Shown: in pieces, positions 1 through 64,000 of the stretch | Layout of the letters: every line of letters begins with the position of its first letter | Numbering within the stretch: the first letter of the stretch is position 1 | Source of the DNA: an uncultured bacterium | GTDB lineage: Bacteria; Planctomycetota; UBA1135; GCA-002686595 | Direction: 5' to 3' | Assembly (NCBI GenBank): GCA_938083085.1 | Contig: CALLKX010000014.1 | Span: 186,001-250,000, forward strand | DNA length: 64,000 nt | Made by a program: the position numbers and the translations under genes | The notes under the pieces: model-generated | Database searches by the model: none | Seen by the model: only the letters and a program-made list of their open reading frames with translations | What the model was told of the DNA's origin: nothing

Positions 1-266
1 CCGAGATCCTAGAGCTCGAGCTCCAGGTCCTGACCTGCCAGTCGTTCATGGAGCAGCAGGCTGCTGCCGGGAAGGAGCTGGCCGAGGCGCTCGCTCGCTC
101 GGAAGCGGAGGGCTTCACAGCCGGGATCAACCCGCGCTCCCGCGAGGTCCTGCTCGAAGGCCTCCGGGCCCAGGCCAAGGCCATGCAGTCGATGGAACCC
201 AAGGACAAAGACAAGGGTAAGGCGAAGGGCACCGACCGCCGTCAGGGCCGCCGCAAGAGCCGGTGA
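1..266 (+). CDS. 3' end of an unknown gene
   Basis: The reading frame is open from base 3 to the stop at 264-266, so this is the C-terminal part of a longer protein whose start lies before the window. About 88 residues are visible. They are Ala/Glu-rich and probably helical, and they end in a basic Lys/Arg-rich tail that could bind nucleic acid or simply be disordered. The stop overlaps the GTG start of the recombinase gene by four bases (GTGA), so the two are probably co-transcribed and translationally coupled. I do not recognise the family. Confidence 0.6.
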   Translation, partial: EILELELQVLTCQSFMEQQAAAGKELAEALARSEAEGFTAGINPRSREVLLEGLRAQAKAMQSMEPKDKDKGKAKGTDRRQGRRKSR

Positions 267-1186
267 ACGTCGCCGAACCTCGCCAGCTGGAGTCCGACCT
301 CTGGCCCCGGGTGGACGCCTTCATCGAGCGCATGCGCGTGACGCGCGGCGCCTCGGAGCACACCCTCCGTGCCTACGGGCTCGACCTCGCTGACCTCGTC
401 GGCTTTCTCGCAGGCCGCGGCGTCACCGGGCACGACACCATCACCCCCCGCGCCTTGCGCGGCTGGCTCGGTGACCTTGACGAACGCGGGCTCGCCCGCT
501 CGACAATCCAGCGTCGGCTATCGGCCGCGAGGTCCTTCCTGAAGAGCCTGGTGCACGAGGGTCTACTCGAGGTCAATCCGGCCACCGGCCTCCGCCAGCG
601 ACGGAGCTCACGCCACCTACCTGGCGTGCTCTCCGAGGCGGAGATCGAGGCGCTCCTGGCCGCGCCGGACGCCACCACCGTCGGCGGCCTACGGGACAAG
701 GCAATCCTCGAGCTCATGTACAGCGCCGGCACCCGGGCGGCGGAGACCGTCGGCCTCGACCGCGCGCACCTCGACCTCGGCCGCGGGGTCGGGCGCGTCC
801 TCGGCAAAGGCCGCAAGGAGCGCCTCGTCGCGCTCGGCCGGTTCGCCGTCGAGGCGATCTCCGATCACCTCTCCGACCCCCGGCGCCCCGCCCCCACGAG
901 CGCGGCAGGTGACGCGCTCTTCCTGAACCGCTCCGGCGGCCGCCTCAGCACCCGGAGCCTCGAGACGATCGTCGCCAAGCACGCCCTGCGCGCGGGTATC
1001 ACCCGCCGGGCGACCCCGCACACGCTCCGTCACTGCTTCGCCACCCACCTGCTCGACCGAGGCGCGGACCTCCGCTCCGTGCAAGAGCTCCTGGGCCACG
1101 AACACCTGGCCACGACCCAGATCTACACCCACGTCTCCGTGGCGAGACTCCAGGAGATCTACGAGAAGGCCCACCCCCGGGCCTGA
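263..1186 (+). CDS. xerC: Tyrosine recombinase, XerC/XerD type
   Basis: A 307-residue site-specific tyrosine recombinase, the usual length for XerC/XerD, which resolve chromosome dimers at dif during division. Residues about 15-100 form the N-terminal SAM-like DNA-binding domain and about 115-300 the catalytic domain. The full catalytic set is visible: Arg158, Lys182 in the beta-hairpin, His253 and Arg256 in HTLRH, His279 in LLGHEHL, and the nucleophile Tyr288. The GTG start at 263 overlaps the preceding stop. No att-like repeats, excisionase or phage genes are nearby, so a housekeeping Xer role is more likely than an element integrase. Sequence alone does not separate XerC from XerD. Confidence 0.9.
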
Positions 1187-1409
1187 CCAGGAGCGGCTGG
1201 CGCCCCCCCCGGAGCGACACGGCGGGCCACCCGCGCGCCCACCGCGCCCACCGGGCCGACCGGGCCGACCGTGCCGACCGCGAGGCAGCAGGCGCGACGC
1301 AAGGGCTCACGAGCGCACCGGCTGCCGCATGGCGCATCCGGGAGCACCCATCGGCCCCGCTCAGAGCACGCCGCGCGGGCCAGGGATCACCCGCCGAGGA
1401 CGGCTTCCA

Positions 1410-2687
1410 TCAGACGTCCCAGCCCGGCCGGTCCTCGCTCCCGAGGAGCTCGGCACCGGCGTCAAACATGCCCTTATCCGCGTCCCATTTCGCCTGCCCT
1501 CCGGCGCGGTAGGCGACGGTCGCGAGGAGCACGGTCTGGGTCAGGGGCCCCGAGTAGTCGAAGCTGCAGAGCGGGCTGCTCGGCGTCCCGTTCTCGATGG
1601 CGTCGAGCCACTCGACGTAGTGCCCGGGTGAAGAGGCGATGGTCGGTCGAGGGGCCTGCCACTGCGCAGCGGGGTCGGTGAGCTCGACCTTCATGGAGGA
1701 GTAGTTCGAGACGATCCGACCCCGGGTGCCGATGAACACGTGGCTGTCCCCCTGGGGGGCGCCCTCGGGCGCGGACCCGCCGTCCCACCAGTGGACGTCC
1801 ACTGCCTTGCGGTCGCCTGCCGCGGCGTGTGACCACTTCACGTGCATCCACTCGGGGGTCCCCACCGGGTCCACCGAGGGCCCCTCCACCTCGATCGCCA
1901 CGGGGGTCTTCAGGTCGAGCGCCCAGTGCACGAGGTCGACCCAGTGGCAGGCCATGTCCCCCACAGTCCCGGTCCCAAACGCCCAGAAGCGCCGCCAGTC
2001 AGCGGGGTGCACACCGTCGCAATACGGCCGCTCGGGGGTGGGCCCAAGCCAGAGGTCCCAGTTCAGCTCCTCGGGGGCAGGCTTGGGCTCGGTGAACCTC
2101 CCGTTGGACCATGACTTCCGGCACACGACATGCACCGTGTGCACGTCGCCGATCGCCCCGGCACGGATCGCCTCCACCACACGGCGATAGTTGTCGGTCG
2201 AGTGGATCTGCGTCCCCATCTGCGTGGCCACGCCCGCGGTCTTTGCCAGCCCCTGGAGCTCCAGCGCCTCGTCCACCGTTCGCGTCAGCGGCTTCTCGCA
2301 GTACACGGCGATCTTGCGGCGCAGCGCCGCCCGAGCGATCGGCGCATGCAGGTGGTCCGGGGTCGAGATCACGATCCCCGCGAGGTCCTTCTCCTGGTCG
2401 AGGAGCTCCCGCCAGTCCACGTAGGTCTTCGGGCGCTTCTGCCCGGCCGCCTCGACCTGCCCCAGCCCGCGCGCCAGCATCCGAGAGTCCACGTCACACA
2501 TCACCGCGACGTCCTGGGAGAGCACGCCGGCCAAGTTGGCCGCCCCTCGGTTCGCGACCCCGACGGCGGCCAGCTTGAGGCGGTCCCTGAGCGGCCGCGT
2601 TCGAATGAAAGGCGCGGCCGCCGCGGACGTGGCGAGCGCAGCGGCACTGCGGAGGACTCTACGGCGTGAGATCGGGGGGATGGGCAT
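1410..2687 (-). CDS. Gfo/Idh/MocA family oxidoreductase, Tat-exported
   Basis: A 425-residue NAD(P)-dependent oxidoreductase. The N-terminus carries a twin-arginine signal (RRRVLRSAA, residues 8-16, then an Ala-rich segment), so the protein is probably exported folded with its cofactor. The Rossmann segment begins near residue 38. STPDHLHAP (108-116) and the family EKP motif (131-133) are clear, followed by the C-terminal alpha/beta substrate domain. Planctomycetota carry large families of such enzymes, usually tied to sugar or polyol catabolism, but no neighbouring gene indicates a substrate here. The start is fixed by the Tat signal. It stands alone on the minus strand. Confidence 0.9.
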   Translation of the reverse strand: MPIPPISRRRVLRSAAALATSAAAAPFIRTRPLRDRLKLAAVGVANRGAANLAGVLSQDVAVMCDVDSRMLARGLGQVEAAGQKRPKTYVDWRELLDQEKDLAGIVISTPDHLHAPIARAALRRKIAVYCEKPLTRTVDEALELQGLAKTAGVATQMGTQIHSTDNYRRVVEAIRAGAIGDVHTVHVVCRKSWSNGRFTEPKPAPEELNWDLWLGPTPERPYCDGVHPADWRRFWAFGTGTVGDMACHWVDLVHWALDLKTPVAIEVEGPSVDPVGTPEWMHVKWSHAAAGDRKAVDVHWWDGGSAPEGAPQGDSHVFIGTRGRIVSNYSSMKVELTDPAAQWQAPRPTIASSPGHYVEWLDAIENGTPSSPLCSFDYSGPLTQTVLLATVAYRAGGQAKWDADKGMFDAGAELLGSEDRPGWDV

Positions 2688-2942
2688 GGAGCAAATGCTA
2701 TGGCAGCGGGCCCGAGGCCGCCCCCCTTCTCGCGCCAGGCAGACCTCCCAAGGCAGAATCCCAACGCGAGCAGTGCCTCCTCAAGGTGTGTCTCCTCAAG
2801 GCGGTGGACTCGAGGCCATGTCTCCCAAGGGCCGCGCCCCCCCCAAGGCTGGGGCTCCCTCCGCAGCCGACCGGTTGACACGAGACCGGGAACGGCTCTG
2901 CGCCATTGAGAGATCCGGGGACGTCGACCTGTCCCTGGGAAC

Positions 2943-3656
2943 TCAACCGTCGGCCAGGCGCCGACCCGCGAGCCGGTGACGCTTCAGCCCGAAACCTTCA
3001 CATCGCCGCATGTCAAAGCCGACGCGATTCAGCCCGGTACGAACCGCGCCAGCAGCGGTGTAGGTGGCGAGGCTGGCCCCGGGACGGGCGAGGCGCGCGA
3101 GCTCGGCGAAGACCTCCGCGGACCACAGCGCCGGATTGCACGCCGGAGCGAAGCCGTCCAGGAAGACCGCATCGGCGCGCAGGTCCAGCTGGCGAAGGGC
3201 CGCCACGCCGTCACCGATCACCAGCTCCAGCGGGATGACGTGGCCCTGGTGGCGCAGGGCCGCCGTGCCCTCCTCCAGGAGCTCTGGATACGCCTCGAGG
3301 AACGCCGCCGTCACCTCATCCCACCGCCCAAGGCGTCCATGGACCTCCGCCATGGCCGCCGGCGAGAGGGGGTGCAACTCGATGGAGACATGACGCAGCG
3401 AGCCGCGCCCTGCGGCCAAGAGCGCCCGTACGGCGGCGAGGAGATTCACACCCAGCCCCAGGCCCGTCTCCAGAATCGTGATCGCCTCCCCCCGCCCGAG
3501 GCGCGCCGGCAGGTCGCTGCCCTGCACGAAGACGTGGTCGCCCTGCTCAATGCCGCTCCGCGAGTAGTAGACGTCGTCGTAGTCCGGCGCGAAGGGCACC
3601 CCCTCCTCGGACCACGCCAACTCACCCGGCCGCCCCCCCTTCTGTGTTCCCGACAT
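2943..3656 (-). CDS. mnmD: Stand-alone MnmD-type tRNA U34 methyltransferase
   Basis: A 237-residue SAM-dependent methyltransferase of the MnmC N-terminal family (DUF752), which methylates 5-aminomethyl-2-thiouridine at wobble position 34 of tRNA. It shows the family N-terminus with DDVYYS (27-32), SAM motif ETGLGLGVN (63-71) and the catalytic-loop motif DGFAPACNP (167-175). The FAD-dependent MnmC2 half is absent, so this is the short MnmD form. The tRNA-Glu(UUC) gene lies just upstream on the same strand; tRNA-Glu is a known substrate class for U34 modification, though the adjacency may be chance. Confidence 0.88.
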   Translation of the reverse strand: MSGTQKGGRPGELAWSEEGVPFAPDYDDVYYSRSGIEQGDHVFVQGSDLPARLGRGEAITILETGLGLGVNLLAAVRALLAAGRGSLRHVSIELHPLSPAAMAEVHGRLGRWDEVTAAFLEAYPELLEEGTAALRHQGHVIPLELVIGDGVAALRQLDLRADAVFLDGFAPACNPALWSAEVFAELARLARPGASLATYTAAGAVRTGLNRVGFDMRRCEGFGLKRHRLAGRRLADG

Positions 3657-4073
3657 CGACCGTCAGTCTACGGAGCATCCCGTCCGGCCTGCGCACGTCC
3701 GCTCCCTGCGGAGGGGCCGCCTGTAGAAGGGCTCCTGCAGAAGGGCCCCTGTAGAAGGGCTCTTGCAGAAGGACTCCTGTGCAAGGACTCCTGCAAAGCG
3801 CCGTGCGAGGATCGCGTCGAGCCGGGCGGAGGCGGCCGCCACGAGGCTGCCAGGCTCGGCCCCGCCATCCGCGGTCCAGGGGCTCCAGCCAGCGGCGGCG
3901 GGCGAGCAGGGGCGCTGCGAGGGTCGAGCTGCGAGGAAGATCCTGTGACCCAGCATCGACAGACGTCCCGCGGAGGTGTCGGGGTGGCGCGCTCCTCACC
4001 GGAGGAGCCCGACTCTCGATCCCCCGCAGGCCCGACCCGCGATGCCGGGTCCTCGGGGCGGAGGAGAGAGTGG
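3657..4073. other. Gene-free stretch with a 14-bp tandem repeat
   Basis: This 417-bp gap between mnmD and tRNA-Glu holds the tandem repeat described separately. Frames on both strands are open through it because of base composition. A 97-codon minus-strand frame (3663-3956) stops 6 bp before mnmD but gives a low-complexity product across a repeat that is not a multiple of three, so I do not call it a gene. Confidence 0.5.
3722..3798. repeat. 14-bp tandem repeat, 5.5 copies
   Basis: Units begin at 3722, 3736, 3750, 3764 and 3778, with a partial sixth at 3792. The consensus resembles TGTAGAAGGGCTCC; units differ at a few positions. No dyad symmetry is obvious. Confidence 0.85.
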
Positions 4074-4151
4074 TGGTGACCCTAGGGGGATTCGAACCCC
4101 CGTCGCCAGGATGAAAACCTGGTGTCCTAGGCCTGACTAGACGATAGGGCC
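4074..4151 (-). tRNA. tRNA-Glu (anticodon UUC)
   Basis: The minus strand folds as a full cloverleaf. The acceptor stem GGCCCTA pairs with TAGGGTC. The anticodon stem CCAGG/CCTGG encloses loop TTTTCAT, giving anticodon TTC, and the T-arm contains GTTCGAATC. The discriminator A (4077) is followed by an encoded CCA (4076-4074). Confidence 0.97.
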
Positions 4152-4246
4152 ACGGGTGCCGCTCGCTCCGAGGAACGTTCGACGGCGGGGAAGATAGGCA
4201 CTGACCCTGGTCCTGTCAAACCCTCGCCCCCGCGGATTTTGTCCCT

Positions 4247-5506
4247 TCATCGAGTGGCCCAACCCGCGGCGCCGAGCCGATCGGTCAGATGGCCGTACTC
4301 TCGCTCCAGCCCCCCCACGATCTGGCCGGGGTCCCCCAGGATCGACCAGGTGTAGGTCTCGATCTCGAGATGAAGCTCCGGGGTGCTCCACGCCGCAGGA
4401 TCGGCAAGCAGGGCATCCACAATCCGGTCCGCGTGATCCCGGGTCGTCGCCAGGGCCCCGAACGTGGCCTGATCCAGGGGAACGTGGAAGTGACAGCGCC
4501 ACTCCTCTGCCCTGGCCCAGGGGCTCTCGTCCTCGGAGAGCGCCGCTGAGAGGGCCGGCAAGTCAGGGAGGTGGAGGAACGTCCCGTCCGCCTGCGCGGT
4601 GACCTGGTGCAAGAAGCGGGGCTCGTCCATGGCGAGCAGCTCGTCGCGGGCCTCGGGGTGCTCCGCAGGCGCCGGCAAGCGCAGGGCGCTGCTGACCTGG
4701 ACCTTCCCGAGCGGTCCGCCGTGGGTCGCGAGGGCCAAGGAGTCCTCCGGCGCCTCGAATTCGACGGCGGAGTGGCAGCAGTCCAGGCAGGTCCCCAGGT
4801 GCCGGGCAGCGAGCCGCCCCGCAGCCTCGACGTCGACCCCGAACTCGTCCTGCAAGACGCGGGTCGCGATCAACCGCGCGAAGACCAGGTACTCGGCCAG
4901 CGCACGGCCGTTCCTTGCGCTGGCGTCAGGCTCGGACTCGAGGGAGAGCACGACGCGGACGCCGGTCTCATCCTCGATGCGGACGAACTCCCCGAGGGCC
5001 CGCCCCATCCCCTCCGCGCAGCGCCGTAGCCCCGAACGGTCGTTGATATCGGCGCCATAGGCCCCAGGGTGGGTGCTGATCGAGACCATGCGCGGCTCGT
5101 CCCGCGACGCCTCCACCAGGCCAGCGGCGGCCCAAGCCACGTCGACGGTGTAGTCCACGCGCTCGGCTTCCATCCAGTTCGGCTGGTAGACGCGGGCCTT
5201 CAGGCCGTCCTCCTGGAAGCCGCCGTAGGGGAACGCGTTGAACGTGAAGGGATCGATCCGCTGCGCCCTGAGGAATTCACGCAGGTCTCGGAGAGCCTCG
5301 GGATCCTCGCGGAGCTCCCGGGCCGCGCCGGCAGCGAGGTACATCCCCACCCCGAAGCTCTCCCCGTCGGGGGCGAGCCGATCACGCAGGGGCACGGAGA
5401 AGGACTCGATGGCCCGACGGACGTCCGTGAGGGTCTCCGCCGCGTGAAGGTTGAGGCAGTACCCGACGCGGACGACTCGGTCCGAGCTGGGGTGATGGAA
5501 CCGCAT
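4247..5506 (-). CDS. eboE: EboE-like metabolite traffic protein (TIM barrel)
   Basis: A 419-residue protein resembling EboE, the xylose-isomerase/AP-endonuclease-type TIM-barrel protein of the Ebo cluster implicated in moving secondary-metabolite precursors. The opening GYCLNLHAAET, the THPGAYGADIN region, the CLDCCHSAVEFE segment and the C-terminal LEIETYTW fit that family. The open frame runs upstream to 5962, but the ATG at 5506 is where family-like sequence begins and the upstream part overlaps the next gene. EboA, B, C, D and F are not in this window, so the gene is an orphan here. The reaction is unknown. Confidence 0.75.
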   Translation of the reverse strand: MRFHHPSSDRVVRVGYCLNLHAAETLTDVRRAIESFSVPLRDRLAPDGESFGVGMYLAAGAARELREDPEALRDLREFLRAQRIDPFTFNAFPYGGFQEDGLKARVYQPNWMEAERVDYTVDVAWAAAGLVEASRDEPRMVSISTHPGAYGADINDRSGLRRCAEGMGRALGEFVRIEDETGVRVVLSLESEPDASARNGRALAEYLVFARLIATRVLQDEFGVDVEAAGRLAARHLGTCLDCCHSAVEFEAPEDSLALATHGGPLGKVQVSSALRLPAPAEHPEARDELLAMDEPRFLHQVTAQADGTFLHLPDLPALSAALSEDESPWARAEEWRCHFHVPLDQATFGALATTRDHADRIVDALLADPAAWSTPELHLEIETYTWSILGDPGQIVGGLEREYGHLTDRLGAAGWATR

Positions 5507-5511
5507 TGGGC

Positions 5512-5769
5512 TCAGCCTGCGGGCTCGACGGGGATCCCTTCCTCGCGAAGCAGGACCGGGATGTCGTCCCGGACCGGATAGACGATGGTCCCGTCCTCCC
5601 GAACCAGGCCAGCCTCGAGCGCCGCCGACACCTCCGCCCCGCCCACGTTCTGAACACCGCCAGCCGCGATGCGCCCGTTCAGCGCGCCGAGGGTCGCCTC
5701 GTCGGCCAGGTCGAGGGGCTGGCGTGAGTCCGGGCAGGCGAGGATGGCGAGGAGGTCGGGGTGGATCAC
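5512..5769 (-). CDS. Trm112/YcaR-family small protein
   Basis: An 85-residue protein of the Trm112p-like (UPF0434) family, which is often a partner subunit of methyltransferases. The core LLAILACPDSRQPL near the N-terminus and the DGTIVYPVRDDIPVLL segment are typical. The second family cysteine position appears replaced (CPDS rather than CPxC), so a zinc site is doubtful. I chose the GTG at 5769 because family members begin about four residues before LLxILACP; an ATG at 5844 would add an unsupported 25 residues. It lies 5 bp upstream of eboE on the same strand, so the two probably form an operon. Confidence 0.75.
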   Translation of the reverse strand: MIHPDLLAILACPDSRQPLDLADEATLGALNGRIAAGGVQNVGGAEVSAALEAGLVREDGTIVYPVRDDIPVLLREEGIPVEPAG

Positions 5770-5934
5770 GGCGCTTTTTGGGGGGGGCTGGCGGGGACCG
5801 GGTGAGGAAAAGGGGACGCGGGCTCCGCCTGGAGAATCGTGCATGGGCGCGGACAACGCAACCCGAACGGGCCTGCGCTTCGCGGGAGATGGTCTGGGCT
5901 TGACCGGGGATGGGCCGTGCTGGAGGTTGGGGCC

Positions 5935-7116
5935 ATGCTTCCCGCCCTCCGCAGCGCCCCACGGATGATCGTCGCCGTACTCCCCCTCGCCGGACTCCTC
6001 TTCGCCGGACTCCTCTTCGCCGGGGCGCTCACGGCAGGCGGGTCCGCGGCGGCGGCCCACCCCCAGGAGACGATGGCCCCTGCCCAGGACACACCGAGGG
6101 GCTGGCTGGACCTACCCGAGGATCCGCTGGGACGGCTGTGGGCGTCAGTGGGCGCCAACACGGCCCCGTGGAGATCCACCGCGGTCGCCGGCGACCTCGC
6201 GGGAGACGCCGCCGCCTGGGAGGATTGGCGCCGCGCCATGAACGAGGCGCACACGTCGCAGACCCGCCGGGAGGCCGTCTCGATCCTCCTGGGCCTCGCG
6301 GCGAGGGACGGGCGCATGGAGGACGCCTACGGTTGGATCGGCGCCTTCGGGGCCGGCGATGCCCCGGCCCTCGCCGGTTCCATCCCCTACCTGTTCCCTG
6401 GCCTCGCCGCAGGAGCGCAGGTCGGAGCGGGCGGCCGGCCGCAGCCCCTGGCCAAGGGAGCCGTCCTCCGCCCTCAGCTCCCACCCCGCAGCGCGGCGGC
6501 GCTCATCGGTAGCATCGAGAACCGACAGACCACAGCGCGTGGCCTGCAGGTCGGCGGGACGACCTTCGACCTGATGCTCAAGGTGGACGGCGCCGGCGTC
6601 ATCGCGGAGCTGACCCACGTGGCCGGTGACCCCACGACCCTCCGCGTCGCGCTCCCCGCCCCCGCCGGGTACCGCTTGAAGAGTGTCTACGTGGACTGGG
6701 AGCTCCAGGAGCCCGGCGACGGAGTGGACCCCGAGGAGGTGGATTGGTCCGGGACGCCGCTGACGGTGCGTCTCGTCCCTTCCGAGGACCCGATCTCGCT
6801 CTTCGCACGCCTCGACAGGCAGGACATCCCTCTCCCCACGGCCCCTTCGGTCGGGGCGCCCCTGCCCGGCTCCATCACCGGCCGTGGGCTGCTCCTTGTG
6901 GTCCCTGAAGAGGAGCAGGGACCCCGCTGGACGGCCATGGCGCGCGCCTTCACCGACGTCCTCGGTGTCCCCGCGCGCGTCGCCTCGCCGGCCGAGGTGT
7001 TCCGCGAGCAAGCCGACCCGCTGCCCACGGCGCTGCGCTTCGACCTGGCGGCCGACCCTGAGGAGCTGAGGCGCCACGTGACCCACGCGATCGAGGTCCG
7101 GTTCAGGGATCGCTGA
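5935..7116 (+). CDS. Exported protein of unknown function
   Basis: A 393-residue protein with an N-terminal hydrophobic segment. The likely signal peptide has a core near residues 11-30, cleaved around the AAAAHPQ region. Part of the signal is encoded by a 15-bp tandem repeat. The mature protein is rich in Ala, Pro and Asp with no cysteine cluster or catalytic motif I recognise. ATG at 5935 is chosen; ATG at 5965 would give a shorter signal peptide and is about as plausible. It is transcribed away from the Trm112-like gene, with 165 bp between the two starts. Confidence 0.6.
   Translation: MLPALRSAPRMIVAVLPLAGLLFAGLLFAGALTAGGSAAAAHPQETMAPAQDTPRGWLDLPEDPLGRLWASVGANTAPWRSTAVAGDLAGDAAAWEDWRRAMNEAHTSQTRREAVSILLGLAARDGRMEDAYGWIGAFGAGDAPALAGSIPYLFPGLAAGAQVGAGGRPQPLAKGAVLRPQLPPRSAAALIGSIENRQTTARGLQVGGTTFDLMLKVDGAGVIAELTHVAGDPTTLRVALPAPAGYRLKSVYVDWELQEPGDGVDPEEVDWSGTPLTVRLVPSEDPISLFARLDRQDIPLPTAPSVGAPLPGSITGRGLLLVVPEEEQGPRWTAMARAFTDVLGVPARVASPAEVFREQADPLPTALRFDLAADPEELRRHVTHAIEVRFRDR
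5986..6030. repeat. 15-bp tandem repeat, 3 copies, in a signal peptide
   Basis: Units at 5986, 6001 and 6016 share TCGCCGGACTCCTC, the last one diverged. They encode repeated Leu-Phe-Ala-Gly in the hydrophobic core of the exported protein, so copy number would directly change signal-peptide length. Confidence 0.8.
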
Positions 7117-7168
7117 GGGCGCGCGGGCGCCCCACCCGGCCGGCGGTCGTTATGGTGGCGCTCCTACC

Positions 7169-8506
7169 ATGAGTGACTCCATCCACGCCCAGCACCGCGC
7201 CCGCTTCCTCGACCTCCTCGCCGAGCGCAACGCGGTGGCGGTCATCCCCACCGCGACGACCAAGACGCGGAACGACGACGCGGACTACAAGTTCCGGCCG
7301 ACCAGCGACTTCTGGTACCTCACGGGCCTGAACGAGCCCGGCGCCTGCCTCGTCCTGCTGCCAGGCCAGGACGGCGAGGAGCACCGCTCGGTGCTATTCC
7401 TGCGTGAGCGAGACAAGCTGCGCGAGATCTGGGACGGGCGCCGCCTCGGGCTTGAGCGAGCCCCCGAGGCCCTCGGCGTGGACGTCGCCATGGACATCGA
7501 GGAGCTCTGGACCGAGCTCCCCAACCTGTTGGAGGGGCGAGAGCGCATCATGTGGCGCTTCGGGGACGACGACACCGCCGATCGGCGGATGGTCGAGGCC
7601 TTCACCTCCCTGCGAGACCGGGCCCGCGGGCCCCTCGAGCCCGCCAAGGAACTGCACGACCCCGGGCCGGTCCTGCACGAGCTCCGGGTCATCAAGAGCG
7701 ACGCGGAGCTCGAGCTCATGCGCCGCGCCGCGAGGCTCAGCGCGGACACCCACGCGGCTCTGATGCGTCACATTCAGCCGGGCATGAACGAGTGTGAGGC
7801 CGAGGCATTCCTCGACCACCGGTACCGGAGCGCGGGCTCCAGCGGCGCCGCGTACAGCCACATCTGCGCCGGCGGGGCCAACGCCTGCATCCTCCACTAC
7901 ATCGAGAATGACCAGCCCCTCAAGGACGGCGACCTGCTGCTGGTCGACTCCGGCGCCGAGTGGCACTACTACGCGGCCGACATCACCCGCACCTTCCCCG
8001 TCGGCGGCAAGTTCAGCGCGGAGCAGCGCGCGCTCTACCAGGTCGTGCTGGATGCCGAGGAGGCCGCCATCGCCGCCTCCGGACCGGGCGTCCCCTACGA
8101 CCGGATCCACGAGGTCTCCCTCGGCGTGATCGTCGATGGCCTCCTGGAGCACGGGCTGCTCACGGGCACCCGCGAGGAGGCTCTCGAGTCCGGCTCGTAC
8201 CGCGAATTCTTCATGCACAAGACCGGCCACTACCTGGGCCTCGACGTCCACGACTGCGGGCGGTACACCACCGCTGACGGCTCCTCGCGGCCCCTGGAGC
8301 CCGGGATGGTCTTCACGGTCGAGCCCGGGATCTACGTGGACCCTGAGAACACCGAGGTCGAGGCCCGGTGGCGTGGGATCGGCATCCGGATCGAGGATGA
8401 TGTCCTCATCACGGACGCGGGCCATGAGGTCCTCACGAGCCATGTCCCCAAGGCGATCGACGAGGTCGAGGCCATGTGCGCCAAGGGTCCGGAGGCCCAG
8501 GGGTGA
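7169..8506 (+). CDS. pepP: Xaa-Pro aminopeptidase (M24B)
   Basis: A 445-residue dimetal aminopeptidase that removes N-terminal residues preceding proline; cytoplasmic. Residues 1-170 are the AMP_N domain (KFRPTSDFWYLTG, 41-53) and about 175-430 the pita-bread catalytic domain. All five metal ligands are visible: Asp260, Asp271, His354, Glu385 and Glu409. Further active-site histidines lie in HICAGGANA (231-239) and DVHD (359-362). Length and spacing match E. coli PepP closely. The next gene starts one base after this stop, so the pair is probably one transcript. Confidence 0.95.
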   Translation: MSDSIHAQHRARFLDLLAERNAVAVIPTATTKTRNDDADYKFRPTSDFWYLTGLNEPGACLVLLPGQDGEEHRSVLFLRERDKLREIWDGRRLGLERAPEALGVDVAMDIEELWTELPNLLEGRERIMWRFGDDDTADRRMVEAFTSLRDRARGPLEPAKELHDPGPVLHELRVIKSDAELELMRRAARLSADTHAALMRHIQPGMNECEAEAFLDHRYRSAGSSGAAYSHICAGGANACILHYIENDQPLKDGDLLLVDSGAEWHYYAADITRTFPVGGKFSAEQRALYQVVLDAEEAAIAASGPGVPYDRIHEVSLGVIVDGLLEHGLLTGTREEALESGSYREFFMHKTGHYLGLDVHDCGRYTTADGSSRPLEPGMVFTVEPGIYVDPENTEVEARWRGIGIRIEDDVLITDAGHEVLTSHVPKAIDEVEAMCAKGPEAQG

Positions 8507-8507
8507 G

Positions 8508-9377
8508 ATGAGCGGGACGCCGCAAGCCTCCGGTTCCCAACCGACCGGGGGGCTCTCCGAAGCGATCCGCGGAGCGGCGATTCCGAGCCTCGCTGGGGTG
8601 GCCTACGAGCTCAGCGGGCTCGCGTGGGTCCTGGGCGGAGCCGCCGCACTGACAGCCCTCGCCGCGCTGGCGGGAGACGCGGAGCTGGTCTCAGACGCCG
8701 TGGGCTCCGGCCTGCCGATCCCAGGCCCCGCCGGAGCAGCGGCGCTCTTCCTGGTCGCCCTCCCCCTTCTCCTGGTCTGCGCTCGTGTGGGCGGTGGCGC
8801 GGCACGGCTGTCGATCCACAACCAGCCAGACGGGGCCCAGCGGACGACCCTGCTCAGGGCCTGGGCGGAGGGCAAGACGCTCCAGACCTCTGCCGCGGCC
8901 GTCTGGATTCAGATCTTCGGCATGATGGCCTGCGGCACCTTCGTGCTGCTCGGCCCGCTGGTCCTGCTCACCGCCCTGGTCGGCCAGGACGCGCTCGGCC
9001 CGTTCGGGGTCATCCTCTCAGGACTGGCGCTCGTCCTGACGCTCGCGTACGCAGCGGAGCTGGGCGCTCTCCATCAGCTCGCGCTTGCGAGCCTCGTCCG
9101 CCACGAACGCGGGGTCGGCTCGGCGGTCCTCCACGGCTGGCGCCTGATGCGTGGCCGGCCGGGTCAGGTCCGGCGGCTCGCTGCCATGGAGTTCTTCGTC
9201 CGGGCCATCGTGCTCGCGGCCGCCGGCCTGGCGAGCTACCTCGCAGGAGCGCCCTGGGGCCTCGCTCAGCTCGCCGTTCTCGCCAGCCTCGTGGGCTCTG
9301 CCCGCTGCCGCGCCTGGTCCACGGTCTACCCGCAGTTGGGCGGGCTATCCGCGACCACCGGCCCGCCGCAGGGCTAA
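8508..9377 (+). CDS. Multi-pass membrane protein of unknown function
   Basis: A 289-residue integral membrane protein with about six hydrophobic segments, near residues 20-45, 65-90, 130-155, 165-190, 230-250 and 250-270. A central soluble stretch contains RLMRGRPGQVRR. I see no transporter or enzyme signature. The ATG at 8508 is one base after the pepP stop, implying translational coupling. The long upstream extension of the frame lies inside pepP and is not used. Confidence 0.75.
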   Translation: MSGTPQASGSQPTGGLSEAIRGAAIPSLAGVAYELSGLAWVLGGAAALTALAALAGDAELVSDAVGSGLPIPGPAGAAALFLVALPLLLVCARVGGGAARLSIHNQPDGAQRTTLLRAWAEGKTLQTSAAAVWIQIFGMMACGTFVLLGPLVLLTALVGQDALGPFGVILSGLALVLTLAYAAELGALHQLALASLVRHERGVGSAVLHGWRLMRGRPGQVRRLAAMEFFVRAIVLAAAGLASYLAGAPWGLAQLAVLASLVGSARCRAWSTVYPQLGGLSATTGPPQG

Positions 9378-9436
9378 CGCCGCCCCTCCCGGCCCGGCCA
9401 CCGAGCGTGTCGTACCGGGCGGGCTCCAGAGCCCGG

Positions 9437-9471
9437 CCCTGGCGGTCCTGCCCTGGCGGTCCTGCCCTGGG
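9437..9471. repeat. 14-bp tandem repeat, 2.5 copies
   Basis: Two perfect copies of CCCTGGCGGTCCTG (9437-9450 and 9451-9464) and a half copy lie in the gap between the membrane-protein gene and tRNA-Lys. Confidence 0.8.
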
Positions 9472-9543
9472 TCCCCGGCCCGTGCGTCCGGGCCATCCCG
9501 TGGTCAGTGGGCGAGGCGCGGCGGGTCGAGGGAATCGAAAGGG

Positions 9544-9619
9544 TGGTGAGCGCGCCAGGGATCGAACCTGGGACCTACTGGTTAAAAGCCAGTTGCTCTA
9601 CCAACTGAGCTACGCGCCC
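9544..9619 (-). tRNA. tRNA-Lys (anticodon UUU)
   Basis: Minus-strand cloverleaf. The acceptor stem GGGCGCG pairs with CGCGCTC (one G-U). The anticodon stem ACTGG/CCAGT encloses CTTTTAA, giving anticodon TTT, and the T-arm contains GGTTCGATCC. Discriminator A is followed by an encoded CCA. It lies downstream of frr on the same strand. Confidence 0.97.
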
Positions 9620-9736
9620 ACCCGTTGTGTCGATTCGGCGCACGATCCAGGACCGTGCGTTCGAGGCGGAGAAGATACGGCTTTTGGGACGGGGTGCAAG
9701 CATTCCGCCCCGAGAGATCCGCAAGCCGACGCTCCG

Positions 9737-10297
9737 TCAGTCCTCGAGGATCTCCTTGGCCTTCTTGTCTTGGGCCGCGCCGACCTTGCCCTCGAAGGCC
9801 TTCAGCATCTTCTGGATCTCGTCCTGAAGGTCCTTGTGGCCGTCCTCGGTGACCTCGCCGCTCTTCTTGTGAGCGTCGGCCTCCTTGTTGGCGTCGCGGC
9901 GGACGTTCCGCAGAGACACGCGCCCCTCCTCGCTCAGATCCTTGGCCTTGGACGCGTACTTTTTGCGCTGCTCACCGGAGAGCGGCGGCATCGTCAGTCG
10001 AATGACCTTCCCGTCAGACTCCGGGGAGATCCCCAGGTCGGACTTCATGAGCGCCTTCTCGACCTCCTTGATGACGCTGGCATCAAAGGGCTTGATCACC
10101 AGCGTCCGGGCCTCAGGGACGCTGATCTGCGCAAGTTGGCTCAGGGGGGTCGGCGTGCCGTAGTAGTCCACCCGCACATGCTCGACGAGCGCGGAGGAGG
10201 CGCGTGACGTGCGGATGTTCTTGAGCATGTCACTCGTGTGCGACACCGCCTTTTCCATGCGGGCCTCGGCATCTTTCAGAACGCTCTCGTAGCTCAT
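9737..10297 (-). CDS. frr: Ribosome recycling factor
   Basis: A 186-residue protein of standard RRF length. With EF-G it splits post-termination ribosomes in the cytoplasm. The hallmark N-terminal segment is clear (NIRTSRASSALVEHV, about residues 27-41; DYYGTPTPLSQLAQISVPEAR follows). So is the C-terminal helical bundle region with VSLRNVRRDANKEADA. It is the last gene of the rpsB-tsf-pyrH-frr series, whose order is widely conserved in bacteria. About 112 bp holding a tandem repeat separate it from pyrH. Confidence 0.97.
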   Translation of the reverse strand: MSYESVLKDAEARMEKAVSHTSDMLKNIRTSRASSALVEHVRVDYYGTPTPLSQLAQISVPEARTLVIKPFDASVIKEVEKALMKSDLGISPESDGKVIRLTMPPLSGEQRKKYASKAKDLSEEGRVSLRNVRRDANKEADAHKKSGEVTEDGHKDLQDEIQKMLKAFEGKVGAAQDKKAKEILED

Positions 10298-10370
10298 ATC
10301 TCTTGGCAGCCTCGGTTGAGGCCCTCGTTAGAAAGTCGTGGCGGGCGGGCCCCGGGCGGGCGCCGCTGGA

Positions 10371-10415
10371 CGTGTGGGTTCAGGACGTGTGGAGTCAGGA
10401 CGCGTGGAGTCAGGA
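10371..10415. repeat. 15-bp tandem repeat overlapping the pyrH stop
   Basis: Units at 10371, 10386 and 10401 approximate CGTGTGGAGTCAGGA. The third copy carries the pyrH stop (TCA at 10410-10412 on the plus strand), so the array begins at the gene's very end and extends into the pyrH-frr gap. Confidence 0.8.
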
Positions 10416-11126
10416 CGCGGTATGGACCAGGGTGCCCAACGACTCGCCTGCGATGACGCGCTCGAGGTTGCCCTCCTGGAACATGTCGAACACGATCACG
10501 GGGAGCCCGTGATCACGGCACATGGAGATGGCCGTGCTGTCCATGACCTTCAGGTTCTTGAGCAGCACCTCATCGTAGGTGAGGTCCTCGTAGCGCGTGG
10601 CGGTGGGGTCAAGCTTGGGGTCGGCAGAGTAGACACCGTCGACCTTGGTCGCCTTGAGCAGGACGTCGCAGCCCAGCTCGTTCGCCCGCAGCGCCGCTGC
10701 GCTGTCGGTCGTGAAGAATGGATTGCCGGTCCCCGCGCCGAGGATCACCACCCGCCCGCGGCGCAGGTGACGCTCCGCGCGGCGTCGGACAAAGGGCTCC
10801 GCGACCTGGCGAATCTCGAGCGCTGTCATGACGCGGGTTTCGAGGCCTTGGCTCTCGAGGGCATCGGACATCGCGAGGGCGTTGATGACGGTCCCGAGCA
10901 TCCCCATGTAGTCGGCGTTGGCCCGGTGGCCCCCGAGCTCGGAGAACTCAGCCCCTCGAAGGATGTTCCCGCCTCCCACGACCATCGCGACTTCAACCCC
11001 CAGCTCGCAGACGCGAGCGACCTGTCGCGCAATCTTTTGCACGTCGGGGGCAGAGATTCCATGGCCGGTGTCCGCCGCGCCGAGCGCCTCTCCGGACATT
11101 TTCAAAAGGACGCGTCGATAGGTCAT
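10410..11126 (-). CDS. pyrH: Uridylate kinase
   Basis: A 238-residue UMP kinase of the amino-acid-kinase fold, converting UMP to UDP; hexameric and cytoplasmic. [12 protein letters not shown] near the N-terminus, [10 protein letters not shown], and [17 protein letters not shown] are all diagnostic. DGVYSADPK follows. The ATG at 11126 is chosen; a TTG two codons upstream is the alternative. It sits between tsf and frr in the conserved order. A hairpin in the 178-bp gap after tsf may partly uncouple expression. Confidence 0.97.
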
Positions 11127-11247
11127 GGGCAATGGAGAGCGCGGGCGGCGCCCTTCGGGGGTCTGGCGGCAGTCTAGCCCCCTCCTCGGCAGTCAACGCC
11201 CTCCCCCACCGGAAAAGACCGTCGCCCGCGAGCGTCTTTGAAACGAA

Positions 11248-11285
11248 GGAGGGGGCGCCCACCGATCCCGGCGGGCGCCCCCTCC
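11248..11285 (-). terminator. Hairpin after tsf
   Basis: GGAGGGGGCGCCC (11248-11260) pairs perfectly with GGGCGCCCCCTCC (11273-11285) around a 12-nt loop. On the minus strand it follows the tsf stop by 20 bp and is followed by a modestly T-rich run, so it may be a weak terminator or an mRNA-end stabiliser between tsf and pyrH. Confidence 0.6.
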
Positions 11286-11304
11286 ATGAGAGACTAAGGC
11301 TTGA

Positions 11305-12150
11305 TCAGGCGCCCAGCTGGCAGCGCGTGAAGCCCTCGATCTTGGTCCCGTCGCCGAGCTCCTTCACGAGCGCCTTCGACACGGACGTCTTGTCGTCCAT
11401 GATCCACGGCTGGCCGACGAGGGTGCGCTCGCCGAAGAACTTCTTGAGGCGACCGACCATGATCTTCTCCTGGATCTCCTCGGGCTTGCCCTGGAGACCA
11501 TCCTTGATGATCACCTTCTCTCGCTCAACGTCCTCAGCGGGCACGCTGCTCTCATCGAGGGCGGAGGGATTGAAGACGACGATGTGCATGCAAAGCTGCT
11601 TGAGCACGTCGGCGGCCTTGGCCGCGTCGCCGCCGGTCGTCACGTTGACGAGGGCGCCCTTCTTGTTGTCGTGGTGCACGTAGGCGATGACCTTGCCGCC
11701 GTCGGTCGAGTAGGCGCAGGCCTCGACGATCTGAAGGTTCTCCTTCAGGTCACCGATCGTGGCCGTGAGCGCTTCCTGGACGGTGCCGCCGGAGTGCCAG
11801 GCCTGCCCGAGCATCTCGTCGACCGACTTGGGTTCGTGGTCGAAGGTATGCTGCACGAGGGCCTCGAGGAACTCCCCGAAGTTCGGCGTCGACGCGAGGA
11901 AGTCCGTCTCGGAGGCAAGCGCGACGATCGCGCCCTTGCTGCCGTCATCGCTGACCTTGAAGGCCACGCGGCCCTCAGCAGTCTCGCGACCGACCTTCTT
12001 GGCCGCCGACTTGAGCCCCGCCTTGCGGAGTTCGTCGAGCGCAGCCTCGGGGTCGCCGTCGGTTGCCTTGAGTGCTTTCTTGCACTCCATCATCCCGGCG
12101 CCGCTCATCTCGCGGAGCTGCCGGACCAGTTGGGCGGTGATCTCAGCCAT
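11305..12150 (-). CDS. tsf: Elongation factor Ts
   Basis: A 281-residue EF-Ts, the nucleotide exchange factor that releases GDP from EF-Tu. The N-terminal UBA-like domain (AQLVRQLREMSGAGMMECKKAL, split here as AQLVRQLREM and SGAGMMECKKAL) is unmistakable. The core with VALASETDFLA follows, then the C-terminal module ending in the conserved KIEGFTRCQLG. The frame extends to 12249, but family similarity begins at MAEITAQL, so the ATG at 12150 is used. It is about 165 bp downstream of rpsB. Confidence 0.97.
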   Translation of the reverse strand: MAEITAQLVRQLREMSGAGMMECKKALKATDGDPEAALDELRKAGLKSAAKKVGRETAEGRVAFKVSDDGSKGAIVALASETDFLASTPNFGEFLEALVQHTFDHEPKSVDEMLGQAWHSGGTVQEALTATIGDLKENLQIVEACAYSTDGGKVIAYVHHDNKKGALVNVTTGGDAAKAADVLKQLCMHIVVFNPSALDESSVPAEDVEREKVIIKDGLQGKPEEIQEKIMVGRLKKFFGERTLVGQPWIMDDKTSVSKALVKELGDGTKIEGFTRCQLGA

Positions 12151-12246
12151 CGGTGGGTTGAGGTTGGGCGCCTTGGGCGCCGCATGGTGGTTGGAGTTGC
12201 GGGCGAGGCCCGCAGGACCTCGCTGATCGCGAGGAGCTTGGATAAG

Positions 12247-12273
12247 CACCCGCCGCGCGGAGCGCGACGGGTG
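12247..12273 (-). terminator. Possible stem-loop between rpsB and tsf
   Basis: CACCCGCCGCGC (12247-12258) can pair with GCGCGACGGGTG (12262-12273) with one mismatch and a very short loop. There is no T-tract. It could be an attenuator or processing site in the rpsB-tsf spacer; the evidence is weak. Confidence 0.3.
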
Positions 12274-12315
12274 ATGAGTTGGTGGCGCGGAGGGTGTCCC
12301 CCCCGCGCCCAGACG

Positions 12316-13365
12316 TCACTCGGCTGCGGGCGCCTCGGGGGCGCTGTCGGCCGCCGGAGCGGCCGGAGCAGCTTCCGTGGCAGGAGCCGGAGCCTCTGCA
12401 GCCGGAGCAGCAGCAGCCGGAGCAGCAGCGGCCGGAGCAGCAGCTTCCGCGGCGGGCACTGCAGCGGCGGGCACTGCAGCGGCAGGCACTGCAGCGGCGG
12501 GCACTGCAGCGGCGGGCACTGCAGCGGCGGGCGCTGCAGCGGCGGGCGCTGCCGAGTCCGCCGTCTTGGCGATGGGCTCGGGCAGCTTGTTGCCGGTGGT
12601 TGGACGGACCACATCACCGGGGACAGCTTCCTCGTCGGAGCTGCGCTCGGCAGAGCCGACGGCCTGCATGCTGTCGGTGTGCTGGTGGGCACCGGCCTCG
12701 ACCGAGTCCACAAGCTCTTCGATCAGAAGGCGCACCGACTTCAGGGCGTCGTCGTTGCCGGGGATGACGATGTCGACGTCGTTCGGGTCACAGTCGGTGT
12801 CCAGGAGACCGATGACGACGATGCCCATCTTGCGGGCCTCGCGGATCGCGTTGCCTTCACGGGACGGGTCGACCACGACCATGGCACCGGGCATGCGATC
12901 CATCTCGCGGATGCCGCCCAGGTTCCGGGTGATCTTGCGAAGCTCGCGGTTGATCTGCGCGACCTCCTTCTTGGTGAGCTTCTGCTGCTCGATGGCCTTC
13001 TCGTCGATGGCTTCGAGCTGCGCCAGGCGCTTCAGTCGGCTGCGGATGACGCTGAAGTTGGTCAGCGTGCCGCCGATCCAACGCTCGGTGACGATCGGCA
13101 TGCCGGTGCGCTGACCGGCGTCCTCGACAACGCCCTTGACCTGACGCTTGGTTCCAACCCAGAGGACCGTCTGGCCCTCCGAAGCGATCTGGAACAGCAG
13201 GTTTTGGGCTCGGAGAAGGCCCTTGACGGTCTCGCGGAGGTCGATCACATGGATCATTCCGCGACGGCCGTGGATGTAGGGGGCCATCTTCGGATTCCAC
13301 CGCGACACGCGGCATCCGAAGTGCACGCCAGCTTCAATGAGCTTCTGTGCGTTGATATTACTCAT
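12316..13365 (-). CDS. rpsB: Ribosomal protein S2 with Ala/Pro-rich tail
   Basis: A 349-residue S2, about 100 residues longer than typical. Residues 1 to about 225 are the normal small-subunit protein: GVHFGCRVSRWNPKMAPYI near the start, then WVGTKRQVK, RWIGGTLTN and the VIGLLDTDCDP segment. After it comes a low-complexity tail dominated by AAAVP, AAAP and EAPAP units, partly encoded by seven 15-bp DNA repeats. The tail resembles flexible Ala/Pro linkers and has no catalytic features. The start has a GAGG ribosome-binding site about 7 bases upstream. It leads the rpsB-tsf-pyrH-frr cluster. Confidence 0.97.
   Translation of the reverse strand: MSNINAQKLIEAGVHFGCRVSRWNPKMAPYIHGRRGMIHVIDLRETVKGLLRAQNLLFQIASEGQTVLWVGTKRQVKGVVEDAGQRTGMPIVTERWIGGTLTNFSVIRSRLKRLAQLEAIDEKAIEQQKLTKKEVAQINRELRKITRNLGGIREMDRMPGAMVVVDPSREGNAIREARKMGIVVIGLLDTDCDPNDVDIVIPGNDDALKSVRLLIEELVDSVEAGAHQHTDSMQAVGSAERSSDEEAVPGDVVRPTTGNKLPEPIAKTADSAAPAAAAPAAAVPAAAVPAAAVPAAAVPAAAVPAAEAAAPAAAAPAAAAPAAEAPAPATEAAPAAPAADSAPEAPAAE
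12449..12553. repeat. 15-bp tandem repeat, 7 copies, inside rpsB
   Basis: Units of about GCGGCGGGCACTGCA start at 12449, 12464, 12479, 12494, 12509, 12524 and 12539, with rare substitutions. Being a multiple of three, they encode five-residue Ala-Ala-Val-Pro-Ala units in the S2 tail, so copy-number changes keep the frame. Confidence 0.95.
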
Positions 13366-13592
13366 GGGGTCCTCGAAACAGGGGGGAGCCCGGTCGCCAA
13401 ACGAGACGGCCGGAAACGAGCGGAAGAGTGTACGAGGGGCCTCCTGAAAGTCCAGCTTTCCCGGATTCTGCCACTTGGCCGTGTGTCCCCGGTGGAGACC
13501 CTTCTGGCCAGGAGCCCCGGGCTACAATGCGTTGTCATAGGGTGGAGGCGGCGGCCCACTGGCGCCCCAGCTCCCCCTCCCGTGACTCTCCC

Positions 13593-14585
13593 GTGACCCT
13601 CCCGACTCGACTCCTCATCGCCGACCACGGCACCTCAAGACTCCGCGAGGCCCTGCGCCCGCTGGAGGCGCTGGGTCTGGAGCTGGTCCCGAGCTCGACG
13701 CGGGAGACGACGATGGACCTGATCCAGCGCGGCCAGGTGGAGCTCTTGATCGTCGAGCGCGACCAGCTGGAGGGCCTCGACCGCGACCAATTGCCACAGG
13801 CCCTCGCCAGGCCCCGCCCGATCCCCTTGCTCCTCGTCAGCGGCAACGACGACGCCATGTCTGCCATCATCGCTGGCCGGTCCATGCGGGGCATCCCCTG
13901 GGACCTCGTGCGCGAGGACGCCCCCATCGAGGAGTTCCTGCTCCGCGCAGAGCAGCTCCTCGAGCGAGCCGACGTCCTCCATCAGCTGGACAAGGCCCGC
14001 TATCAAGCCTCCCACGATGACCTCACTGGGCTGCTCCGCCCCCGGCCCTTTGGGGAGCGTCTGAGGGAGCACTTCTCGGCGACCCAGCGGCACCGGCTCG
14101 AGCTGGCCCTGATCCTCATCGACCTCGACGACTTCGGTCGCGTGAACAAGGACTTCGACCACACCGTGGGCGACGAGGTCATCTCCCGCGCCGGGGAGAC
14201 CATTCGTACGAGCCTGCGGGAGGAGGACATCGGGGGGCGCCTGGGAGGCGACGAGTTCGCGCTCATCCTGCCCTTCACCTCAAGGGTCGACGCGGCCCGC
14301 GTTGTGGCACGGCTCGCGGCGCGGATCCGCGGGCTCAGCGGCCCGCCCTCCGGCCTGCGCCCCTACGTCGATCAGCGCCGCGGGGATCCCCGGCGCTCGA
14401 TCCGGGTCTCCGCCAGCCTTGGCTTCGAGACCTACGACGGTGCGGACCTGGGGACGCTCGAGGAGCTCCGCCTCCACGCCGAGCAGGCCCTTCACGCGGC
14501 CAAGGGGCACGGGGGAAATCAGGGCATGTACTTCCGCAGCTTGGAGCCCAACGGCGACCGCGGCGCTGCGGCCGTGGGGACCTGA
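13593..14585 (+). CDS. GGDEF diguanylate cyclase with degenerate receiver
   Basis: A 330-residue cytoplasmic signalling protein. Residues 5-115 look like a receiver domain, but the phosphoacceptor position (expected Asp, in VERDQLEGLD) falls on Arg56, so it is probably not phosphorylated. Residues 115-150 form a linker helix. Residues about 150-320 are a GGDEF domain with intact active-site GGDEF (218-222) and the inhibitory I-site RxxD (209-212) exactly five residues before it, so it should make c-di-GMP under product inhibition. I chose the GTG at 13593 because homology-like sequence (LPTRLLIADHG) begins there; the frame is open back to 13428. Confidence 0.88.
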   Translation: MTLPTRLLIADHGTSRLREALRPLEALGLELVPSSTRETTMDLIQRGQVELLIVERDQLEGLDRDQLPQALARPRPIPLLLVSGNDDAMSAIIAGRSMRGIPWDLVREDAPIEEFLLRAEQLLERADVLHQLDKARYQASHDDLTGLLRPRPFGERLREHFSATQRHRLELALILIDLDDFGRVNKDFDHTVGDEVISRAGETIRTSLREEDIGGRLGGDEFALILPFTSRVDAARVVARLAARIRGLSGPPSGLRPYVDQRRGDPRRSIRVSASLGFETYDGADLGTLEELRLHAEQALHAAKGHGGNQGMYFRSLEPNGDRGAAAVGT

Positions 14586-14617
14586 GGCCTATCGGCCATT
14601 GGCCCCGAACGGACGCC

Positions 14618-15892
14618 TCAGCGCAGCAGCATGGGGCGGATCCAGTCCGCCCGATCCAGCACGAAGTCCCCCGCGGGGTCCACCTCAAGGGTGAGGTCCT
14701 TCACGCCCTTGAGCGAGATGACCGGCGGCCGTGCGGCCGCCACCCCGGTCCGGAGCACCTCGCTCTCCCAGAGGGTCTTGCCGTCTCCAATCACACGGAA
14801 GCGCACGGCGCCGGCACGGGCGCCGCTCTGCCCCGAGTCGTCCATCCCGCACATCAAACGCAGGGACGACCACTCGCCCGCAACGTCCCAACCGACCCGG
14901 CTGGGTGCGTGGACGCCGAGGCCGCGGTCAAAGACCACCCCCCCGACGGAGAGCAGGCCTCCACGGCAGTTGCGGTCCACGCGCATGGGCCAGACGAAGC
15001 CGAGTTCATCGCCGAACGGTGACGAGCTCCCCCGCTCGCTCGGAGCCACATCGCCCAGGAAGCGGAAGGAGCCGTCATCGAGGGAGACCTCGGTGACGAT
15101 GGAGCCAGGGAGCTGCACGGCGGCGCCGTCGCCGATCCGGATCTGCACCCCCTCCTCGGGCGGACCGATCCGGACCAGGGTGCCGCTGATCCGCCCGCCC
15201 CCCACGAGGGTGACGGCCACGCGCTCCGCAGCGTCCTCGCCCTCGGCCGCCCCTGGCCCCCCCTCATCGAGGGGGGCGACGAAGAGCGCGGCAACGCGGT
15301 CCCAGTCATAGGTGCGCTGGCCGAGGCGCTCGTCGAAGAAGGCGACGCCCTCCGCGGAGAACGACTCGACGAACCCCTGCGCTCGGTCGAGCCCATTGGC
15401 CGCGACGAGATAGAGACGGTCCCCTTCGTCGGGAGGTCCCGCGGCCGGGCTCTCCGTCACGGAGTCCGGGATCCGCGAGGGATGAACGATGGAGCGAATC
15501 GAGTCGATCGAGAGCGCGAGGACGACACCGGGCCGGACCTCGACGTCGAGGACGTCCCCCTCACCGCCTTGGATCACTGCACGCAGGCGGTCCCCGCCGG
15601 CCAGCCCGAGGGAGGCGACGCTCGCCCCCGCGGTGCGGCCCGCCTCTTCCAACGGGGCGAGCCCCTCGAAACGAGCGAAGGCCGCTCCGGCCTCCACGAG
15701 GCTCTGCAAGGGCGCCGCGTCCACGGCACGGTACGTCACCTCCCCCGCGAGGTCCTCCAGCACCACCCGCGCCTCAAACTCCGAACTGGCCGCGGGCTCA
15801 TCGTCGTCCTGGCCTGCGGCAACCGCCGGCAGCAGCGCGCAAAGGAGGAACGCGAGCAGCGCGGGAAAACAGGGGCCCTCCGTCTTCTTCAT
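14618..15892 (-). CDS. Exported NPCBM-domain protein
   Basis: A 424-residue protein with an N-terminal signal peptide (hydrophobic core about residues 8-26, cleavage near AVAAGQ). The middle is unassigned beta-rich sequence. Residues about 295-424 fit an NPCBM carbohydrate-binding module: WPMRVDRNCRGG, DRGLGVHAPSR, CGMDDSG and the DRADWIRPML end. Planctomycetota often attach this module to exported proteins. No catalytic domain is visible, so it may bind glycans at the cell surface. It converges on the GGDEF gene. Confidence 0.8.
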   Translation of the reverse strand: MKKTEGPCFPALLAFLLCALLPAVAAGQDDDEPAASSEFEARVVLEDLAGEVTYRAVDAAPLQSLVEAGAAFARFEGLAPLEEAGRTAGASVASLGLAGGDRLRAVIQGGEGDVLDVEVRPGVVLALSIDSIRSIVHPSRIPDSVTESPAAGPPDEGDRLYLVAANGLDRAQGFVESFSAEGVAFFDERLGQRTYDWDRVAALFVAPLDEGGPGAAEGEDAAERVAVTLVGGGRISGTLVRIGPPEEGVQIRIGDGAAVQLPGSIVTEVSLDDGSFRFLGDVAPSERGSSSPFGDELGFVWPMRVDRNCRGGLLSVGGVVFDRGLGVHAPSRVGWDVAGEWSSLRLMCGMDDSGQSGARAGAVRFRVIGDGKTLWESEVLRTGVAAARPPVISLKGVKDLTLEVDPAGDFVLDRADWIRPMLLR

Positions 15893-15955
15893 GGGGGCAT
15901 CCTAGGCTGCCGGGACGCCAATGGCACCCGTCGCGCCCTGGACCAGGGCGACAGG

Positions 15956-16786
15956 TCAGGGCCGCGTCGCCAGCAGCACCACGGATTGCCCGACCGGAGG
16001 GCCGCCGCCCGGACCGGCCCAGCTCGTCAGGCGGTCGACCGCGCGGAAGGCGCCAATGGAGCGCTTGATCCAGCGCAGCTGGCGCTCGTTGAAGGAGCTG
16101 GAGAAGGTGGAGCCGCGGCGCAGGACGCGGCTCTTCAGCAGGTAGGGGCCGACCCCGGCGAGGTTCATGTAGCGCGCGGCGCGGACCGAGAACCCCGCCT
16201 CCTCGACCTTGGAGACCAGATCCATGCGGCTGTAGCGCCGCAGGTGGTCAGAGGCGAGATCCACCGACCCGAAGAGCCACTGGTGCGCGGGGACCTTGAC
16301 GAAGAGCTTCCCACCGGGAGGCAGAATGCCTGCGAAGCTCCGCAGGAGAGAGAGATCGTCCTGGATGTGCTCCAGGACATCCAGGCACACCACCGCCTCC
16401 ACGCTGCGGGCCCGGAGCTCTTCCCGCTGGGCGTCAAGGTCCGTCTGCAGCACCTCCACACCGGGGACCCCTTCGAAGCGGCGCTGGAGGACCGCCACGT
16501 TCATCGGAGAGAGGTCCACGGCGAGCACCTCCTCCGCGCGGTGCCTCATCACCTCCACGAAGTTGCCGATCCCGCACCCCGCGTCAAGAACGCGCGCCCC
16601 CAGCGGCCCCCCATTCAGCGCCTCCGCGAGCTCCGCGACCCACCTGTAGTAGGGCTCCAGCCCCGCCATGCGCTCGAGCGCGGCGAGGTGCTCGCCCTCG
16701 TGCGGCAGCTTCTGGGCAGCGACCTCATCGAGGTGGGCCTCGTCCTCACGAGCCCTCGACCGGCCCGGGTCCCCTGCCGAGCTCAC
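15956..16786 (-). CDS. SAM-dependent class I methyltransferase
   Basis: A methyltransferase of about 276 residues. SAM motif I is ARVLDAGCGIGNF and the post-motif region VVCLDVLEHIQDD followed by LPPGGKLFVKVPAH is typical of the Methyltransf_11/23 group. The C-terminal half contains RRYSRMDLV, as in methyltransferases near glycan or lipid genes. The substrate is unknown. The frame is open to 16930. I prefer the GTG at 16786 because a purine-rich Shine-Dalgarno-like run (GAGGGGGGGAG) lies just upstream. Neighbours do not indicate a pathway. Confidence 0.8.
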   Translation of the reverse strand: MSSAGDPGRSRAREDEAHLDEVAAQKLPHEGEHLAALERMAGLEPYYRWVAELAEALNGGPLGARVLDAGCGIGNFVEVMRHRAEEVLAVDLSPMNVAVLQRRFEGVPGVEVLQTDLDAQREELRARSVEAVVCLDVLEHIQDDLSLLRSFAGILPPGGKLFVKVPAHQWLFGSVDLASDHLRRYSRMDLVSKVEEAGFSVRAARYMNLAGVGPYLLKSRVLRRGSTFSSSFNERQLRWIKRSIGAFRAVDRLTSWAGPGGGPPVGQSVVLLATRP

Positions 16787-17319
16787 AGCTCCCCCCCTCG
16801 GGCTGGCCACGGGAGCGCTCGCGACGATGCGAAGAGGGGCTTCAGGGCAGACTTGGCCATGGATGAGGCCGAGCAGCGCCCGGCGGCGCTCCAACGTACC
16901 CGCTCGGGGCGAGCCGACGCCAAGGCTCAATCCACGTCCGCTCGACCTCTCCGGGCGGGGGCGCCTCGCGGGCCTCGCCGGTCAGCCTCCCTGGTAGCGA
17001 CCCCGCCAGCCGACCCGATCAGCCCTCCCGGCGGCTGAGGGGGCGGCACCACACCCACCTCGGTCCGACCTCCAGCTAGGCCCAGGGGCCGCCGGCTCGA
17101 CCGGGAGCGGTCAAATCGGCAGCGCCTCCGGGGTCGAGGGGGAGGCCCTGCCACTTCGGCAGCGCGGGGGCCCCAGAGCGGCCCCATGTGGGTTCGGCAC
17201 GCCCTTTGCACTCTGGGGTCGTCAACGCCGGGCGAACCCACTCCGGCTCTTGAATTCGCGCGCGTCGCGCTCCGCGGCGCCGCTCCCCGACTCCCCGTAC
17301 ACAGAAAGCTCAGACACCC
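16787..17319. other. Gene-free stretch upstream of groEL1
   Basis: This 533-bp gap separates divergent genes and must hold the groEL1 promoter. I looked for a CIRCE operator (TTAGCACTC-N9-GAGTGCTAA) and do not see one, so HrcA control through CIRCE is not supported by sequence. No small gene or RNA is recognisable. Long minus-strand frames here are shadows of the groEL region. Confidence 0.4.
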
Positions 17320-18996
17320 ATGGCCAAGCAGATGGTTTTCGAGTCCGACGCGCGTGAGGCGATCCTCCGCGGTGTCGACAAGCTCGCCAAGGCGGTCACC
17401 ACCACCCTCGGGCCCCGCGGCCGGAACGCGGTCATCGACAAGGGCTGGGGCGCTCCCACCGTCACCAAGGACGGCGTCACCGTCGCGGAGGAGATCCAGC
17501 TCCAGGACCCCTACGAGCAGATGGGCGCCCAGCTGGTCAAGGAGGTCGCGAGCAAGACGAGCGACGTGGCCGGCGACGGGACCACGACGGCGACCCTGCT
17601 GACGCGCTGGCTCTTCGCGGGCGGCCTCAAGGCCATCACCGCTGGCGCCGCCCCCGCGCGGATGAACGCCGCCATGCACGACGGCGCCGCAAAGGTGGTC
17701 GCCAAGCTCGAGCAGACGGCCAAGCAGGTCGGCGGGAACGACGAGATCAAGCAGATCGCGACGGTCTCCGCAAACAACGACCCCGTGGTCGGCAAGCTCA
17801 TCGCCGACGCCATGAAGAAGGTGGGCCGCGACGGTGTCATCACCGTCGAGGACGGCAAGAGCATGGAGACCACCGTGGACGTGGTCGAGGGCATGCAGTT
17901 TGACCGCGGCTTCCTGTCCCCCCACTTCGTCACCTCGCCCGAGGAGATGGAGGCACAGTTCGAGGGCGCGCAGATCCTGATCCACGAGGGCAAGATCAGC
18001 AACGTCCAGTCCCTGCTGCCGGTCCTTGAGGCCTCCAAGCAGAGCGGCAAGGCCCTGATGATCATCGCCGAGGACGTTGAGAACGAGGCCTTGGCGACGC
18101 TCGTCGTGAACAAGATGCGCGGCGTCCTTCAGGTCTGCGCCGTCAAGGCGCCGGGCTACGGCGACCGCCGCAAGCAGATGCTCCTCGACCTGGCCGCGCT
18201 TACCGGCGCCACGGCCATCATGAAGGACACCGGCATGGAGCTGGAGCAGGTCACTGCCCAGCACCTCGGCTCCGCCAAGAAGCTGACGGTCTCCAGCGAG
18301 GCGACGACCATTGTCGGCGGCAAGGGCCGCCGCGACGACGTCGCGGGACGCGTCACTCAGATCCGTAGCGAGATCGCCAACACGACCTCGGACTACGACC
18401 GTGAGAAGCTCCAGGAGCGCCTGGCCAAGCTCACGGGCGGCATCGCCCAGATCAACGTCGGTGGCGCCACCGATACCGAGGTGAAGGAGCGCAAGGCCCT
18501 CATCGAGGACGCCCTGCACGCCACCCGCGCTGCGGTCGAAGAGGGCGTCCTGCCCGGCGGGGGCGTCGCGCTTCTGCGCGCCCGCGAGTGCGTCCTGGAC
18601 CTCAAGCTCCGTGACGACGTGGACTACAACCTCGGCATCGACACGCTCTACGAGGCGCTCGCGAAGCCCCTCTGCCAGATCGCAGAGAACGCCGGCCACG
18701 ACGGCGCGGTGGTCGCTCACCGGGTCAACCGTGAGCGCAAGGCCACGTACGGTTTCAACGCCCACTCCGGGCAGTACGACGACATGCTCAAGATGGGCAT
18801 CATCGACCCCGCCAAGGTCACAAAGTCCGCGCTCCAGAACGCAGTCAGCGTTGCCACGCTCCTGCTGACGACGGACGCGCTCATCGCCAACAAGCCCGAG
18901 GCCCGGTCCGCGCCCCCCGAGATGGATGGCATGGACGACATGGCTGGCATGGGCGGAATGGGCGGAATGGGAGGCATGGGCGACATGGGATTCTGA
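17320..18996 (+). CDS. groEL1: Chaperonin GroEL, paralogue 1 (Gly-Met tail)
   Basis: A 558-residue 60-kDa chaperonin subunit that folds proteins in ATP-driven rings. The ATP-site motif AGDGTTTAT is present, as are the equatorial, intermediate and apical domains in order and the [10 protein letters not shown] signature. The C-terminus is a repetitive Gly-Gly-Met tail ([15 protein letters not shown]) like that of E. coli GroEL, which projects into the cavity. Some positions usually basic or hydrophobic differ from paralogue 2, for example VIDKGWGAP. groEL2 starts 67 bp downstream, so the two are probably an operon. No groES is adjacent. Confidence 0.97.
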
Positions 18997-19063
18997 TCCC
19001 GCGCCCCTCCCCAACTCCCCCCCCCGAATACACAGATCACCCACACCAAAGAAGGAACACCAA

Positions 19064-20665
19064 ATGGCCAAGCAAATCATGTTCGACGACGCCGCTCGTC
19101 AGAAGATGAAGGCGGGCATCGAGAAGCTCGCCAAGACGGTGCGCGTCACCCTCGGCCCCGCCGGTCGAAACGTCATCCTGCAGAAGAGCTTCGGCTCCCC
19201 GCACGTGACCAAGGACGGCGTCTCTGTCGCCAAGGAGATCGAGCTCTCCGATCCGTTCGAGAACATGGGCGCCAAGCTCGTGCTCGAGGTCGCCAACAAG
19301 ACCAACGACATCGCAGGTGACGGCACGACGACCGCCACGGTGCTCGCGTCCGCCATCTTCAACGAGGGCCTGAAGTACGCCGCCACCGGCGTCTCTACCA
19401 TCGCCCTGCGCTCCGGCGTCGATAAGGCCGTCCAGGCCGCCGTCGAGTCGATCGCGTCCCAGTCGCGGAAGGTCAAGTCCAAGGCCGACAAGGCCGCCGT
19501 CGCGACGATCTCCGCGAATAACGACCCTGAGACGGGTGAGCTCCTCGCCGAGGCCTTCGACAAGGTCGGCAACGAGGGCGTCATCACCGTCGAGGAGAAC
19601 AAGGGCATCGACACGCTGCTCGACCACGTCGAGGGCATGGAGTTCGACAAGGGCTACCTGTCCCCCTACTTCGCGACCGACCTCTCGAAGCTCGTCGCGG
19701 AGTACGAAGATGTCCACATCTTCATCTGCAACAAGAAGATCTCGACGGTCCGTGAGCTCGTGCCCGCCCTCGAGGCGGCCATGCGCACGGGTAAGCCGCT
19801 GCTGATCATCGCCGAGGACATCGAGGGCGAGGCCCTCACCGCCCTCGTGATCAACCGCCTCAAGAACGTCTTGAACGTCGCCGCCGTGAAAGCCCCGGGC
19901 TTCGGCGAGCGTCGCAAGTCGTATCTCGAGGACATCGCTGCCCTCACGGGCGGCACCGCGATCACGGACGACCTCGGGATGTCTCTTGAGAGCGTCACCG
20001 CCGAGCACTTCGGTCACGCCAGCCGCGTGGTGGTCTCGAAGGACTCCACCACCATCATCCAGGGTTCCGGCAAGAAGAAGGCGGTCACCGAGCGCGCAGC
20101 TCAGATCCGCGTCCAGATCGAGAAGTCGACCTCGGACTACGACAAGGAGAAGCTCGAGGAGCGCCTCGCGAAGCTGACCGGCGGCGTCGCAGTCATCAAG
20201 GTCGGCGGCAAGACCGAGGCCGAGATGAAGGAGCGCAAGGACCGCGTCGAGGACGCCCTCAACGCCACCCGCGCTGCGATCGAAGAGGGCATCGTGCCGG
20301 GCGGCGGTGTCGCCCTGCTTCGCGCCTCCTCCGCCGTGGCCGAGGGTCGCTACAAGGGCGACGAGAAGTTCGGCGCGCTGATCATCGAACGCGCTCTCGA
20401 GGCTCCGATCCGTCAGATCGCCGAGAACGCAGGTGTCGATGGCTCGGTCGTCGCGGAGATGGTCCGAGAGAAGGGCAAGTCCATGGGCTACAACGCGCTC
20501 ACGGGCGAGTATGAGGACATGTTCAAGGCCGGCGTCATTGACCCGTCGAAGGTGGTCCGTAGCGCGCTGCAGAACGCCGCGTCGATCTCGGGCCTCCTCC
20601 TGACCACGGACTCGATGATCACCGACCTCAAGAACGACCACTCCGTCGAGGGTTCGGTCGCCTGA
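19064..20665 (+). CDS. groEL2: Chaperonin GroEL, paralogue 2 (no Gly-Met tail)
   Basis: A 533-residue chaperonin subunit with the same domain order and ATP motif AGDGTTTAT. Sequence such as [23 protein letters not shown] is closer to canonical GroEL than paralogue 1. It ends in a charged sequence ([13 protein letters not shown]) rather than a Gly-Met tail. The start ATG at 19064 has a GAAGGA ribosome-binding site about 9 bp upstream; the frame's upstream extension overlaps groEL1 and is not used. The two paralogues may have split substrates or conditions. A hairpin follows the gene. Confidence 0.97.
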
Positions 20666-20696
20666 TCGAGCGCGGCCTTCGGGTCGCACTCCCAGC

Positions 20697-20734
20697 GCCG
20701 GGCGGCGGGACGGACTCCCGTCTCGCCGCCCGGC
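20697..20734 (+). terminator. Hairpin after groEL2
   Basis: GCCGGGCGGCG (20697-20707) pairs with CGCCGCCCGGC (20724-20734), with additional pairing possible inside. It lies 31 bp after the groEL2 stop and before dnaJ. No strong T-tract follows. Confidence 0.6.
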
Positions 20735-20793
20735 TCCCATTTCAATCGCCTCCAGTCACCTTCGTCCCCAAACGAATCGCCCCCCTGCCCCCG

Positions 20794-21924
20794 ATGAGCC
20801 AGAAGCGCGACTACTACGAGGTGCTCGGCGTCCCCAAGGATGCACCGGCAGGCGACATCAAGAAGGCGTACCGCAAGCTCGCCCTCAAGTACCACCCCGA
20901 CCAGAACCCCGACAACGCGGAGGCGGAGGCGAGCTTCAAGGAAGCGGCCGAGGCCTATGACGTCGTGGGAGACGCGGAGAAGCGGCCCCGATACGACCAG
21001 TTCGGGCACCAGGCCTTCGACCAAGGCGCCGGCGCCGGAGCGGGCGGCTTCACCAACGTCGACGACATCTTCTCGGCCTTTGGAGACATCTTCGGGGGCT
21101 CTGGCGGCTTCGGGAGCATGTTCGGCGGCGGCGGCGGCGGTCGGCGCCGCGGCCCCCAGCGAGGCCGCGACCTCCGCATCGTCCTCGACCTCACACTCGA
21201 GGAGATCGACGAGGGCGTCTCCAAGACGGTCGCGCTCAAGCGCATGGACACCTGCTCGCCCTGCTCGGGGTCCGGCGCTCGAAAGGGCACGGGCAAGTCC
21301 ACTTGCTCGACCTGCAAAGGCAGCGGCCAGGTCACCCGTAGCGCCGGCTTCTTCCAGATGGCCTCCCCCTGCCCGTCCTGCCGCGGCGCCGGCGAGGTGA
21401 TTGAGTCACCCTGCCAATCTTGCAGCGGCAGCGGAAACGTCCAGGACCGCACCGAGGTCGAGATCCAGGTCCCTGCCGGGGTCGAGGAGGGCGTCCAGCT
21501 CCGGATCACCGGTGAGGGTGACGCCGGCCCCAACGGCTCGCCCCGCGGAGATCTCTACTGCGTGATCCGCGAGAAGGAGCACCGGGTCTTCCAGCGCTCC
21601 GGCCCCGACGTGCTCACCGAGGTCCCCTTCGCCTTCTCCCAGCTTGCGCTTGGGGACAAGATCGAGATCCCCACCCTGCGAGGCAAGGTGGAGATGACCG
21701 TCCCCGCCGGGACCCAGAGCGGCAAGGTCTTCCGGCTTCGCGGCCAGGGCCTGCCCCGCATGGACAGCCGCGCCCGCGGAGACCAGCTCGTGCGCGTCTT
21801 CTGCGAGGTGCCCCAAAAGATCACCGACAGGCAGCGTGAGCTGCTCGAGGAGTTCCAGGAGATTGACCGGGAGACGAGCGGCCGCAAGACGTTCTTTGAC
21901 CGCGTCACCGAATACTTCAAGTGA
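20794..21924 (+). CDS. dnaJ: Chaperone DnaJ
   Basis: A 376-residue type I J-protein that delivers substrates to DnaK and stimulates its ATPase. The J-domain (residues 5-72) has the essential HPD at 34-36. A Gly/Phe-rich linker spans about 75-118. The zinc-binding region has four CxxCxGxG motifs starting at Cys154, Cys171, Cys193 and Cys207. The C-terminal substrate-binding domains follow. It overlaps the grpE start by four bases. dnaK is not in the window. Together with groEL1/2 this forms a folding cluster. Confidence 0.97.
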
Positions 21925-22634
21925 CCGCCATGGCGTTCGGAAAGAGCAAGAGAGACGAGACCAAGACAGACCCCGCGGCCGAGGATCCCGAGGTGGAGGC
22001 GCAGGACGCCTCCGCGGCGGAGGTCGTGGAGGACGAGGACCCGCTTGTCACCCTGGCGCGGGAGAAGGACGACGCCGTGGACCGCTGGATGCGTCTCCAG
22101 GCCGACTTCCAGAACCACCGGCGTCACGCCCAGGCCAACATCGACACGGCCGTCGCGAGCGCGCGCTCCGAGGTCCTTGGGGAGGCGGTCACGATCCTGG
22201 ACTACCTGGACATGGCGCTCGCCTTCGAGGTCACCAGCGAGGAGGCCAAGAACCTCAAGGTCGGGGTCGAGATGACCCGCCAGCAGCTGCAGGCCCTGTT
22301 TGACCGGATGAACGTCAAGGCGGTCACCGCCGAGGGCGCCTTCGACCCCGGTCGGCACCAGGCGGTCTCCACCGTGGAGACGGACGAGCATGAACCCGGC
22401 ACGATCGTCGAGGTCGTGCGCGGCGGCTGGACCATCGGAGACGCGGTCCTCCGCTTCGCCCAGGTCCGTGTCGCCGCGGCGCCGGATGCTCCCGCGGACG
22501 AGGAGGCAGAGACCGATTCCGCTGCAGAGACCGATTCCGCTGCAGAGGTCAATTCCGCTGCCGAGGCGGCCCCTGAAGAGGGCGGCGAAGAGGCCCTCGA
22601 GGCGCCCGCCGAGGCCGGAGAGGAGAAGGCCTGA
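21921..22634 (+). CDS. grpE: Nucleotide exchange factor GrpE
   Basis: A 237-residue GrpE, which exchanges ADP for ATP on DnaK. An acidic N-terminal tail precedes a long coiled coil, with [16 protein letters not shown] near residues 55-70. The beta domain contains [14 protein letters not shown] and the closing [16 protein letters not shown]. After this the protein has an extra acidic Ala/Glu tail of about 50 residues partly encoded by an 18-bp DNA repeat. The start is GTG at 21921 overlapping the dnaJ stop (GTGA), or ATG at 21930. The dnaJ-grpE order is the reverse of the usual grpE-dnaK-dnaJ arrangement. Confidence 0.93.
22506..22559. repeat. 18-bp tandem repeat, 3 copies, in grpE tail
   Basis: Units at 22506, 22524 and 22542 match GCAGAGACCGATTCCGCT, the third diverged. 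They encode a six-residue acidic unit (Ala-Glu-Thr-Asp-Ser-Ala) beyond the conserved GrpE domain. Confidence 0.9.
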
Positions 22635-22930
22635 TGCCGACGTACGACTATCGCTGTAACGCCTGCGGACACACGTTCGAGGAGTTCCAGATGATGAGCG
22701 ACCGCGTCATGCGCAAGTGCCCCGAGTGCGGGAAGCTCAAGCTCGAGCGCCTGATTGGCTCCGGGGCCGGCTTCGTCTTCAAGGGGTCCGGCTACTACGT
22801 CACGGACTACCGTTCCAAGAGCTACGACGACGCGAAGAAGGCCGACACGCCCAACAAGTCGGGCGCGGAGTCAGGCGGCTCCTCGAAGGAGACGAAGAAG
22901 GCGAAGAAGAGCGACAGCTCCGGGGACTGA
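22634..22930 (+). CDS. FmdB-type zinc-ribbon protein
   Basis: A 98-residue protein with the FmdB/CxxC_CxxC_SSSS regulatory-protein signature. [19 protein letters not shown] and KCPECGK supply the four zinc cysteines (near 9, 12, 29 and 32). Then comes the conserved RLIGSGAGFVFKGSGYYVTDYRSKSY segment, quoted here in part as FKGSGYYVTDYRSK. The tail is charged and low-complexity. Its start overlaps the grpE stop by one base, so it is translationally coupled to the chaperone genes. Its role is unknown; ribosome or stress association is speculative. Confidence 0.9.
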   Translation: MPTYDYRCNACGHTFEEFQMMSDRVMRKCPECGKLKLERLIGSGAGFVFKGSGYYVTDYRSKSYDDAKKADTPNKSGAESGGSSKETKKAKKSDSSGD

Positions 22931-23160
22931 GCTCCTTCAGGGCCAGTTCCCCTACGCCGAGCTGAGCTCGACGCGCTGAGTTCGACGCGCTGAGAGCGCT
23001 GGGCGCGACCTCCCCACCGGGTCACAAGGTCAGACGCCGCGGGCTGCACGAGCCGAGACGAGGCTGCGTGTCACCGGCCGTGCTCTTCGGCGCACCTCCG
23101 GGCTGGAAGACCGCGCGCGGCATCCACCGCCTGCCCGAAACGGGTCGAGCCCAGGAGGCC

Positions 23161-24000
23161 TCAGCGAAGGAGCTTGTCCTCGACCAGGGCGCCGATCGCG
23201 TCGGTTCGGTGATGCCCGAGAACCATGTCGGCCTCGGCCTGGATCTCGGGGAACGCGTTCCCCATCGCGACGCCAAGGCCCGCTCGACGGAGCATCGGGA
23301 TGTCGTTATCCGCGTCGCCGATCGCGATGACCCGCGACGCCGGGATCCCCTTGGTCTCCTGGAGCAGCCGGATCGCCTCGGCCTTCCCCTGACACGGCGC
23401 GTGGACGTCGATCGCGCTGTAGGGATTCGTCCTGTGCCGCGGGAGGATCGAGAGGGGGAAGTGCGAGATGTAGATCGGCGCCCCCGCCGCCTCCTCTAGC
23501 TCAGCGGCCACGTTGGCGGAGCCGGCGTCGCCGCACTTCATGAGGAAGCTGAGGCGGATCGTGTAATCCCGAAGCAGTCCCGGGCGATCCACGAACTGCA
23601 CGCCGATGAAGCCCTCGAAGTTCCGCGCCTCCTCGTCGCTACGCGGCGCCAAGGCGAGTTTCTCGTCTGCGGTCATGACGAGGACCTGGGCCTCTCGCTC
23701 GGCGGCCCAGCGGTGCAACCGTTGGAGCGTTCGGGTAGCGACGGTCCGCTCCTCGAGCATGCGCTCTGCCTTGTGGCACCAGACGGCGCATCCGTTGAAG
23801 AGCACGGTCGGCGCGTCGAGGCCGAGGTCGGTGACGATGGGCATGGCCGAGATCTTGGACCGGCCGGTCACCACCATCACCTCGACCCCCTGCCGCTCGG
23901 CCTCGAGGATCGCCGCCCGCGTCCGGGGGTGGATCGACTCGTCAGGCGTCAGCAGGGTCCCGTCGAGGTCCAGCAGGAGGGCATCATACTCGCGCGACAT
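23161..24000 (-). CDS. HAD-superfamily Cof-type phosphatase
   Basis: A 279-residue HAD hydrolase of the Cof/IIB subfamily, which dephosphorylates small phosphorylated metabolites. Motif I is DLDGTL with nucleophile Asp11 and acid Asp13. VVTGRS supplies the motif II Thr/Ser. The large type IIB cap lies in the middle, and the C-terminal GIPASRVIAIGDADNDIPML carries motif IV acids (quoted partly: IGDADNDIPML). The substrate cannot be inferred. A 36-bp gap separates it from the large gene upstream on the same strand, so co-transcription is likely. Confidence 0.92.
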   Translation of the reverse strand: MSREYDALLLDLDGTLLTPDESIHPRTRAAILEAERQGVEVMVVTGRSKISAMPIVTDLGLDAPTVLFNGCAVWCHKAERMLEERTVATRTLQRLHRWAAEREAQVLVMTADEKLALAPRSDEEARNFEGFIGVQFVDRPGLLRDYTIRLSFLMKCGDAGSANVAAELEEAAGAPIYISHFPLSILPRHRTNPYSAIDVHAPCQGKAEAIRLLQETKGIPASRVIAIGDADNDIPMLRRAGLGVAMGNAFPEIQAEADMVLGHHRTDAIGALVEDKLLR

Positions 24001-24036
24001 GGGGCGGATCCTAGCTCCTCTTCCCGCCGATCTCGA

Positions 24037-27030
24037 TCACAGAGTGGGCATCGTGATCGTCACGCGCTCGCCGGCCTCCAGGGTGAGCTCCCGGCTCTCC
24101 ACGGCGGGGAGCCCGTCGGCCCCAAGGTCAACGGTCTCGACCCTGTACCGCCCTGGCGCCAGGGACGAGAAGCGGTGACTCGACCCGCGGAGCCGCGACA
24201 CCACCTTGCTGGACCGAACGCCGCCGCGCTCGTCGAGGCCGCAGAGGCGGATGCCGTACTTCCTCGCGCGGCGGCCCCGTCGGCCACTGTCCTTCGAGGA
24301 GCCCGCGACGACCGTGAGAATCGCGGCCGCGTCCACCTCGATGACCACCGGCTCCCGCAACTCCCCCTCCTCGAAGGGCGGGAGGCTGACGCGCCGGCCG
24401 ACGACGATCGAGCCCGAGATCTCGAGTTGAACAGGGACACCAGGGGTGAGGCCCGCGAACTCGAAAGAGCCGTCCTCCCCGGACCGGAGACTCCCAGGCG
24501 CCAGCCAGTTGTCCCGGGCGTCCATGGAGCCGTCGCGCTCCGCGCGGAGGGTGCGCTGCCCCACCCAGGCCTGGTGGAGGTCGGACGGCCCCCGGACCTT
24601 GATCGAGACCCCGGCCGCCGGCTCTCCGGATCCCCGGTACACGACCCTCCCCGAGACCGCCGCCTCGGCGAGGTCGATCAGAAGCTCCTCCGGCTGCGGC
24701 CGGACCTCGTGCGTGAAGACCGTGGCCATGGCCCGGGACCGATGGTTGACGGTCACCTCGTAGGTACCGGTCGGGATCCCCCGCAGGGCGAACTCTCCGC
24801 TGGAGTCCGCGATCGCTCGCATCGTGGTTGATGTGGTCTCGGGGCGCAGTAGGTCGTTGCCTTCACGGATCGCGAGACGGATGCGCGCATCTGCAAGCGC
24901 GACACCGCCGGCGCGTACGCGCCCACGCAGCACCTCGGATCTCTGCGTCTCAAGCCGAACAGTGACGGCGCCGTCCACCGGTACGTCGATGCTCTCGAAG
25001 ACTTCACGCCACTCCCTCGGCTGCCGCGGTCGCATCCTGGGCTGCGCCGCGCGGACGGTCGCCCGCCCCGCTCCGACATTCTCGAAGAGCGCGATCCCCC
25101 TCTCGTCGGACCGCACCACCCGGGAAGGGATCGAGCCCTCTGGAGCCCCCCTGCGCGTGAGCCTCAGGTCCACCTCGACGCCGGCGAGCGGATCGCCCGC
25201 CCCGTCCACCACTTCCGCGGTGACCGTTGCGCCGCGGGTGATCTCGACCGTGATCTCGACCTCCGCGCCGGTGTATTGCTCCAGCTGGCCAGAGGGAAAG
25301 CCGTCGGCGTCAACGAAGAGGGACCAGCCCCGTTGGCTGGGGGCTTGCAGTTCCACCACCCCGTCTCGGTCGGTCTCCCCGTACCGCACCACGTTGCTGG
25401 AGTGCGCGGGCCTCCCCGCCTGCGCGCGCCACCAGCCGAGAGAGGAGCGGGACGAGCTGGGTGCCAGGAACACGCGGGCGCCCTCCACGGGAAGCGTGGA
25501 GCGACCCTCGACGACTCTGACCCTCAGCTCGGCTGAGGCGGCGATCTCGAGGTCGCCCAGGTCCACGTCCTCGCCGTGGCTTACGGAGACACCGCGCAGC
25601 ACGAGCTGCTGGTGGCCCGGAGCACGCACCCTCAGCGTGAAGGTCCCTCGCTTACCAGGATCGACCCGCAGCCCATCGAAGGCGAAGCGTCCCCCAGGGT
25701 GCGAGGTCACGACCTCGCCCTCTTCCCCCTCCAGGGCCTTGGCACGGAAGTCATCGCCAACGGGGGGTGGGCCGGACTTGTTCCAGATCACGAAGCTCTC
25801 CACTGGCGCCGCTGCGCCGCCCGCCTGGGCCCGGTGGACGACGCGGCCGCGGATCGAGGCCCTCGGGCGATAGGTCAGCTCCACGCCCGTGTCGCCGCAC
25901 CGGGCGACGACGGACTCAGCGTCCATGGAGGAGCGCGGCGTCTCCTGCAGGCCGACAGTGAGCCTGTAACGGGCCGCCGGGCGCAGGCCTGTGACTTCGA
26001 ACCGGCCGTCCGGCTGGGGCCGGACGGCCCGGGGTCGACGGTCGACGTCGGGCGCGTCGCGGTCCGCCGGCCATAGCGAGACCCACAGTCCCTCAGGCGG
26101 GAGGCCCCCGGCTTCGACGATCCCTTCGATCGACCCCCCGCGCTCGAGTCGGACGACCACGCCCTTGAGGCCCCGCCCGACGGGCACCTCCCCCTCATAA
26201 CGCACCATCGGATGTCCCAGCTTCTCGACGACCAGATGGAAGGGTCCGGGTGCGAACTCATCGCACCAAAAGGTCCCGTCTTCCGGGGTCGCCCCCACCA
26301 TGTAGCCGCGGCTAGGCGTCGACACGCGGAAGCCCCCGAGTGGACTCGCCTGTCCGAAGTAGACGGTGGCTCCCTTGACGGGAAGGCCGTCGGGGCCGAG
26401 GACACGCCCGGCCACGGAAATCCCTGGCGTCAACGAGATCGGCCCCACCGCCATCGGGAGTCGGCTCGGGAGGCGCCCGAGGCGAACCGCCTGCACGGCC
26501 CAGCCCGGCGCGCGGACCAGGGCGCTGACGGTCCGCCCCGCCCGGAGTTCCGGGGTGCCGTCGTCCATGCCAACACCGAAACGCCCGCTCGCGTCCGTCT
26601 CGACGGAGCAGACTCCTGCCAGGTCCCGCTCGGTCAGCTCCATGCCCAGGGCCGTCTCGGCGCGCCGCGTGGTCACGAGCACCTGCGCGCCGGGTACAGG
26701 CTCACCGCCCGGCCCGACCACCGAGCCGGTCAGCTGGAACCTGGGCGCCTCCCGCTCCGCGCGCGCTCGGGCTCGAGCAGCGGCCTGCTCCGCCAGGGCG
26801 CGGGGCGACAGCGCCTCGGCGACCCGGACCTCCTCGCCAGAGACGCCCGGGAGGTCGCCCGTCACCGCCGCAGGCCCTTCGGCACTCGCGCCAACCCGAG
26901 CGATGAGTTGGGCCCCGCCCACAGGTTTCGCCCCCGACCACGGCTGGAACCAAAGGAGCGCGGCGACGCACACGAGCGCGGCCGCGCCGAGGAGCAGAGC
27001 CTTGGTTCCCGGGATTCTCGTGTGAGCCAT
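24037..27030 (-). CDS. Giant exported protein with carboxypeptidase-regulatory-like repeats
   Basis: A 997-residue protein with an N-terminal hydrophobic anchor or signal (core about residues 10-28). The rest is a chain of beta-sandwich modules resembling CarboxypepD_reg/CNA-B-like domains. Recurring signatures are 'G.V.GP.GEPVPGA.V', 'VAGRVLGPDGLPVKGATV' and similar Gly-Arg-Val...Gly-Ala-Val patterns, at least eight times. These modules are common in very large exported proteins of Planctomycetota and probably give structure or adhesion. I see no catalytic domain. The final Val-Thr-Ile-Thr strand ends the last module. It is upstream of and codirectional with the HAD gene. Confidence 0.8.
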   Translation of the reverse strand: MAHTRIPGTKALLLGAAALVCVAALLWFQPWSGAKPVGGAQLIARVGASAEGPAAVTGDLPGVSGEEVRVAEALSPRALAEQAAARARARAEREAPRFQLTGSVVGPGGEPVPGAQVLVTTRRAETALGMELTERDLAGVCSVETDASGRFGVGMDDGTPELRAGRTVSALVRAPGWAVQAVRLGRLPSRLPMAVGPISLTPGISVAGRVLGPDGLPVKGATVYFGQASPLGGFRVSTPSRGYMVGATPEDGTFWCDEFAPGPFHLVVEKLGHPMVRYEGEVPVGRGLKGVVVRLERGGSIEGIVEAGGLPPEGLWVSLWPADRDAPDVDRRPRAVRPQPDGRFEVTGLRPAARYRLTVGLQETPRSSMDAESVVARCGDTGVELTYRPRASIRGRVVHRAQAGGAAAPVESFVIWNKSGPPPVGDDFRAKALEGEEGEVVTSHPGGRFAFDGLRVDPGKRGTFTLRVRAPGHQQLVLRGVSVSHGEDVDLGDLEIAASAELRVRVVEGRSTLPVEGARVFLAPSSSRSSLGWWRAQAGRPAHSSNVVRYGETDRDGVVELQAPSQRGWSLFVDADGFPSGQLEQYTGAEVEITVEITRGATVTAEVVDGAGDPLAGVEVDLRLTRRGAPEGSIPSRVVRSDERGIALFENVGAGRATVRAAQPRMRPRQPREWREVFESIDVPVDGAVTVRLETQRSEVLRGRVRAGGVALADARIRLAIREGNDLLRPETTSTTMRAIADSSGEFALRGIPTGTYEVTVNHRSRAMATVFTHEVRPQPEELLIDLAEAAVSGRVVYRGSGEPAAGVSIKVRGPSDLHQAWVGQRTLRAERDGSMDARDNWLAPGSLRSGEDGSFEFAGLTPGVPVQLEISGSIVVGRRVSLPPFEEGELREPVVIEVDAAAILTVVAGSSKDSGRRGRRARKYGIRLCGLDERGGVRSSKVVSRLRGSSHRFSSLAPGRYRVETVDLGADGLPAVESRELTLEAGERVTITMPTL

Positions 27031-27178
27031 GGTGGGGTGACGTCGGGATGGGGCCCCAGGACCGGTGAGGAGCCCAGATTCGGATCAAATCCGAGGACCG
27101 GTCGAGTCGGCGCCACGTCTCGACGATAATCGTAGCGGGACGGCAGGTCGTCCCCGATCCTCCTCGGGTCCACAAGCC

Positions 27179-27859
27179 ATGAGTAAATCCCTCCCCCAAC
27201 CGGCCCTCGCGCGCTCCATGAGAAATGTGGCCGCGCTCGCTCTCGCGCTGGCCCTGACGGCCTGCACGGGCACCCGCAAGCTGACGGACCCCGTCGTCGC
27301 CATCATGACCGACAGGGGGATGGAGCTCGGAGTCTCGACAGAGTTCGGCGTGGTCTTCCTCGGCAAGACGGCGGACCGCGGTCCCGTCATCGTCGAGGCT
27401 TACTTCGGTGACGGCCCCTCCATGGAGCAATCGGTGATCGAACCTGTCGGTGGCGGGCTCTACACCGCGGACATGGAGATCCGGCTGCCGCACGTGCCGA
27501 TCTCCTTCGACCTGCCCACCGACGGCGAGACGCTCGAGGTCATGGGCCGCCGGGGTTGGGACCGCTGGTCGACGATGACCACCTGCCGCATCGTCGAGGG
27601 CGTCGAAGGGGTCCTGGTCGAGATCCCCGAGGGCTTCCTCGACAGCGTCGAGCAGACCGGGGCAGGCGTCTATCGGCCCACCGGAGAATTCACCAAGGAC
27701 CTGGTGGGCCTCGTCTCTGGCAAGGTCACGATCCAACGCGACGGAGAGAGCCGGCAGTACCTCGCCGTCGTCGGCGCCGACACACTCTGGCGCCTCGCCG
27801 CTCACCGCAAGGACCAGCTCCGTCGCCGGCCCTTCGTCTACCGCGAAGACCTTCTGTGA
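27179..27859 (+). CDS. Putative lipoprotein of unknown function
   Basis: A 226-residue protein with a lipoprotein signal: basic start, hydrophobic core ALALALALTAC, and a perfect lipobox LTAC with lipidated Cys near residue 30. The mature protein has no recognised fold; two similar beta-rich segments may exist. The ATG at 27179 is chosen because the signal begins there. It is transcribed away from the giant protein gene, with 148 bp between starts, and is followed by a good hairpin terminator, so it is monocistronic. Confidence 0.75.
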   Translation: MSKSLPQPALARSMRNVAALALALALTACTGTRKLTDPVVAIMTDRGMELGVSTEFGVVFLGKTADRGPVIVEAYFGDGPSMEQSVIEPVGGGLYTADMEIRLPHVPISFDLPTDGETLEVMGRRGWDRWSTMTTCRIVEGVEGVLVEIPEGFLDSVEQTGAGVYRPTGEFTKDLVGLVSGKVTIQRDGESRQYLAVVGADTLWRLAAHRKDQLRRRPFVYREDLL

Positions 27860-27891
27860 ACCGAGCCGGTAGCTCGGACACTTGAATCAGA

Positions 27892-27921
27892 GAAGAGCCG
27901 ACCGCGAGGTCGGCTCTCTTC
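27892..27921 (+). terminator. Intrinsic terminator after the lipoprotein gene
   Basis: AGAGCCGACC (27894-27903) pairs perfectly with GGTCGGCTCT (27908-27917) around a GCGA tetraloop, followed by a pyrimidine-rich CTTCGTT. It lies 34 bp after the stop. Confidence 0.8.
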
Positions 27922-28000
27922 GTTCCAGGCACGCCCCAGCGCGGGCCTGGGGCGCCGGCCGATGACCTCGACCGTAGAAGCCGGTCAGGCTCGCCGACCC

Positions 28001-28052
28001 GGCGGAGTCAGCCGGCGGAGTCAACCGGTGGAGCCAGCCGGTGGAGCCAGCC
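28001..28052. repeat. 13-bp tandem repeat, 4 copies
   Basis: Units at 28001, 28014, 28027 and 28040 approximate GGCGGAGTCAGCC. The array lies between the lipoprotein terminator and the end of trkH. Confidence 0.85.
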
Positions 28053-28136
28053 GCGGGGAAGGGCCCGGCATCAGCTCAGCCGGTGCAGCCCACTGGCCGG
28101 AGTCACGGACGGAGCAGCGAAGGCCGGAGCCGTCGC

Positions 28137-29633
28137 TCAACGCCGCCAGAAGGTCGGCATCAGCAACGCCACGAGCGCATAGAACTCGAGGCGACCGAGG
28201 ACCATGCAAATCGACAGGGCGAACTTCGCCGCCCCCGGCAGGTCCCCGAAGTTCATGGCTGGCCCCACGCCCCCCAGACCTGGCCCGACGTTGTTCAGGG
28301 TCACGAGGACGGCGGTCGAGCTCGTCTCCAGGTCGATGCCGTAGGCGCCAAGCAGCGTCGTGGCCGCGACGAAGACCATGAGCCAGAGCACAAGGTAGCC
28401 CGTCACGGACGCCACCACCGACTCGTCCAGCGCCTGACCGTCGATCCGGATCCGGTGAATGACCCGCGGCCGCGCGAAGCGCCGCACGGCGACCAGCGCG
28501 GCCTTGAGCACGATCGCCAGCCGCACGAGCTTGAGCCCCCCGCTGGTGGACCCGGCGCAGGCGCCGCAGAACGCGAGCAGCATCAGCGCGATGCGGCAGA
28601 ACTGGGGCCAGGCGTTGAAGTCGGTCGTGGCGTAGCCAGCCGTGGTGATCTGGCAGACCACGTGGAAGGTGCTCAGCCGTAGCGCCGCCAGCGGGCCGGA
28701 GACGCCCTCGGTCGGAGCCCCGCTCCCCGAGAACCAGAGCACCGCCGCGATGATCAGCGAGGCCCCCACCACGATGCCCAGGAAGAGCCGCACCTCGAGG
28801 CTCCCCACCAGCTTGCGCCACGCAGGGCGCGGCCCCACCCGGATCAACGTGTCGTAGATGGCGAAGTTCAGGGCCGAGAGGAGCATGAACACCGCCAGCA
28901 CCCCCTCCACCAGCGCGGAATCGAAGTAGGCGATGCTCTCCGAGTGGTTCGAGAACCCTCCGTTGGCCACCGTGGTGAACGTGTGGATCACCGCGTCAAA
29001 GACGGAGAGGCCGACGAGCATGAGCGCAGCCAGCAGCGTGACGCTGAGGACCAGGTAGATCTTCATCAACATCAGGGCGGCGTCACGCACGCGCTGGTGC
29101 CCTGCCTCGCGGGAGATGCCAGGCACCTCCGAACGGAAGAGGCTGCGGCCGCCGGTGGGGAAGATCACCACGAAGACCATGACGATGCCGAAGCCGCCCA
29201 GCCACTGGCTAAAGCTCCGCCAGAAGGCGATGGCCGCGGGCATGGAGTCGATCTGCTCGGCCGTCATCACCGTCGAACCCGTGGTCGTGAGGCCCGAGAC
29301 CGACTCGAAGAAGGCGTCCACCGGCGACGTGATGGTCCCCTCAAAGAGGAACGGCAGCGCACCGGCCACGCCACCCACCAGCCACGCCAGCCCGACCGTG
29401 GCCAGCCCCTCGCGCCGGAAGTAATCGGGCCGCTTGCGGGAGTCCCGGGTCGCGCCACGGAACACGAAGGTCACCAGCCCCCCCACCAACGCGGTCACGA
29501 AGGCCGCGAGCCCGCAGCTCGCGGCGGGGCCACGCTCCCCCATCCCTAGCCCCACCGCGGCAGGCACCGCGAGGAACCCGGCCATCAGCAGCAGGACGAC
29601 GCCGAGCATCTGCGCCACCGCGCGGAAGTTCAC
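28137..29633 (-). CDS. trkH: TrkH-type potassium uptake channel subunit
   Basis: A 498-residue membrane protein, the usual TrkH/KtrB size, forming the K+ pore. Four pore-loop signatures are visible in order: GLTTTGSTV, TVANGGFSNH, QITTAGYATTD and NNVGPGLGGVGP, each with the selectivity-filter glycine. At least eight hydrophobic segments surround them. I chose the GTG at 29633 (VNFRAVAQML), preceded by AGGGGG at a good distance; the frame's extension to 29786 overlaps trkA and lacks membrane character. trkA lies 58 bp upstream on the same strand, giving a trkA-trkH operon. Confidence 0.95.
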   Translation of the reverse strand: MNFRAVAQMLGVVLLLMAGFLAVPAAVGLGMGERGPAASCGLAAFVTALVGGLVTFVFRGATRDSRKRPDYFRREGLATVGLAWLVGGVAGALPFLFEGTITSPVDAFFESVSGLTTTGSTVMTAEQIDSMPAAIAFWRSFSQWLGGFGIVMVFVVIFPTGGRSLFRSEVPGISREAGHQRVRDAALMLMKIYLVLSVTLLAALMLVGLSVFDAVIHTFTTVANGGFSNHSESIAYFDSALVEGVLAVFMLLSALNFAIYDTLIRVGPRPAWRKLVGSLEVRLFLGIVVGASLIIAAVLWFSGSGAPTEGVSGPLAALRLSTFHVVCQITTAGYATTDFNAWPQFCRIALMLLAFCGACAGSTSGGLKLVRLAIVLKAALVAVRRFARPRVIHRIRIDGQALDESVVASVTGYLVLWLMVFVAATTLLGAYGIDLETSSTAVLVTLNNVGPGLGGVGPAMNFGDLPGAAKFALSICMVLGRLEFYALVALLMPTFWRR

Positions 29634-29691
29634 GGGCGGCCCCCTGATCGGGTGTGCCGCCGCGTCGAGATGATCCGGGGCACGGCCACGG

Positions 29692-31032
29692 TCAGAGGGC
29701 TCCGAGCGCTCGCTCGGCCTCCTCCAAGGACTCCCGCATGGCGAACACGACGGCGGTGTCCCCCTTGCGCACGACGGTCTCTCCACCGGGGATCGTCACC
29801 GCGTTGTCACGCACCAGCGCGCCGAGGACGACCCCCCGCGGGAGGCCCAGCTTCTTGAGCTTGATCGGCTCCTTCAGGCCGACCTCGAGCTCGATGACCT
29901 CTGCCTGCCCGCTCCCGATCGCGGCGATGGCCCGCGGCGAACCCGCGCGAGCGAGTCGGGTGATGGCCTTCGCGCACATCATGCGCGGGCTGATGGCCTG
30001 GTCCACGCCCTCGAGGAGATCGAAGATCTCCGCGTAGGAGGACTTCTCCACCAGCGCGACCGTGCGCTTCACGCCGAACGACTTCGCCAGCTGACAGGCG
30101 ACGATGTTGTCCTCGTCGTCATGGGTGGTCGCCACGAAGACGCTGGCGTCCGCGAGGCGCTCCTCACGGAAGAGCATCATGTCGGTCGCGTCCCCCACCA
30201 TCACGGTCAGGTCGCCCGAGCGCTCGAGGTCGAGGGCCCGTGCCCGGGCGGGGTCCTGCTCGAGCACCAGGACGCTGATGCCCGGCTCCCCGGAGAGCCG
30301 CAGCGCAATCTCTCGGCCGATCCCGCCGGCGCCCATGACCACGACGGACCGCTTCCACTCCACCTTCTCGCCGGCGAGCCGCTCGAACTGGTCGAGGTCC
30401 GTCGAGGATCCGAGGACGTAGATCTGGTCCTTGCCGTGCAGCTCGTCGCTGCCGGAGGGCACGGTCAGCTGCCCCCCCCGGGACACGGCGGTCACCAGCA
30501 CGCCCGCGGGGATCTTCAGCTCCCCGAGCGGCCGGCTGGTGAGCTCGGAGTCCTCCTTTAGCCGCAGGCGCCGGAGCTGGACCTGGCCGTTGGCGAAGCT
30601 CTGGACCTCCAGGGCGTGCCGCTCACGGACGAGGCCGAGGAGCTCCTCGGCGACGAGCTCCTCGGTGGAGAGCACGACGTCGAAGCCGAGGGCGTCCTTG
30701 TAGAAGTAGCGGTAGTCCGCCAGCACGCGGGTGTCCTTCAGCCGGATGATCACCCGGCTCGCGCCCAGCTTCTTGGCGATCACGCTCGTCAGCATGTTGA
30801 CGCGGTCGTCGTCAGACACGGCGATGACGAGATCCGCCGCGGACGCCCCGGCGTCCGTGAGCGTGTCGGCCCGCGTCCCGTCCCCGACGAGCGACTGCAC
30901 GTCCAGGGACTCGGTCAGCTTGCGCGACTTCGAGGGGTCCGGATCCACCACGGTCACCGAGTGTTCCTCACGGCTGAGGACCCCGGCGAGGTGCTGGCCA
31001 ACCTCTCCTGCGCCAATGATGACGATGTTCAT
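29692..31032 (-). CDS. trkA: TrkA potassium uptake regulatory subunit
   Basis: A 446-residue cytoplasmic NAD(H)/nucleotide-binding gate of the Trk channel. It has the full double architecture: RCK_N (IIGAGEVGQHLA, residues 4-15) with RCK_C, then a second RCK_N (VVMGAGGIGREIALRL) with a C-terminal RCK_C ending in KGDTAVVF. The start at 31032 is where the first Rossmann fold begins; the upstream frame to 31551 is a shadow of the amidotransferase gene. It is divergent from that gene with a 45-bp gap. Confidence 0.95.
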   Translation of the reverse strand: MNIVIIGAGEVGQHLAGVLSREEHSVTVVDPDPSKSRKLTESLDVQSLVGDGTRADTLTDAGASAADLVIAVSDDDRVNMLTSVIAKKLGASRVIIRLKDTRVLADYRYFYKDALGFDVVLSTEELVAEELLGLVRERHALEVQSFANGQVQLRRLRLKEDSELTSRPLGELKIPAGVLVTAVSRGGQLTVPSGSDELHGKDQIYVLGSSTDLDQFERLAGEKVEWKRSVVVMGAGGIGREIALRLSGEPGISVLVLEQDPARARALDLERSGDLTVMVGDATDMMLFREERLADASVFVATTHDDEDNIVACQLAKSFGVKRTVALVEKSSYAEIFDLLEGVDQAISPRMMCAKAITRLARAGSPRAIAAIGSGQAEVIELEVGLKEPIKLKKLGLPRGVVLGALVRDNAVTIPGGETVVRKGDTAVVFAMRESLEEAERALGAL

Positions 31033-31077
31033 CGTGCGGAACGATAGACCCTGGCCGCCGCGGGGTACAACAGCACG

Positions 31078-31656
31078 GTGATCGCCCTCGTCGACAATCG
31101 CGATTCGTTCACCTTCAACCTCGTCCAGGCCCTCCAGCGGCTGGGGGCCGAGGTCGCCGTCCTCGACGGGCGTAGCGCTCGTGCAGACGCTGTCATGGGC
31201 GCCGAGGGGGTCATCGTGGGGCCTGGCCCGGGCGAGCCGAGCGCCGCAGGCTGCAGCGAGGAGATCTTCAGGCTCGCAGCCGCGCGCGCCGACGCCCCTC
31301 CGATTCTCGGGATCTGCCTGGGCCATCAGGCCCTCGGAAGCGCCCTCGGCGCGGGGATCCGCACCGCGACCGAGCTCGTCCACGGTGCTGTCCGCCCGAT
31401 CCACCATGACGGTGAGGGGCTCCTGGCCGGGCTTCCCAGCCCCTTCCCCATGGCCCGCTACAACTCTCTGGTGGTGGACGAAGCGACCCTCCCCGGCGAG
31501 CTGGTCATCACCGCGCGAACCGGGGACGGCGACATCGCGGGCCTGCGCCATACCTCACGCCCGCTCTTCGGCCTCCAAGGTCACCCCGAGTCCATCCTCA
31601 GCCTCGACGGCGGCTCGACCGTCTTCAGGAACTTCCTCGACCGCTGCGGCCGTTGA
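31078..31656 (+). CDS. Anthranilate/aminodeoxychorismate synthase glutaminase subunit
   Basis: A 192-residue class I glutamine amidotransferase of the TrpG/PabA type. It hydrolyses glutamine and passes ammonia to a chorismate-using partner in tryptophan or folate synthesis. The triad is visible: Cys80 in GICLGHQ, and His169 and Glu171 in QGHPES. DNRDSFTFNL (6-15) and VGPGPGEP (47-54) are family hallmarks. The start is GTG at 31078. No TrpE/PabB partner is nearby, so TrpG and PabA cannot be told apart; one amphibolic subunit may serve both. Its 3' end overlaps the convergent kinase-like gene. Confidence 0.9.
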   Translation: MIALVDNRDSFTFNLVQALQRLGAEVAVLDGRSARADAVMGAEGVIVGPGPGEPSAAGCSEEIFRLAAARADAPPILGICLGHQALGSALGAGIRTATELVHGAVRPIHHDGEGLLAGLPSPFPMARYNSLVVDEATLPGELVITARTGDGDIAGLRHTSRPLFGLQGHPESILSLDGGSTVFRNFLDRCGR

Positions 31657-32479
31657 CCGCGCCCGGCCCCGAGCCGCCCGCTTCAAGCCCGCCCGCTTCA
31701 AGCCCACCCGGGGCAGGCTCCCCGGATGACCCCACGGACTCCGCTCCGACCGGCCCGTCCCATTGGGGCCAGGGCCCCTCGAACGGACGACGGTCCTCAC
31801 CATCCTTGGTCCCGAGCAGCCCCCGCGTGAGGAAGAGGTAGGCCGGCTTGCCGGTCCGACGCCACAGCAGCGCCAGCCCCCTCCGGCGCATGCGCGACGC
31901 CTCCGCGACGCCGGCCTCCGCAGGTCCCCGCCCGTTCATGGTGTATCGGCGCCGGAGCTTCTGCACGTGGCGCAGGTCGTCCCGGCAACGGGACTCAAAG
32001 CGCTTGCCGCGTCGGTTGGAATGCACGCTTGCGAGCTGAAAGTCGATCAACCGCGGCCGGCCGGCGCGATCGACCACGACGTTCTGCTCCTTGTGGAGGT
32101 CGTTGTGGCAGACCCCGGCGGCATGCAGGCCTCGCACGGCAGACTCGAGCAGATCGAAGAAGTCGAGGGGCAGCCGCTCCGCGCTATGGAGCGGGGCGCC
32201 GGCAATGAACGGGCGCGTGAAGAGCTCGCGGGCTCGGACGCCGCGGACCTGGCCGAGGGCGGCGCGCTCCTCCTCGCGCAGGGAGGGCGCGGGCCCGAAG
32301 CATCGCTGGCCTCCCCGCCCACAGGCGGCCATCGCCCGCTGTTCCCGCCGGGCGAGCAGGCGCGCGAACGGTCGCAGGACCACCCACCCGTCCATGGAGC
32401 GCAGCACGAACTCCCGCGGCGGCTCGCCCGCGCGCTCGAGCGCGACCCGGTGGACGGCACCGAGCGCGTCTCGTTTCAT
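31625..32479 (-). CDS. Kdo/lipopolysaccharide kinase-like protein
   Basis: A protein of about 284 residues related to the Kdo-kinase/RIO-like protein-kinase fold. The catalytic loop HNDLHKEQN (125-133) and the metal-binding DFQ (146-148, in place of DFG) are clear. An N-lobe Lys is not obvious. Such proteins phosphorylate Kdo or heptose in the LPS core; given lpxB elsewhere in the window this is reasonable but unproven. The C-terminal 50 residues are Gly/Pro/Arg-rich and overlap the end of the amidotransferase gene by 32 bp, so the true stop may be a frameshift artefact or a weakly constrained tail. ATG at 32479 has GGAGGAG very close; GTG at 32506 is an alternative. Confidence 0.7.
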   Translation of the reverse strand: MKRDALGAVHRVALERAGEPPREFVLRSMDGWVVLRPFARLLARREQRAMAACGRGGQRCFGPAPSLREEERAALGQVRGVRARELFTRPFIAGAPLHSAERLPLDFFDLLESAVRGLHAAGVCHNDLHKEQNVVVDRAGRPRLIDFQLASVHSNRRGKRFESRCRDDLRHVQKLRRRYTMNGRGPAEAGVAEASRMRRRGLALLWRRTGKPAYLFLTRGLLGTKDGEDRRPFEGPWPQWDGPVGAESVGSSGEPAPGGLEAGGLEAGGSGPGAVNGRSGRGSS

Positions 32480-32527
32480 CTCCTCCTGGATGCGAACGGG
32501 TACCACGCTGAGTAACCTACCACGCAC

Positions 32528-33490
32528 ATGTCCGCCGTCGCTCCCAACCAGGCCGCGTCCCCTCCCTCGGAGGCTGCCGGCGGTGTACACGTGCGCGGCC
32601 TGGAGCACCGCTTCGGCGCCAACCAGGCGCTGCACCCGACGACCCTCCAGATCCCGCCCGGCGGAGTCGTCGGCTTGCTCGGTCCCAACGGGAGCGGCAA
32701 GAGCACGCTGATGCGCCTGCTCACAGGCTTGGTCCCGCTGCAGCGAGGGGAGATCACGGTGGACGGCGTCCGCCTCACCGGCGACGGGCTCTCGATCCGG
32801 CGACGCACCACGTACGCGCCCGGTGAGCTTCATCTCTATGGCGAGATGAGGGGCGAGGAGCACCTGCGCTTCCTGCTGCGGGGCCGCTCCGGCGCCGACC
32901 TGGAGCGGGCGCGTTCGGTGGCCGGCGAGCTCGAGCTCCCCCTGAAGCGCCGGATCCGCGAGTACAGCCACGGCATGAAGCGCCAGCTCCTGTTCGCAGC
33001 GGCCATCGCGCCGACGGTCAGGGTCCGGATCCTCGACGAGATCAGCGAGGGCCTCGATCCGGCAAAGCGGAGCCAGGTGCTGGATCTCATCGACGCGGAC
33101 GCGGCGCGCGGGACCACCATCCTGCTCTCCTCCCACCACCTCGGTGAGGTGGACCGCTCCTGCCAGAGGCTGGTCTTCCTGAACGCCGGCCGCGTCGTCG
33201 CGGACGAGAGCTCCGAGGAGGTCCGGCGCCGCGCTGGCCGCCTGGTCCGGCTCCGCTTCGCGCCGGGCGCCCTGACGCACTCGAGCGCCGCGGCCCTCGA
33301 GGGCCCCGGGGTTGAGTCCGTCGAAGAGGCCGCCGACAGGGTGAATATCATGCTCTCCAGCGACGACCCCCGGGAGTTCCTCGGCCGCCTCGCCGCGGCC
33401 AGCGACCTGCCTGCGCCCGTCAGCGTGGAGCACGGCCGGATCTCCCTGGGCGAGCTATACCGAACGCTCTACGGCGTGGAGGGCACCTGA
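32528..33490 (+). CDS. ABC transporter ATP-binding protein
   Basis: A 320-residue ATPase of an ABC-2-type exporter. Walker A GPNGSGKST (52-60), the signature in its variant form YSHGMKR (146-152), and Walker B RILDE (167-171) with the D-loop are present. His-switch SSHH follows. About 100 C-terminal residues after the nucleotide domain resemble the regulatory tail seen in NosF/CcmA-like proteins. Its stop overlaps the permease start (TGATG), so the two are translationally coupled. The substrate is unknown. It is divergent from the kinase-like gene. Confidence 0.93.
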   Translation: MSAVAPNQAASPPSEAAGGVHVRGLEHRFGANQALHPTTLQIPPGGVVGLLGPNGSGKSTLMRLLTGLVPLQRGEITVDGVRLTGDGLSIRRRTTYAPGELHLYGEMRGEEHLRFLLRGRSGADLERARSVAGELELPLKRRIREYSHGMKRQLLFAAAIAPTVRVRILDEISEGLDPAKRSQVLDLIDADAARGTTILLSSHHLGEVDRSCQRLVFLNAGRVVADESSEEVRRRAGRLVRLRFAPGALTHSSAAALEGPGVESVEEAADRVNIMLSSDDPREFLGRLAAASDLPAPVSVEHGRISLGELYRTLYGVEGT

Positions 33491-34254
33491 TGTTCAAGGG
33501 CAGCAGGGGTTACATCATCTACGGGCTCGGCTTCTTCGTCGTGCTGGAGATCATGCTCGTCGCGGCCATCTACTGGTGGCCGACCTTTGAGCAGAACATC
33601 CCCTCGATCAAGGCCATCGCGGCCCCGATCGCGATGCTCAGCGATCTCGTGGACCAGGTCGACCAGTTCGGCGTCTCCGGTTACATCGTGGGGCAGCACT
33701 TCTTCAAGGGCTGCAGCGCGCTGGGAACCGCAGCCGCGGTGCTCTTCGCGGCCAACGCCGTGGCCGGGGAGGCTCACCGCGGCACCATGGAGATCTGGCT
33801 CGCCCGCCCCGTCTCGAGGCTGAGGCTCATGAGCGAACGCTGGTTCGGCGGCCTGCTCGTCGTGATCGGACCGGTCTTCGCCACGAGCGTCACCGTCCCC
33901 GCGCTCCTCGGCATGTTCGACAAGACCATGGACATGTCGGACCTGATGCGCTGCTCCGTGCACATGAGCGCCTTCCTGGCTGCGATCTATGCGGTGAGCT
34001 TCCTGTGGTCTTGCCACAGCTCCGAGCCCATGCGCATCAGCTTCGTGATGCTCTTCATCTCCGTCATGATCTTCGCGCTCTACCTGGTGGAGGGCGTCAC
34101 GCACTACTCCCTCTACCGCCTCGTGGAGATCAAGGTGTTCATGCGCATCATCACGAAGGACGCCATGAACTGGACGCTGCTCGCCCCGATGCTCGCCTGC
34201 ACCGCCGCCGCCTACGGCCTCTCGGTCCGGGCGTTCCTCAAGCGCGTACCCTGA
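33490..34254 (+). CDS. ABC-2 type permease
   Basis: A 254-residue membrane protein with about six hydrophobic segments, near residues 8-28, 75-95, 115-135, 155-175, 180-200 and 225-245. The central HRGTMEIWLARPVSRLRLMSERW stretch, quoted in part as GTMEIWLARPVSRLRL, is the coupling-helix pattern of NosY/ABC2 membrane proteins. It is coupled to the ATPase gene through a one-base TGATG overlap and should form the exporter with it. Substrate unknown. Confidence 0.88.
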   Translation: MFKGSRGYIIYGLGFFVVLEIMLVAAIYWWPTFEQNIPSIKAIAAPIAMLSDLVDQVDQFGVSGYIVGQHFFKGCSALGTAAAVLFAANAVAGEAHRGTMEIWLARPVSRLRLMSERWFGGLLVVIGPVFATSVTVPALLGMFDKTMDMSDLMRCSVHMSAFLAAIYAVSFLWSCHSSEPMRISFVMLFISVMIFALYLVEGVTHYSLYRLVEIKVFMRIITKDAMNWTLLAPMLACTAAAYGLSVRAFLKRVP

Positions 34255-34299
34255 CCTCCGGCTTGCGGTCCAGCGCCGTCGAGCTCGACGCCTGACTGG

Positions 34300-34335
34300 G
34301 GCTCAGCTGGTGGCTCAGCTGGTGGCTCAGCTGGC
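34300..34335. repeat. 12-bp tandem repeat, 3 copies
   Basis: Units at 34300, 34312 and 34324 match GGCTCAGCTGGT, the last with one change, in the gap after the permease gene. Confidence 0.85.
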
Positions 34336-34422
34336 GTCTTGCTTGAGGCCGCGGCTCGCGCCTGAGCGCGGGTTTGGAGCAGCCACTGCGCGCGCCCAGG
34401 TCGAGCCTCCCCCTCGCTGGGC

Positions 34423-35907
34423 TCAGCCTTCCCTACGCGCGATCCAGTCCCAGAAGGCTCGCTCCATCTCGGGGACGTCCACGCCCTCGAACGCTGCATC
34501 CAGGGCATTCAGCTGGCTCCGCACCACGGCCGCCTCGTACGCGCGGTGGCTGATCCCACCGAACGCCAGCTCCTCGACCTCGTCGCGCCAGGCTTCCCTG
34601 AGCTTCAGGAAATAGCGCTCGACCAGCGTGCTCCACGACCTGCGCGCTCTGGCCTCGTCGCTGGTCTGAAGGAACCGAATCAGCGCGTAGCTGTACGGAT
34701 AGCAGATGGATGAGTTGGCGTAGAACGCCGCTCTGGAGAGGCCGAGCAGCTCGCCGAGCGGTGGGACCTTCGCGCGGACCTCCTTCCGCTGGAGGTACTC
34801 AAGCTGTTCCTCCAGAGGATCGATCTCGATGACCCGGCCGGAGCGGATCCGGGCACCCGCGTAGTACTCGGAGAGGCCCTCACCGAACCAGGTCTGGGGG
34901 GACGCGGCGCTCATCACCTGATGCAGGTACTGGTGGCAGACCTCGTGGTAGAGCGTCCTGACCGTGGGGTGGTCCGGCGGGATCGCCCCCACGGGGTCGG
35001 TGCGCGCGTCGTAGAGCACGAGCTCACCGCACCCGGGGTTGAAGTAGCCCACCGACGCGGGGCTTCCGCCGTAGGTCAGGTACTCCCCCCGATCGCGACA
35101 GATTCGAACCACGGCGAGGGACCTGATCTTCCGGTCCGGGGGCAGGTCGGACGTGAGCCTTCGGCGAACGGCCATCATCCCCTTCGCGAGTTGAGTGGGG
35201 ACCAGAGACTGCTTGGGCCCGTGAAACAGGATCATCGCACTCTCGGTGTCGTGGACGCTCCAGCCCTCGGCCAGCTTCACGCCGATCTCGATGCGCTCTG
35301 CCTCGAACGGGAGAATGGTCCGGCGATAACGCGTCTCCCAGTCCTTCCGATCGAGGTCCACGTCTGCCTGCTCGAAGAACCTGAAGCTGGTCGCCGCACG
35401 CTCGAAGGCTCGGCGCTCACGACGGTAGAGCGACTCCTCGCACTCCCCCACGAACACGACCGCGTCCTTGGGTCCGCTCCACGCGTGAATGAAGACGCTG
35501 CGCTTCTGGCCGTCCACCACGTGGTTCCCCGCGAGTCGCACGGGCTTGCGGCCGAAGCGCGCGCGGACGTAACGCTCCTCGTCGATGTCCGCCGTCGGAA
35601 AGAGGCCCTGAGCCCAGCCCCGGATCCCGGTCGCGTCAAGCTCGGGCTTCTCGACCCGGTACACGCGCTGCGTGCACGGCGCCGCCCGATCATTTGGGGC
35701 CCCCTTGGTCGCGAAGAGCAACAGCAGTTCCTCCGCGTCCGGCGGGACCTGACGGGCTTCGAGTCGCGAGGAGCGCTCGAAGCCGAAGCCAAGGACGGGG
35801 TACTTCTCGAGCCGGTCGGTGGGCCCGCCGGGGGACGGAGCGCCGGCCGCGGCGCCGCCTAGCGACAGAGCGAGGAGGATCAGGAGGTGGCGGGCTCGCA
35901 TGGACAT
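34423..35907 (-). CDS. Exported protein with a zinc-peptidase-like HExxH (DUF1570-like)
   Basis: A protein of about 494 residues with a signal peptide (core LLILLALSLGGAAAG). The C-terminal half contains HEVCHQYLH, an HExxH zinc-binding motif, followed by WFGEGLSEYYAG with the third-ligand Glu. This arrangement is typical of the DUF1570/peptidase-MA-like family found in Planctomycetota. The N-terminal half is unassigned. Peptidase activity is inferred from the motif only. ATG at 35907 is used; ATG 35901 or GTG 35919 are alternatives. It lies 36 bp upstream of the TPR gene's end on the same strand. Confidence 0.75.
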   Translation of the reverse strand: MSMRARHLLILLALSLGGAAAGAPSPGGPTDRLEKYPVLGFGFERSSRLEARQVPPDAEELLLLFATKGAPNDRAAPCTQRVYRVEKPELDATGIRGWAQGLFPTADIDEERYVRARFGRKPVRLAGNHVVDGQKRSVFIHAWSGPKDAVVFVGECEESLYRRERRAFERAATSFRFFEQADVDLDRKDWETRYRRTILPFEAERIEIGVKLAEGWSVHDTESAMILFHGPKQSLVPTQLAKGMMAVRRRLTSDLPPDRKIRSLAVVRICRDRGEYLTYGGSPASVGYFNPGCGELVLYDARTDPVGAIPPDHPTVRTLYHEVCHQYLHQVMSAASPQTWFGEGLSEYYAGARIRSGRVIEIDPLEEQLEYLQRKEVRAKVPPLGELLGLSRAAFYANSSICYPYSYALIRFLQTSDEARARRSWSTLVERYFLKLREAWRDEVEELAFGGISHRAYEAAVVRSQLNALDAAFEGVDVPEMERAFWDWIARREG

Positions 35908-35943
35908 TTCATCGTCCACGAGCCCGCCGGCGCTCCAGACGCG

Positions 35944-36642
35944 TCAGCCGAAGGTGCGTGCCAGCATCGTCCTGAGCCGCCACGTCCAGGTTCGAGACGC
36001 TGCGCCGCGCCCGCTCGCGGCGGCCAGCGGCGCCACCTCATCGAAGGCTCGACCCGCGGCCTCGGCCTCGCCGGCCGAACGCAGGGTCCGCGCGCGGAGC
36101 ATGGCGCTCTCTGGAGTCACGCCGTGATTTCGCTCGAGCCGCTTCACTCGCTCGAGGGCTCCCTCCCACTGGCCTGCGGCGCGCGAGGCCACGACCGACC
36201 GCAGCATCGCTCCTCCGTAGGCGTACTCCTCGTCCTCCCGAAGGACCGAGTCGAGCGCCTCCAGGGCGCCCTCCGGGTCGCCGCCTGCGCGCAGCCGGGC
36301 CTCCCCCAGGCGATAGCGCAGCTCCAGGGAGGTCGGATCGCCCGCGGACGCCGCCGCCAGCAGCGGGATCGCACGACGGGCCTTTCCCTGGGAGAGCAGC
36401 AGCGCGCCCAGCTTCCCCTTGTGGTGGGGTGTGTCGACGGCGCCCAGGGACCGCTCGAGCCGGCGCCGCGCGCCCGCGTCAACGGCCTCTGTACCTAGCT
36501 TGGCGGCCACCGCAGACACGAGCAGGGCCGTGAACCAGAAGCCGAGGAACGGGATCCTGAACAGCGCCCCGACCAGGGGCAGCTGCGCCAGGAAGCCCGT
36601 CAGGATGAAGACGGAGATGAAGAAGATGAGGAGTCGAGCCAT
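35944..36642 (-). CDS. Membrane-anchored TPR protein
   Basis: A 232-residue protein with two N-terminal hydrophobic segments (about residues 3-20 and 28-50). Helical repeats of TPR/Sel1-like character follow: AIPLLAAASAGDPTSLELRYRLGEARLRAGG, quoted partly as LELRYRLGEARLRAGG, and ALEALDSVLREDEEYAYGG. It is probably a cytoplasmic or periplasmic scaffold held at the membrane. ATG at 36642 is used. It is divergent from lpxB with a 41-bp gap. Confidence 0.7.
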   Translation of the reverse strand: MARLLIFFISVFILTGFLAQLPLVGALFRIPFLGFWFTALLVSAVAAKLGTEAVDAGARRRLERSLGAVDTPHHKGKLGALLLSQGKARRAIPLLAAASAGDPTSLELRYRLGEARLRAGGDPEGALEALDSVLREDEEYAYGGAMLRSVVASRAAGQWEGALERVKRLERNHGVTPESAMLRARTLRSAGEAEAAGRAFDEVAPLAAASGRGAASRTWTWRLRTMLARTFG

Positions 36643-36683
36643 CCGGTGAGGAGGATAACCCACGTCGAACGTATCCTCCCGAC

Positions 36684-38051
36684 GTGGCTGATCGTTCCCT
36701 CCATGGCACCCGCCCCCGCACGGCGGCACGGCTCGAGCTCGGCCGCGCCCTCGGCGGCGCGCTGCTCGCTCCCCTGCGGTACGCGGCCCACGTGCCGGTG
36801 CGGCGCCGTGTCCTCTCGGAGATTCGGCAGGACGTCCAGGAGGGCGCGGGGATCCTGAGCCCGCTCCCGGCTCCGGAGATCTCGCTCGAGCGCCCGCTCC
36901 GCATCCTGATCGGCGCGGCCGAGGCCTCCGGCGAGATCCACGGCGCCAACCTGATCCAGGCCATCCGCGCCCGCGTCGAGGCCGCCGGCGGTCCGGCCCC
37001 CGAGTTCGCCGCGCTCGGCGGAGAGCGTATCCGCGCCCTCGGCGTCCCGACGATCGCCGACCCCGTGGCGCGTGCGCACACGGGCTTCGACGGCATCCTC
37101 GAGTCGCTGCCCTACTACGTGGGGGTCATCGAGGACACGGCCCGTCACGCTCGAACGGTGCGGCCGGACCTCTTCATCCCGGTGGACTCGCCGGCCCTGA
37201 ACGTCCCCCTCGCCCACGCGGTCCACCGGTATGGCGTGAAGACCTGCCACCTCGTGGCTCCGCAGTACTGGGGCTGGGCCCCCTGGCGCGTCCGCGGCTA
37301 CCGCAAGGCCATCGACCTCGCGCTGACCATCCTCCCCCACGAGCCGGCCTGGTACTCCCGGCACGGGGTCCGCACGCGACACGTCGGGCATCCACTCCTC
37401 GACCACCTCGCGGGGACCCCGACGACCCGACCCGATGATCGGTCACGGGTCCTCGCGCTGCTCCCCGGGAGCCGCCGGGGCGTGATCCAGCGCAACCTCC
37501 CGTGGATGCTGGAGGCCCTCGAGCCACTCCGGAAGGCCGCGCCCGACGCCGAGGTGCGGATCCTCCAGGCCACGGACGAACACGCCGCCCTGATTGGCGA
37601 GCTCGCCCGCGGCCACGAGGTCACCTTCGCCTGCGGAGACCTGCACGGGGAGCTCGCCCGAGCCCGGGCCGCCTTCGCCGTGTCGGGGACCATCCTGACG
37701 GACGTGCTCCACCACCGACTCCCGACGGTCGTGCTCTACCGCTTCTCGAAGAAGCTCGAGTCGTTCCTGTACGACCACGTGCTCACGACCCCCTTCTTCG
37801 CGTCCACGAACCTGCTCGCCGGCAGCGAGGTCCTCCCTGAGCACGGCTTCCGCGGCGAGGGTCCGATGGAGCTCGTGAGTGCCCAGGTTCGAGACGCGTT
37901 CCTGGATCCCGAGACCCGGGCGCGCGCCTCCGAAGGCCTCGAGGAGGCCGCTCGCCGCCTCGGGCCGCCGGGCGCCATCAGCCGCGCAGCCGCCCACGCC
38001 CTCTCGGTCGCCACCTCTGCCAAGGCAGCGGGAGCGTCCCCCCATGACTGA
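36684..38051 (+). CDS. lpxB: Lipid-A-disaccharide synthase
   Basis: A 455-residue GT19 glycosyltransferase that joins UDP-2,3-diacylglucosamine to lipid X at the inner membrane, making the lipid A disaccharide. The conserved GAAEASGEIHGANL (from about residue 76) corresponds to the usual GEASGD start, VDSPALNVPLA and the HLVAPQYWGWAPWR block match the family, and the sugar-nucleotide site (GTILTDVLHHRLPTVVLYR region) is present. About 70 extra N-terminal residues precede the fold; a GTG start at 36684 fills the space to the divergent gene. Its stop overlaps the sigma gene start by 8 bp. Confidence 0.92.
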   Translation: MADRSLHGTRPRTAARLELGRALGGALLAPLRYAAHVPVRRRVLSEIRQDVQEGAGILSPLPAPEISLERPLRILIGAAEASGEIHGANLIQAIRARVEAAGGPAPEFAALGGERIRALGVPTIADPVARAHTGFDGILESLPYYVGVIEDTARHARTVRPDLFIPVDSPALNVPLAHAVHRYGVKTCHLVAPQYWGWAPWRVRGYRKAIDLALTILPHEPAWYSRHGVRTRHVGHPLLDHLAGTPTTRPDDRSRVLALLPGSRRGVIQRNLPWMLEALEPLRKAAPDAEVRILQATDEHAALIGELARGHEVTFACGDLHGELARARAAFAVSGTILTDVLHHRLPTVVLYRFSKKLESFLYDHVLTTPFFASTNLLAGSEVLPEHGFRGEGPMELVSAQVRDAFLDPETRARASEGLEEAARRLGPPGAISRAAAHALSVATSAKAAGASPHD

Positions 38052-38832
38052 GCCGAAGCCCCCCTCCCACGGCACAGACGGATCGCCCGCGCCGGACCAC
38101 CCTGGAGGCGCGGCAGGGTCCTCCGACGGGGCGCCTGACCCGGGCCCGAGCGCGGCGCATGGGAATTCATCACATTCGTTGAATGACCCAGACGGCCCCG
38201 GGTACAGCCGTTCGACGATGCACTGCGAGGCCACACAACTCATGACCGCCGCCCGCTCGGGCGACGAGGAAGCGTTCGAGGCCCTGTTCCTGAAGATTCG
38301 TGGGGTCGCCATCCAGTCGGCGCGCTCCCTCGTCGGCTCCCACGCGGACGCCCTTGACATGACCCAGGAGGCCTTCATCAAGGCCTACCGGGCGAGGGAC
38401 AGCTACGACCCGGACCAGCCGTTCCTGCCCTGGTTCCATCGCATCCTGAGGAACACCTGCTTCAGCTTCCTCCGCAAGCGCGGTCGAGCACGCAGCACGT
38501 CGCTGCACACCGTCGATTCGGACGGTGAGAGCCACACCCTGCAGCTGGAGGACGAGTCGGCTCCGAGCCCCTCGGACCGGTTCGTCGCGGAGGAGCGCCG
38601 CGAGCACTTCGAGGTCGCGCTCGAGCGACTCTCCTCCACCGACCGGGAGATCCTGGTCCTCCGCCACTACCAGGAGCTCTCCTATCGCGAGATCTCCGAG
38701 GCCCTCGAGATCCCCCAGGGGACGGTCATGTCACGGCTCTTCCATGCGCGGAAGCGGCTGCGGGTGCACCTCGCCCCGAGGATCGAAGACCTCCTGAGTC
38801 AACCGAGCGACAGAGGACGCTCGCCGCGCTGA
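38044..38832 (+). CDS. ECF-type RNA polymerase sigma factor
   Basis: A 262-residue sigma-70 family ECF factor. Residues 1-70 are a disordered Pro/Gly/Ser-rich extension. Region 2 includes DMTQEAFIKAYRARDSY and FHRILRNTCFSFLRKR (about 110-155). Region 4 has a helix-turn-helix (LSYREISEALEIPQGTVMSRLFHARKRLR, about 210-240, quoted partly as YREISEALEIPQGTVMSR). ATG at 38044 lies inside the end of lpxB; a shorter start at 38218 is possible. A putative anti-sigma gene follows after 26 bp. Coupling to lpxB suggests an envelope-stress role, which is inference. Confidence 0.92.
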   Translation: MTEPKPPSHGTDGSPAPDHPGGAAGSSDGAPDPGPSAAHGNSSHSLNDPDGPGYSRSTMHCEATQLMTAARSGDEEAFEALFLKIRGVAIQSARSLVGSHADALDMTQEAFIKAYRARDSYDPDQPFLPWFHRILRNTCFSFLRKRGRARSTSLHTVDSDGESHTLQLEDESAPSPSDRFVAEERREHFEVALERLSSTDREILVLRHYQELSYREISEALEIPQGTVMSRLFHARKRLRVHLAPRIEDLLSQPSDRGRSPR

Positions 38833-38858
38833 GCCCAGCTCAACGGGGACAACCAACC

Positions 38859-39329
38859 ATGATGCTGGACCAGGACAACCGCCAACCCGAGGAGCCGCCG
38901 CCTGGCGCGGACGAGCTCATGGCCATGGCCTACGCCGATGGAGAGCTGGGCGCCGAGGAGGCCGCAGCCTTCTCCGCGCGCCTCAAGGGCGACCCCGCCC
39001 TCCTGCGTCTCGTGGCCGAGCACCGGGCCCTCGACGCCCTCGCGCGGCAGGTGGGGCACCCCGAGCCGGCCGAGATCGACTGGGCCGTGCTCAAGGCGGA
39101 CCCCACCCATCGCGGGACCACCGTCGCCGGGTGGGTGCTGCTCGCCGCATCCGCGCTCATCGGCGCCGCCATCGCCAGCGGGAGCTTCCTCCTCGACGAC
39201 ACGGTCCCCTTCCCTGCGCGCGCTCTCGCCGGGGCAGGCGTGCTCGGGCTCGCGCTGCTCTTCAGCGCCGTGCTCCGCCGCCGCCTGCGCGCGATCCCCC
39301 TCGACCCCTACCGCCACGTCCAGCGCTGA
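38859..39329 (+). CDS. Putative membrane anti-sigma factor
   Basis: A 156-residue protein. An N-terminal soluble part contains ELMAMAYADGELGAEEAAAF (about 20-39), which resembles the zinc-less anti-sigma (RseA/FecR-like) start, followed by DPALLRLVAEHRALD. Two hydrophobic segments (about 90-110 and 118-140) follow, with a basic end. Position immediately after the ECF gene supports an anti-sigma role; I do not see the usual HxxxCxxC zinc motif. Confidence in function is moderate, in the gene high. Confidence 0.65.
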   Translation: MMLDQDNRQPEEPPPGADELMAMAYADGELGAEEAAAFSARLKGDPALLRLVAEHRALDALARQVGHPEPAEIDWAVLKADPTHRGTTVAGWVLLAASALIGAAIASGSFLLDDTVPFPARALAGAGVLGLALLFSAVLRRRLRAIPLDPYRHVQR

Positions 39330-39330
39330 C

Positions 39331-39660
39331 ATGTTGATCCTGACCACCAACGAAGTCGCCGCGGCAAAGATCACCGAGAGCCTCGGGCTCGTCCGCGGGA
39401 CCACCGTCCGGACGCGCCACTGGGGCCACAACTTGATCGCCGCCTTCAAGGGCCTGGTCGGTGGCGAGGTCCACGAGTACACCAAGGTCATCGCCGAGGC
39501 GCGCGAGGAGGCGCTCGATCGCATGAAGGCCGAGGCCTTCGCCCTCGGCGCGGACGCGGTCGTCGGCTTCCGCTTCGCGACCAGTGAGGTCGCGAAGAAC
39601 TGCGCCGAGGTCGTGGCCTACGGCAGCGCGGTCAAGATCGTCCGCGCGGACCAAGACTGA
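39331..39660 (+). CDS. YbjQ/UPF0145 family protein
   Basis: A 109-residue protein of the YbjQ (UPF0145, putative heavy-metal-binding) family. The TNEVAAAKITESLGLVRGTTV opening, quoted partly as ITESLGLVRGTTV, and AREEALDRMKAEAFALGADAVVGFRF, quoted partly as EAFALGADAVVGFRF, are characteristic. It starts two bases after the putative anti-sigma stop, so lpxB, the sigma factor, the anti-sigma factor and this gene may be one transcript. The biochemical role is unknown. Confidence 0.88.
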   Translation: MLILTTNEVAAAKITESLGLVRGTTVRTRHWGHNLIAAFKGLVGGEVHEYTKVIAEAREEALDRMKAEAFALGADAVVGFRFATSEVAKNCAEVVAYGSAVKIVRADQD

Positions 39661-39690
39661 GTCTCGGCGGCGCTTGCCCCTGGCGAGTGC

Positions 39691-40356
39691 TCAGTATCGA
39701 GCGAGGATCTCGTCCAGGCCCTTCCGCGCGAGCGCGGGGACCTGGCACCCGTCGGCTGGGTACCCCACCGGGATCAACAGGAACGCCCGCTCGTTCGCGG
39801 GGCGATCGAGCACCTTCGCGAGGAAGCCCATGGGGCTGGGCGTGTGCGTCAGGGTCGCGAGGCCGGCCGCGTTCAGCGCGGCGAGCAGCATGCCGCTCGC
39901 GATCCCCACGGACTCCTGGGTGTAGTAGTTCTGCCCCTGACTCCCGTCCTCCTGCAGCTCCCAGGCGTGGCGGAACACGAGGATCAGCGCCGGGGCGATC
40001 TCAAGGAACGGCTTGCTCGCGTCGGTGCCGAAGGGCTGGAGATCCGAGAGCCACTCGTCGTTCATGCGGCCCCCGTAATTCGCCTGCTCCTCCTCCTCGG
40101 CCGCGACGCGGATCTGCGCCTTGAGTCCAGGGTCCGTGACGAGCGCGAAGGTCCACGGCTGCTTGTGGGCGCCCGAGGGCGCCGTCCCGGCGGCGCGGAT
40201 GCAGTCCTCGAGCACCTCCAACGGCACCGGTTCAGGTGAGAAGGCCCGGATCGACCGCCGCTGACCCGCCTCGGCAGCGAAGGCAGCGGCCCGCGCGCGC
40301 ATCTCGTCCTCGCCTTGGCGGCGGAACTCGAGCGGAATGAAGGGGGCTTCGGCCAT
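39691..40356 (-). CDS. Iodotyrosine-deiodinase-like nitroreductase
   Basis: A 221-residue FMN flavoprotein of the nitroreductase superfamily. Unlike ordinary nitroreductases it matches iodotyrosine deiodinase (IYD): RRSIR (33-37) for FMN phosphate, TAPSGAHKQPWTF (58-70), and the active-site lid containing Glu90 and Tyr94 in EEEEQANY and Lys115 exactly 21 residues after the Tyr, the same spacing as the Glu-Tyr-Lys triad that binds the halotyrosine zwitterion in animal IYD. THTPSPMGFL and PVGYPADGCQVP close the match. Reductive dehalogenation of halotyrosine is therefore predicted. It stands alone. Confidence 0.85.
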   Translation of the reverse strand: MAEAPFIPLEFRRQGEDEMRARAAAFAAEAGQRRSIRAFSPEPVPLEVLEDCIRAAGTAPSGAHKQPWTFALVTDPGLKAQIRVAAEEEEQANYGGRMNDEWLSDLQPFGTDASKPFLEIAPALILVFRHAWELQEDGSQGQNYYTQESVGIASGMLLAALNAAGLATLTHTPSPMGFLAKVLDRPANERAFLLIPVGYPADGCQVPALARKGLDEILARY

Positions 40357-40488
40357 GGGGACACCTGGGATGTGGACAATGGGATGAACCTCCCTGGCTG
40401 CGCGCCGTTACGGGGGTCGTCCAGGGCACTGCGCCGGGCCCCTCGGAGGGGTGACCTGCGCGCGGGGCTCGACTACGTTACCGATGAC

Positions 40489-42228
40489 ATGCTGAGACTG
40501 CTCACTCTCCCCCTCGCTATCGCCCTCTCCGCGCTGGCCCTCGCCGGACTCGCCTCCGCCCAGGGCCCCAAGGCCGACGAACTCCCGGACCTGAAGGGCG
40601 AGATCGACTTCTCGATCCGGTGGCTGAGGAGCACCCAGAACCCGGAGACCGGCGCGTACGGCGGCGACATCGAAGGCACATCGTGGGTGCTCTTTGCCCT
40701 GGCGAAGAGCCCCCGCAAGTACGAGCGGCCGGACGGCCCCTTCGTCTCCAAGGCCATCGACTATCTCCTCTCCCTACAGCGAGAGGACGGCTCCTTCGTG
40801 GACGCGGACCGGCCCGAGGGATCCGCCCTGGCCACAACCCGCGCCGCCGCCGCCGCGCTCTCGGTGCACATCGACGACCGCTCGGTCGCGCCCCTCGGTA
40901 AGGCGCTGAAGTACCTGGCGAGCAACGGCGTCGACGCCCCCTCACTCGAGCAGATCGAGGTCCCCGTGGACGAGGCCGGCGCGACCCGCCTGGCCTTCAA
41001 GCTCCTCGGCGACCGCGCGGGCGAGGGCTCCTGGAGCGGGCCGCGCGGCAAGGTCACCGAGACCGCCCGCGGCATCGAGGCTCTGACACGCATCCGCAGC
41101 CAGGTCGCCCCGCCCGCCGCCGCGCCGAGGAAGCCTTCACCGCTCCCCCGCTACTCCCCGGCGACCCGCGTCGACATCGACGAGGCTGTCCTGCGCGGGG
41201 CACGCTTCCTCCTCGCCGCGGGCGAGGGCGCCCGCTGGGGCGCGCCGGGCCAGCCGGACGCCGGCCTGACCGCCATGGTCACGAGCGCGCTGCTCGAGGT
41301 CCCCGAGCCGCGGCCCGCCGACATCCAGGCTGCCATCGACGACGCCCTCGCCTGGATCCTCACCCACCAGAAGGCGGACGGCTCCATCCACCAGGGGCGC
41401 CTCGCGAACTACGTCACGTCGGCCTCCATCATGGCCCTCGCCGCAGAACCGAAGTACGCCGACGCCGTGCTGCGGGCGCGCAACTGGCTCATCGGACTCC
41501 AGGCCGACGAGGGCGAGGGCTACTCGGAGGGCGACCTCTACTACGGCGGCATCGGCTACGGCGGCGACGAGCGCCCCGACCTCTCGAATCTCCAGATGTC
41601 CCTGGAGGCCCTCGCCGCCTCCGGACTCTCCCGGGACGACGCGGCGTTCCAGCGCGCCCTGAAGTTCCTGGAGCGCTGCCAGAACCGCTCCGAGACCAAC
41701 GACGTCGAATTGACCCGCAAGGGCATCGTCATCAAGTCGGGCAATGACGGCGGCGCGGGCTATGCGCCGGGCGACTCCAAGGCCGGCTTCGTTCAATTGG
41801 CGGACGGCACCGAGGTCCCCCGCTCCTACGGGTCCATGACCTACGCGCTACTGAAGAGCTTCGTGTTCGCCGGCCTGAGCCAGGACGACCCGCGGGTCGA
41901 GGCCTGCTGGAAGTGGCTCTGCGAGAACTACACCCTCGACGTGAACCCGGGCTTCGCGCCCGGCGGCGACCCCGTGGCTCCGTACCAGGGTCTCTACTAC
42001 TACTTCCACACGATGGCGAAGGCCCTCGACGTCTACGGCGTCGACGAGGTCGTCGACGGGGAGAAGGTCGCGCACGATTGGAGAGCCGAGCTCGCGGGCC
42101 GGCTGCTCTCCCTGCAGGACCGCGGCAACGGGAGCTGGACCAACCGCAACGCGCCGCGCTGGTGGGAGGGCAACCCGGTCCTCGCCACGAGCTACGCCCT
42201 CCTGAGCCTGGGCGCCGCGCGCAAGTAG
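40489..42228 (+). CDS. Secreted terpene-cyclase/prenyltransferase-repeat protein
   Basis: A 579-residue protein with a signal peptide (core LPLAIALSALALAGLASAQ). It consists of repeats of the alpha/alpha toroid found in squalene-hopene cyclases and prenyltransferases: IRWLRSTQNPETGAYGG, LQREDGSF, LTHQKADGSIHQG and LQDRGNGSW. The catalytic DxDD of cyclases is not visible, so it is likely a structural or binding protein rather than an enzyme. Planctomycetota often carry exported members of this type. ATG at 40489 begins the signal peptide. Confidence 0.82.
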   Translation: MLRLLTLPLAIALSALALAGLASAQGPKADELPDLKGEIDFSIRWLRSTQNPETGAYGGDIEGTSWVLFALAKSPRKYERPDGPFVSKAIDYLLSLQREDGSFVDADRPEGSALATTRAAAAALSVHIDDRSVAPLGKALKYLASNGVDAPSLEQIEVPVDEAGATRLAFKLLGDRAGEGSWSGPRGKVTETARGIEALTRIRSQVAPPAAAPRKPSPLPRYSPATRVDIDEAVLRGARFLLAAGEGARWGAPGQPDAGLTAMVTSALLEVPEPRPADIQAAIDDALAWILTHQKADGSIHQGRLANYVTSASIMALAAEPKYADAVLRARNWLIGLQADEGEGYSEGDLYYGGIGYGGDERPDLSNLQMSLEALAASGLSRDDAAFQRALKFLERCQNRSETNDVELTRKGIVIKSGNDGGAGYAPGDSKAGFVQLADGTEVPRSYGSMTYALLKSFVFAGLSQDDPRVEACWKWLCENYTLDVNPGFAPGGDPVAPYQGLYYYFHTMAKALDVYGVDEVVDGEKVAHDWRAELAGRLLSLQDRGNGSWTNRNAPRWWEGNPVLATSYALLSLGAARK

Positions 42229-42387
42229 TCGCGGCGGGACCCCGGCGCGGGCTCGTTCGACCGGAGTTCGACGTCGCGGTCCGGGCGCGTCCGCCGAGCG
42301 CATGCGCGGGGCTGGGGCCGCCCGGTGGCGCGCTCCGGGGTGCCCCCGTCGTGAAGCCGAACGGCTCGAGCCCAGCGCCCCCCCGGA

Positions 42388-43740
42388 TCAGCGACCAGGA
42401 GCGCTGATCAGATCGCTCTCGTTCACCAGCCGCCGGCCCTCGGCGAGGGCCTCGGCCGCTGCAGGGGCGCCGGCGAGGTTGACCAGCTCCTGAGGGTCCT
42501 GGCCGAGATCGAAGAGCTCCTCGGCCGGACGGGACTGCAGGCGGCGGACCCGCTCCGCCACCTCCATATCGCCCCCGGCGGCCGCGCGCACCATCTCGGA
42601 CCAGGTGTCCGAGGTCAGCATCACGGCGTTCTCGAACCGCAGCCCCTCGCCCCAGGTGCGGATGTACTTCCAGTCACCGAAGCGGACCGAGCGAGAGGGG
42701 ACCGCGGGCTCGACGCGGTGGGCGTCGTGGGTCCCGAAGACGAACGCGCGCCAGTCCGCGGGGTCGCCGCCCTCGAGCAGCGGCACCAGGGATCGACCGT
42801 CGAACGCTCCGGGCCGTGGGGTCGCGCCGGCCAGGTCCAGGAAGGTGGGAAGCAGGTCGGTGAGTGAGATGAGATGATCGTCGACGCCAGGCTCGACGCC
42901 GCGCCCGAAGGCGACGAGCGGCATGTGGATCCCCGCCTCGTAGAGCGTCGTCTTGGCGAAGGGGAACGGCGGGCCGTTGTCGCTCGTGAAGAACCCGACC
43001 AGGTCATCCGTGCCCTCGTCCTGGTTCAGCCGGTCCAGCATCGCCCCCACCGTGGCGTCCATCCGGCGCAGGCCGTCATGGAAGCGAGCCAGCTCGGCCC
43101 GGACCGCGGGGGTGTCCACGAGCGCGCCCGGAACATCGACCCGCGCGGGATCGTGGGGCGGCGGGGACCCCTCGCCGTAGGGCGCACCGTCCGTGGGGAA
43201 CGGCCAGTGGCTGTCGCGGAAGTTCACGACGAGGGCCCACGGCCGACCGTCATCCTCCTCGAGGAAAGCGTCGAGCTGGTCCACGTGCCACTGGAGGCTG
43301 CGGGCGCCCTCGTCCGCGCGGCCGGAGCGAGAGAGGAAGTCGAAGGGAAAGCGGCGCAGGGGCTTCGCGCCGACCTTGCCGATGAGCCCGGTGCGGTAGC
43401 CCGCCTCCCCGAGCAGGTCGCCCCAAACGGGGATGCCGTCGGCGATGGGTCCGAAGCCGTTGGCGCCGTGCCGCGCTGGCATGAGCCCCGTGTAGATCGA
43501 GGAGCGAGACGGGGTGCAGACGGCGCTCGGCGCGTAGGCGCGGGTGAAGCGGCGCGCCCCCCTGGCCACGGCGTCCAGCCGAGGGGTCTCGACCCCCTCC
43601 GCTCCGTAGCAGCCGAGGACGACGCCCTGATCGTCCGAGACGAGCAACAGCAGATCGGGGCGTTGATCGGCCGGAGGATCCTGCGGCGGGGCACCGCAGC
43701 TGACACTGAGCACGGCAAGCAGGACGAATCCGAGGCGCAT
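42388..43740 (-). CDS. Exported sulfatase
   Basis: A 450-residue type I sulfatase. The formylglycine motif CTPSR (Cys75) is intact and is expected to be converted to formylglycine by FGE. Metal-binding Asp36-Asp37 is in LLVSDDQG, and later GLIGKVGAKPLRRFPFD and FFTSDNGPP fit the alkaline-phosphatase-like fold. The N-terminus is a signal or lipoprotein signal (LSVSCGAPP, imperfect lipobox at Cys15). Substrate (sulfated polysaccharide or small molecule) unknown. ATG at 43740 is used; it is divergent from the M48 gene. Confidence 0.9.
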   Translation of the reverse strand: MRLGFVLLAVLSVSCGAPPQDPPADQRPDLLLLVSDDQGVVLGCYGAEGVETPRLDAVARGARRFTRAYAPSAVCTPSRSSIYTGLMPARHGANGFGPIADGIPVWGDLLGEAGYRTGLIGKVGAKPLRRFPFDFLSRSGRADEGARSLQWHVDQLDAFLEEDDGRPWALVVNFRDSHWPFPTDGAPYGEGSPPPHDPARVDVPGALVDTPAVRAELARFHDGLRRMDATVGAMLDRLNQDEGTDDLVGFFTSDNGPPFPFAKTTLYEAGIHMPLVAFGRGVEPGVDDHLISLTDLLPTFLDLAGATPRPGAFDGRSLVPLLEGGDPADWRAFVFGTHDAHRVEPAVPSRSVRFGDWKYIRTWGEGLRFENAVMLTSDTWSEMVRAAAGGDMEVAERVRRLQSRPAEELFDLGQDPQELVNLAGAPAAAEALAEGRRLVNESDLISAPGR

Positions 43741-43777
43741 GGGAGTATTGTGCCTCCACCGAGACCACGATTCCCCC

Positions 43778-44902
43778 ATGCAGGACGAGTTCAAGACCCA
43801 CATGGTCCTCGACGGCTTTCATGTCGCCGGCGGCCAGCGACGCCCAACCAAGCTGACCTTGGACCTGGAGGGCATCTCCGTAGAGGGTGGCGCACGGGAG
43901 CCCTGGCGCCATGTGAAGCTCCGGCGGGACGAGGCGGATGGCGCCGTGCTCGTGGTGACCCGAGACCGGGTCCTCGGCTCCGACGACCCGGGCTTCCTGC
44001 GCTCGGTCGAGGGTGCAGCGGGCAACACCCTCGACCGAGAGCTTTCCAAGCTGGTGGGCGGCCAGGTGGGGCTCAAGGGGTCGAGCGTCATCGGCTGCGT
44101 GGGATTCGCCCTCTTCACTTATCTCCTCGTGACCGCCGTTCCCGGGTGCTTCCGATCCACCGTAGACGCGACGGTCGATCAGCTCCCCTACTCCGTGGAC
44201 GAGGAACTCGGCCGGGTCACCGAGGAGTCCATGGAGGCGGAGGACGTGATCGACGATCCGGAGGTCCAGGCCGCCATCGAGCAGATGGTGGACCGCCTCA
44301 GCGACCAGTTCGAGGACACGGACGTCGACCCCGCCGAGGTCACCTGGAGCGTGCGAGTCGTGGACAGCGAGCAGGTCAACGCCTTCGCTCTCCCCGGCGG
44401 CTACATCACGGTCTACACCGGGCTGATCCGGGAGGCGACGAGCCCCGACATGGTCGCCGGGGTGATCGGGCACGAGATGGCCCACGTGCTCCAACGCCAC
44501 GGGCTCCGCCGGGTCGCGAACCAGCTCGGGCTCTTCGCGGGCGTCCAGCTCATCTTCGGTGGCACGGGCGGCCTGATCGGCATGGCCGGCGACGTGCTAG
44601 CCCTCGCCAAGGGCCGCGAGTGGGATCGCGCCCAGGAGACCGAGGCAGACGTCCTCGGGACCACCGCCATGATCCGCGCAGGGCTGGACGCCCGCGAGCT
44701 CGGCGAGTTCTTCCTGATCCTCAAGGAGAAGAACGGCGAGACCCCGGGAGTCCTGGGCTGGATGAGCACCCACCCCATGCACTCCACCCGGGTCGAGGAC
44801 ATCGAGGCCCAGGTCGACGCCACCGAGGGCGTGGAGGCCGACCCGCTCGACCTCGACTGGGCCGACATCCTCGACCGGGTCGGGGCGCCGGAAGACGAAT
44901 GA
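43778..44902 (+). CDS. M48 family metalloprotease
   Basis: A 374-residue zinc protease. One transmembrane segment (about 102-123) anchors it, with a soluble N-terminal domain before it. The catalytic HEMAH is at residues 232-236, and the third ligand Glu is in ETEADVLG downstream. FALPGGYITVYTGL (203-216) is typical of the M48 family. It probably degrades misfolded membrane or periplasmic proteins, depending on orientation. Its stop overlaps the next gene's start (ATGA). Confidence 0.9.
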   Translation: MQDEFKTHMVLDGFHVAGGQRRPTKLTLDLEGISVEGGAREPWRHVKLRRDEADGAVLVVTRDRVLGSDDPGFLRSVEGAAGNTLDRELSKLVGGQVGLKGSSVIGCVGFALFTYLLVTAVPGCFRSTVDATVDQLPYSVDEELGRVTEESMEAEDVIDDPEVQAAIEQMVDRLSDQFEDTDVDPAEVTWSVRVVDSEQVNAFALPGGYITVYTGLIREATSPDMVAGVIGHEMAHVLQRHGLRRVANQLGLFAGVQLIFGGTGGLIGMAGDVLALAKGREWDRAQETEADVLGTTAMIRAGLDARELGEFFLILKEKNGETPGVLGWMSTHPMHSTRVEDIEAQVDATEGVEADPLDLDWADILDRVGAPEDE

Positions 44903-45462
44903 CCGAGGCGGCGGACGAGTGGTCCAACGCGGGCTCGCTGGAGGATCTCCTGGGGCTGACGCGGCGCTTCCTCACAGGCGCCCTCGACCGCTTTCCGGGC
45001 TGGGGCGCCGGCGACCTGGACGAGGAGACCGACGACCTCCAAGCTGGACTGCTCCAGGCCGTGGGCGCCGGGGTCCTGCCCGTCGCCTCCCAGCCGGGCG
45101 AGCCCTTTGCCCCCGGCCACGACGACCTCGACTGGGGCCGGCGTGCCTTCGTGGGAGGTTTCGTCGCGCCGGAGCGAGTGGCGGCCATCACGGCGGCCGC
45201 GGCGACCCTCGGCCTGGAGGTCCTGCTTCAGGGCCCCGGACACCCTCCCTCCACGCGCTCGGTCCCCGTCGGCCTGCGGGACGGCCTCCCCTTCCTGGTC
45301 CTCGGCCCTGACGCGAGGGAGCAGGAGCTTGAGATCTTCGCCGAGGGCGCCGGCCCCGCCGCCGAGGCTGCCCTCGCTCGCTGCCCCTTCATGTGGCTGT
45401 TCGACCCGGTCTGGGGTCGCCGCGAGGCGCTCCCGGCGGCCCTCGCGTCCTTGCCGCAATAG
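44899..45462 (+). CDS. DUF6919-like protein
   Basis: A 187-residue soluble protein. The pattern NAGSLEDLLGLTRRFLTG..PGWGAGDLDEETDDL..GLLQAVGAGVLPVASQPGE, quoted here in short parts, resembles DUF6919, known mainly from actinobacteria. I recognise no enzyme motif. ATG overlap with the M48 gene implies translational coupling and perhaps a shared function. Family assignment is from memory and moderate. Confidence 0.6.
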   Translation: MTEAADEWSNAGSLEDLLGLTRRFLTGALDRFPGWGAGDLDEETDDLQAGLLQAVGAGVLPVASQPGEPFAPGHDDLDWGRRAFVGGFVAPERVAAITAAAATLGLEVLLQGPGHPPSTRSVPVGLRDGLPFLVLGPDAREQELEIFAEGAGPAAEAALARCPFMWLFDPVWGRREALPAALASLPQ

Positions 45463-45555
45463 GCTCCCCGTCCCGGTAGGATTCCCTGGCGGCGCCAACG
45501 GGTCCGCCCCCCCGCCGTACACGCGACGTCCCCTTCACCCCGCCCAAGACTCAGC

Positions 45556-46629
45556 ATGGACCGTCCCCGTCTCCCCGGCTTCGCCCTCGCCTGCGGCCTC
45601 CTCTGGCTCCTGGCCGGGGCGCTGTACAAGTTCTTCGACGGGTCGCCCAACGACCTCCCCCAGCCGGTGGTCGAGCACTCGCCCTTCGACAAGTTCGACA
45701 CCTTCCGGCTCGCCATCGCGGCGGAGTTCGCCGTGGTCGGCCTCGTGCTCACGGTCCCTCGCCTCGGCTGGATCGCCCTGGGCGGGATCTTCTCGGTGTT
45801 CCTCGCCGTGCTCGTCCCGCTCGCCCTCGGGGGTGAGTCCTCGTGCGGGTGCTTCGGCTCCAACGTGACCATCGCGCCCTGGCAGATGATGCTCATCGAC
45901 GGGAGCCTCCTGGGGCTCCTGCTCTTCTCCGCGCCCTGGCGGCTCCCGAAGGCGGCCGGGCTTGGCGCAGCCGCATTCATCCCCTTCCTCGTCGTGGCGA
46001 TCGCCGCCCCCCTGATGAAGCTCGACCCGCCGACGCTCCCCAAGGTCGTCCGCCCCGAGGCGATCACCGCCTCCGCGCTCCAGGACGAGGACACCAGCGA
46101 CGCAAACGCCTCTTCACCCGGCGCCACCGGCGGGACGACTCCCGCCGGCGAGGCTGAAGCACCCGAGGTCGCCCCCGAGGGGGTGGAGGTTGCCGCACCG
46201 AGCGATGAGCTGCCCGAGTTCTACGAGCTCCGATCGGCGGAGTGGACCGCCCAGGACTTCTACGAGACCGACATCGCGGCCTTCGCCGATCAGAGCATGG
46301 GCGCGGTCCTCCCGAACAGCCACGTGGTCGTCTATCGCCAGACCTGCGAGGTCTGCAAGGAGCACCTCGAGGAGCTCTGGGAGGAGGCCCAGAACGACCC
46401 GAGCCGCTGGGCGAGCGACGGCGGGGCCGCGGGTGGTCAGAGCCTCGTGCTCCTGCGGATCATCGAGAACAAGGACACCGCCGAGAACAACCTCTGCGAG
46501 CTGCTCCCCGAGCCCTCACAGAAGGTGACGCTCCCGGCCCTCAAGCGGGGCTACGGCATCACGACGCCCATCGCCTTCGACGTGGACGAGAACTTCATGG
46601 TGCAAAACGTCACCGACCTGCGGCACTGA
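45556..46629 (+). CDS. MauE-like membrane domain fused to a thioredoxin-like domain
   Basis: A 357-residue protein. Four hydrophobic segments (about 8-25, 50-70, 75-95, 110-128) with SSCGCFG between resemble MauE/DoxX-type redox proteins. A Pro/Ala/Glu-rich linker follows to about residue 220. The C-terminal part contains VVVYRQTCEVCKEHLEELW, a thioredoxin-like strand-helix with CxxC (CEVC). This suggests electron transfer across the membrane to reduce periplasmic disulfides. A strong hairpin follows the gene. Confidence 0.72.
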   Translation: MDRPRLPGFALACGLLWLLAGALYKFFDGSPNDLPQPVVEHSPFDKFDTFRLAIAAEFAVVGLVLTVPRLGWIALGGIFSVFLAVLVPLALGGESSCGCFGSNVTIAPWQMMLIDGSLLGLLLFSAPWRLPKAAGLGAAAFIPFLVVAIAAPLMKLDPPTLPKVVRPEAITASALQDEDTSDANASSPGATGGTTPAGEAEAPEVAPEGVEVAAPSDELPEFYELRSAEWTAQDFYETDIAAFADQSMGAVLPNSHVVVYRQTCEVCKEHLEELWEEAQNDPSRWASDGGAAGGQSLVLLRIIENKDTAENNLCELLPEPSQKVTLPALKRGYGITTPIAFDVDENFMVQNVTDLRH

Positions 46630-46683
46630 GCGACGCGGCGCGCCCTTTCCAGGCGCCAGGCCCTCGAGGTCACCGGGATATGA

Positions 46684-46719
46684 AACGGCCCGGCGCTCCC
46701 TGAGGAGCGCCGGGCCGTT
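46684..46719. terminator. Bidirectional terminator
   Basis: AACGGCCCGGCGCTCC (46684-46699) pairs over 16 perfect base pairs with GGAGCGCCGGGCCGTT (46704-46719) around a CTGA loop. It lies between two convergent genes and can serve both. Confidence 0.85.
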
Positions 46720-46765
46720 CGCGTTCGTCAGCGGCACGGGGCCGCCCTTGCGCCCAGGAGAAGCC

Positions 46766-47704
46766 TCACTTGGCGGAGACGAGGTAGCCCAGCCAGGCCT
46801 CGCAGTTCTCACCGCGCTCGTCGATCTCGAAGATGCCGTCGCCCTCGTCCTCGTCTTCGGGGTCCGTACCCTCAAACCACGTGGTGACGTCCGAGAAGCC
46901 CGCGTCATAGAGCACGTCGCGGATCTCGCCGAGGTGCCAGAAGCGCCAGTCGTACTCGAAGGCGTTGGTCAGCTCGGAGCCGTCGCGGAAGCGGAAGTGG
47001 ATCGCCGTGAGGAACTGCCCCGTACCGGGCAGGTACTCGCGCTGGTCCCAGACGTACTCGATGCCGCCTCCGAGCGAGCGAAGCTCCTCCTGCTCGACGG
47101 TGGCCTCCGGGCCGCCGTAGAGGTCCATGACGAAGATGCCGTCATCGGCGAGGTTCTCCCGCACGGACTTGCAGTAGTCGACCAGCTCCTTGCGGGTCTT
47201 GAAGCACCAGTAGCTGAAGTTCTGGGCCGCCGTGATGTCCGGCTTCTCGGGAGACGCCGAGCGTACGTCGTCGAGCCTGAACTCCACGCGCTCGATCCCG
47301 TCCTCCACCTTGATGAAGTTGTTGCGCTTGCCCCACTCCACGGGCTCGGGGTCGAGGTCGACGCCCTCCGCCGAGCGGGCCGGGTCGCGCCGCACCCACT
47401 CCGAGCACATGGAGGCCGTGCCGCAGAAGTCCTCACGGAAGCGCAGGGGGGTCCCTTCCCGGTAGTGGGCGTAAGCCTTCTCCAGGAAGTCGATGTCCGT
47501 CTCCGGCGAGTTGACCGCGCGCTGGTACAGCTCGAACCGGTCGGCGTTCTTGGCGTTCATCCGCCGGTCCCGCTTCTTACCTTCCTTGCCGGGCTGGTCC
47601 TTGGCACGCGACGTCCGTTGGCGCTCCTCACCGCCGTCGCCCTTTCCCTTGCCCTTTCCCTTGCCCTTGGGCTTGTCGGATTTCGTCTTGATGCTTGAGG
47701 ACAT
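46766..47704 (-). CDS. SAM-dependent methyltransferase with a basic tail
   Basis: A 312-residue protein. The first 50 residues are Lys/Gly-rich and disordered (KGKGKGKGKGD). After this come YQRAVNSPETDIDFLEKAY and the class I methyltransferase core: FREDFCGTASMC near motif I, GVDLDPEPVEWGKRN for motif II, QNFSYWCFKTRKEL and VMDLYGGPEA. These match a family of proteins annotated as class I methyltransferases in Planctomycetota and related bacteria; the substrate is unknown. The basic tail may bind RNA. Confidence 0.78.
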   Translation of the reverse strand: MSSSIKTKSDKPKGKGKGKGKGDGGEERQRTSRAKDQPGKEGKKRDRRMNAKNADRFELYQRAVNSPETDIDFLEKAYAHYREGTPLRFREDFCGTASMCSEWVRRDPARSAEGVDLDPEPVEWGKRNNFIKVEDGIERVEFRLDDVRSASPEKPDITAAQNFSYWCFKTRKELVDYCKSVRENLADDGIFVMDLYGGPEATVEQEELRSLGGGIEYVWDQREYLPGTGQFLTAIHFRFRDGSELTNAFEYDWRFWHLGEIRDVLYDAGFSDVTTWFEGTDPEDEDEGDGIFEIDERGENCEAWLGYLVSAK

Positions 47705-47830
47705 CTGTTCCCCCTGGGTCTCAGTGCTTGCGGTCTCGGTGCTCGCGCCGATGCGCAGCGAGCGAAGAGGTTAGCGAGCCCAGGCACGACTTTCGCGCCC
47801 TGGCTGCGGTTTTGGGCCACTCTCGCGCCA

Positions 47831-49303
47831 TCAGAGGCGCGGCTCGCCTTCGTTCCAGGTCGGTCGCCAGGGCCCGTCAGCGAGCGCCCTCGCCACGTCG
47901 AGGCAGACCCGAACGGCGGTCTGCATGTGCTCGTAGTCGAGGGTCTCCCACTCGTCGGACGGCTGGTGATAATCCGCGTGCTCGCCGTAGGTGGAAAGGG
48001 TCTGAGCCACGATTCCGGCCTTCGCGAAGGGGACGTTGTCGGAGCGTGTGAAGAAGCTCATGGCCGGGCGCAGGTCCGCCTTGATGGCAAGGCCCCGCTT
48101 CCGCAGCTCGGGGCCGAGGTCCGAGCGATCATCACCGGTCAGCCAGACGTTGCCCGGACCGCCCACGAGCGGATCAGGGCGGCCCAGCATCTCGAAGTTG
48201 AGGGCGCACACGACCTGATCGATCGAGTGGGTCGGGTGGGCCACCCAGTAGCTGGACCCCACGAAGCCTCGCTCCTCCCCCGTATCGAAGATCGCGACCA
48301 CGGAACGCACGGGGCGATCCCCTGCGGCGAGGGCCTCCGCCACCTCCATCACGGCGGCGCAGCCTGACGCGTCGTCGTCGGCGCCGTTCATGATCGCGTC
48401 CGCCTCGGGATCGCCGCGCTGGATCCGCGAGCTAACGCCGATGTGGTCACGGTGGGCAGAGAGGACGACGATCTCGTCCGCGAGCTCGGGCGAGTCCTCC
48501 GAGCCAGCCCCCTTCAGGAACCCGACCACATTGAAGTCCTCGCCCTCCTCGACCGAGGCCTTGGCGTCGAGGGTGATCTCCTCCACCTCCCCACTGGAGA
48601 AGCGCTCGCTCCACTCACCGCGAAGCGAGAGCTGGACGGCAGCGGCGCCGCTGGACGAGACCGGGCCGAGCGAACTGCCCTGGGGCGTCGACCGCTCGCG
48701 CGCCTTCGCTTTACGCGGCAGGACAATCATGCCGAAGCCCTCTCCTCGACCGTGCCCCGCGTCGCTCAGCCAGCGCCGTGACTTCATGGCCGACGTCGTC
48801 ATCACGAGGGCGAGCCCCGCGCTCGCCTCGGCGGGGACGTCCGACTCCTCACGGACGACCTGGACCTTGAAGCTGCGCGGCTCGCCGGGGACAGCCCCCC
48901 GCGAGGTGAACGTGAAGCTCTCCCCGTTGTAGAGCACCTCATCAAGGCCCTTGCCCTTCACCTGCAGCTCCGGCACGCCGCTGTACGTGACCCGCTGCAG
49001 AGGGATCCGCTGCAGAAAGGAACCCTCACCGGCGCCCGGCTCGAAGCCCGCCGCGGCCAGGCGCGCCGCGAGGTAACGCGCTGTGGCGTGGCTCCCCTCG
49101 CTCCCCATGGCGCGCCCCTGCATGGCATCGGAGGCGAGCGCCTGGACATGGCCGCGCAGCTCATCGGCGCCGACCTCCGCGCTGACGGTGAGGTCGCCGG
49201 GAAACCCCTCCGCGTCCTGTGGGGCGGTGCCCTGCAGAGCGGTGTCCTGGAGAGCGAACGCGGCTGGCGCGAGGAGGAGCAGCGGGCAGAGGAGTCTGAG
49301 CAT
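47831..49303 (-). CDS. Exported M28-family aminopeptidase
   Basis: A 490-residue zinc exopeptidase with a signal peptide (core LLCPLLLLAPAAFA). The metal-binding set is visible in order: SAHRDHIG, NGADDDASG (bridging Asp), TGEERGFVGS (catalytic Glu), LNFEMLGRPD and the final His in DYHQPSDEW. An inserted PA-like domain occupies the region between about residues 120 and 230. It probably degrades peptides outside the cytoplasm. ATG at 49303 begins the signal. Confidence 0.9.
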   Translation of the reverse strand: MLRLLCPLLLLAPAAFALQDTALQGTAPQDAEGFPGDLTVSAEVGADELRGHVQALASDAMQGRAMGSEGSHATARYLAARLAAAGFEPGAGEGSFLQRIPLQRVTYSGVPELQVKGKGLDEVLYNGESFTFTSRGAVPGEPRSFKVQVVREESDVPAEASAGLALVMTTSAMKSRRWLSDAGHGRGEGFGMIVLPRKAKARERSTPQGSSLGPVSSSGAAAVQLSLRGEWSERFSSGEVEEITLDAKASVEEGEDFNVVGFLKGAGSEDSPELADEIVVLSAHRDHIGVSSRIQRGDPEADAIMNGADDDASGCAAVMEVAEALAAGDRPVRSVVAIFDTGEERGFVGSSYWVAHPTHSIDQVVCALNFEMLGRPDPLVGGPGNVWLTGDDRSDLGPELRKRGLAIKADLRPAMSFFTRSDNVPFAKAGIVAQTLSTYGEHADYHQPSDEWETLDYEHMQTAVRVCLDVARALADGPWRPTWNEGEPRL

Positions 49304-49402
49304 GTCCCGAGGATAGCTCCAGGCGATGCGGGCCGTCATCGAGCGACTACGGTTCGTCGCGCCGAGAGCGGCGGGTGACGCGCCAGGGCCCGGAACGAAC
49401 GA

Positions 49403-49433
49403 GGCGCCCGGCTCGTGAACCGAGCCGGGCGCC
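49403..49433 (-). terminator. Intrinsic terminator after the small 49.5-kb gene
   Basis: GGCGCCCGGCTCG (49403-49415) pairs with CGAGCCGGGCGCC (49421-49433) around TGAAC. On the minus strand it follows the small gene's stop and is trailed by TCGTTCGTTCC. Confidence 0.75.
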
Positions 49434-49504
49434 CATGGGCCCAGGGAGGCCAAACAGGCCGTTCCCAGCGGAGCCCCGATCGGGGGCCCGCTGAAGGCCT
49501 TCGA

Positions 49505-49771
49505 TCAGGCCACCAGGTCGCGGAGGGTCCTGAGGACCTGCTCGTTGATCTTGGGGTCGCCGACGTGGACCCGAACAGCCCCGTCCATGCCGCGCGGGAC
49601 ACTCATGATCCCCGGCTCGAGGCGACGGTTGACCTTGCGCGCGATTTCCTGTGGCTTGGTGACCTCCAGGAGGATCCAGTCGCCGACCGAGGGCAGCGGT
49701 CGGATTCCGGGGATGGTGGACAGACGGGAAGAAAAACGGTCCTTCTCATCACAGCTGAAGTCGACGGACAT
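49505..49771 (-). CDS. Small protein of unknown function
   Basis: An 88-residue soluble protein. It has mixed hydrophobic and charged composition, with LEVTKPQEIARKVNRRL in the middle and no cysteine motif. It has its own terminator 71 bp downstream and a promoter-sized gap to the divergent thrB, so a real monocistronic gene is likely. I do not recognise the family. Confidence 0.6.
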   Translation of the reverse strand: MSVDFSCDEKDRFSSRLSTIPGIRPLPSVGDWILLEVTKPQEIARKVNRRLEPGIMSVPRGMDGAVRVHVGDPKINEQVLRTLRDLVA

Positions 49772-49958
49772 GGGGCAACCTCCTGGTTCCTACGGTGCGG
49801 AGCGTGGATTTCCGGGGTCAGGGCGACGCAGCAAGTGAGCCGCGCTGACCCGGGAAGGAGTCGTCGCGCCAGGTGCGGCCGGCGCGTCGACTTTGACACG
49901 TTAGTCATCCGGCAGGCCAACAGCAAGAACGTCGCAAGGACGACATAGACTGGAGTCC

Positions 49959-50864
49959 ATGAGCGACTGCTTCGCGCTGCGAGTTCCATGCTCCACCTCG
50001 AACCTCGGGCCGGGCTTCGACTTCCTGGGCTTGTGCCTTGGACTCTTCTTGGACGTCGAGGTTCGTGTCGACCTCGACGCGCCGTCGAGCGCTCCCGAGA
50101 TCGAGTGGTGCCCCGCCTCAACCTGGCCCGCCGACGAGGACCTCGTCCTCCGCTCGCTTCAGCGCTACGCAGGTCACTTCGGCGTCATCCTGCCCGCGCT
50201 GAAGGTCTCCATCTCCTCCGAGATCCCCGTCGGGCGCGGCTTCGGGAGCAGCGGCGCCGCGACCGCTGCGGGTCTGCTCATCGCCGCCGAGGTCGACCCT
50301 ACGGGCCCCCGAGAGCGCGCCGAGCTGGTGCACCTCGCCCTCGAGCTGGAGGGCCACCCCGACAACGGGACCGCCTCCCTGATGGGCGGCTGCACCCTCT
50401 CGGTCCCCCATGAGGGCGGCCTTGAGGTCCTCCCACACCCCGTCCACGCCTCACTGGGCTTCGCGCTCGCCTGGCCCGCGGCGCCCCTGTTTACCGGTGA
50501 ATCAAGGGCCGTCCTCCCCGAGTCAGTGCCCTTCGCAGACGCCGTGGAGAACCCCCGCAGGCTGGCCCTGTTGCTCGACGGTCTCCGGACGGGAGAGCCG
50601 CGTCGACTGGCGCTCGGCGTCCACGACCGCTTGCACGAACGATTCCGACGGGCGCTGATCCCTGGCGCGGATCAGGCGATCGCCGGGGCCTTGGACGCCG
50701 GGGCCCATGCCGCATGCCTCAGCGGCGCAGGCTCCGGGCTCGTGGCCATCGGGCCCAAGGATCGCATGGCGCCCATCGCGAACGCACTCGGCGCGCCCCT
50801 TGCTGGCGGCGAGGCGCGCGAGGTCTCCTTCGAGCCCCACGCTCCGACGGCCGCGAGGGCCTGA
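49959..50864 (+). CDS. thrB: Homoserine kinase
   Basis: A 301-residue GHMP kinase that phosphorylates homoserine for threonine synthesis. The start region VPCSTSNLGPGFDFLG (9-24) is the homoserine-kinase signature, motif PVGRGFGSSGAATAAG (from residue 90) binds ATP, and the C-terminal LSGAGSGLVAIG is motif 3. Length is normal. No thrC or hom gene is next to it in the window. ATG at 49959. Confidence 0.93.
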   Translation: MSDCFALRVPCSTSNLGPGFDFLGLCLGLFLDVEVRVDLDAPSSAPEIEWCPASTWPADEDLVLRSLQRYAGHFGVILPALKVSISSEIPVGRGFGSSGAATAAGLLIAAEVDPTGPRERAELVHLALELEGHPDNGTASLMGGCTLSVPHEGGLEVLPHPVHASLGFALAWPAAPLFTGESRAVLPESVPFADAVENPRRLALLLDGLRTGEPRRLALGVHDRLHERFRRALIPGADQAIAGALDAGAHAACLSGAGSGLVAIGPKDRMAPIANALGAPLAGGEAREVSFEPHAPTAARA

Positions 50865-51015
50865 CCGGCTCACCGCCGGCGCGCCCCGGCGCGCAGCAGC
50901 GACCGCGACGGCGGCCTCGCCTCGAGTCGCTTCACGCTCCGCCCTGTCCGCCATGTCCGCGCTGTCCGCGCAAGCTCGCAGGCGCGCAGGCGCGCCGCGG
51001 CTGAAGCTAGCGGTA

Positions 51016-51816
51016 TCAGTGCCTCGCGGCGGCGGCCACGAGGTCCTTTACCCGGTCGGGGCAGACCGGCGCGCGGACGTCGCCGCGTTCCTTGGCCGCC
51101 GTCCCCACGATCGCGCGGTCCGCGTGGGCGAGCAGCGCAGCGGCGCTCTCCAGGCTGAAGCCCGAGCCGATCAGGATAGGGACGCTCGCGCCCACGGCCT
51201 GCCGAACCCGCTCTACCCGCTCCGGCTCTGGCGCGGCGCCGGTGGCGACCCCCGACACGATCAGCCCGTCGGCGCGCCCGCGGTGGACCGCGTCCCTGGC
51301 GGCGTCCTCAAGGACCTCACCAGCGACGGGCGAAGCATGCTTCACGTGCACATCGGCGAAGACCTGCACGGCGGGACAGAGCGCGGAGCGCTGGCGCATG
51401 GTTTGTGCGGCCTGCCCCTCGATCAGGCCCTGATCCGTGTACATCGACCCCGTGTGGACGTTGACCCGGATGAAGTCTGCTCCCACAGCGGCGGCGATCC
51501 CCAGCGCGCCGTGAGCGTCGTTGCGCAGCACGTTGATCCCGAGCGACTCCACGCCAGCCACGGCGAGCAACCGGGTCGCCGCGACGGTCATCGCAGCGTG
51601 GGTCGCCGGGCCGGCGTCGTCCTTGAAGAACGGCGCGTCGTGGTAGTTCTCCACCACCAGGGTAGAGATCCCTCCCGCGACGTAGGCGGCCGCGTCCCGG
51701 ACCGCGAGCGCGACGAGCTCGTCCATCGAACCGCCAAGCGCGGTCGGGGCGCCGGGGGTCGGCGGCAGGTGAATCACGCCGATCAGGCGATCCTTCGACT
51801 CGGAGGGGCTCGACAT
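51016..51816 (-). CDS. BtpA/SgcQ family protein
   Basis: A 266-residue TIM-barrel-like protein of the BtpA family. VIHLPPTPGAP near the N-terminus, GGISTLVVENYHDAPFFKD (quoted in short: LVVENYHDAPFF), GINVLRNDA, VNVHTGSMYTDQGLI and DVHVKHASP are hallmarks. BtpA is linked to photosystem I assembly in cyanobacteria, but the family is widespread in non-phototrophs, where its role is unknown; a sugar-metabolism role is suggested for SgcQ. tRNA-Thr lies just upstream. Confidence 0.9.
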   Translation of the reverse strand: MSSPSESKDRLIGVIHLPPTPGAPTALGGSMDELVALAVRDAAAYVAGGISTLVVENYHDAPFFKDDAGPATHAAMTVAATRLLAVAGVESLGINVLRNDAHGALGIAAAVGADFIRVNVHTGSMYTDQGLIEGQAAQTMRQRSALCPAVQVFADVHVKHASPVAGEVLEDAARDAVHRGRADGLIVSGVATGAAPEPERVERVRQAVGASVPILIGSGFSLESAAALLAHADRAIVGTAAKERGDVRAPVCPDRVKDLVAAAARH

Positions 51817-51846
51817 CGGCGGGCCCTCCTGGGGCTCGAAGGAAGA

Positions 51847-51921
51847 TGGAGCCAGAGACGGGATTTGAACCCGTGACCGCTGCTTTACGAAAGCAGTGCT
51901 CTACCACTGAGCTACTCTGGC
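51847..51921 (-). tRNA. tRNA-Thr (anticodon CGU)
   Basis: Minus-strand cloverleaf. The acceptor stem GCCAGAG pairs with CTCTGGC. The anticodon stem CTGCT/AGCAG encloses TTCGTAA, giving CGT, and the T-arm has GGTTCAAATCC. The discriminator U is followed by an encoded CCA. Confidence 0.96.
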
Positions 51922-51996
51922 CTTCAGGTGCTCGAAGGGTTTGCCGGGCGCGTGTTGCGCGGTCCGGCGTCGCCCATGAGCGGCGGGGAATCATAG

Positions 51997-52040
51997 CGAG
52001 GCCCGCTGCCGGGAGCGGCAGCGGGCCTCGCAGTTTTTTT
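51997..52040 (+). terminator. Intrinsic terminator without an obvious upstream gene
   Basis: CGAGGCCCGCTGCC (51997-52010) pairs with GGCAGCGGGCCTCG (52017-52030) around a 6-nt loop, followed by CAG and seven T (52034-52040). The T-tract makes it a plus-strand terminator, yet the flanking genes are on the minus strand. Confidence 0.8.
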
Positions 52041-52110
52041 CACCAGGGGCAAGACCGGGCGAAAGTGCCGCAGGCAATCACGCCTGCGGACTCTCAACCG
52101 GGGGCCTGTC

Positions 52111-54201
52111 TCACTGAGCGCCGACTCGCGAGCGGACGCTCTCGAGGACGCCAGCGCGGGATTCCGCGCCGAGGTTCATGCGACCCAGGGCCTTGGCGGT
52201 GGCCGTGCGAAGGTCGAGGCTCGCGTCGCTGTCCATCACGTCGCGCATGGCGCTGGAGACGGTCGCGGCGAGGTCGATGCGTCCGCCAATCATCCCAACC
52301 GCCGCGGCGGCCGCCATACGGCTGTTGTCGGAGGCGTCCCCATTCGAGAGGACCGCGAGCGCCACGTCCACGTGGGAGGCATCGCCGATCAAGCCGATGG
52401 TCTTGAGGGCCGGAACCGCGATCCCGTCACGACGACCGTCGGTCGCCGCTGCGAGGCCAGGCACCGCAGCGGAGAGATCCGTGTTGCCGCGCCAGGCGAG
52501 CACCTGAAGCGCCTCTGCGGCGTTCTGAGCGAGGGCGTCCGCGCGGGCGCGGTTCTCGTCGAGGCGAGCCTCGAAGACGTCAGAGAGGGCGTCGATCCCG
52601 TCCGCACCGGCGAAGCTGCCCTGGATCCGGTCGCCGTAAGCGTCGGCCAGGTCCTCGTCCGCGGTAAGCAGGTAGGTCGGGGTGCCTTCGAACGCGGGGT
52701 TCTGGCGCACGCGGGAGATCACAGCGTCCGTGGTGAGGTCCGGGAGGTCGTCCCCCACCAGGATCGTGTCGATTCCAGCGAGCTGGCCGATCATGACCAG
52801 GCCCTGGGCTCCGCTGCCCGCGTGCTGAGCGAGGATGCCCTGCCCGTCGAGAGCGGTGATCATGTCGGCGGCGCGCTGGGCGTCACCGTCGATGATCACA
52901 GCGAGCTTCACGACGCGGCGGCCGGCGGCGGTGCCGAGCTCGGCGACCACGTCACTGCCGACCGCGGTGTTGGTGCGGGCACCAATGAAGCCGAGGGCCA
53001 CGGCGGCCTCACCGGCCATCGAGGCGCCACCGCCGATCAGGGCGGCGTTGAGACCGCTGGTGGGTGCCGAGGCGATCTCGCCGAGGACCGACGCGATGCG
53101 GCCACCCGTGGCGGAGTCGCCCGAGGCCACCGACATGTTGAGGGCACGATCCAGCGCGTCGGTACCGGCGCTCATCACGGCCAGCATCCCTTCGTTGGCG
53201 GCGTCAAGGTGCGAACCAACGTCCTCACCGGCAGCGTCGAGGGCGGCCAGCTTGGACTGGATGTCCACGGACTCGCGGGCGATGCCTGCGACGGCGTCCT
53301 GGGAGTCCGGGGCGAGGCCTAGCGCGTGATAGAAGGCGCCCTTGGCGAGCACGTTGTTGTAGATGGCGCGCGGGCTCTCGTTGGCCACGAGCGAGCGATC
53401 TCCCCAGGTCCAGATGACGTCGCTGTAGTCGAGGTCACGGAGGACGGAAGCGCGCCGGTGGTGGTAGTCATCACCGAGCTGGATGAACAAGGACGTCGGG
53501 TCCCCGGCTGCACCGCAGCGCTCGGCGCCCATGGCGGCAGCCGCGCGGATCGTCTCGGACGCGTCCGCCGTGGCGTGCATCAACAGCGCAGCGCCGGCGC
53601 GCGGGTCGGCGATGTTGCCGAGCGCCATGACGACGTTACGACGCTGGAAGTCGTTCTCGGAGGCCAGGGCGGCCAGCAGCGGCTGAACCGCGGCGGGGCC
53701 CATGGTCTGCACCGCGAGCATGGCGTCCGTGACGCGCTCGGGGTCGCTGTCGTCCCCGAGGACGTTCACGAACATCGGGACCGCGTACTCGCCGTGCTGG
53801 GCGCTGATGCGCGACAGCGCCGAGAGGCGGTCTGCAGTGGTCGTGGCCCCGAAGTACTCGCGGACGAGGCCGCGGATCGAGGACTCGTCGTTTCGAAGTT
53901 CGGCGCGCCCGAGGCTCGCGCGCTCGATGAAGCGCATGGCGACCTGGGTGTACTCGTCGCCCGCCGCCATGAAGTCGGCGAGGGTGTCCGAGTCCGCGGC
54001 GAGGTAGACCTGGAAGACCTCGGCCGGCTCCGGGTCGGAGGCGAGCATGCGACGCATTGCGTCGAGCGCCTCCTGCTTACGGCCGCGCGACCACAGGTCG
54101 ATGGCAGCGTCGAAGTCGCTGGAAACGTCCAGGGGGAACGCGGTGGCGCTCGCTACGAGGACGGGAAGGGCGAAGAGGCCCAGGAAGCGCGATCGGCTCA
54201 T
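52111..54201 (-). CDS. Secreted HEAT-repeat protein with an embedded pseudo-receiver domain
   Basis: A 696-residue protein with a signal peptide (core LFALPVLVASATA, residues 9-21). Residues about 125-240 and 570-690 contain HEAT/armadillo-type helical repeats (for example VTDAMLAVQTMGPAAVQPLL and TIGLIGDASHVDVALAVL). Between them, about 429-548, lies a segment with a response-regulator-receiver pattern: VVKLAVIIDGD (acidic pair Asp438/Asp440), DTILVGDDLPDL, and TPTYLLTADED with the Thr-Ala switch. The phosphoacceptor position, four before the Pro, is Gly483, so it should not be phosphorylated. A receiver fold on an exported protein is unusual. Function unknown. Confidence 0.7.
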   Translation of the reverse strand: MSRSRFLGLFALPVLVASATAFPLDVSSDFDAAIDLWSRGRKQEALDAMRRMLASDPEPAEVFQVYLAADSDTLADFMAAGDEYTQVAMRFIERASLGRAELRNDESSIRGLVREYFGATTTADRLSALSRISAQHGEYAVPMFVNVLGDDSDPERVTDAMLAVQTMGPAAVQPLLAALASENDFQRRNVVMALGNIADPRAGAALLMHATADASETIRAAAAMGAERCGAAGDPTSLFIQLGDDYHHRRASVLRDLDYSDVIWTWGDRSLVANESPRAIYNNVLAKGAFYHALGLAPDSQDAVAGIARESVDIQSKLAALDAAGEDVGSHLDAANEGMLAVMSAGTDALDRALNMSVASGDSATGGRIASVLGEIASAPTSGLNAALIGGGASMAGEAAVALGFIGARTNTAVGSDVVAELGTAAGRRVVKLAVIIDGDAQRAADMITALDGQGILAQHAGSGAQGLVMIGQLAGIDTILVGDDLPDLTTDAVISRVRQNPAFEGTPTYLLTADEDLADAYGDRIQGSFAGADGIDALSDVFEARLDENRARADALAQNAAEALQVLAWRGNTDLSAAVPGLAAATDGRRDGIAVPALKTIGLIGDASHVDVALAVLSNGDASDNSRMAAAAAVGMIGGRIDLAATVSSAMRDVMDSDASLDLRTATAKALGRMNLGAESRAGVLESVRSRVGAQ

Positions 54202-54699
54202 GGCGGAAATGGAAGAACCCGTTGAGGCGGACTGTCCGACCGAAGGCCTCAGGCGGGCTTAGCCGCAGGAGGCCGAATCACTCACCCGAGGTAGCCCTTG
54301 TGAGGGCCGCTCGGAGCAGGGAATCCGGTCGGGGGAGAATGTCGGAGTTGGAGTCCGTATTCGGAGAAGCGATCCGCGAGACCTGACCTTCCGGGGTCGC
54401 CCGGGGCCAGGTCACACAACGCAGACCGTTGAGAGGAACTTGGGGGGATGATGCACCCCGCGGCGAAGTCCGAGGACCCGGCGCGGAGAGTCAGGATGAT
54501 AGCGGAGCGAGGGGGGTGGTCAAGGAACGCAACCTCACGCAATCCTCAGCGGGCAGGATCTCTCGCTGGCGGCCGCACCTCAAAGGGAGGAATTGACCGG
54601 AGGATCGGGCGAGATTTGGTTCGAAGTGAAGGGGCTCCGCAGGCCCTATTCACGTTCAGGGCCGGAGGCTACCCGGCAAATCACCGGCTGCCGCTCCCC
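54202..54699. other. Gene-free stretch between the HEAT gene and anmK
   Basis: This 498-bp gap should contain the promoter of the HEAT-repeat gene. I see no hairpin terminator, tandem repeat or convincing small gene in it. Open frames here are short or continue as shadows of anmK. Confidence 0.4.
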
Positions 54700-55920
54700 T
54701 CAGAGCCCGATCCGCGGCCCGCTCGACCACTTCCCGAGGATCCGGCCGCCCAGCGCCCCGGTCACTTCGGGCCGCGACGAGACTTCTCCGACCGCGAGCC
54801 GCGCCCCCAGGACCGCAAACGCCAGGGCCTCCCTGAAATCCGATGGGACTCCGTGACGATCCGAGGGGCCGAAGCCGCTCAGCCGGCCCCCCCGGGACTG
54901 CAGCTGGGCCTGGAGTTCCTCCTCGATCGCCCCCATGAGGGTGGGGTTCCGGGCCCCACCCCCGGCCACGGCCACCTCGACGCCCCCCTGGAGAGATTCC
55001 AGGCGCCCTCCGCGGAGGAGGTCCCCTACTGCGGCCCGGGCCACGAATCGGGTGGCCGTGGCCAGCAGATCCTCTGCCGAGGCCCCCGGCGCCGAGGCCA
55101 TGAAGGCCCCCAGGTACGCGGGTCCGAAGGTGTCCAACCCGGTCGACTTGGGCCAGGGGCGCTCCAGGAAGGGGTGCCCGTTCAGCGCCTCGAGCAGCTC
55201 CAGGCGCACCTCTCCTCGCGCCGCCACAACGCCGTCCCTGTCCATCGGGCGATTCAAAACGGCGCGCGCCAGGCCGTCGAGCAGGGCCCCGGCTGGGCCG
55301 GCGTCCGAGCCGGCAGGGGGGGCGCCGGCGCGCAGCAGCGTCCAGTTGGCGATCCCGCCGAGGTTCAAGATGGCGAGGGGCCGGGGCGCGGCCGAGAACA
55401 ACACGTCGTCCACGAGCACGACCAGCGGCGCACCCTCTCCCCCCGCAGCGCAGTCGCGAGTCCGGAAGTCGGAGGCCACGGCGCACCCCGCCGCCTCAGC
55501 GACGAAGTCCCCGTCCCCAAGCTGCATCGTGACCTTGCCCAGGCCCGGGTCGCCGTCATGGTGAAAGACCGTCTGTCCGTGGCTCGCCACGAGGCCGAGG
55601 GGCGCGTCTGGCCCCGCCACCCTCCGAACCGCGGCCCCGAAGGCGAGGCCGAGGTCACGGTCGAGCAGCGCGATCTTCGGGAGCGAGATCGCGCCGCCAT
55701 CAAGGACCTCCCGGACTCGCGCCGAGAGCTCGGTGGCCATGGGCACGGTCGCCAGCTGCGTGGCCTCGACCCCGCAGACCCTTCGGTCGCCACCATGACC
55801 CCGCACGGCGATCCGCCCCACCGCGACGTCAATGCCGTCGGCCGAGGTCCCGGACAGGACGCCCGCCACCAGGTCTCCGTCCACGAGGGGCGCTCCTTGG
55901 GCAGGCGGGTGCGACAGCAT
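54700..55920 (-). CDS. anmK: Anhydro-N-acetylmuramic acid kinase
   Basis: A 406-residue enzyme that phosphorylates 1,6-anhydroMurNAc to MurNAc-6-phosphate during peptidoglycan recycling. The ATP-binding GVLSGTSADGIDVA (quoted in full within limits) is the AnmK signature at about residues 20-33, SHGQTVFHH and LNLGGIANWT follow, and VAVAGGGARNPTLM closes the fold. Its presence implies recycling of a murein-type wall. ATG at 55920 is chosen; the frame remains open far upstream through a repeat region but has no family similarity there. Confidence 0.93.
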   Translation of the reverse strand: MLSHPPAQGAPLVDGDLVAGVLSGTSADGIDVAVGRIAVRGHGGDRRVCGVEATQLATVPMATELSARVREVLDGGAISLPKIALLDRDLGLAFGAAVRRVAGPDAPLGLVASHGQTVFHHDGDPGLGKVTMQLGDGDFVAEAAGCAVASDFRTRDCAAGGEGAPLVVLVDDVLFSAAPRPLAILNLGGIANWTLLRAGAPPAGSDAGPAGALLDGLARAVLNRPMDRDGVVAARGEVRLELLEALNGHPFLERPWPKSTGLDTFGPAYLGAFMASAPGASAEDLLATATRFVARAAVGDLLRGGRLESLQGGVEVAVAGGGARNPTLMGAIEEELQAQLQSRGGRLSGFGPSDRHGVPSDFREALAFAVLGARLAVGEVSSRPEVTGALGGRILGKWSSGPRIGL

Positions 55921-56525
55921 GGAGACATTGAACCGGATCACGGGATCCCGCGGGCCATGTCCCGAGCATCCCGAGGCGCCGACCCACGCGGGGTCCCCGA
56001 CTCGCCACTGCCCCAGGCGGTCCTCGGCCATGGCGGTGGACCGCCCCTCGCCCCGAACCGCCCCTGGCCCCAAGCCCGCACGGGCACCCCATCGGGGCTG
56101 CCTCCCTCTCGATCCCGCCCTCTCGACACTGCCGCTGGGTGAACGCTGCCGCCGGGTGAACGCTGCCGCTAAGTGAACGCTGCCGCTGAGTGAACGCTGC
56201 CGCTGGGTGAACACTGCCGCCAGGTGAACGCCGCCGTCACACGAGGACAGACGCGGAAGGAACACGGACACGTGAGGGAGCCCCTCCCCTTCTGGCGCGC
56301 GCTGCCCTCCACGGGCCCAGGCTGCGCAGAGACCGACCGGCCGGCCCACCGGGCCGAGGGACCGGGAAGGCCGGAGACGCCTCCCACGCCGCGTTCGCTC
56401 CAGGTGCACGCCCCAACCCTTCCCCACCGCTCTGCCACGCCCCTCTGCCGCGCCGCCGAGGACCGGCAGCGGAGCCATGAAGCCGGGCCGATGGCCGGGG
56501 CGATGGAATCGGGCACAATGACCGT
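55921..56525. other. Regulatory gap with tandem repeats between anmK and the NtrC-type gene
   Basis: A 605-bp divergent intergenic region containing the 17-bp repeat array described separately. Promoters for both genes should lie here. I see no convincing sigma-54 -24/-12 element by eye. Confidence 0.4.
56125..56237. repeat. 17-bp tandem repeat, about 6 copies
   Basis: Units of about GAACGCTGCCGCTGGGT start at 56141, 56158, 56175, 56192 and 56209, with a diverged copy before (56125-56140) and a partial one after. The array lies about 290-400 bp upstream of the NtrC-type gene and within 320 bp of the anmK start. Confidence 0.9.
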
Positions 56526-57938
56526 ATGGGAGACTCCATCGACGCCACCTCACCCAAGGCCCGCAAGGCCATCCTCGTCGTCGACGACGACGCGGACATC
56601 CGACAGACCCTGGAGATGACCCTCCAGTATGAGGGCTTCGAGGTCTGGACCGCGAAGACCGGAGCCGAGGCGCTGGCCCGCCTCGAGTCCGAACCTGATG
56701 GCCCGGCCCTCGTGCTCACGGACGTGAAGATGCCGGGCCTCGACGGACTCGAGCTGCTCGACCGTATCGCGGCGGCAGAGTCCGCCCCCCCGGTGGTCCT
56801 CATCAGCGGGCACGGCGACGTTCCGGTGGCCGTCGACGCCATGCAGCGCGGCGCGGTCAACTTCCTGGAGAAGCCCCTCGACGAGCGCCGGCTCCTGGTC
56901 ACCGTCCACCGGGCCATCCGGGAGCAGGACCTGGTCGTCGAGAACCGCGGCCTCAAGCGGCAGCTCCGGTCGGGCTACGAGTTGATCGGAGAGTCCGACA
57001 CCATGCAGCGGCTGGGCGAGACGATCGCACGGGTGGCCCAGACCGACGCCTCGGTGCTGATCACCGGGGAGAACGGGGTCGGCAAGGAGCTCGTGGCCCG
57101 CAACATCCACCTCAGCGGCCCCCGAGCCGCGGGTCCCTTCGTCACCGTGAACTGCGCGGCGATCCCGGCCGACCTGGTGGAGTCCGAGCTCTTCGGCCAT
57201 ATGAAGGGGTCCTTCACCGGCGCCCACGAGAACCGCGTCGGGCACTTCGAGGCCTCCGGCGGCGGCAATCTCTTCCTGGACGAGGTCGGCGATATGCCCC
57301 TGCCCGCACAGGCCAAGGTCCTGCGCGCACTCGAGTCCCACGAGATCTCCCGGGTGGGCGACAGCGCCAGCCGGAAGGTGGACCTGCGAGTCCTGGCCGC
57401 GACCAACGCGGACCTGACCCAGGCCGTGGAGGACCGCGCCTTCCGCATGGACCTCTACTACCGGCTCAACGTGGTCGCCCTCGAGGTCCCGCCCCTTCGC
57501 TCGAGGCCGGAGGACGTCCCCCTGATCGCACGACACCTCCTCGAGCGTCAGGCGGAACGGATCGGGAGGAGCCCCCTCGTCCTTGCCGCCGACGCCGAGG
57601 ACGCCCTGAAGTCCCACCCATGGCCGGGCAACGTCCGACAGCTGAGGAACATCCTCGAGGCGGCCGCCATCTTCTGCGACGACCAGCGGATCGTGGGCGA
57701 GGACATCGCTCGCGTCCTCGCCAACGGCCCCGCGCTGACCCCCGCAGGTTCGGCCAACGCTTCGGAGGACAGCCCCTTCGAGGCAGAGACCTTCGAGCAG
57801 TTCAAGAACGAGGCCGAGGCGCTCTTCTTCGAACGGCGCCTTGAGCGGAACGGCGGCAACGTCAAGCGGACCGCGGAGGGACTGGGCATGCAGCGCAGCC
57901 ACCTCTACAAGAAGCTGGACCGCTACGGCCTGCGCTGA
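56526..57938 (+). CDS. NtrC-family sigma-54-dependent response regulator
   Basis: A 470-residue regulator with three domains. The receiver (about 15-130) keeps the phosphoacceptor Asp66 (LTDVKMP) and the Lys in FLEKPLD. The AAA+ domain (about 150-390) has Walker A GENGVGKE (181-188) and a sigma-54 contact loop reading GSFTGA (228-233) instead of GAFTGA, a known tolerated change. A Fis-type helix-turn-helix ends the protein (VKRTAEGLGMQRSHLYKKL). It should activate sigma-54 promoters when phosphorylated. No histidine kinase is adjacent, so its signal is unknown. Confidence 0.95.
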   Translation: MGDSIDATSPKARKAILVVDDDADIRQTLEMTLQYEGFEVWTAKTGAEALARLESEPDGPALVLTDVKMPGLDGLELLDRIAAAESAPPVVLISGHGDVPVAVDAMQRGAVNFLEKPLDERRLLVTVHRAIREQDLVVENRGLKRQLRSGYELIGESDTMQRLGETIARVAQTDASVLITGENGVGKELVARNIHLSGPRAAGPFVTVNCAAIPADLVESELFGHMKGSFTGAHENRVGHFEASGGGNLFLDEVGDMPLPAQAKVLRALESHEISRVGDSASRKVDLRVLAATNADLTQAVEDRAFRMDLYYRLNVVALEVPPLRSRPEDVPLIARHLLERQAERIGRSPLVLAADAEDALKSHPWPGNVRQLRNILEAAAIFCDDQRIVGEDIARVLANGPALTPAGSANASEDSPFEAETFEQFKNEAEALFFERRLERNGGNVKRTAEGLGMQRSHLYKKLDRYGLR

Positions 57939-58093
57939 CGCGAGGCCTGGAGCGGTCCAGGGGGTATCCGTTGCCGTGCCAGCCGGCTGCAGGGGGCGGC
58001 GTCCCGCGCGGACCGGGGCGGCACCGAGCGGTCGCCGCAACGGGCTCCCTCGGACCAACCGTGGGTCCTGGCGGCGAGTGGCCGCGCTGCGAG

Positions 58094-58837
58094 TTACTGC
58101 GCGGTGGGGACCCGCAGCATCATGCCGGCGCGAACCTTGCTCGCGTCGGAGACCACGCCCCGGTTCAGTTCGAAGATCTCCTTCCAGCGGACACCGGAAC
58201 CGAGCGTCCGCTCGGCGACGAGCCAGAGGCTCTCTCCTTCGAGCACCTCGATGGTCTGGAAGGCCGGAGCGGGGCCCAGGTCGTCCACCGCCGGGACGAG
58301 GACCTGCTCGCCCGGGAGATCCATCCCCTCGTTGTAGTGGCGGAGGAGACGAGTACGGCTCTCGTCGCCATAGAGGGTGGTCGCCAGCGAAGCCCAGGTC
58401 ACGCCGGGCTCCGGGCGCATGAGCATCATCTCGGGGTCGACGGTGGGCTCCAGCCCGCGGGTGGAAACAAGGTCCCAACCCGCCTTGAGCTGAACCGCGC
58501 TCCGCTCCCGGGGGGCCGGCTCTTTCACCACGACCGCCGAATTGAGGATCCCCCGGTCGTCGAGCGCCGCGACCTCGCCTGCGCCAGCGACCGTGGTGGT
58601 CTGACCGAGGACGTCATTCACGTTCACGGGCTGCTCCAGCTGGATCACCGGCCGCCGATTTTCGGGCGTGACGCGGTTGAAGACGCTGGGGCTCGGCTCG
58701 TCGCGTGCGGCTTGCGGAGCCGGCGCAGCCCCTTCGGAGGCCGCCGCGCGGGCTTCAGGCCCCTGGAGCGACCAGACAAAGAGGACGACGACGGCGAAGA
58801 GGACGCTGAGGACCACGATCTTCTCGGTCTTTCCCAT
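58094..58837 (-). CDS. Membrane-anchored LysM-domain protein
   Basis: A 247-residue protein with one N-terminal transmembrane segment (about residues 7-23). A Pro/Ala-rich spacer follows. The C-terminal half has LysM-like peptidoglycan-binding modules: VTWASLATTLYGDESRTRLL..YNEGMDL, quoted in part as LATTLYGDESRTRLL, and IEVLEGESLWLVAERTLGSG ending in AGMMLRVP. It probably tethers the membrane to the wall. ATG at 58837; it is divergent from the membrane glycosyltransferase gene. Confidence 0.82.
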   Translation of the reverse strand: MGKTEKIVVLSVLFAVVVLFVWSLQGPEARAAASEGAAPAPQAARDEPSPSVFNRVTPENRRPVIQLEQPVNVNDVLGQTTTVAGAGEVAALDDRGILNSAVVVKEPAPRERSAVQLKAGWDLVSTRGLEPTVDPEMMLMRPEPGVTWASLATTLYGDESRTRLLRHYNEGMDLPGEQVLVPAVDDLGPAPAFQTIEVLEGESLWLVAERTLGSGVRWKEIFELNRGVVSDASKVRAGMMLRVPTAQ

Positions 58838-59129
58838 GGATGAACTTCCCTCTTGTGGCGCGGTCCCGTTCGGGCGGAGAGGACTCCGGCGTTGGACAGG
58901 GCGCGTGGCCCGGCGGCGCAGGTGGGCCGACGGAATGATGTGGTGGACGGTGTGCGAATCGCCCCGCGTTGGCCGGGGGTCCCGGTGAGAACACGAGCGC
59001 GTCGATGTGCGGACGACGCGCCGGAGAACCAGGGCGCCCCCACAATCGAGATCGGGCGCGCCTGATTCAAGTGCCGGCTGTCTCCTTTCCGCGAAGAGAT
59101 CGATCTCCGAGTGGGTATCTTCCATCGCC

Positions 59130-61481
59130 ATGAGCGCCCCACACCACGGGTCCCCCATTGCTGCGCCGCCGCAGGCACCCTCCGGCGCCAGAGGGGCCTG
59201 CAAGGATCCGTGCTTCCTGGCCCTCTTGAGCATGATGGCCCTGCTAGGCGCATGGTCCTGGCTGCGGGTCGAGGGGGCCCTGTTCGCCGACGTGGTCGAA
59301 TACCTCGAGCGGGCCCGCGCCCTCGTCGCGGGCGAGGAGCTCCTCGACGCCCAGAAGGTCCGCGCCGCCGGGATCACCGCCTTGCACGCGCCGGTGCTCT
59401 GGCTCGCCGGGGTCGCAGGCGTCGCCGAGGGCCCCTGGGTTCTGGTCTATGCGGCCGTGGTCCACCTCCTCATCAGCGCCGCCCTGCTCTTGGCCACACG
59501 GCAGCTGGCCATCGCCATCGCCGCGGCTGCCGGCGTCCGGGGCGAGGGGCTGGCCCCCGTGGGCAACCTCGCCGCGGCGGGCGCCCTCGCCTCCCCCACG
59601 CTCCTGCAGTTCATGGCCATCCCCATGACGGACGTGGCCGCAGGCGCCGCCCTCGCCCTGGGAATGGAGCGAGCCCTCTTTGGTCCCTCCAGCGCCGCCA
59701 GGGGAAGGGCCGCTGGGGCCTGGCTGGGGGTGGCCGTGGTGTGTGCCTTCAAGGCCATCCCGCTGGTCCTGCTGGTGCTGGCCGCGATGATCGTGGGCCG
59801 CACGCTCTCCCACGGGATCAAGGACGCAGCGCGCACCGCCATCGCCGCAGCCGCGTCCCTGGCGGTCCTCTTGCTGGTTCAGTGCGTGCTAGACCGCCTG
59901 ACCTACGGGCAGTTCGGCGTCGGGCTGTGGACCTACCTGCTCATCAACTTCGGCCCCCAGTCCGGACAGCTGCTGTACGAGATCGGCGCCGTAGACCTCG
60001 GTCAATGGCTCTACCAGCAGGGCGCCAACGCCATCGGTGAGGTCACCCTCGACGATGTCTCTCGCTCGACGGACGACTTCAGGGCCCTCGAGGGGCGGAC
60101 CTGGTACCTCGACCACTTCCAGTGGTTCTCCCCCCGCTGGCTGACGCCGGCGGTGGCGCTGGGCGCCGCTGCAGCGGTAGCAGGGGCGCTCCGAAGCGGC
60201 CGCGGCGCCGCCTTGCGGGCCCTCATGCCCCTGGGTATCGCGCTGGCCTACGGAGCGCTCACGAGCTTCAAGGGCAGCAAGGACATGCGCATCTGGCTCC
60301 CTGTGCTACCCGCCTACGCGGCGTACATGGGCATCGGGCTCGTCGCCCTCGCCGGCAGCGCCTCCTCGCTCGCCCCGCGCCTGCGCGCCGCCGTGGTCGC
60401 GACCCTGGTGCTCGGCGGCGTCCTGCACGCCGCCCTCCACGCCTCCTTGACCCCCACTGCGCCCTTCGGCGCCTTCGAGCGCGCGGCGATGTGGCTGGAA
60501 GAGGCACCGGTCTCTGCCGTCGGGCGCACTCCGAAGGTGGCCTCCAGCTACCACTGGGCCGTGCTCTTCCGTACCCCGACAGGCTGGGAGTTGGAGAAGC
60601 TCCCCTCCCAGCTCGACGCGGCCGCGGCGCGGCAGGACCCCGAGGCCATGGGGAGAAGCCTCGCACGCATGGAGGCCCAGGACGCCTTCCTCATGCACTC
60701 GTCCCTCCTGTCCGCTCCATCGGCCGCGGAGATCGTCGATGTGGTCTCAAGAGAGTTCCACGTGGCCGCGGCCTTCTGGGATCGAGCCGTGGACACGGGC
60801 TCCGGAGCCGTGCTGGTCTTCACGCGCCACGTCCCCGAGGGCACACGCCGCCGAGTGGTCCGCGCGGCCTCGCCGTCGCCGCCCCGTGGGGCGCGGACGG
60901 TGCGCCTCGAACGCCCCCTGGGGCCCGAACGCGAGCTGATGAGCCTGGACGGCCTGAGGGTCTCCCGGCTCCCCGGCGACGGGCTCTACTGGGTTGAGGT
61001 GGACGTCGCCCAGCGGGGCGAGGTCGTGCGGGGTGGGTACGCCCTGGGGCTGCGCGTGTCAGACGCCAGCGGGCGCCAGGGATACACCTCGTACCGAAGG
61101 CCGGACTGGGGCCGCGGAGACGTGCGCCGCTGGGCCCAGGGGACCACCTGGACCGAGGGCTTCCTCCTCCGGCCGGATCAGGGGCCACTGTCGCTCCAGG
61201 AGGCCTTCAAGCCCGTCCGGCGCGGCGCCAGGGCCCACCTATGGTTCGATATGGCCACCCTCGACGCGGACGCCGAGGGGCGCCGCCTCATCACCGGCCG
61301 GCTCGAGCCGATCGACCCTTCAGGCGTCCACGCGGAACGAGATGACGTCTCACCTGAAGCGGAGCTCTCCGATGACGGATGGCGCTTCTCGCCCATCCAC
61401 GGGGAGCTTCTGATCGGCTCCTTCGAGACTGGGAACAAGGCAATCGACGTTCGCCTTGAGGGCGGCCTCGCCGCTGAGTAG
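59130..61481 (+). CDS. Large membrane protein, GT39/ArnT-like glycosyltransferase
   Basis: A 783-residue protein. The N-terminal two thirds have about ten hydrophobic segments, and an acidic residue pair early in the first extracytoplasmic loop (LFADVVEYLERAR) resembles the catalytic loop of GT-C enzymes such as GT39/ArnT that use polyprenyl-phosphate sugars. The C-terminal 250 residues are a soluble beta-rich domain. The family call is by architecture, not a specific motif. ATG at 59130 is used; the upstream frame to 59007 lacks support. It follows a 292-bp divergent gap. Confidence 0.65.
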   Translation: MSAPHHGSPIAAPPQAPSGARGACKDPCFLALLSMMALLGAWSWLRVEGALFADVVEYLERARALVAGEELLDAQKVRAAGITALHAPVLWLAGVAGVAEGPWVLVYAAVVHLLISAALLLATRQLAIAIAAAAGVRGEGLAPVGNLAAAGALASPTLLQFMAIPMTDVAAGAALALGMERALFGPSSAARGRAAGAWLGVAVVCAFKAIPLVLLVLAAMIVGRTLSHGIKDAARTAIAAAASLAVLLLVQCVLDRLTYGQFGVGLWTYLLINFGPQSGQLLYEIGAVDLGQWLYQQGANAIGEVTLDDVSRSTDDFRALEGRTWYLDHFQWFSPRWLTPAVALGAAAAVAGALRSGRGAALRALMPLGIALAYGALTSFKGSKDMRIWLPVLPAYAAYMGIGLVALAGSASSLAPRLRAAVVATLVLGGVLHAALHASLTPTAPFGAFERAAMWLEEAPVSAVGRTPKVASSYHWAVLFRTPTGWELEKLPSQLDAAAARQDPEAMGRSLARMEAQDAFLMHSSLLSAPSAAEIVDVVSREFHVAAAFWDRAVDTGSGAVLVFTRHVPEGTRRRVVRAASPSPPRGARTVRLERPLGPERELMSLDGLRVSRLPGDGLYWVEVDVAQRGEVVRGGYALGLRVSDASGRQGYTSYRRPDWGRGDVRRWAQGTTWTEGFLLRPDQGPLSLQEAFKPVRRGARAHLWFDMATLDADAEGRRLITGRLEPIDPSGVHAERDDVSPEAELSDDGWRFSPIHGELLIGSFETGNKAIDVRLEGGLAAE

Positions 61482-61661
61482 GGTTGCGAGGTCCACGGAG
61501 TGAGGGGTCTCCCCCCACCCAGCGGGCCGCTCGAACCTAACCGGTTGATCGGCCTGCTCAGCGCGGACGCTCGGGGGGTCCGTGAAAGGCTGCCGGAGCG
61601 TCACGCTCTCGCCCCAGGGACGTGTTTTTCACTCCGCCTCGGCCTTCGACTCTCCCCCCAC

Positions 61662-64000
<2,339 letters not shown>

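Follow-up and report, generated by a model that had tools for sequence, protein, structure and literature searches.

The locus and its active-site features

The window, i.e., the whole 64,000-nucleotide stretch that was analysed, spans positions 186,001-250,000 of contig CALLKX010000014.1 (assembly GCA_938083085.1), which is assigned to the Planctomycetota (UBA1135; GCA-002686595). It carries an iodotyrosine deiodinase (IYD) gene of 221 codons, intact from the ATG at 40356 down to the stop at 39691. The initial annotation had placed the gene at 39691-40356 with triad residues spaced by +4 and +21, both of which are right, and the strand, which it left unstated, is minus. The gene and the segments that form its predicted active site are as follows:

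39691..40356, minus: IYD gene, 221 aa plus stop, ATG start (ORF; best phmmer match among PDB sequences 5ko7, E 2.3e-80; PF00881)
40240..40260, minus: arginine segment of the FMN site, residues 33-39, with R33, R34, R37 and F39 kept in at least 95% of 125 relatives
40159..40182, minus: FMN/substrate loop, residues 59-66 (APSGAHKQ), conserved in the alignment of relatives
40075..40089, minus: lid, E90 to Y94, first and second members of the triad (alignment)
40012..40014, minus: lid, K115, third member of the triad (alignment)
39841..39843, minus: T172, aligned with mouse position 235 and human Thr239; Thr in 139/139 IYD-like rows

We take R33, R34, R37 and F39 to be FMN contacts, the 59-66 loop to contact FMN and substrate, and the T172 column to be the contact with the flavin N5; PDB entry 5yak carries human Thr239 in its title. 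The triad residues E90, Y94 and K115 align with E91, Y95 and K116 of the Haliscomenobacter hydrossis IYD chain (HhIYD) and with E121, Y125 and K146 in the chain numbering of mouse 3tnz. Counting from the range starts of the structure alignments, they correspond to 153/157/178 in the mouse and 157/161/182 in the human enzyme, in agreement with the IYD triad numbering.

Family identity by sequence

A phmmer search against PDB sequences placed HhIYD first, over query residues 5-217, followed by mouse and human IYD (1.5e-57 to 6e-54) and then by the 6pz0 IYD (1e-24), presumably that of Thermotoga neapolitana, while the best non-IYD flavoprotein reached an E-value of 4.2e-14. In local alignments, the query is identical to HhIYD (5ko7, 5ko8, 5krd) at 124/207 positions (59.9%), including the triad and T173 of that enzyme, and to mouse IYD at 101/212 (47.6%). 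The mouse and human enzymes (3tnz, 3gh8, 4ttc) share the triad and the flavin Thr with the query, but animal IYDs carry an N-terminal membrane anchor, whereas the query begins at the conserved domain and lacks one. The 6pz0 enzyme has the same fold but comprises 192 residues and is just 34-35% identical to the query.

The triad is complete in 138/139 IYD-like rows and in none of the eight nitroreductase/BluB outgroup rows, one of which (L133) is gapped at two of the three triad columns. Together with the phmmer E-value to HhIYD, this distribution makes the triad likeness more than chance. An initial count of 125/125 had been made on the best matches and included the window's own copy (L001); the bias was offset by adding 13 weaker strong matches, and seven distant homologues as outgroups. 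The 138/139 count comprises the relatives, these 13 matches, HhIYD and mouse IYD, without L001 and with duplicates retained, the relatives apparently holding some genomes under two locus identifiers (L006/L023 and L007/L024, judged from contig coordinates). One locus that is not an IYD (L002) was left out of the triad count. The Thr239 column is Thr in all 139 rows. The sole exception to the triad, L135 (G333:C132), comes from the same phylum and keeps the Glu and Tyr with a Ser at the Lys column; judging from these residues, it may bind another substrate.

The gene is under purifying selection, with dN/dS values of 0.09-0.11 when compared with four orthologues from the same genus (91-95% identity) and of 0.27 (L008) and 0.25 (L009) at 72-74% identity; the value for L007 (222 aa) came from an out-of-register comparison and was discarded.

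Family models are less specific. The broad Nitroreductase family is the one match that Pfam returns (PF00881, 78 bits vs a cut-off of 23.5), and on that basis the likeness to IYD could be superficial and the product a generic nitroreductase or NAD(P)H:flavin oxidoreductase. We consider this very improbable: the best non-IYD match in the PDB trails animal IYD by some 40 orders of magnitude, the trees described below both split the query from the nitroreductase rows used, and the triad is missing from the outgroup. NCBIfam gave nothing above its cut-offs, its best match being TIGR02476 (BluB, E 6.4e-16), which would make the gene a BluB-type 5,6-dimethylbenzimidazole synthase. However, the score of 58.3 bits lies far below the curated cut-off of 150, and BluB (2isj), which shares the superfamily fold, lacks the triad and forms a separate clade. 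Indeed, L130, a separate BluB-like protein of a same-genus genome, groups with BluB and away from the query in both trees, and the chance that the gene encodes such a synthase is close to nil.

Phylogeny and predicted structure

Two trees were built, both without the 6pz0 IYD, FbiB and NfsB. The quick tree holds 95 IYD-like and eight outgroup rows after removal of rows more than 93% identical (ungapped) and a thinning of the Bacteroidota rows among L041-L101 by roughly two thirds, and the careful tree holds 51 rows, i.e., 43 selected loci together with the query, HhIYD, mouse IYD and five outgroup rows. The outgroups are six planctomycete nitroreductase homologues in the quick tree and three in the careful one, along with two BluB rows per tree. 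The query shares with HhIYD and mouse IYD an 87-row clade in the quick tree (SH-aLRT 99) and a 39-row clade in the careful tree (bootstrap/SH-aLRT 98/99, the bootstrap being not fully settled), and neither tree groups the query with the BluB and nitroreductase rows used. Within the clade, HhIYD falls among Bacteroidota rows, in contrast to the query, which lies on a planctomycete branch; the exact position of mouse IYD among the bacterial rows is not fixed by the trees. Some rows from the same phylum branch outside the clade of the query, HhIYD and mouse IYD, yet on the IYD side and with the triad.

An AlphaFold2 monomer model built from 25 aligned rows has a mean pLDDT of 89.6 and a pTM of 0.86, the lid stretch 91-110 being among its less confident parts (block mean pLDDT 73 and 79). 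The first 25 rows of a Foldseek search with this model are all IYDs, and the best is 5ko8, HhIYD with FMN and iodotyrosine, at a TM-score of 0.93. VIA-align gave Z-scores of 27.2-22.2 for 12 IYD entries, the 6pz0 enzyme having 22.2, against at most 17.9 for the other 38 entries listed, including 17.7 for BluB. The structure alignments pair model residues 5..221 with 68..285 of mouse 3gb5, and 4..221 with 71..289 of human 4ttc. The PF00881 match and the TM-score of 0.93 to FMN-bound IYDs agree on a nitroreductase fold with FMN-site residues, and the protein is predicted from the model to bind FMN.

The initial annotation had called the gene an IYD homologue carrying the halotyrosine-binding triad of animal IYD, and this identification is borne out by the PDB search, the alignment of the triad with HhIYD and mouse IYD, the trees, and the Foldseek and VIA-align searches, whose best matches are all IYDs. 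The likeness to IYD that it saw in the FMN-site and C-terminal segments is also found: the FMN-loop and C-terminal segments of the query match IYDs in the phmmer search and the alignment. It had further proposed a phylogeny as a check, with placement outside the IYD clade as the outcome that would speak against the identification, and both trees put the query inside it.

Distribution

The source genome yields one strong match, which is the window's own gene, and a second, partial match (38%, E 1e-5) within a 563-aa frame. Strong orthologues (E < 1e-40) were tallied by eye from the match table in 33 of the 37 sampled genomes of the same family and in 47 of 61 genomes in all, the window's own being included. 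At the level of the phylum, at least 119 of 392 genomes contain a match at E <= 1e-40, up to seven candidates having been scored per genome, and a scan of species genomes found at least 80 IYD-like loci, with many bacterial groups among the matches listed. By NCBI ranks, the IYD-like rows of the quick tree come from Bacteroidota, Planctomycetota, Myxococcota, Actinomycetota, Balneolota, Rhodothermota, Ignavibacteriota and Acidobacteriota, although most rows are metagenome-assembled genomes, so that single odd phyla could reflect misbinning. L023, which is 91% identical to the query, is from a Planctomycetota bacterium.

The initial annotation thus went too far in presenting a planctomycete IYD as an addition to the few known in bacteria; the gene is a well-supported but unremarkable representative of a family that bacteria were already known to possess. 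A literature search, outside of which most subscription journals lay, found no work joining iodotyrosine deiodinase with Planctomycetes. The hint of novelty in the initial annotation is weak, because structures of bacterial IYDs have been solved, relatives occur in eight bacterial phyla and a 2026 review describes IYD as occurring from mammals to bacteria.

Gene neighbourhood

The IYD gene stands alone in its neighbourhood within the window, between two genes:

39328-39660, convergent with the IYD gene: YbjQ-type gene
40489-42228, plus, divergent from the IYD gene: match to the squalene-hopene-cyclase C-terminal domain and weak match to a TED domain

Beyond the YbjQ-type gene lie LpxB and a sigma-70 factor, and beyond the squalene-hopene-cyclase-like protein lie a sulfatase and an M48 peptidase. 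Beside the sigma-factor gene, a 156-aa ORF (38859-39329, plus) has no Pfam match; judging from its location alone, it may encode an anti-sigma factor. The neighbourhood is in large part common to L022, L023, L025, L029 and L054, of which L023, L029 and L054 are Planctomycetota, and this sharing among near relatives suggests vertical inheritance.

For a broader comparison, ORFs of 90 codons or more that surround IYD in the window and in 80 named loci were clustered and the 40 largest clusters were viewed, distances to IYD being taken for 29 of them with at most 14 rows each. Clusters that overlap IYD antiparallel or in another frame, including one of 38 loci, were set aside. None of the 40 clusters adjoins IYD in more than one phylum, and no operon partner or reductase candidate lies beside the gene in the window, or across phyla in the clusters examined, so that the genomic context is uninformative on the substrate. 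The widely common clusters reflect lineage synteny within Bacteroidota, as with a pair of ORFs that follow IYD downstream in 15 loci each, which we read as FabF- and RNase III-like. In seven Bacteroidota loci (L043, L045, L050, L057, L082, L085 and L086), mostly kin of H. hydrossis, a same-strand ORF of the SDR type, so labelled from a reading of the sequence by eye rather than a family search, ends upstream, no more than some 230 bases short of where the IYD match begins, which suggests a joint transcript with IYD. The upstream neighbour of the query, in contrast, is divergent.

Proposed function

Altogether, the ancestry, the predicted fold, the full triad, the flavin-site Thr and purifying selection are established for the query, and we give a probability of about 0.8 to the reading that the gene product is a soluble, FMN-dependent member of the nitroreductase superfamily, namely an iodotyrosine deiodinase closely related to that of H. 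hydrossis. Its most likely role, by analogy, is the FMN-dependent reductive dehalogenation of free halotyrosines, which can soundly be inferred from some 60% identity to an IYD crystallised with iodotyrosine. Characterised IYDs are homodimers with domain-swapped ends that hold two FMN and close a lid, through the triad, over the halotyrosine, which is dehalogenated in two one-electron steps. The planctomycete protein would likewise form a homodimer with two FMN, in which a free mono- or dihalotyrosine would be gripped at its amino acid part by Glu90, Tyr94 and Lys115, closing the lid; reduced FMN would then remove iodide, bromide or chloride in two one-electron steps to leave tyrosine. The benefit to the cell would likely be tyrosine salvage, or the clearing of halogenated amino acids that are toxic and enter the cell along with debris of halogenated protein.

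The IYD triad recognises the amino acid end of the substrate and not the halogen, and an enzyme of this clade could naturally act on a different zwitterion resembling tyrosine, e.g., nitrotyrosine or a tyrosine with some other ring modification, with dehalogenation as a side activity. Membership of the nitroreductase superfamily (PF00881) would suit such chemistry, the presence of the gene in 33/37 family genomes points to an everyday function, and neither the window context nor the locus clusters examined revealed a neighbour with a link to halogens. However, close relatives have been crystallised with iodotyrosine, according to the titles of entries 5ko8, 3tnz and 4ttc, and the flavin-site Thr, which is said to favour one-electron dehalogenation, is invariant among the IYD-like rows; another principal substrate therefore appears unlikely, while deserving more weight than a generic nitroreductase.

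Within the deiodinase reading, IYD comes close to a core gene in this planctomycete family, with 33/37 sampled genomes carrying it and near relatives keeping its syntenic place. Tentatively, this might reflect a constant physiological flux of halogenated tyrosine, perhaps with chloro- or bromotyrosine of oxidised protein being detoxified as a matter of course, and not rare iodine salvage. The assignment gives a specific functional label to a gene left at the nitroreductase level by Pfam and NCBIfam, and this label extends to many planctomycetes. Work on cultured relatives could explain the retention of a halotyrosine dehalogenase in so many bacteria and reveal its reductase.

Two families that might supply halotyrosine were searched for in the source genome. 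An_peroxidase (PF03098) has no match there, nor in any of the 14 control genomes, so that this negative carries no weight. Two stretches of a single 593-aa frame score above the cut-off for Trp_halogenase (PF04820), but this model also matches five of the 14 controls, including E. coli and archaea, and the frame is therefore read as a related flavoprotein.

Follow-up and report, generated by a model that had tools for sequence, protein, structure and literature searches.

The question raised by one gene in the window (the whole 64,000-nucleotide stretch of DNA that was analysed) is whether a receiver, one of the commonest bacterial domains and one treated as cytoplasmic, has been built into an exported helical-repeat protein, and to what use it is put there. 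A first-pass annotation, made by eye, had proposed such an arrangement. The features on which the analysis bears are collected in Table 1. An AlphaFold model, built from the family alignment with a mean pLDDT of 88.5 and a pTM of 0.79 (single-sequence run: pLDDT 38.8), consists of a TPR/HEAT solenoid that is broken at residues 432–545, within its C-terminal third, by a clean (βα)5 domain. Helical hairpins occur on both sides of this insert, in agreement with the flanking helical repeats of the first-pass annotation, and on the N-terminal side HEAT_2 (PF13646) matches residues 144–224 with an E-value of 7e-11 and 42.7 bits, against a cut-off of 27.7. This match, which identifies a HEAT-repeat protein, is the sole one returned by Pfam for the window protein. 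HEAT matches at E-values up to 0.1 were found in 53/53 full-length relatives, and a TPR_2 match in 35 of 53, the latter in an N-terminal region that had previously been overlooked. Within the solenoid, Trp264, which is conserved above all other residues in the family, is placed in a β-hairpin whose modelled strands span residues 262–267 and 270–275.

Table 1. Coordinates of the gene, its parts and its surroundings in the window.
Feature	Coordinates	Strand	Basis
Whole gene, TPR/HEAT solenoid (predicted exported) with inserted pseudo-receiver	52111..54201	-	ORF, 696 aa; export predicted
Predicted signal peptide, residues 1–21, AxA site 19–21	54139..54201	-	sequence; family-wide heuristic; disordered in model
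TPR-like and following helices, residues 26–118	53848..54126	-	TPR_2 in relatives; model
HEAT-type solenoid N-terminal to insert, residues 122–428	52918..53838	-	HEAT_2 match; model
Conserved β-hairpin with Trp264, residues 255–280	53362..53439	-	model; conservation
Pseudo-receiver, residues 429–548; (βα)5 at 432–545	52558..52917	-	PDB profile, Pfam on relatives, model, Foldseek, active-site census, dN/dS
Gly483 codon, phosphoacceptor Asp position	52753..52755	-	alignment
Helical-repeat solenoid C-terminal to insert, residues 549–696	52114..52557	-	model
Long 5' leader	54202..54489	-	conservation; transcription start inferred
Sigma-70-like promoter, TTGACC-16-TATCAT	54496..54523	-	10/12 consensus match
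anmK, upstream neighbour, start codon not fixed	54700..55986	-	PF03702, E 5e-74
NtrC-type sigma-54 response regulator with regular receiver, divergent neighbour	56526..57938	+	Pfam

Pfam, applied to the window protein alone, made no receiver call, the domain falling below threshold, and NCBIfam CtrA matched residues 435–543 at an E-value of 0.0017, far under its cut-off. Since the receiver was invisible to Pfam in this one sequence, the by-eye alignment needed a test at the level of the family. A profile of 55 homologous segments was therefore searched against the PDB, where it retrieved PleD, CheY and NtrC at E-values of 1.6e-8 to 4e-7, along with FrzS and other receivers; apart from one de novo design, the 60 listed matches were receivers or fusions containing the FrzS receiver. 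Searched individually, 32 of the 55 segments matched Response_reg (PF00072), the best of them at 4e-8. In the model, the strands of the insert (432–437, 456–461, 479–483, 509–512 and 528–530) alternate with five helices, and Foldseek, run with the full model, superposed receivers such as 3t6k, 3gl9 and 3dge with a target TM of 0.83 and an rmsd of 2.1–2.3 Å. Receivers overall were matched at 2.1–2.6 Å and a target TM of ~0.8, with E-values that were modest (3e-3 to 1e-2) because the query was the entire solenoid. A Foldseek search against viral structures gave nothing beyond receivers and helical repeats. By predicted fold and by sequence homology, residues 429–548 are a receiver-superfamily domain, as had been read by eye, and are not helical like their flanks.

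The phosphorylation chemistry of this domain has been lost. The five active-site positions of the window protein are occupied by D438, G439, G483, T513 and G532. The alignment agrees with the first-pass annotation in assigning Gly483 to the phosphoacceptor position; of the acidic pair proposed there, Asp438/Asp440, Asp438 is retained but its partner is not, the canonical pair being Asp438/Gly439 and D440 the next residue. The full DD, D, T, K set is present in 0/135 aligned members, so that a phosphorylatable receiver is ruled out and the earlier description of the domain as degenerate extends to the family. The phosphoacceptor Asp occurs in ten of the 135 members, never with a complete catalytic set, and in 47 of the 52 members of the same class the position holds Gly, Ala, Ser or Asn, while DD1 is acidic in 105 of the 135. 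Because some other clades retain the Lys (L142, L206, L207, L209, L210 and L213) or both Asp and Lys (L132, L134, L135 and L198), the catalytic set seems to have eroded piecemeal. Receiver homology combined with missing key phosphotransfer residues corresponds to the definition of a pseudo-receiver given in a 2025 review (PMC12632262). As a separate observation, the clade comprising L142, L206–L211 and L213 has a long insertion after β3 and Ala or Ser at the phosphoacceptor position, and most of its members carry a KP motif that replaces the active-site Lys loop.

The N-terminus, MSRSRFLGLFALPVLVASATA followed by FPL, displays by eye a basic n-region, a hydrophobic core and AxA at 19–21, which accords with the clear signal peptide of the first-pass annotation. 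Across the family, signal peptides were called with a simple heuristic rule, not SignalP, and calls were positive in 132 of 138 members, compared with 32 of 1461 internal Met starts (2.2%); two of the negatives, L129 and L149, would be judged positive on visual inspection. Among the other receiver proteins of the same genome, 1/30 was positive, and there the scored start was an internal Met, the N-terminus of the long ORF having been cut off. The form of the signal peptide is kept across relatives although its sequence diverges, and the model contains no second hydrophobic segment that would return the chain across the membrane. By this heuristic, the protein is predicted to be Sec-exported. 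The two outcomes that had been named beforehand as speaking against the annotated architecture, a helical 429–548 region and a missing signal peptide, were thus seen neither in the model nor with the heuristic.

The protein was found in 61/61 sampled genomes of the genus, family and order, normally as one full-length copy, and orthologs were found in 120 of 121 sampled genomes of the class. At E-values up to 1e-10, a match was obtained in 181 of 196 Planctomycetota genomes; many of these matches covered the full length, and some were partial or fell into two alignments. The named records with the protein are Planctomycetota or uncultured-bacterium assemblies, in a scan that detects close relatives only. 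Among the closely related members L001–L005, dN/dS was 0.016–0.087 for the receiver, 0.05–0.17 for the N-side solenoid and 0.07–0.14 for the C-side. The receiver domain is under purifying selection, at or below the dN/dS of the N-side solenoid, and is therefore in use; a decaying relic is ruled out by these low values. Two members, L154 (590 aa) and L156 (588 aa), have no receiver insert, and their solenoid joins at 428/551. In a tree computed from the solenoid alone, both nest among domain-bearing lineages with a support of 0.993; their lack of the domain is therefore a secondary loss. Its loss in one small subclade marks the pseudo-receiver as a removable module.

Outside the core strands, receiver conservation is highest on the side of the β3α3-loop, α3 and α4 and lowest in α1, the β5α5 loop and α5, a face-to-face gap that is small and computed over some ten residues per element. 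According to the 2025 review, the FrzS pseudo-receiver binds SgmX via its α3β4α4 surface (PMC12632262). Since the chemistry is gone but the fold is kept under selection, the pseudo-receiver probably now serves the cell envelope as a docking module, a role that we infer by analogy with FrzS. Protein–protein binding would fit both the purifying selection on a non-catalytic domain and the conserved β3α3-loop/α3/β4/α4 side. The protein would then act as an adaptor in the planctomycete periplasm, with this side of the pseudo-receiver as the most likely docking face, independent of phosphorylation, and with the solenoid and its Trp264 hairpin holding other partners. Sequence comparison and prediction support the architecture, receiver homology, catalytic loss, export-type N-terminus, phylum-wide spread and purifying selection; the explanation that we favour, and consider rather likely, is an exported soluble envelope scaffold whose former receiver has turned into a phosphorylation-independent binding module. 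The domain loss in L154 and L156 counts against it, as the rest of the protein is able to work without the receiver.

The β3α3 loop and D438, which lie near the old active site, are conserved in the class, and this would also agree with a ligand sensor, in which a periplasmic small molecule in the former active-site cleft reshapes the solenoid. Small molecules are bound by other pseudo-receivers and atypical regulators, namely quinones in CikA and KaiA and end products in JadR1, according to the same review (PMC12632262). The residues lining the old site, however, vary widely between classes, a pattern that gives no hint of a single conserved ligand, and we regard a sensor as unlikely. A mere structural spacer, bending or extending the solenoid with no binding function of its own, would suit a domain that lies between two helical repeats and was cleanly lost in L154/L156; yet the domain is held by purifying selection as tightly as the solenoid, and phylum-wide conservation extends to residues on its exposed helices, for example Tyr522 of α4, so that this, too, is quite unlikely.

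The docking scaffold can be set beside several known systems. FrzS of Myxococcus xanthus and the second receiver of PleD, both among the profile matches, likewise have the receiver fold without the phosphorylation residues. The FrzS and PleD proteins are cytoplasmic, whereas here the domain sits inside the helical solenoid of a signal-peptide protein. HEAT/TPR-repeat proteins (PF13646, TPR_2) share the repeat types, the Trp264 hairpin and the receiver insert being particular to the present family, and we know of no described architecture in which a HEAT/TPR solenoid bears a receiver insert. In the open-licence literature, neither an exported receiver nor a description of this family was found. 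FrzS itself travels from pole to pole within the cell (PMC1974792). The family is a use of the pseudo-receiver in a new setting, and a broader one than the first-pass annotation suspected.

The membrane-coat-like proteins of Planctomycetes (PMC2799638) are likewise α-solenoid proteins typical of the group, but they carry an N-terminal β-propeller, which the present, receiver-bearing protein lacks. No β-propeller was detected in the family Pfam scans or in the model, and the order of propeller and then α-solenoid that characterizes those proteins is not seen. A membrane-shaping periplasmic scaffold of comparable role, with the receiver as a self-assembly interface, would draw on a phylum-wide α-solenoid with predicted export, on the presence of such coat-like proteins in planctomycetes (PMC2799638) and on a planctomycete periplasm that is enlarged and convoluted (PMC5394234). 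Given the absent propeller, and a distribution that takes in many lineages of unknown cell architecture, we hold it to be very unlikely. The least credible alternative is a cytoplasmic protein, or one whose N-terminus acts as a membrane anchor and keeps the receiver on the inner side, able to meet two-component partners, for which the heuristic nature of the signal-peptide call and a sigma-54 response regulator gene near many relatives may be adduced, and against which stand a signal-peptide-like N-terminus maintained through sequence divergence, a model with no second hydrophobic segment to bring the chain back and an active site gone in all members.

As a phylum-wide family with predicted export, dead chemistry and clear selection, the putative docking scaffold would constitute a natural experiment on the phosphorylation-free receiver fold, whose role in bacteria is still called a mystery in the 2025 review (PMC12632262). 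Planctomycetes have an unusual envelope, of which the protein is a candidate conserved component; this could be examined in Planctopirus limnophila, for which genetic tools exist (PMC5394234).

Gene neighbourhoods were clustered on non-overlapping ORFs. In 27 of the examined loci, which represent several classes, the gene anmK, whose product acts in peptidoglycan recycling, lies upstream in the same orientation; it is not adjacent in all relatives, and in L049, L052 and L053 it almost touches the gene. A divergent NtrC-type regulator is close by in 24 loci, and several other loci have LysM genes in the vicinity of the homolog. This context of anmK, sigma-54 regulator and LysM suggests a role in cell-wall turnover or envelope stress, which is the weakest step of the argument. 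More tentatively, it is possible that in an early planctomycete a two-component receiver was captured by an exported solenoid and became a switch or dock of the periplasm, independent of phosphorylation, which is still present in most of the phylum and belongs to an envelope system near peptidoglycan recycling.

The promoter hexamers are identical in five close relatives. The ~290-nt leader is 76–89% identical among close relatives, compared with 57–66% at the fourfold-degenerate sites of the gene; it matched no Rfam family, folds weakly better than shuffled sequences (z −2.0) and is possibly regulatory. Elsewhere in the window, a small LysM protein that has a hydrophobic segment at its N-terminus is encoded at 58094-58837 on the minus strand, followed at 59007-61481 on the plus strand by an 824-aa ORF that is hydrophobic by eye and has no Pfam match. 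Immediately past the 3' end of the gene, a perfect 16-bp GC-rich hairpin and then a T-run occupy 51996-52031 on the plus strand, and a tRNA-Thr (CGT) is located at 51847-51921 on the minus strand.
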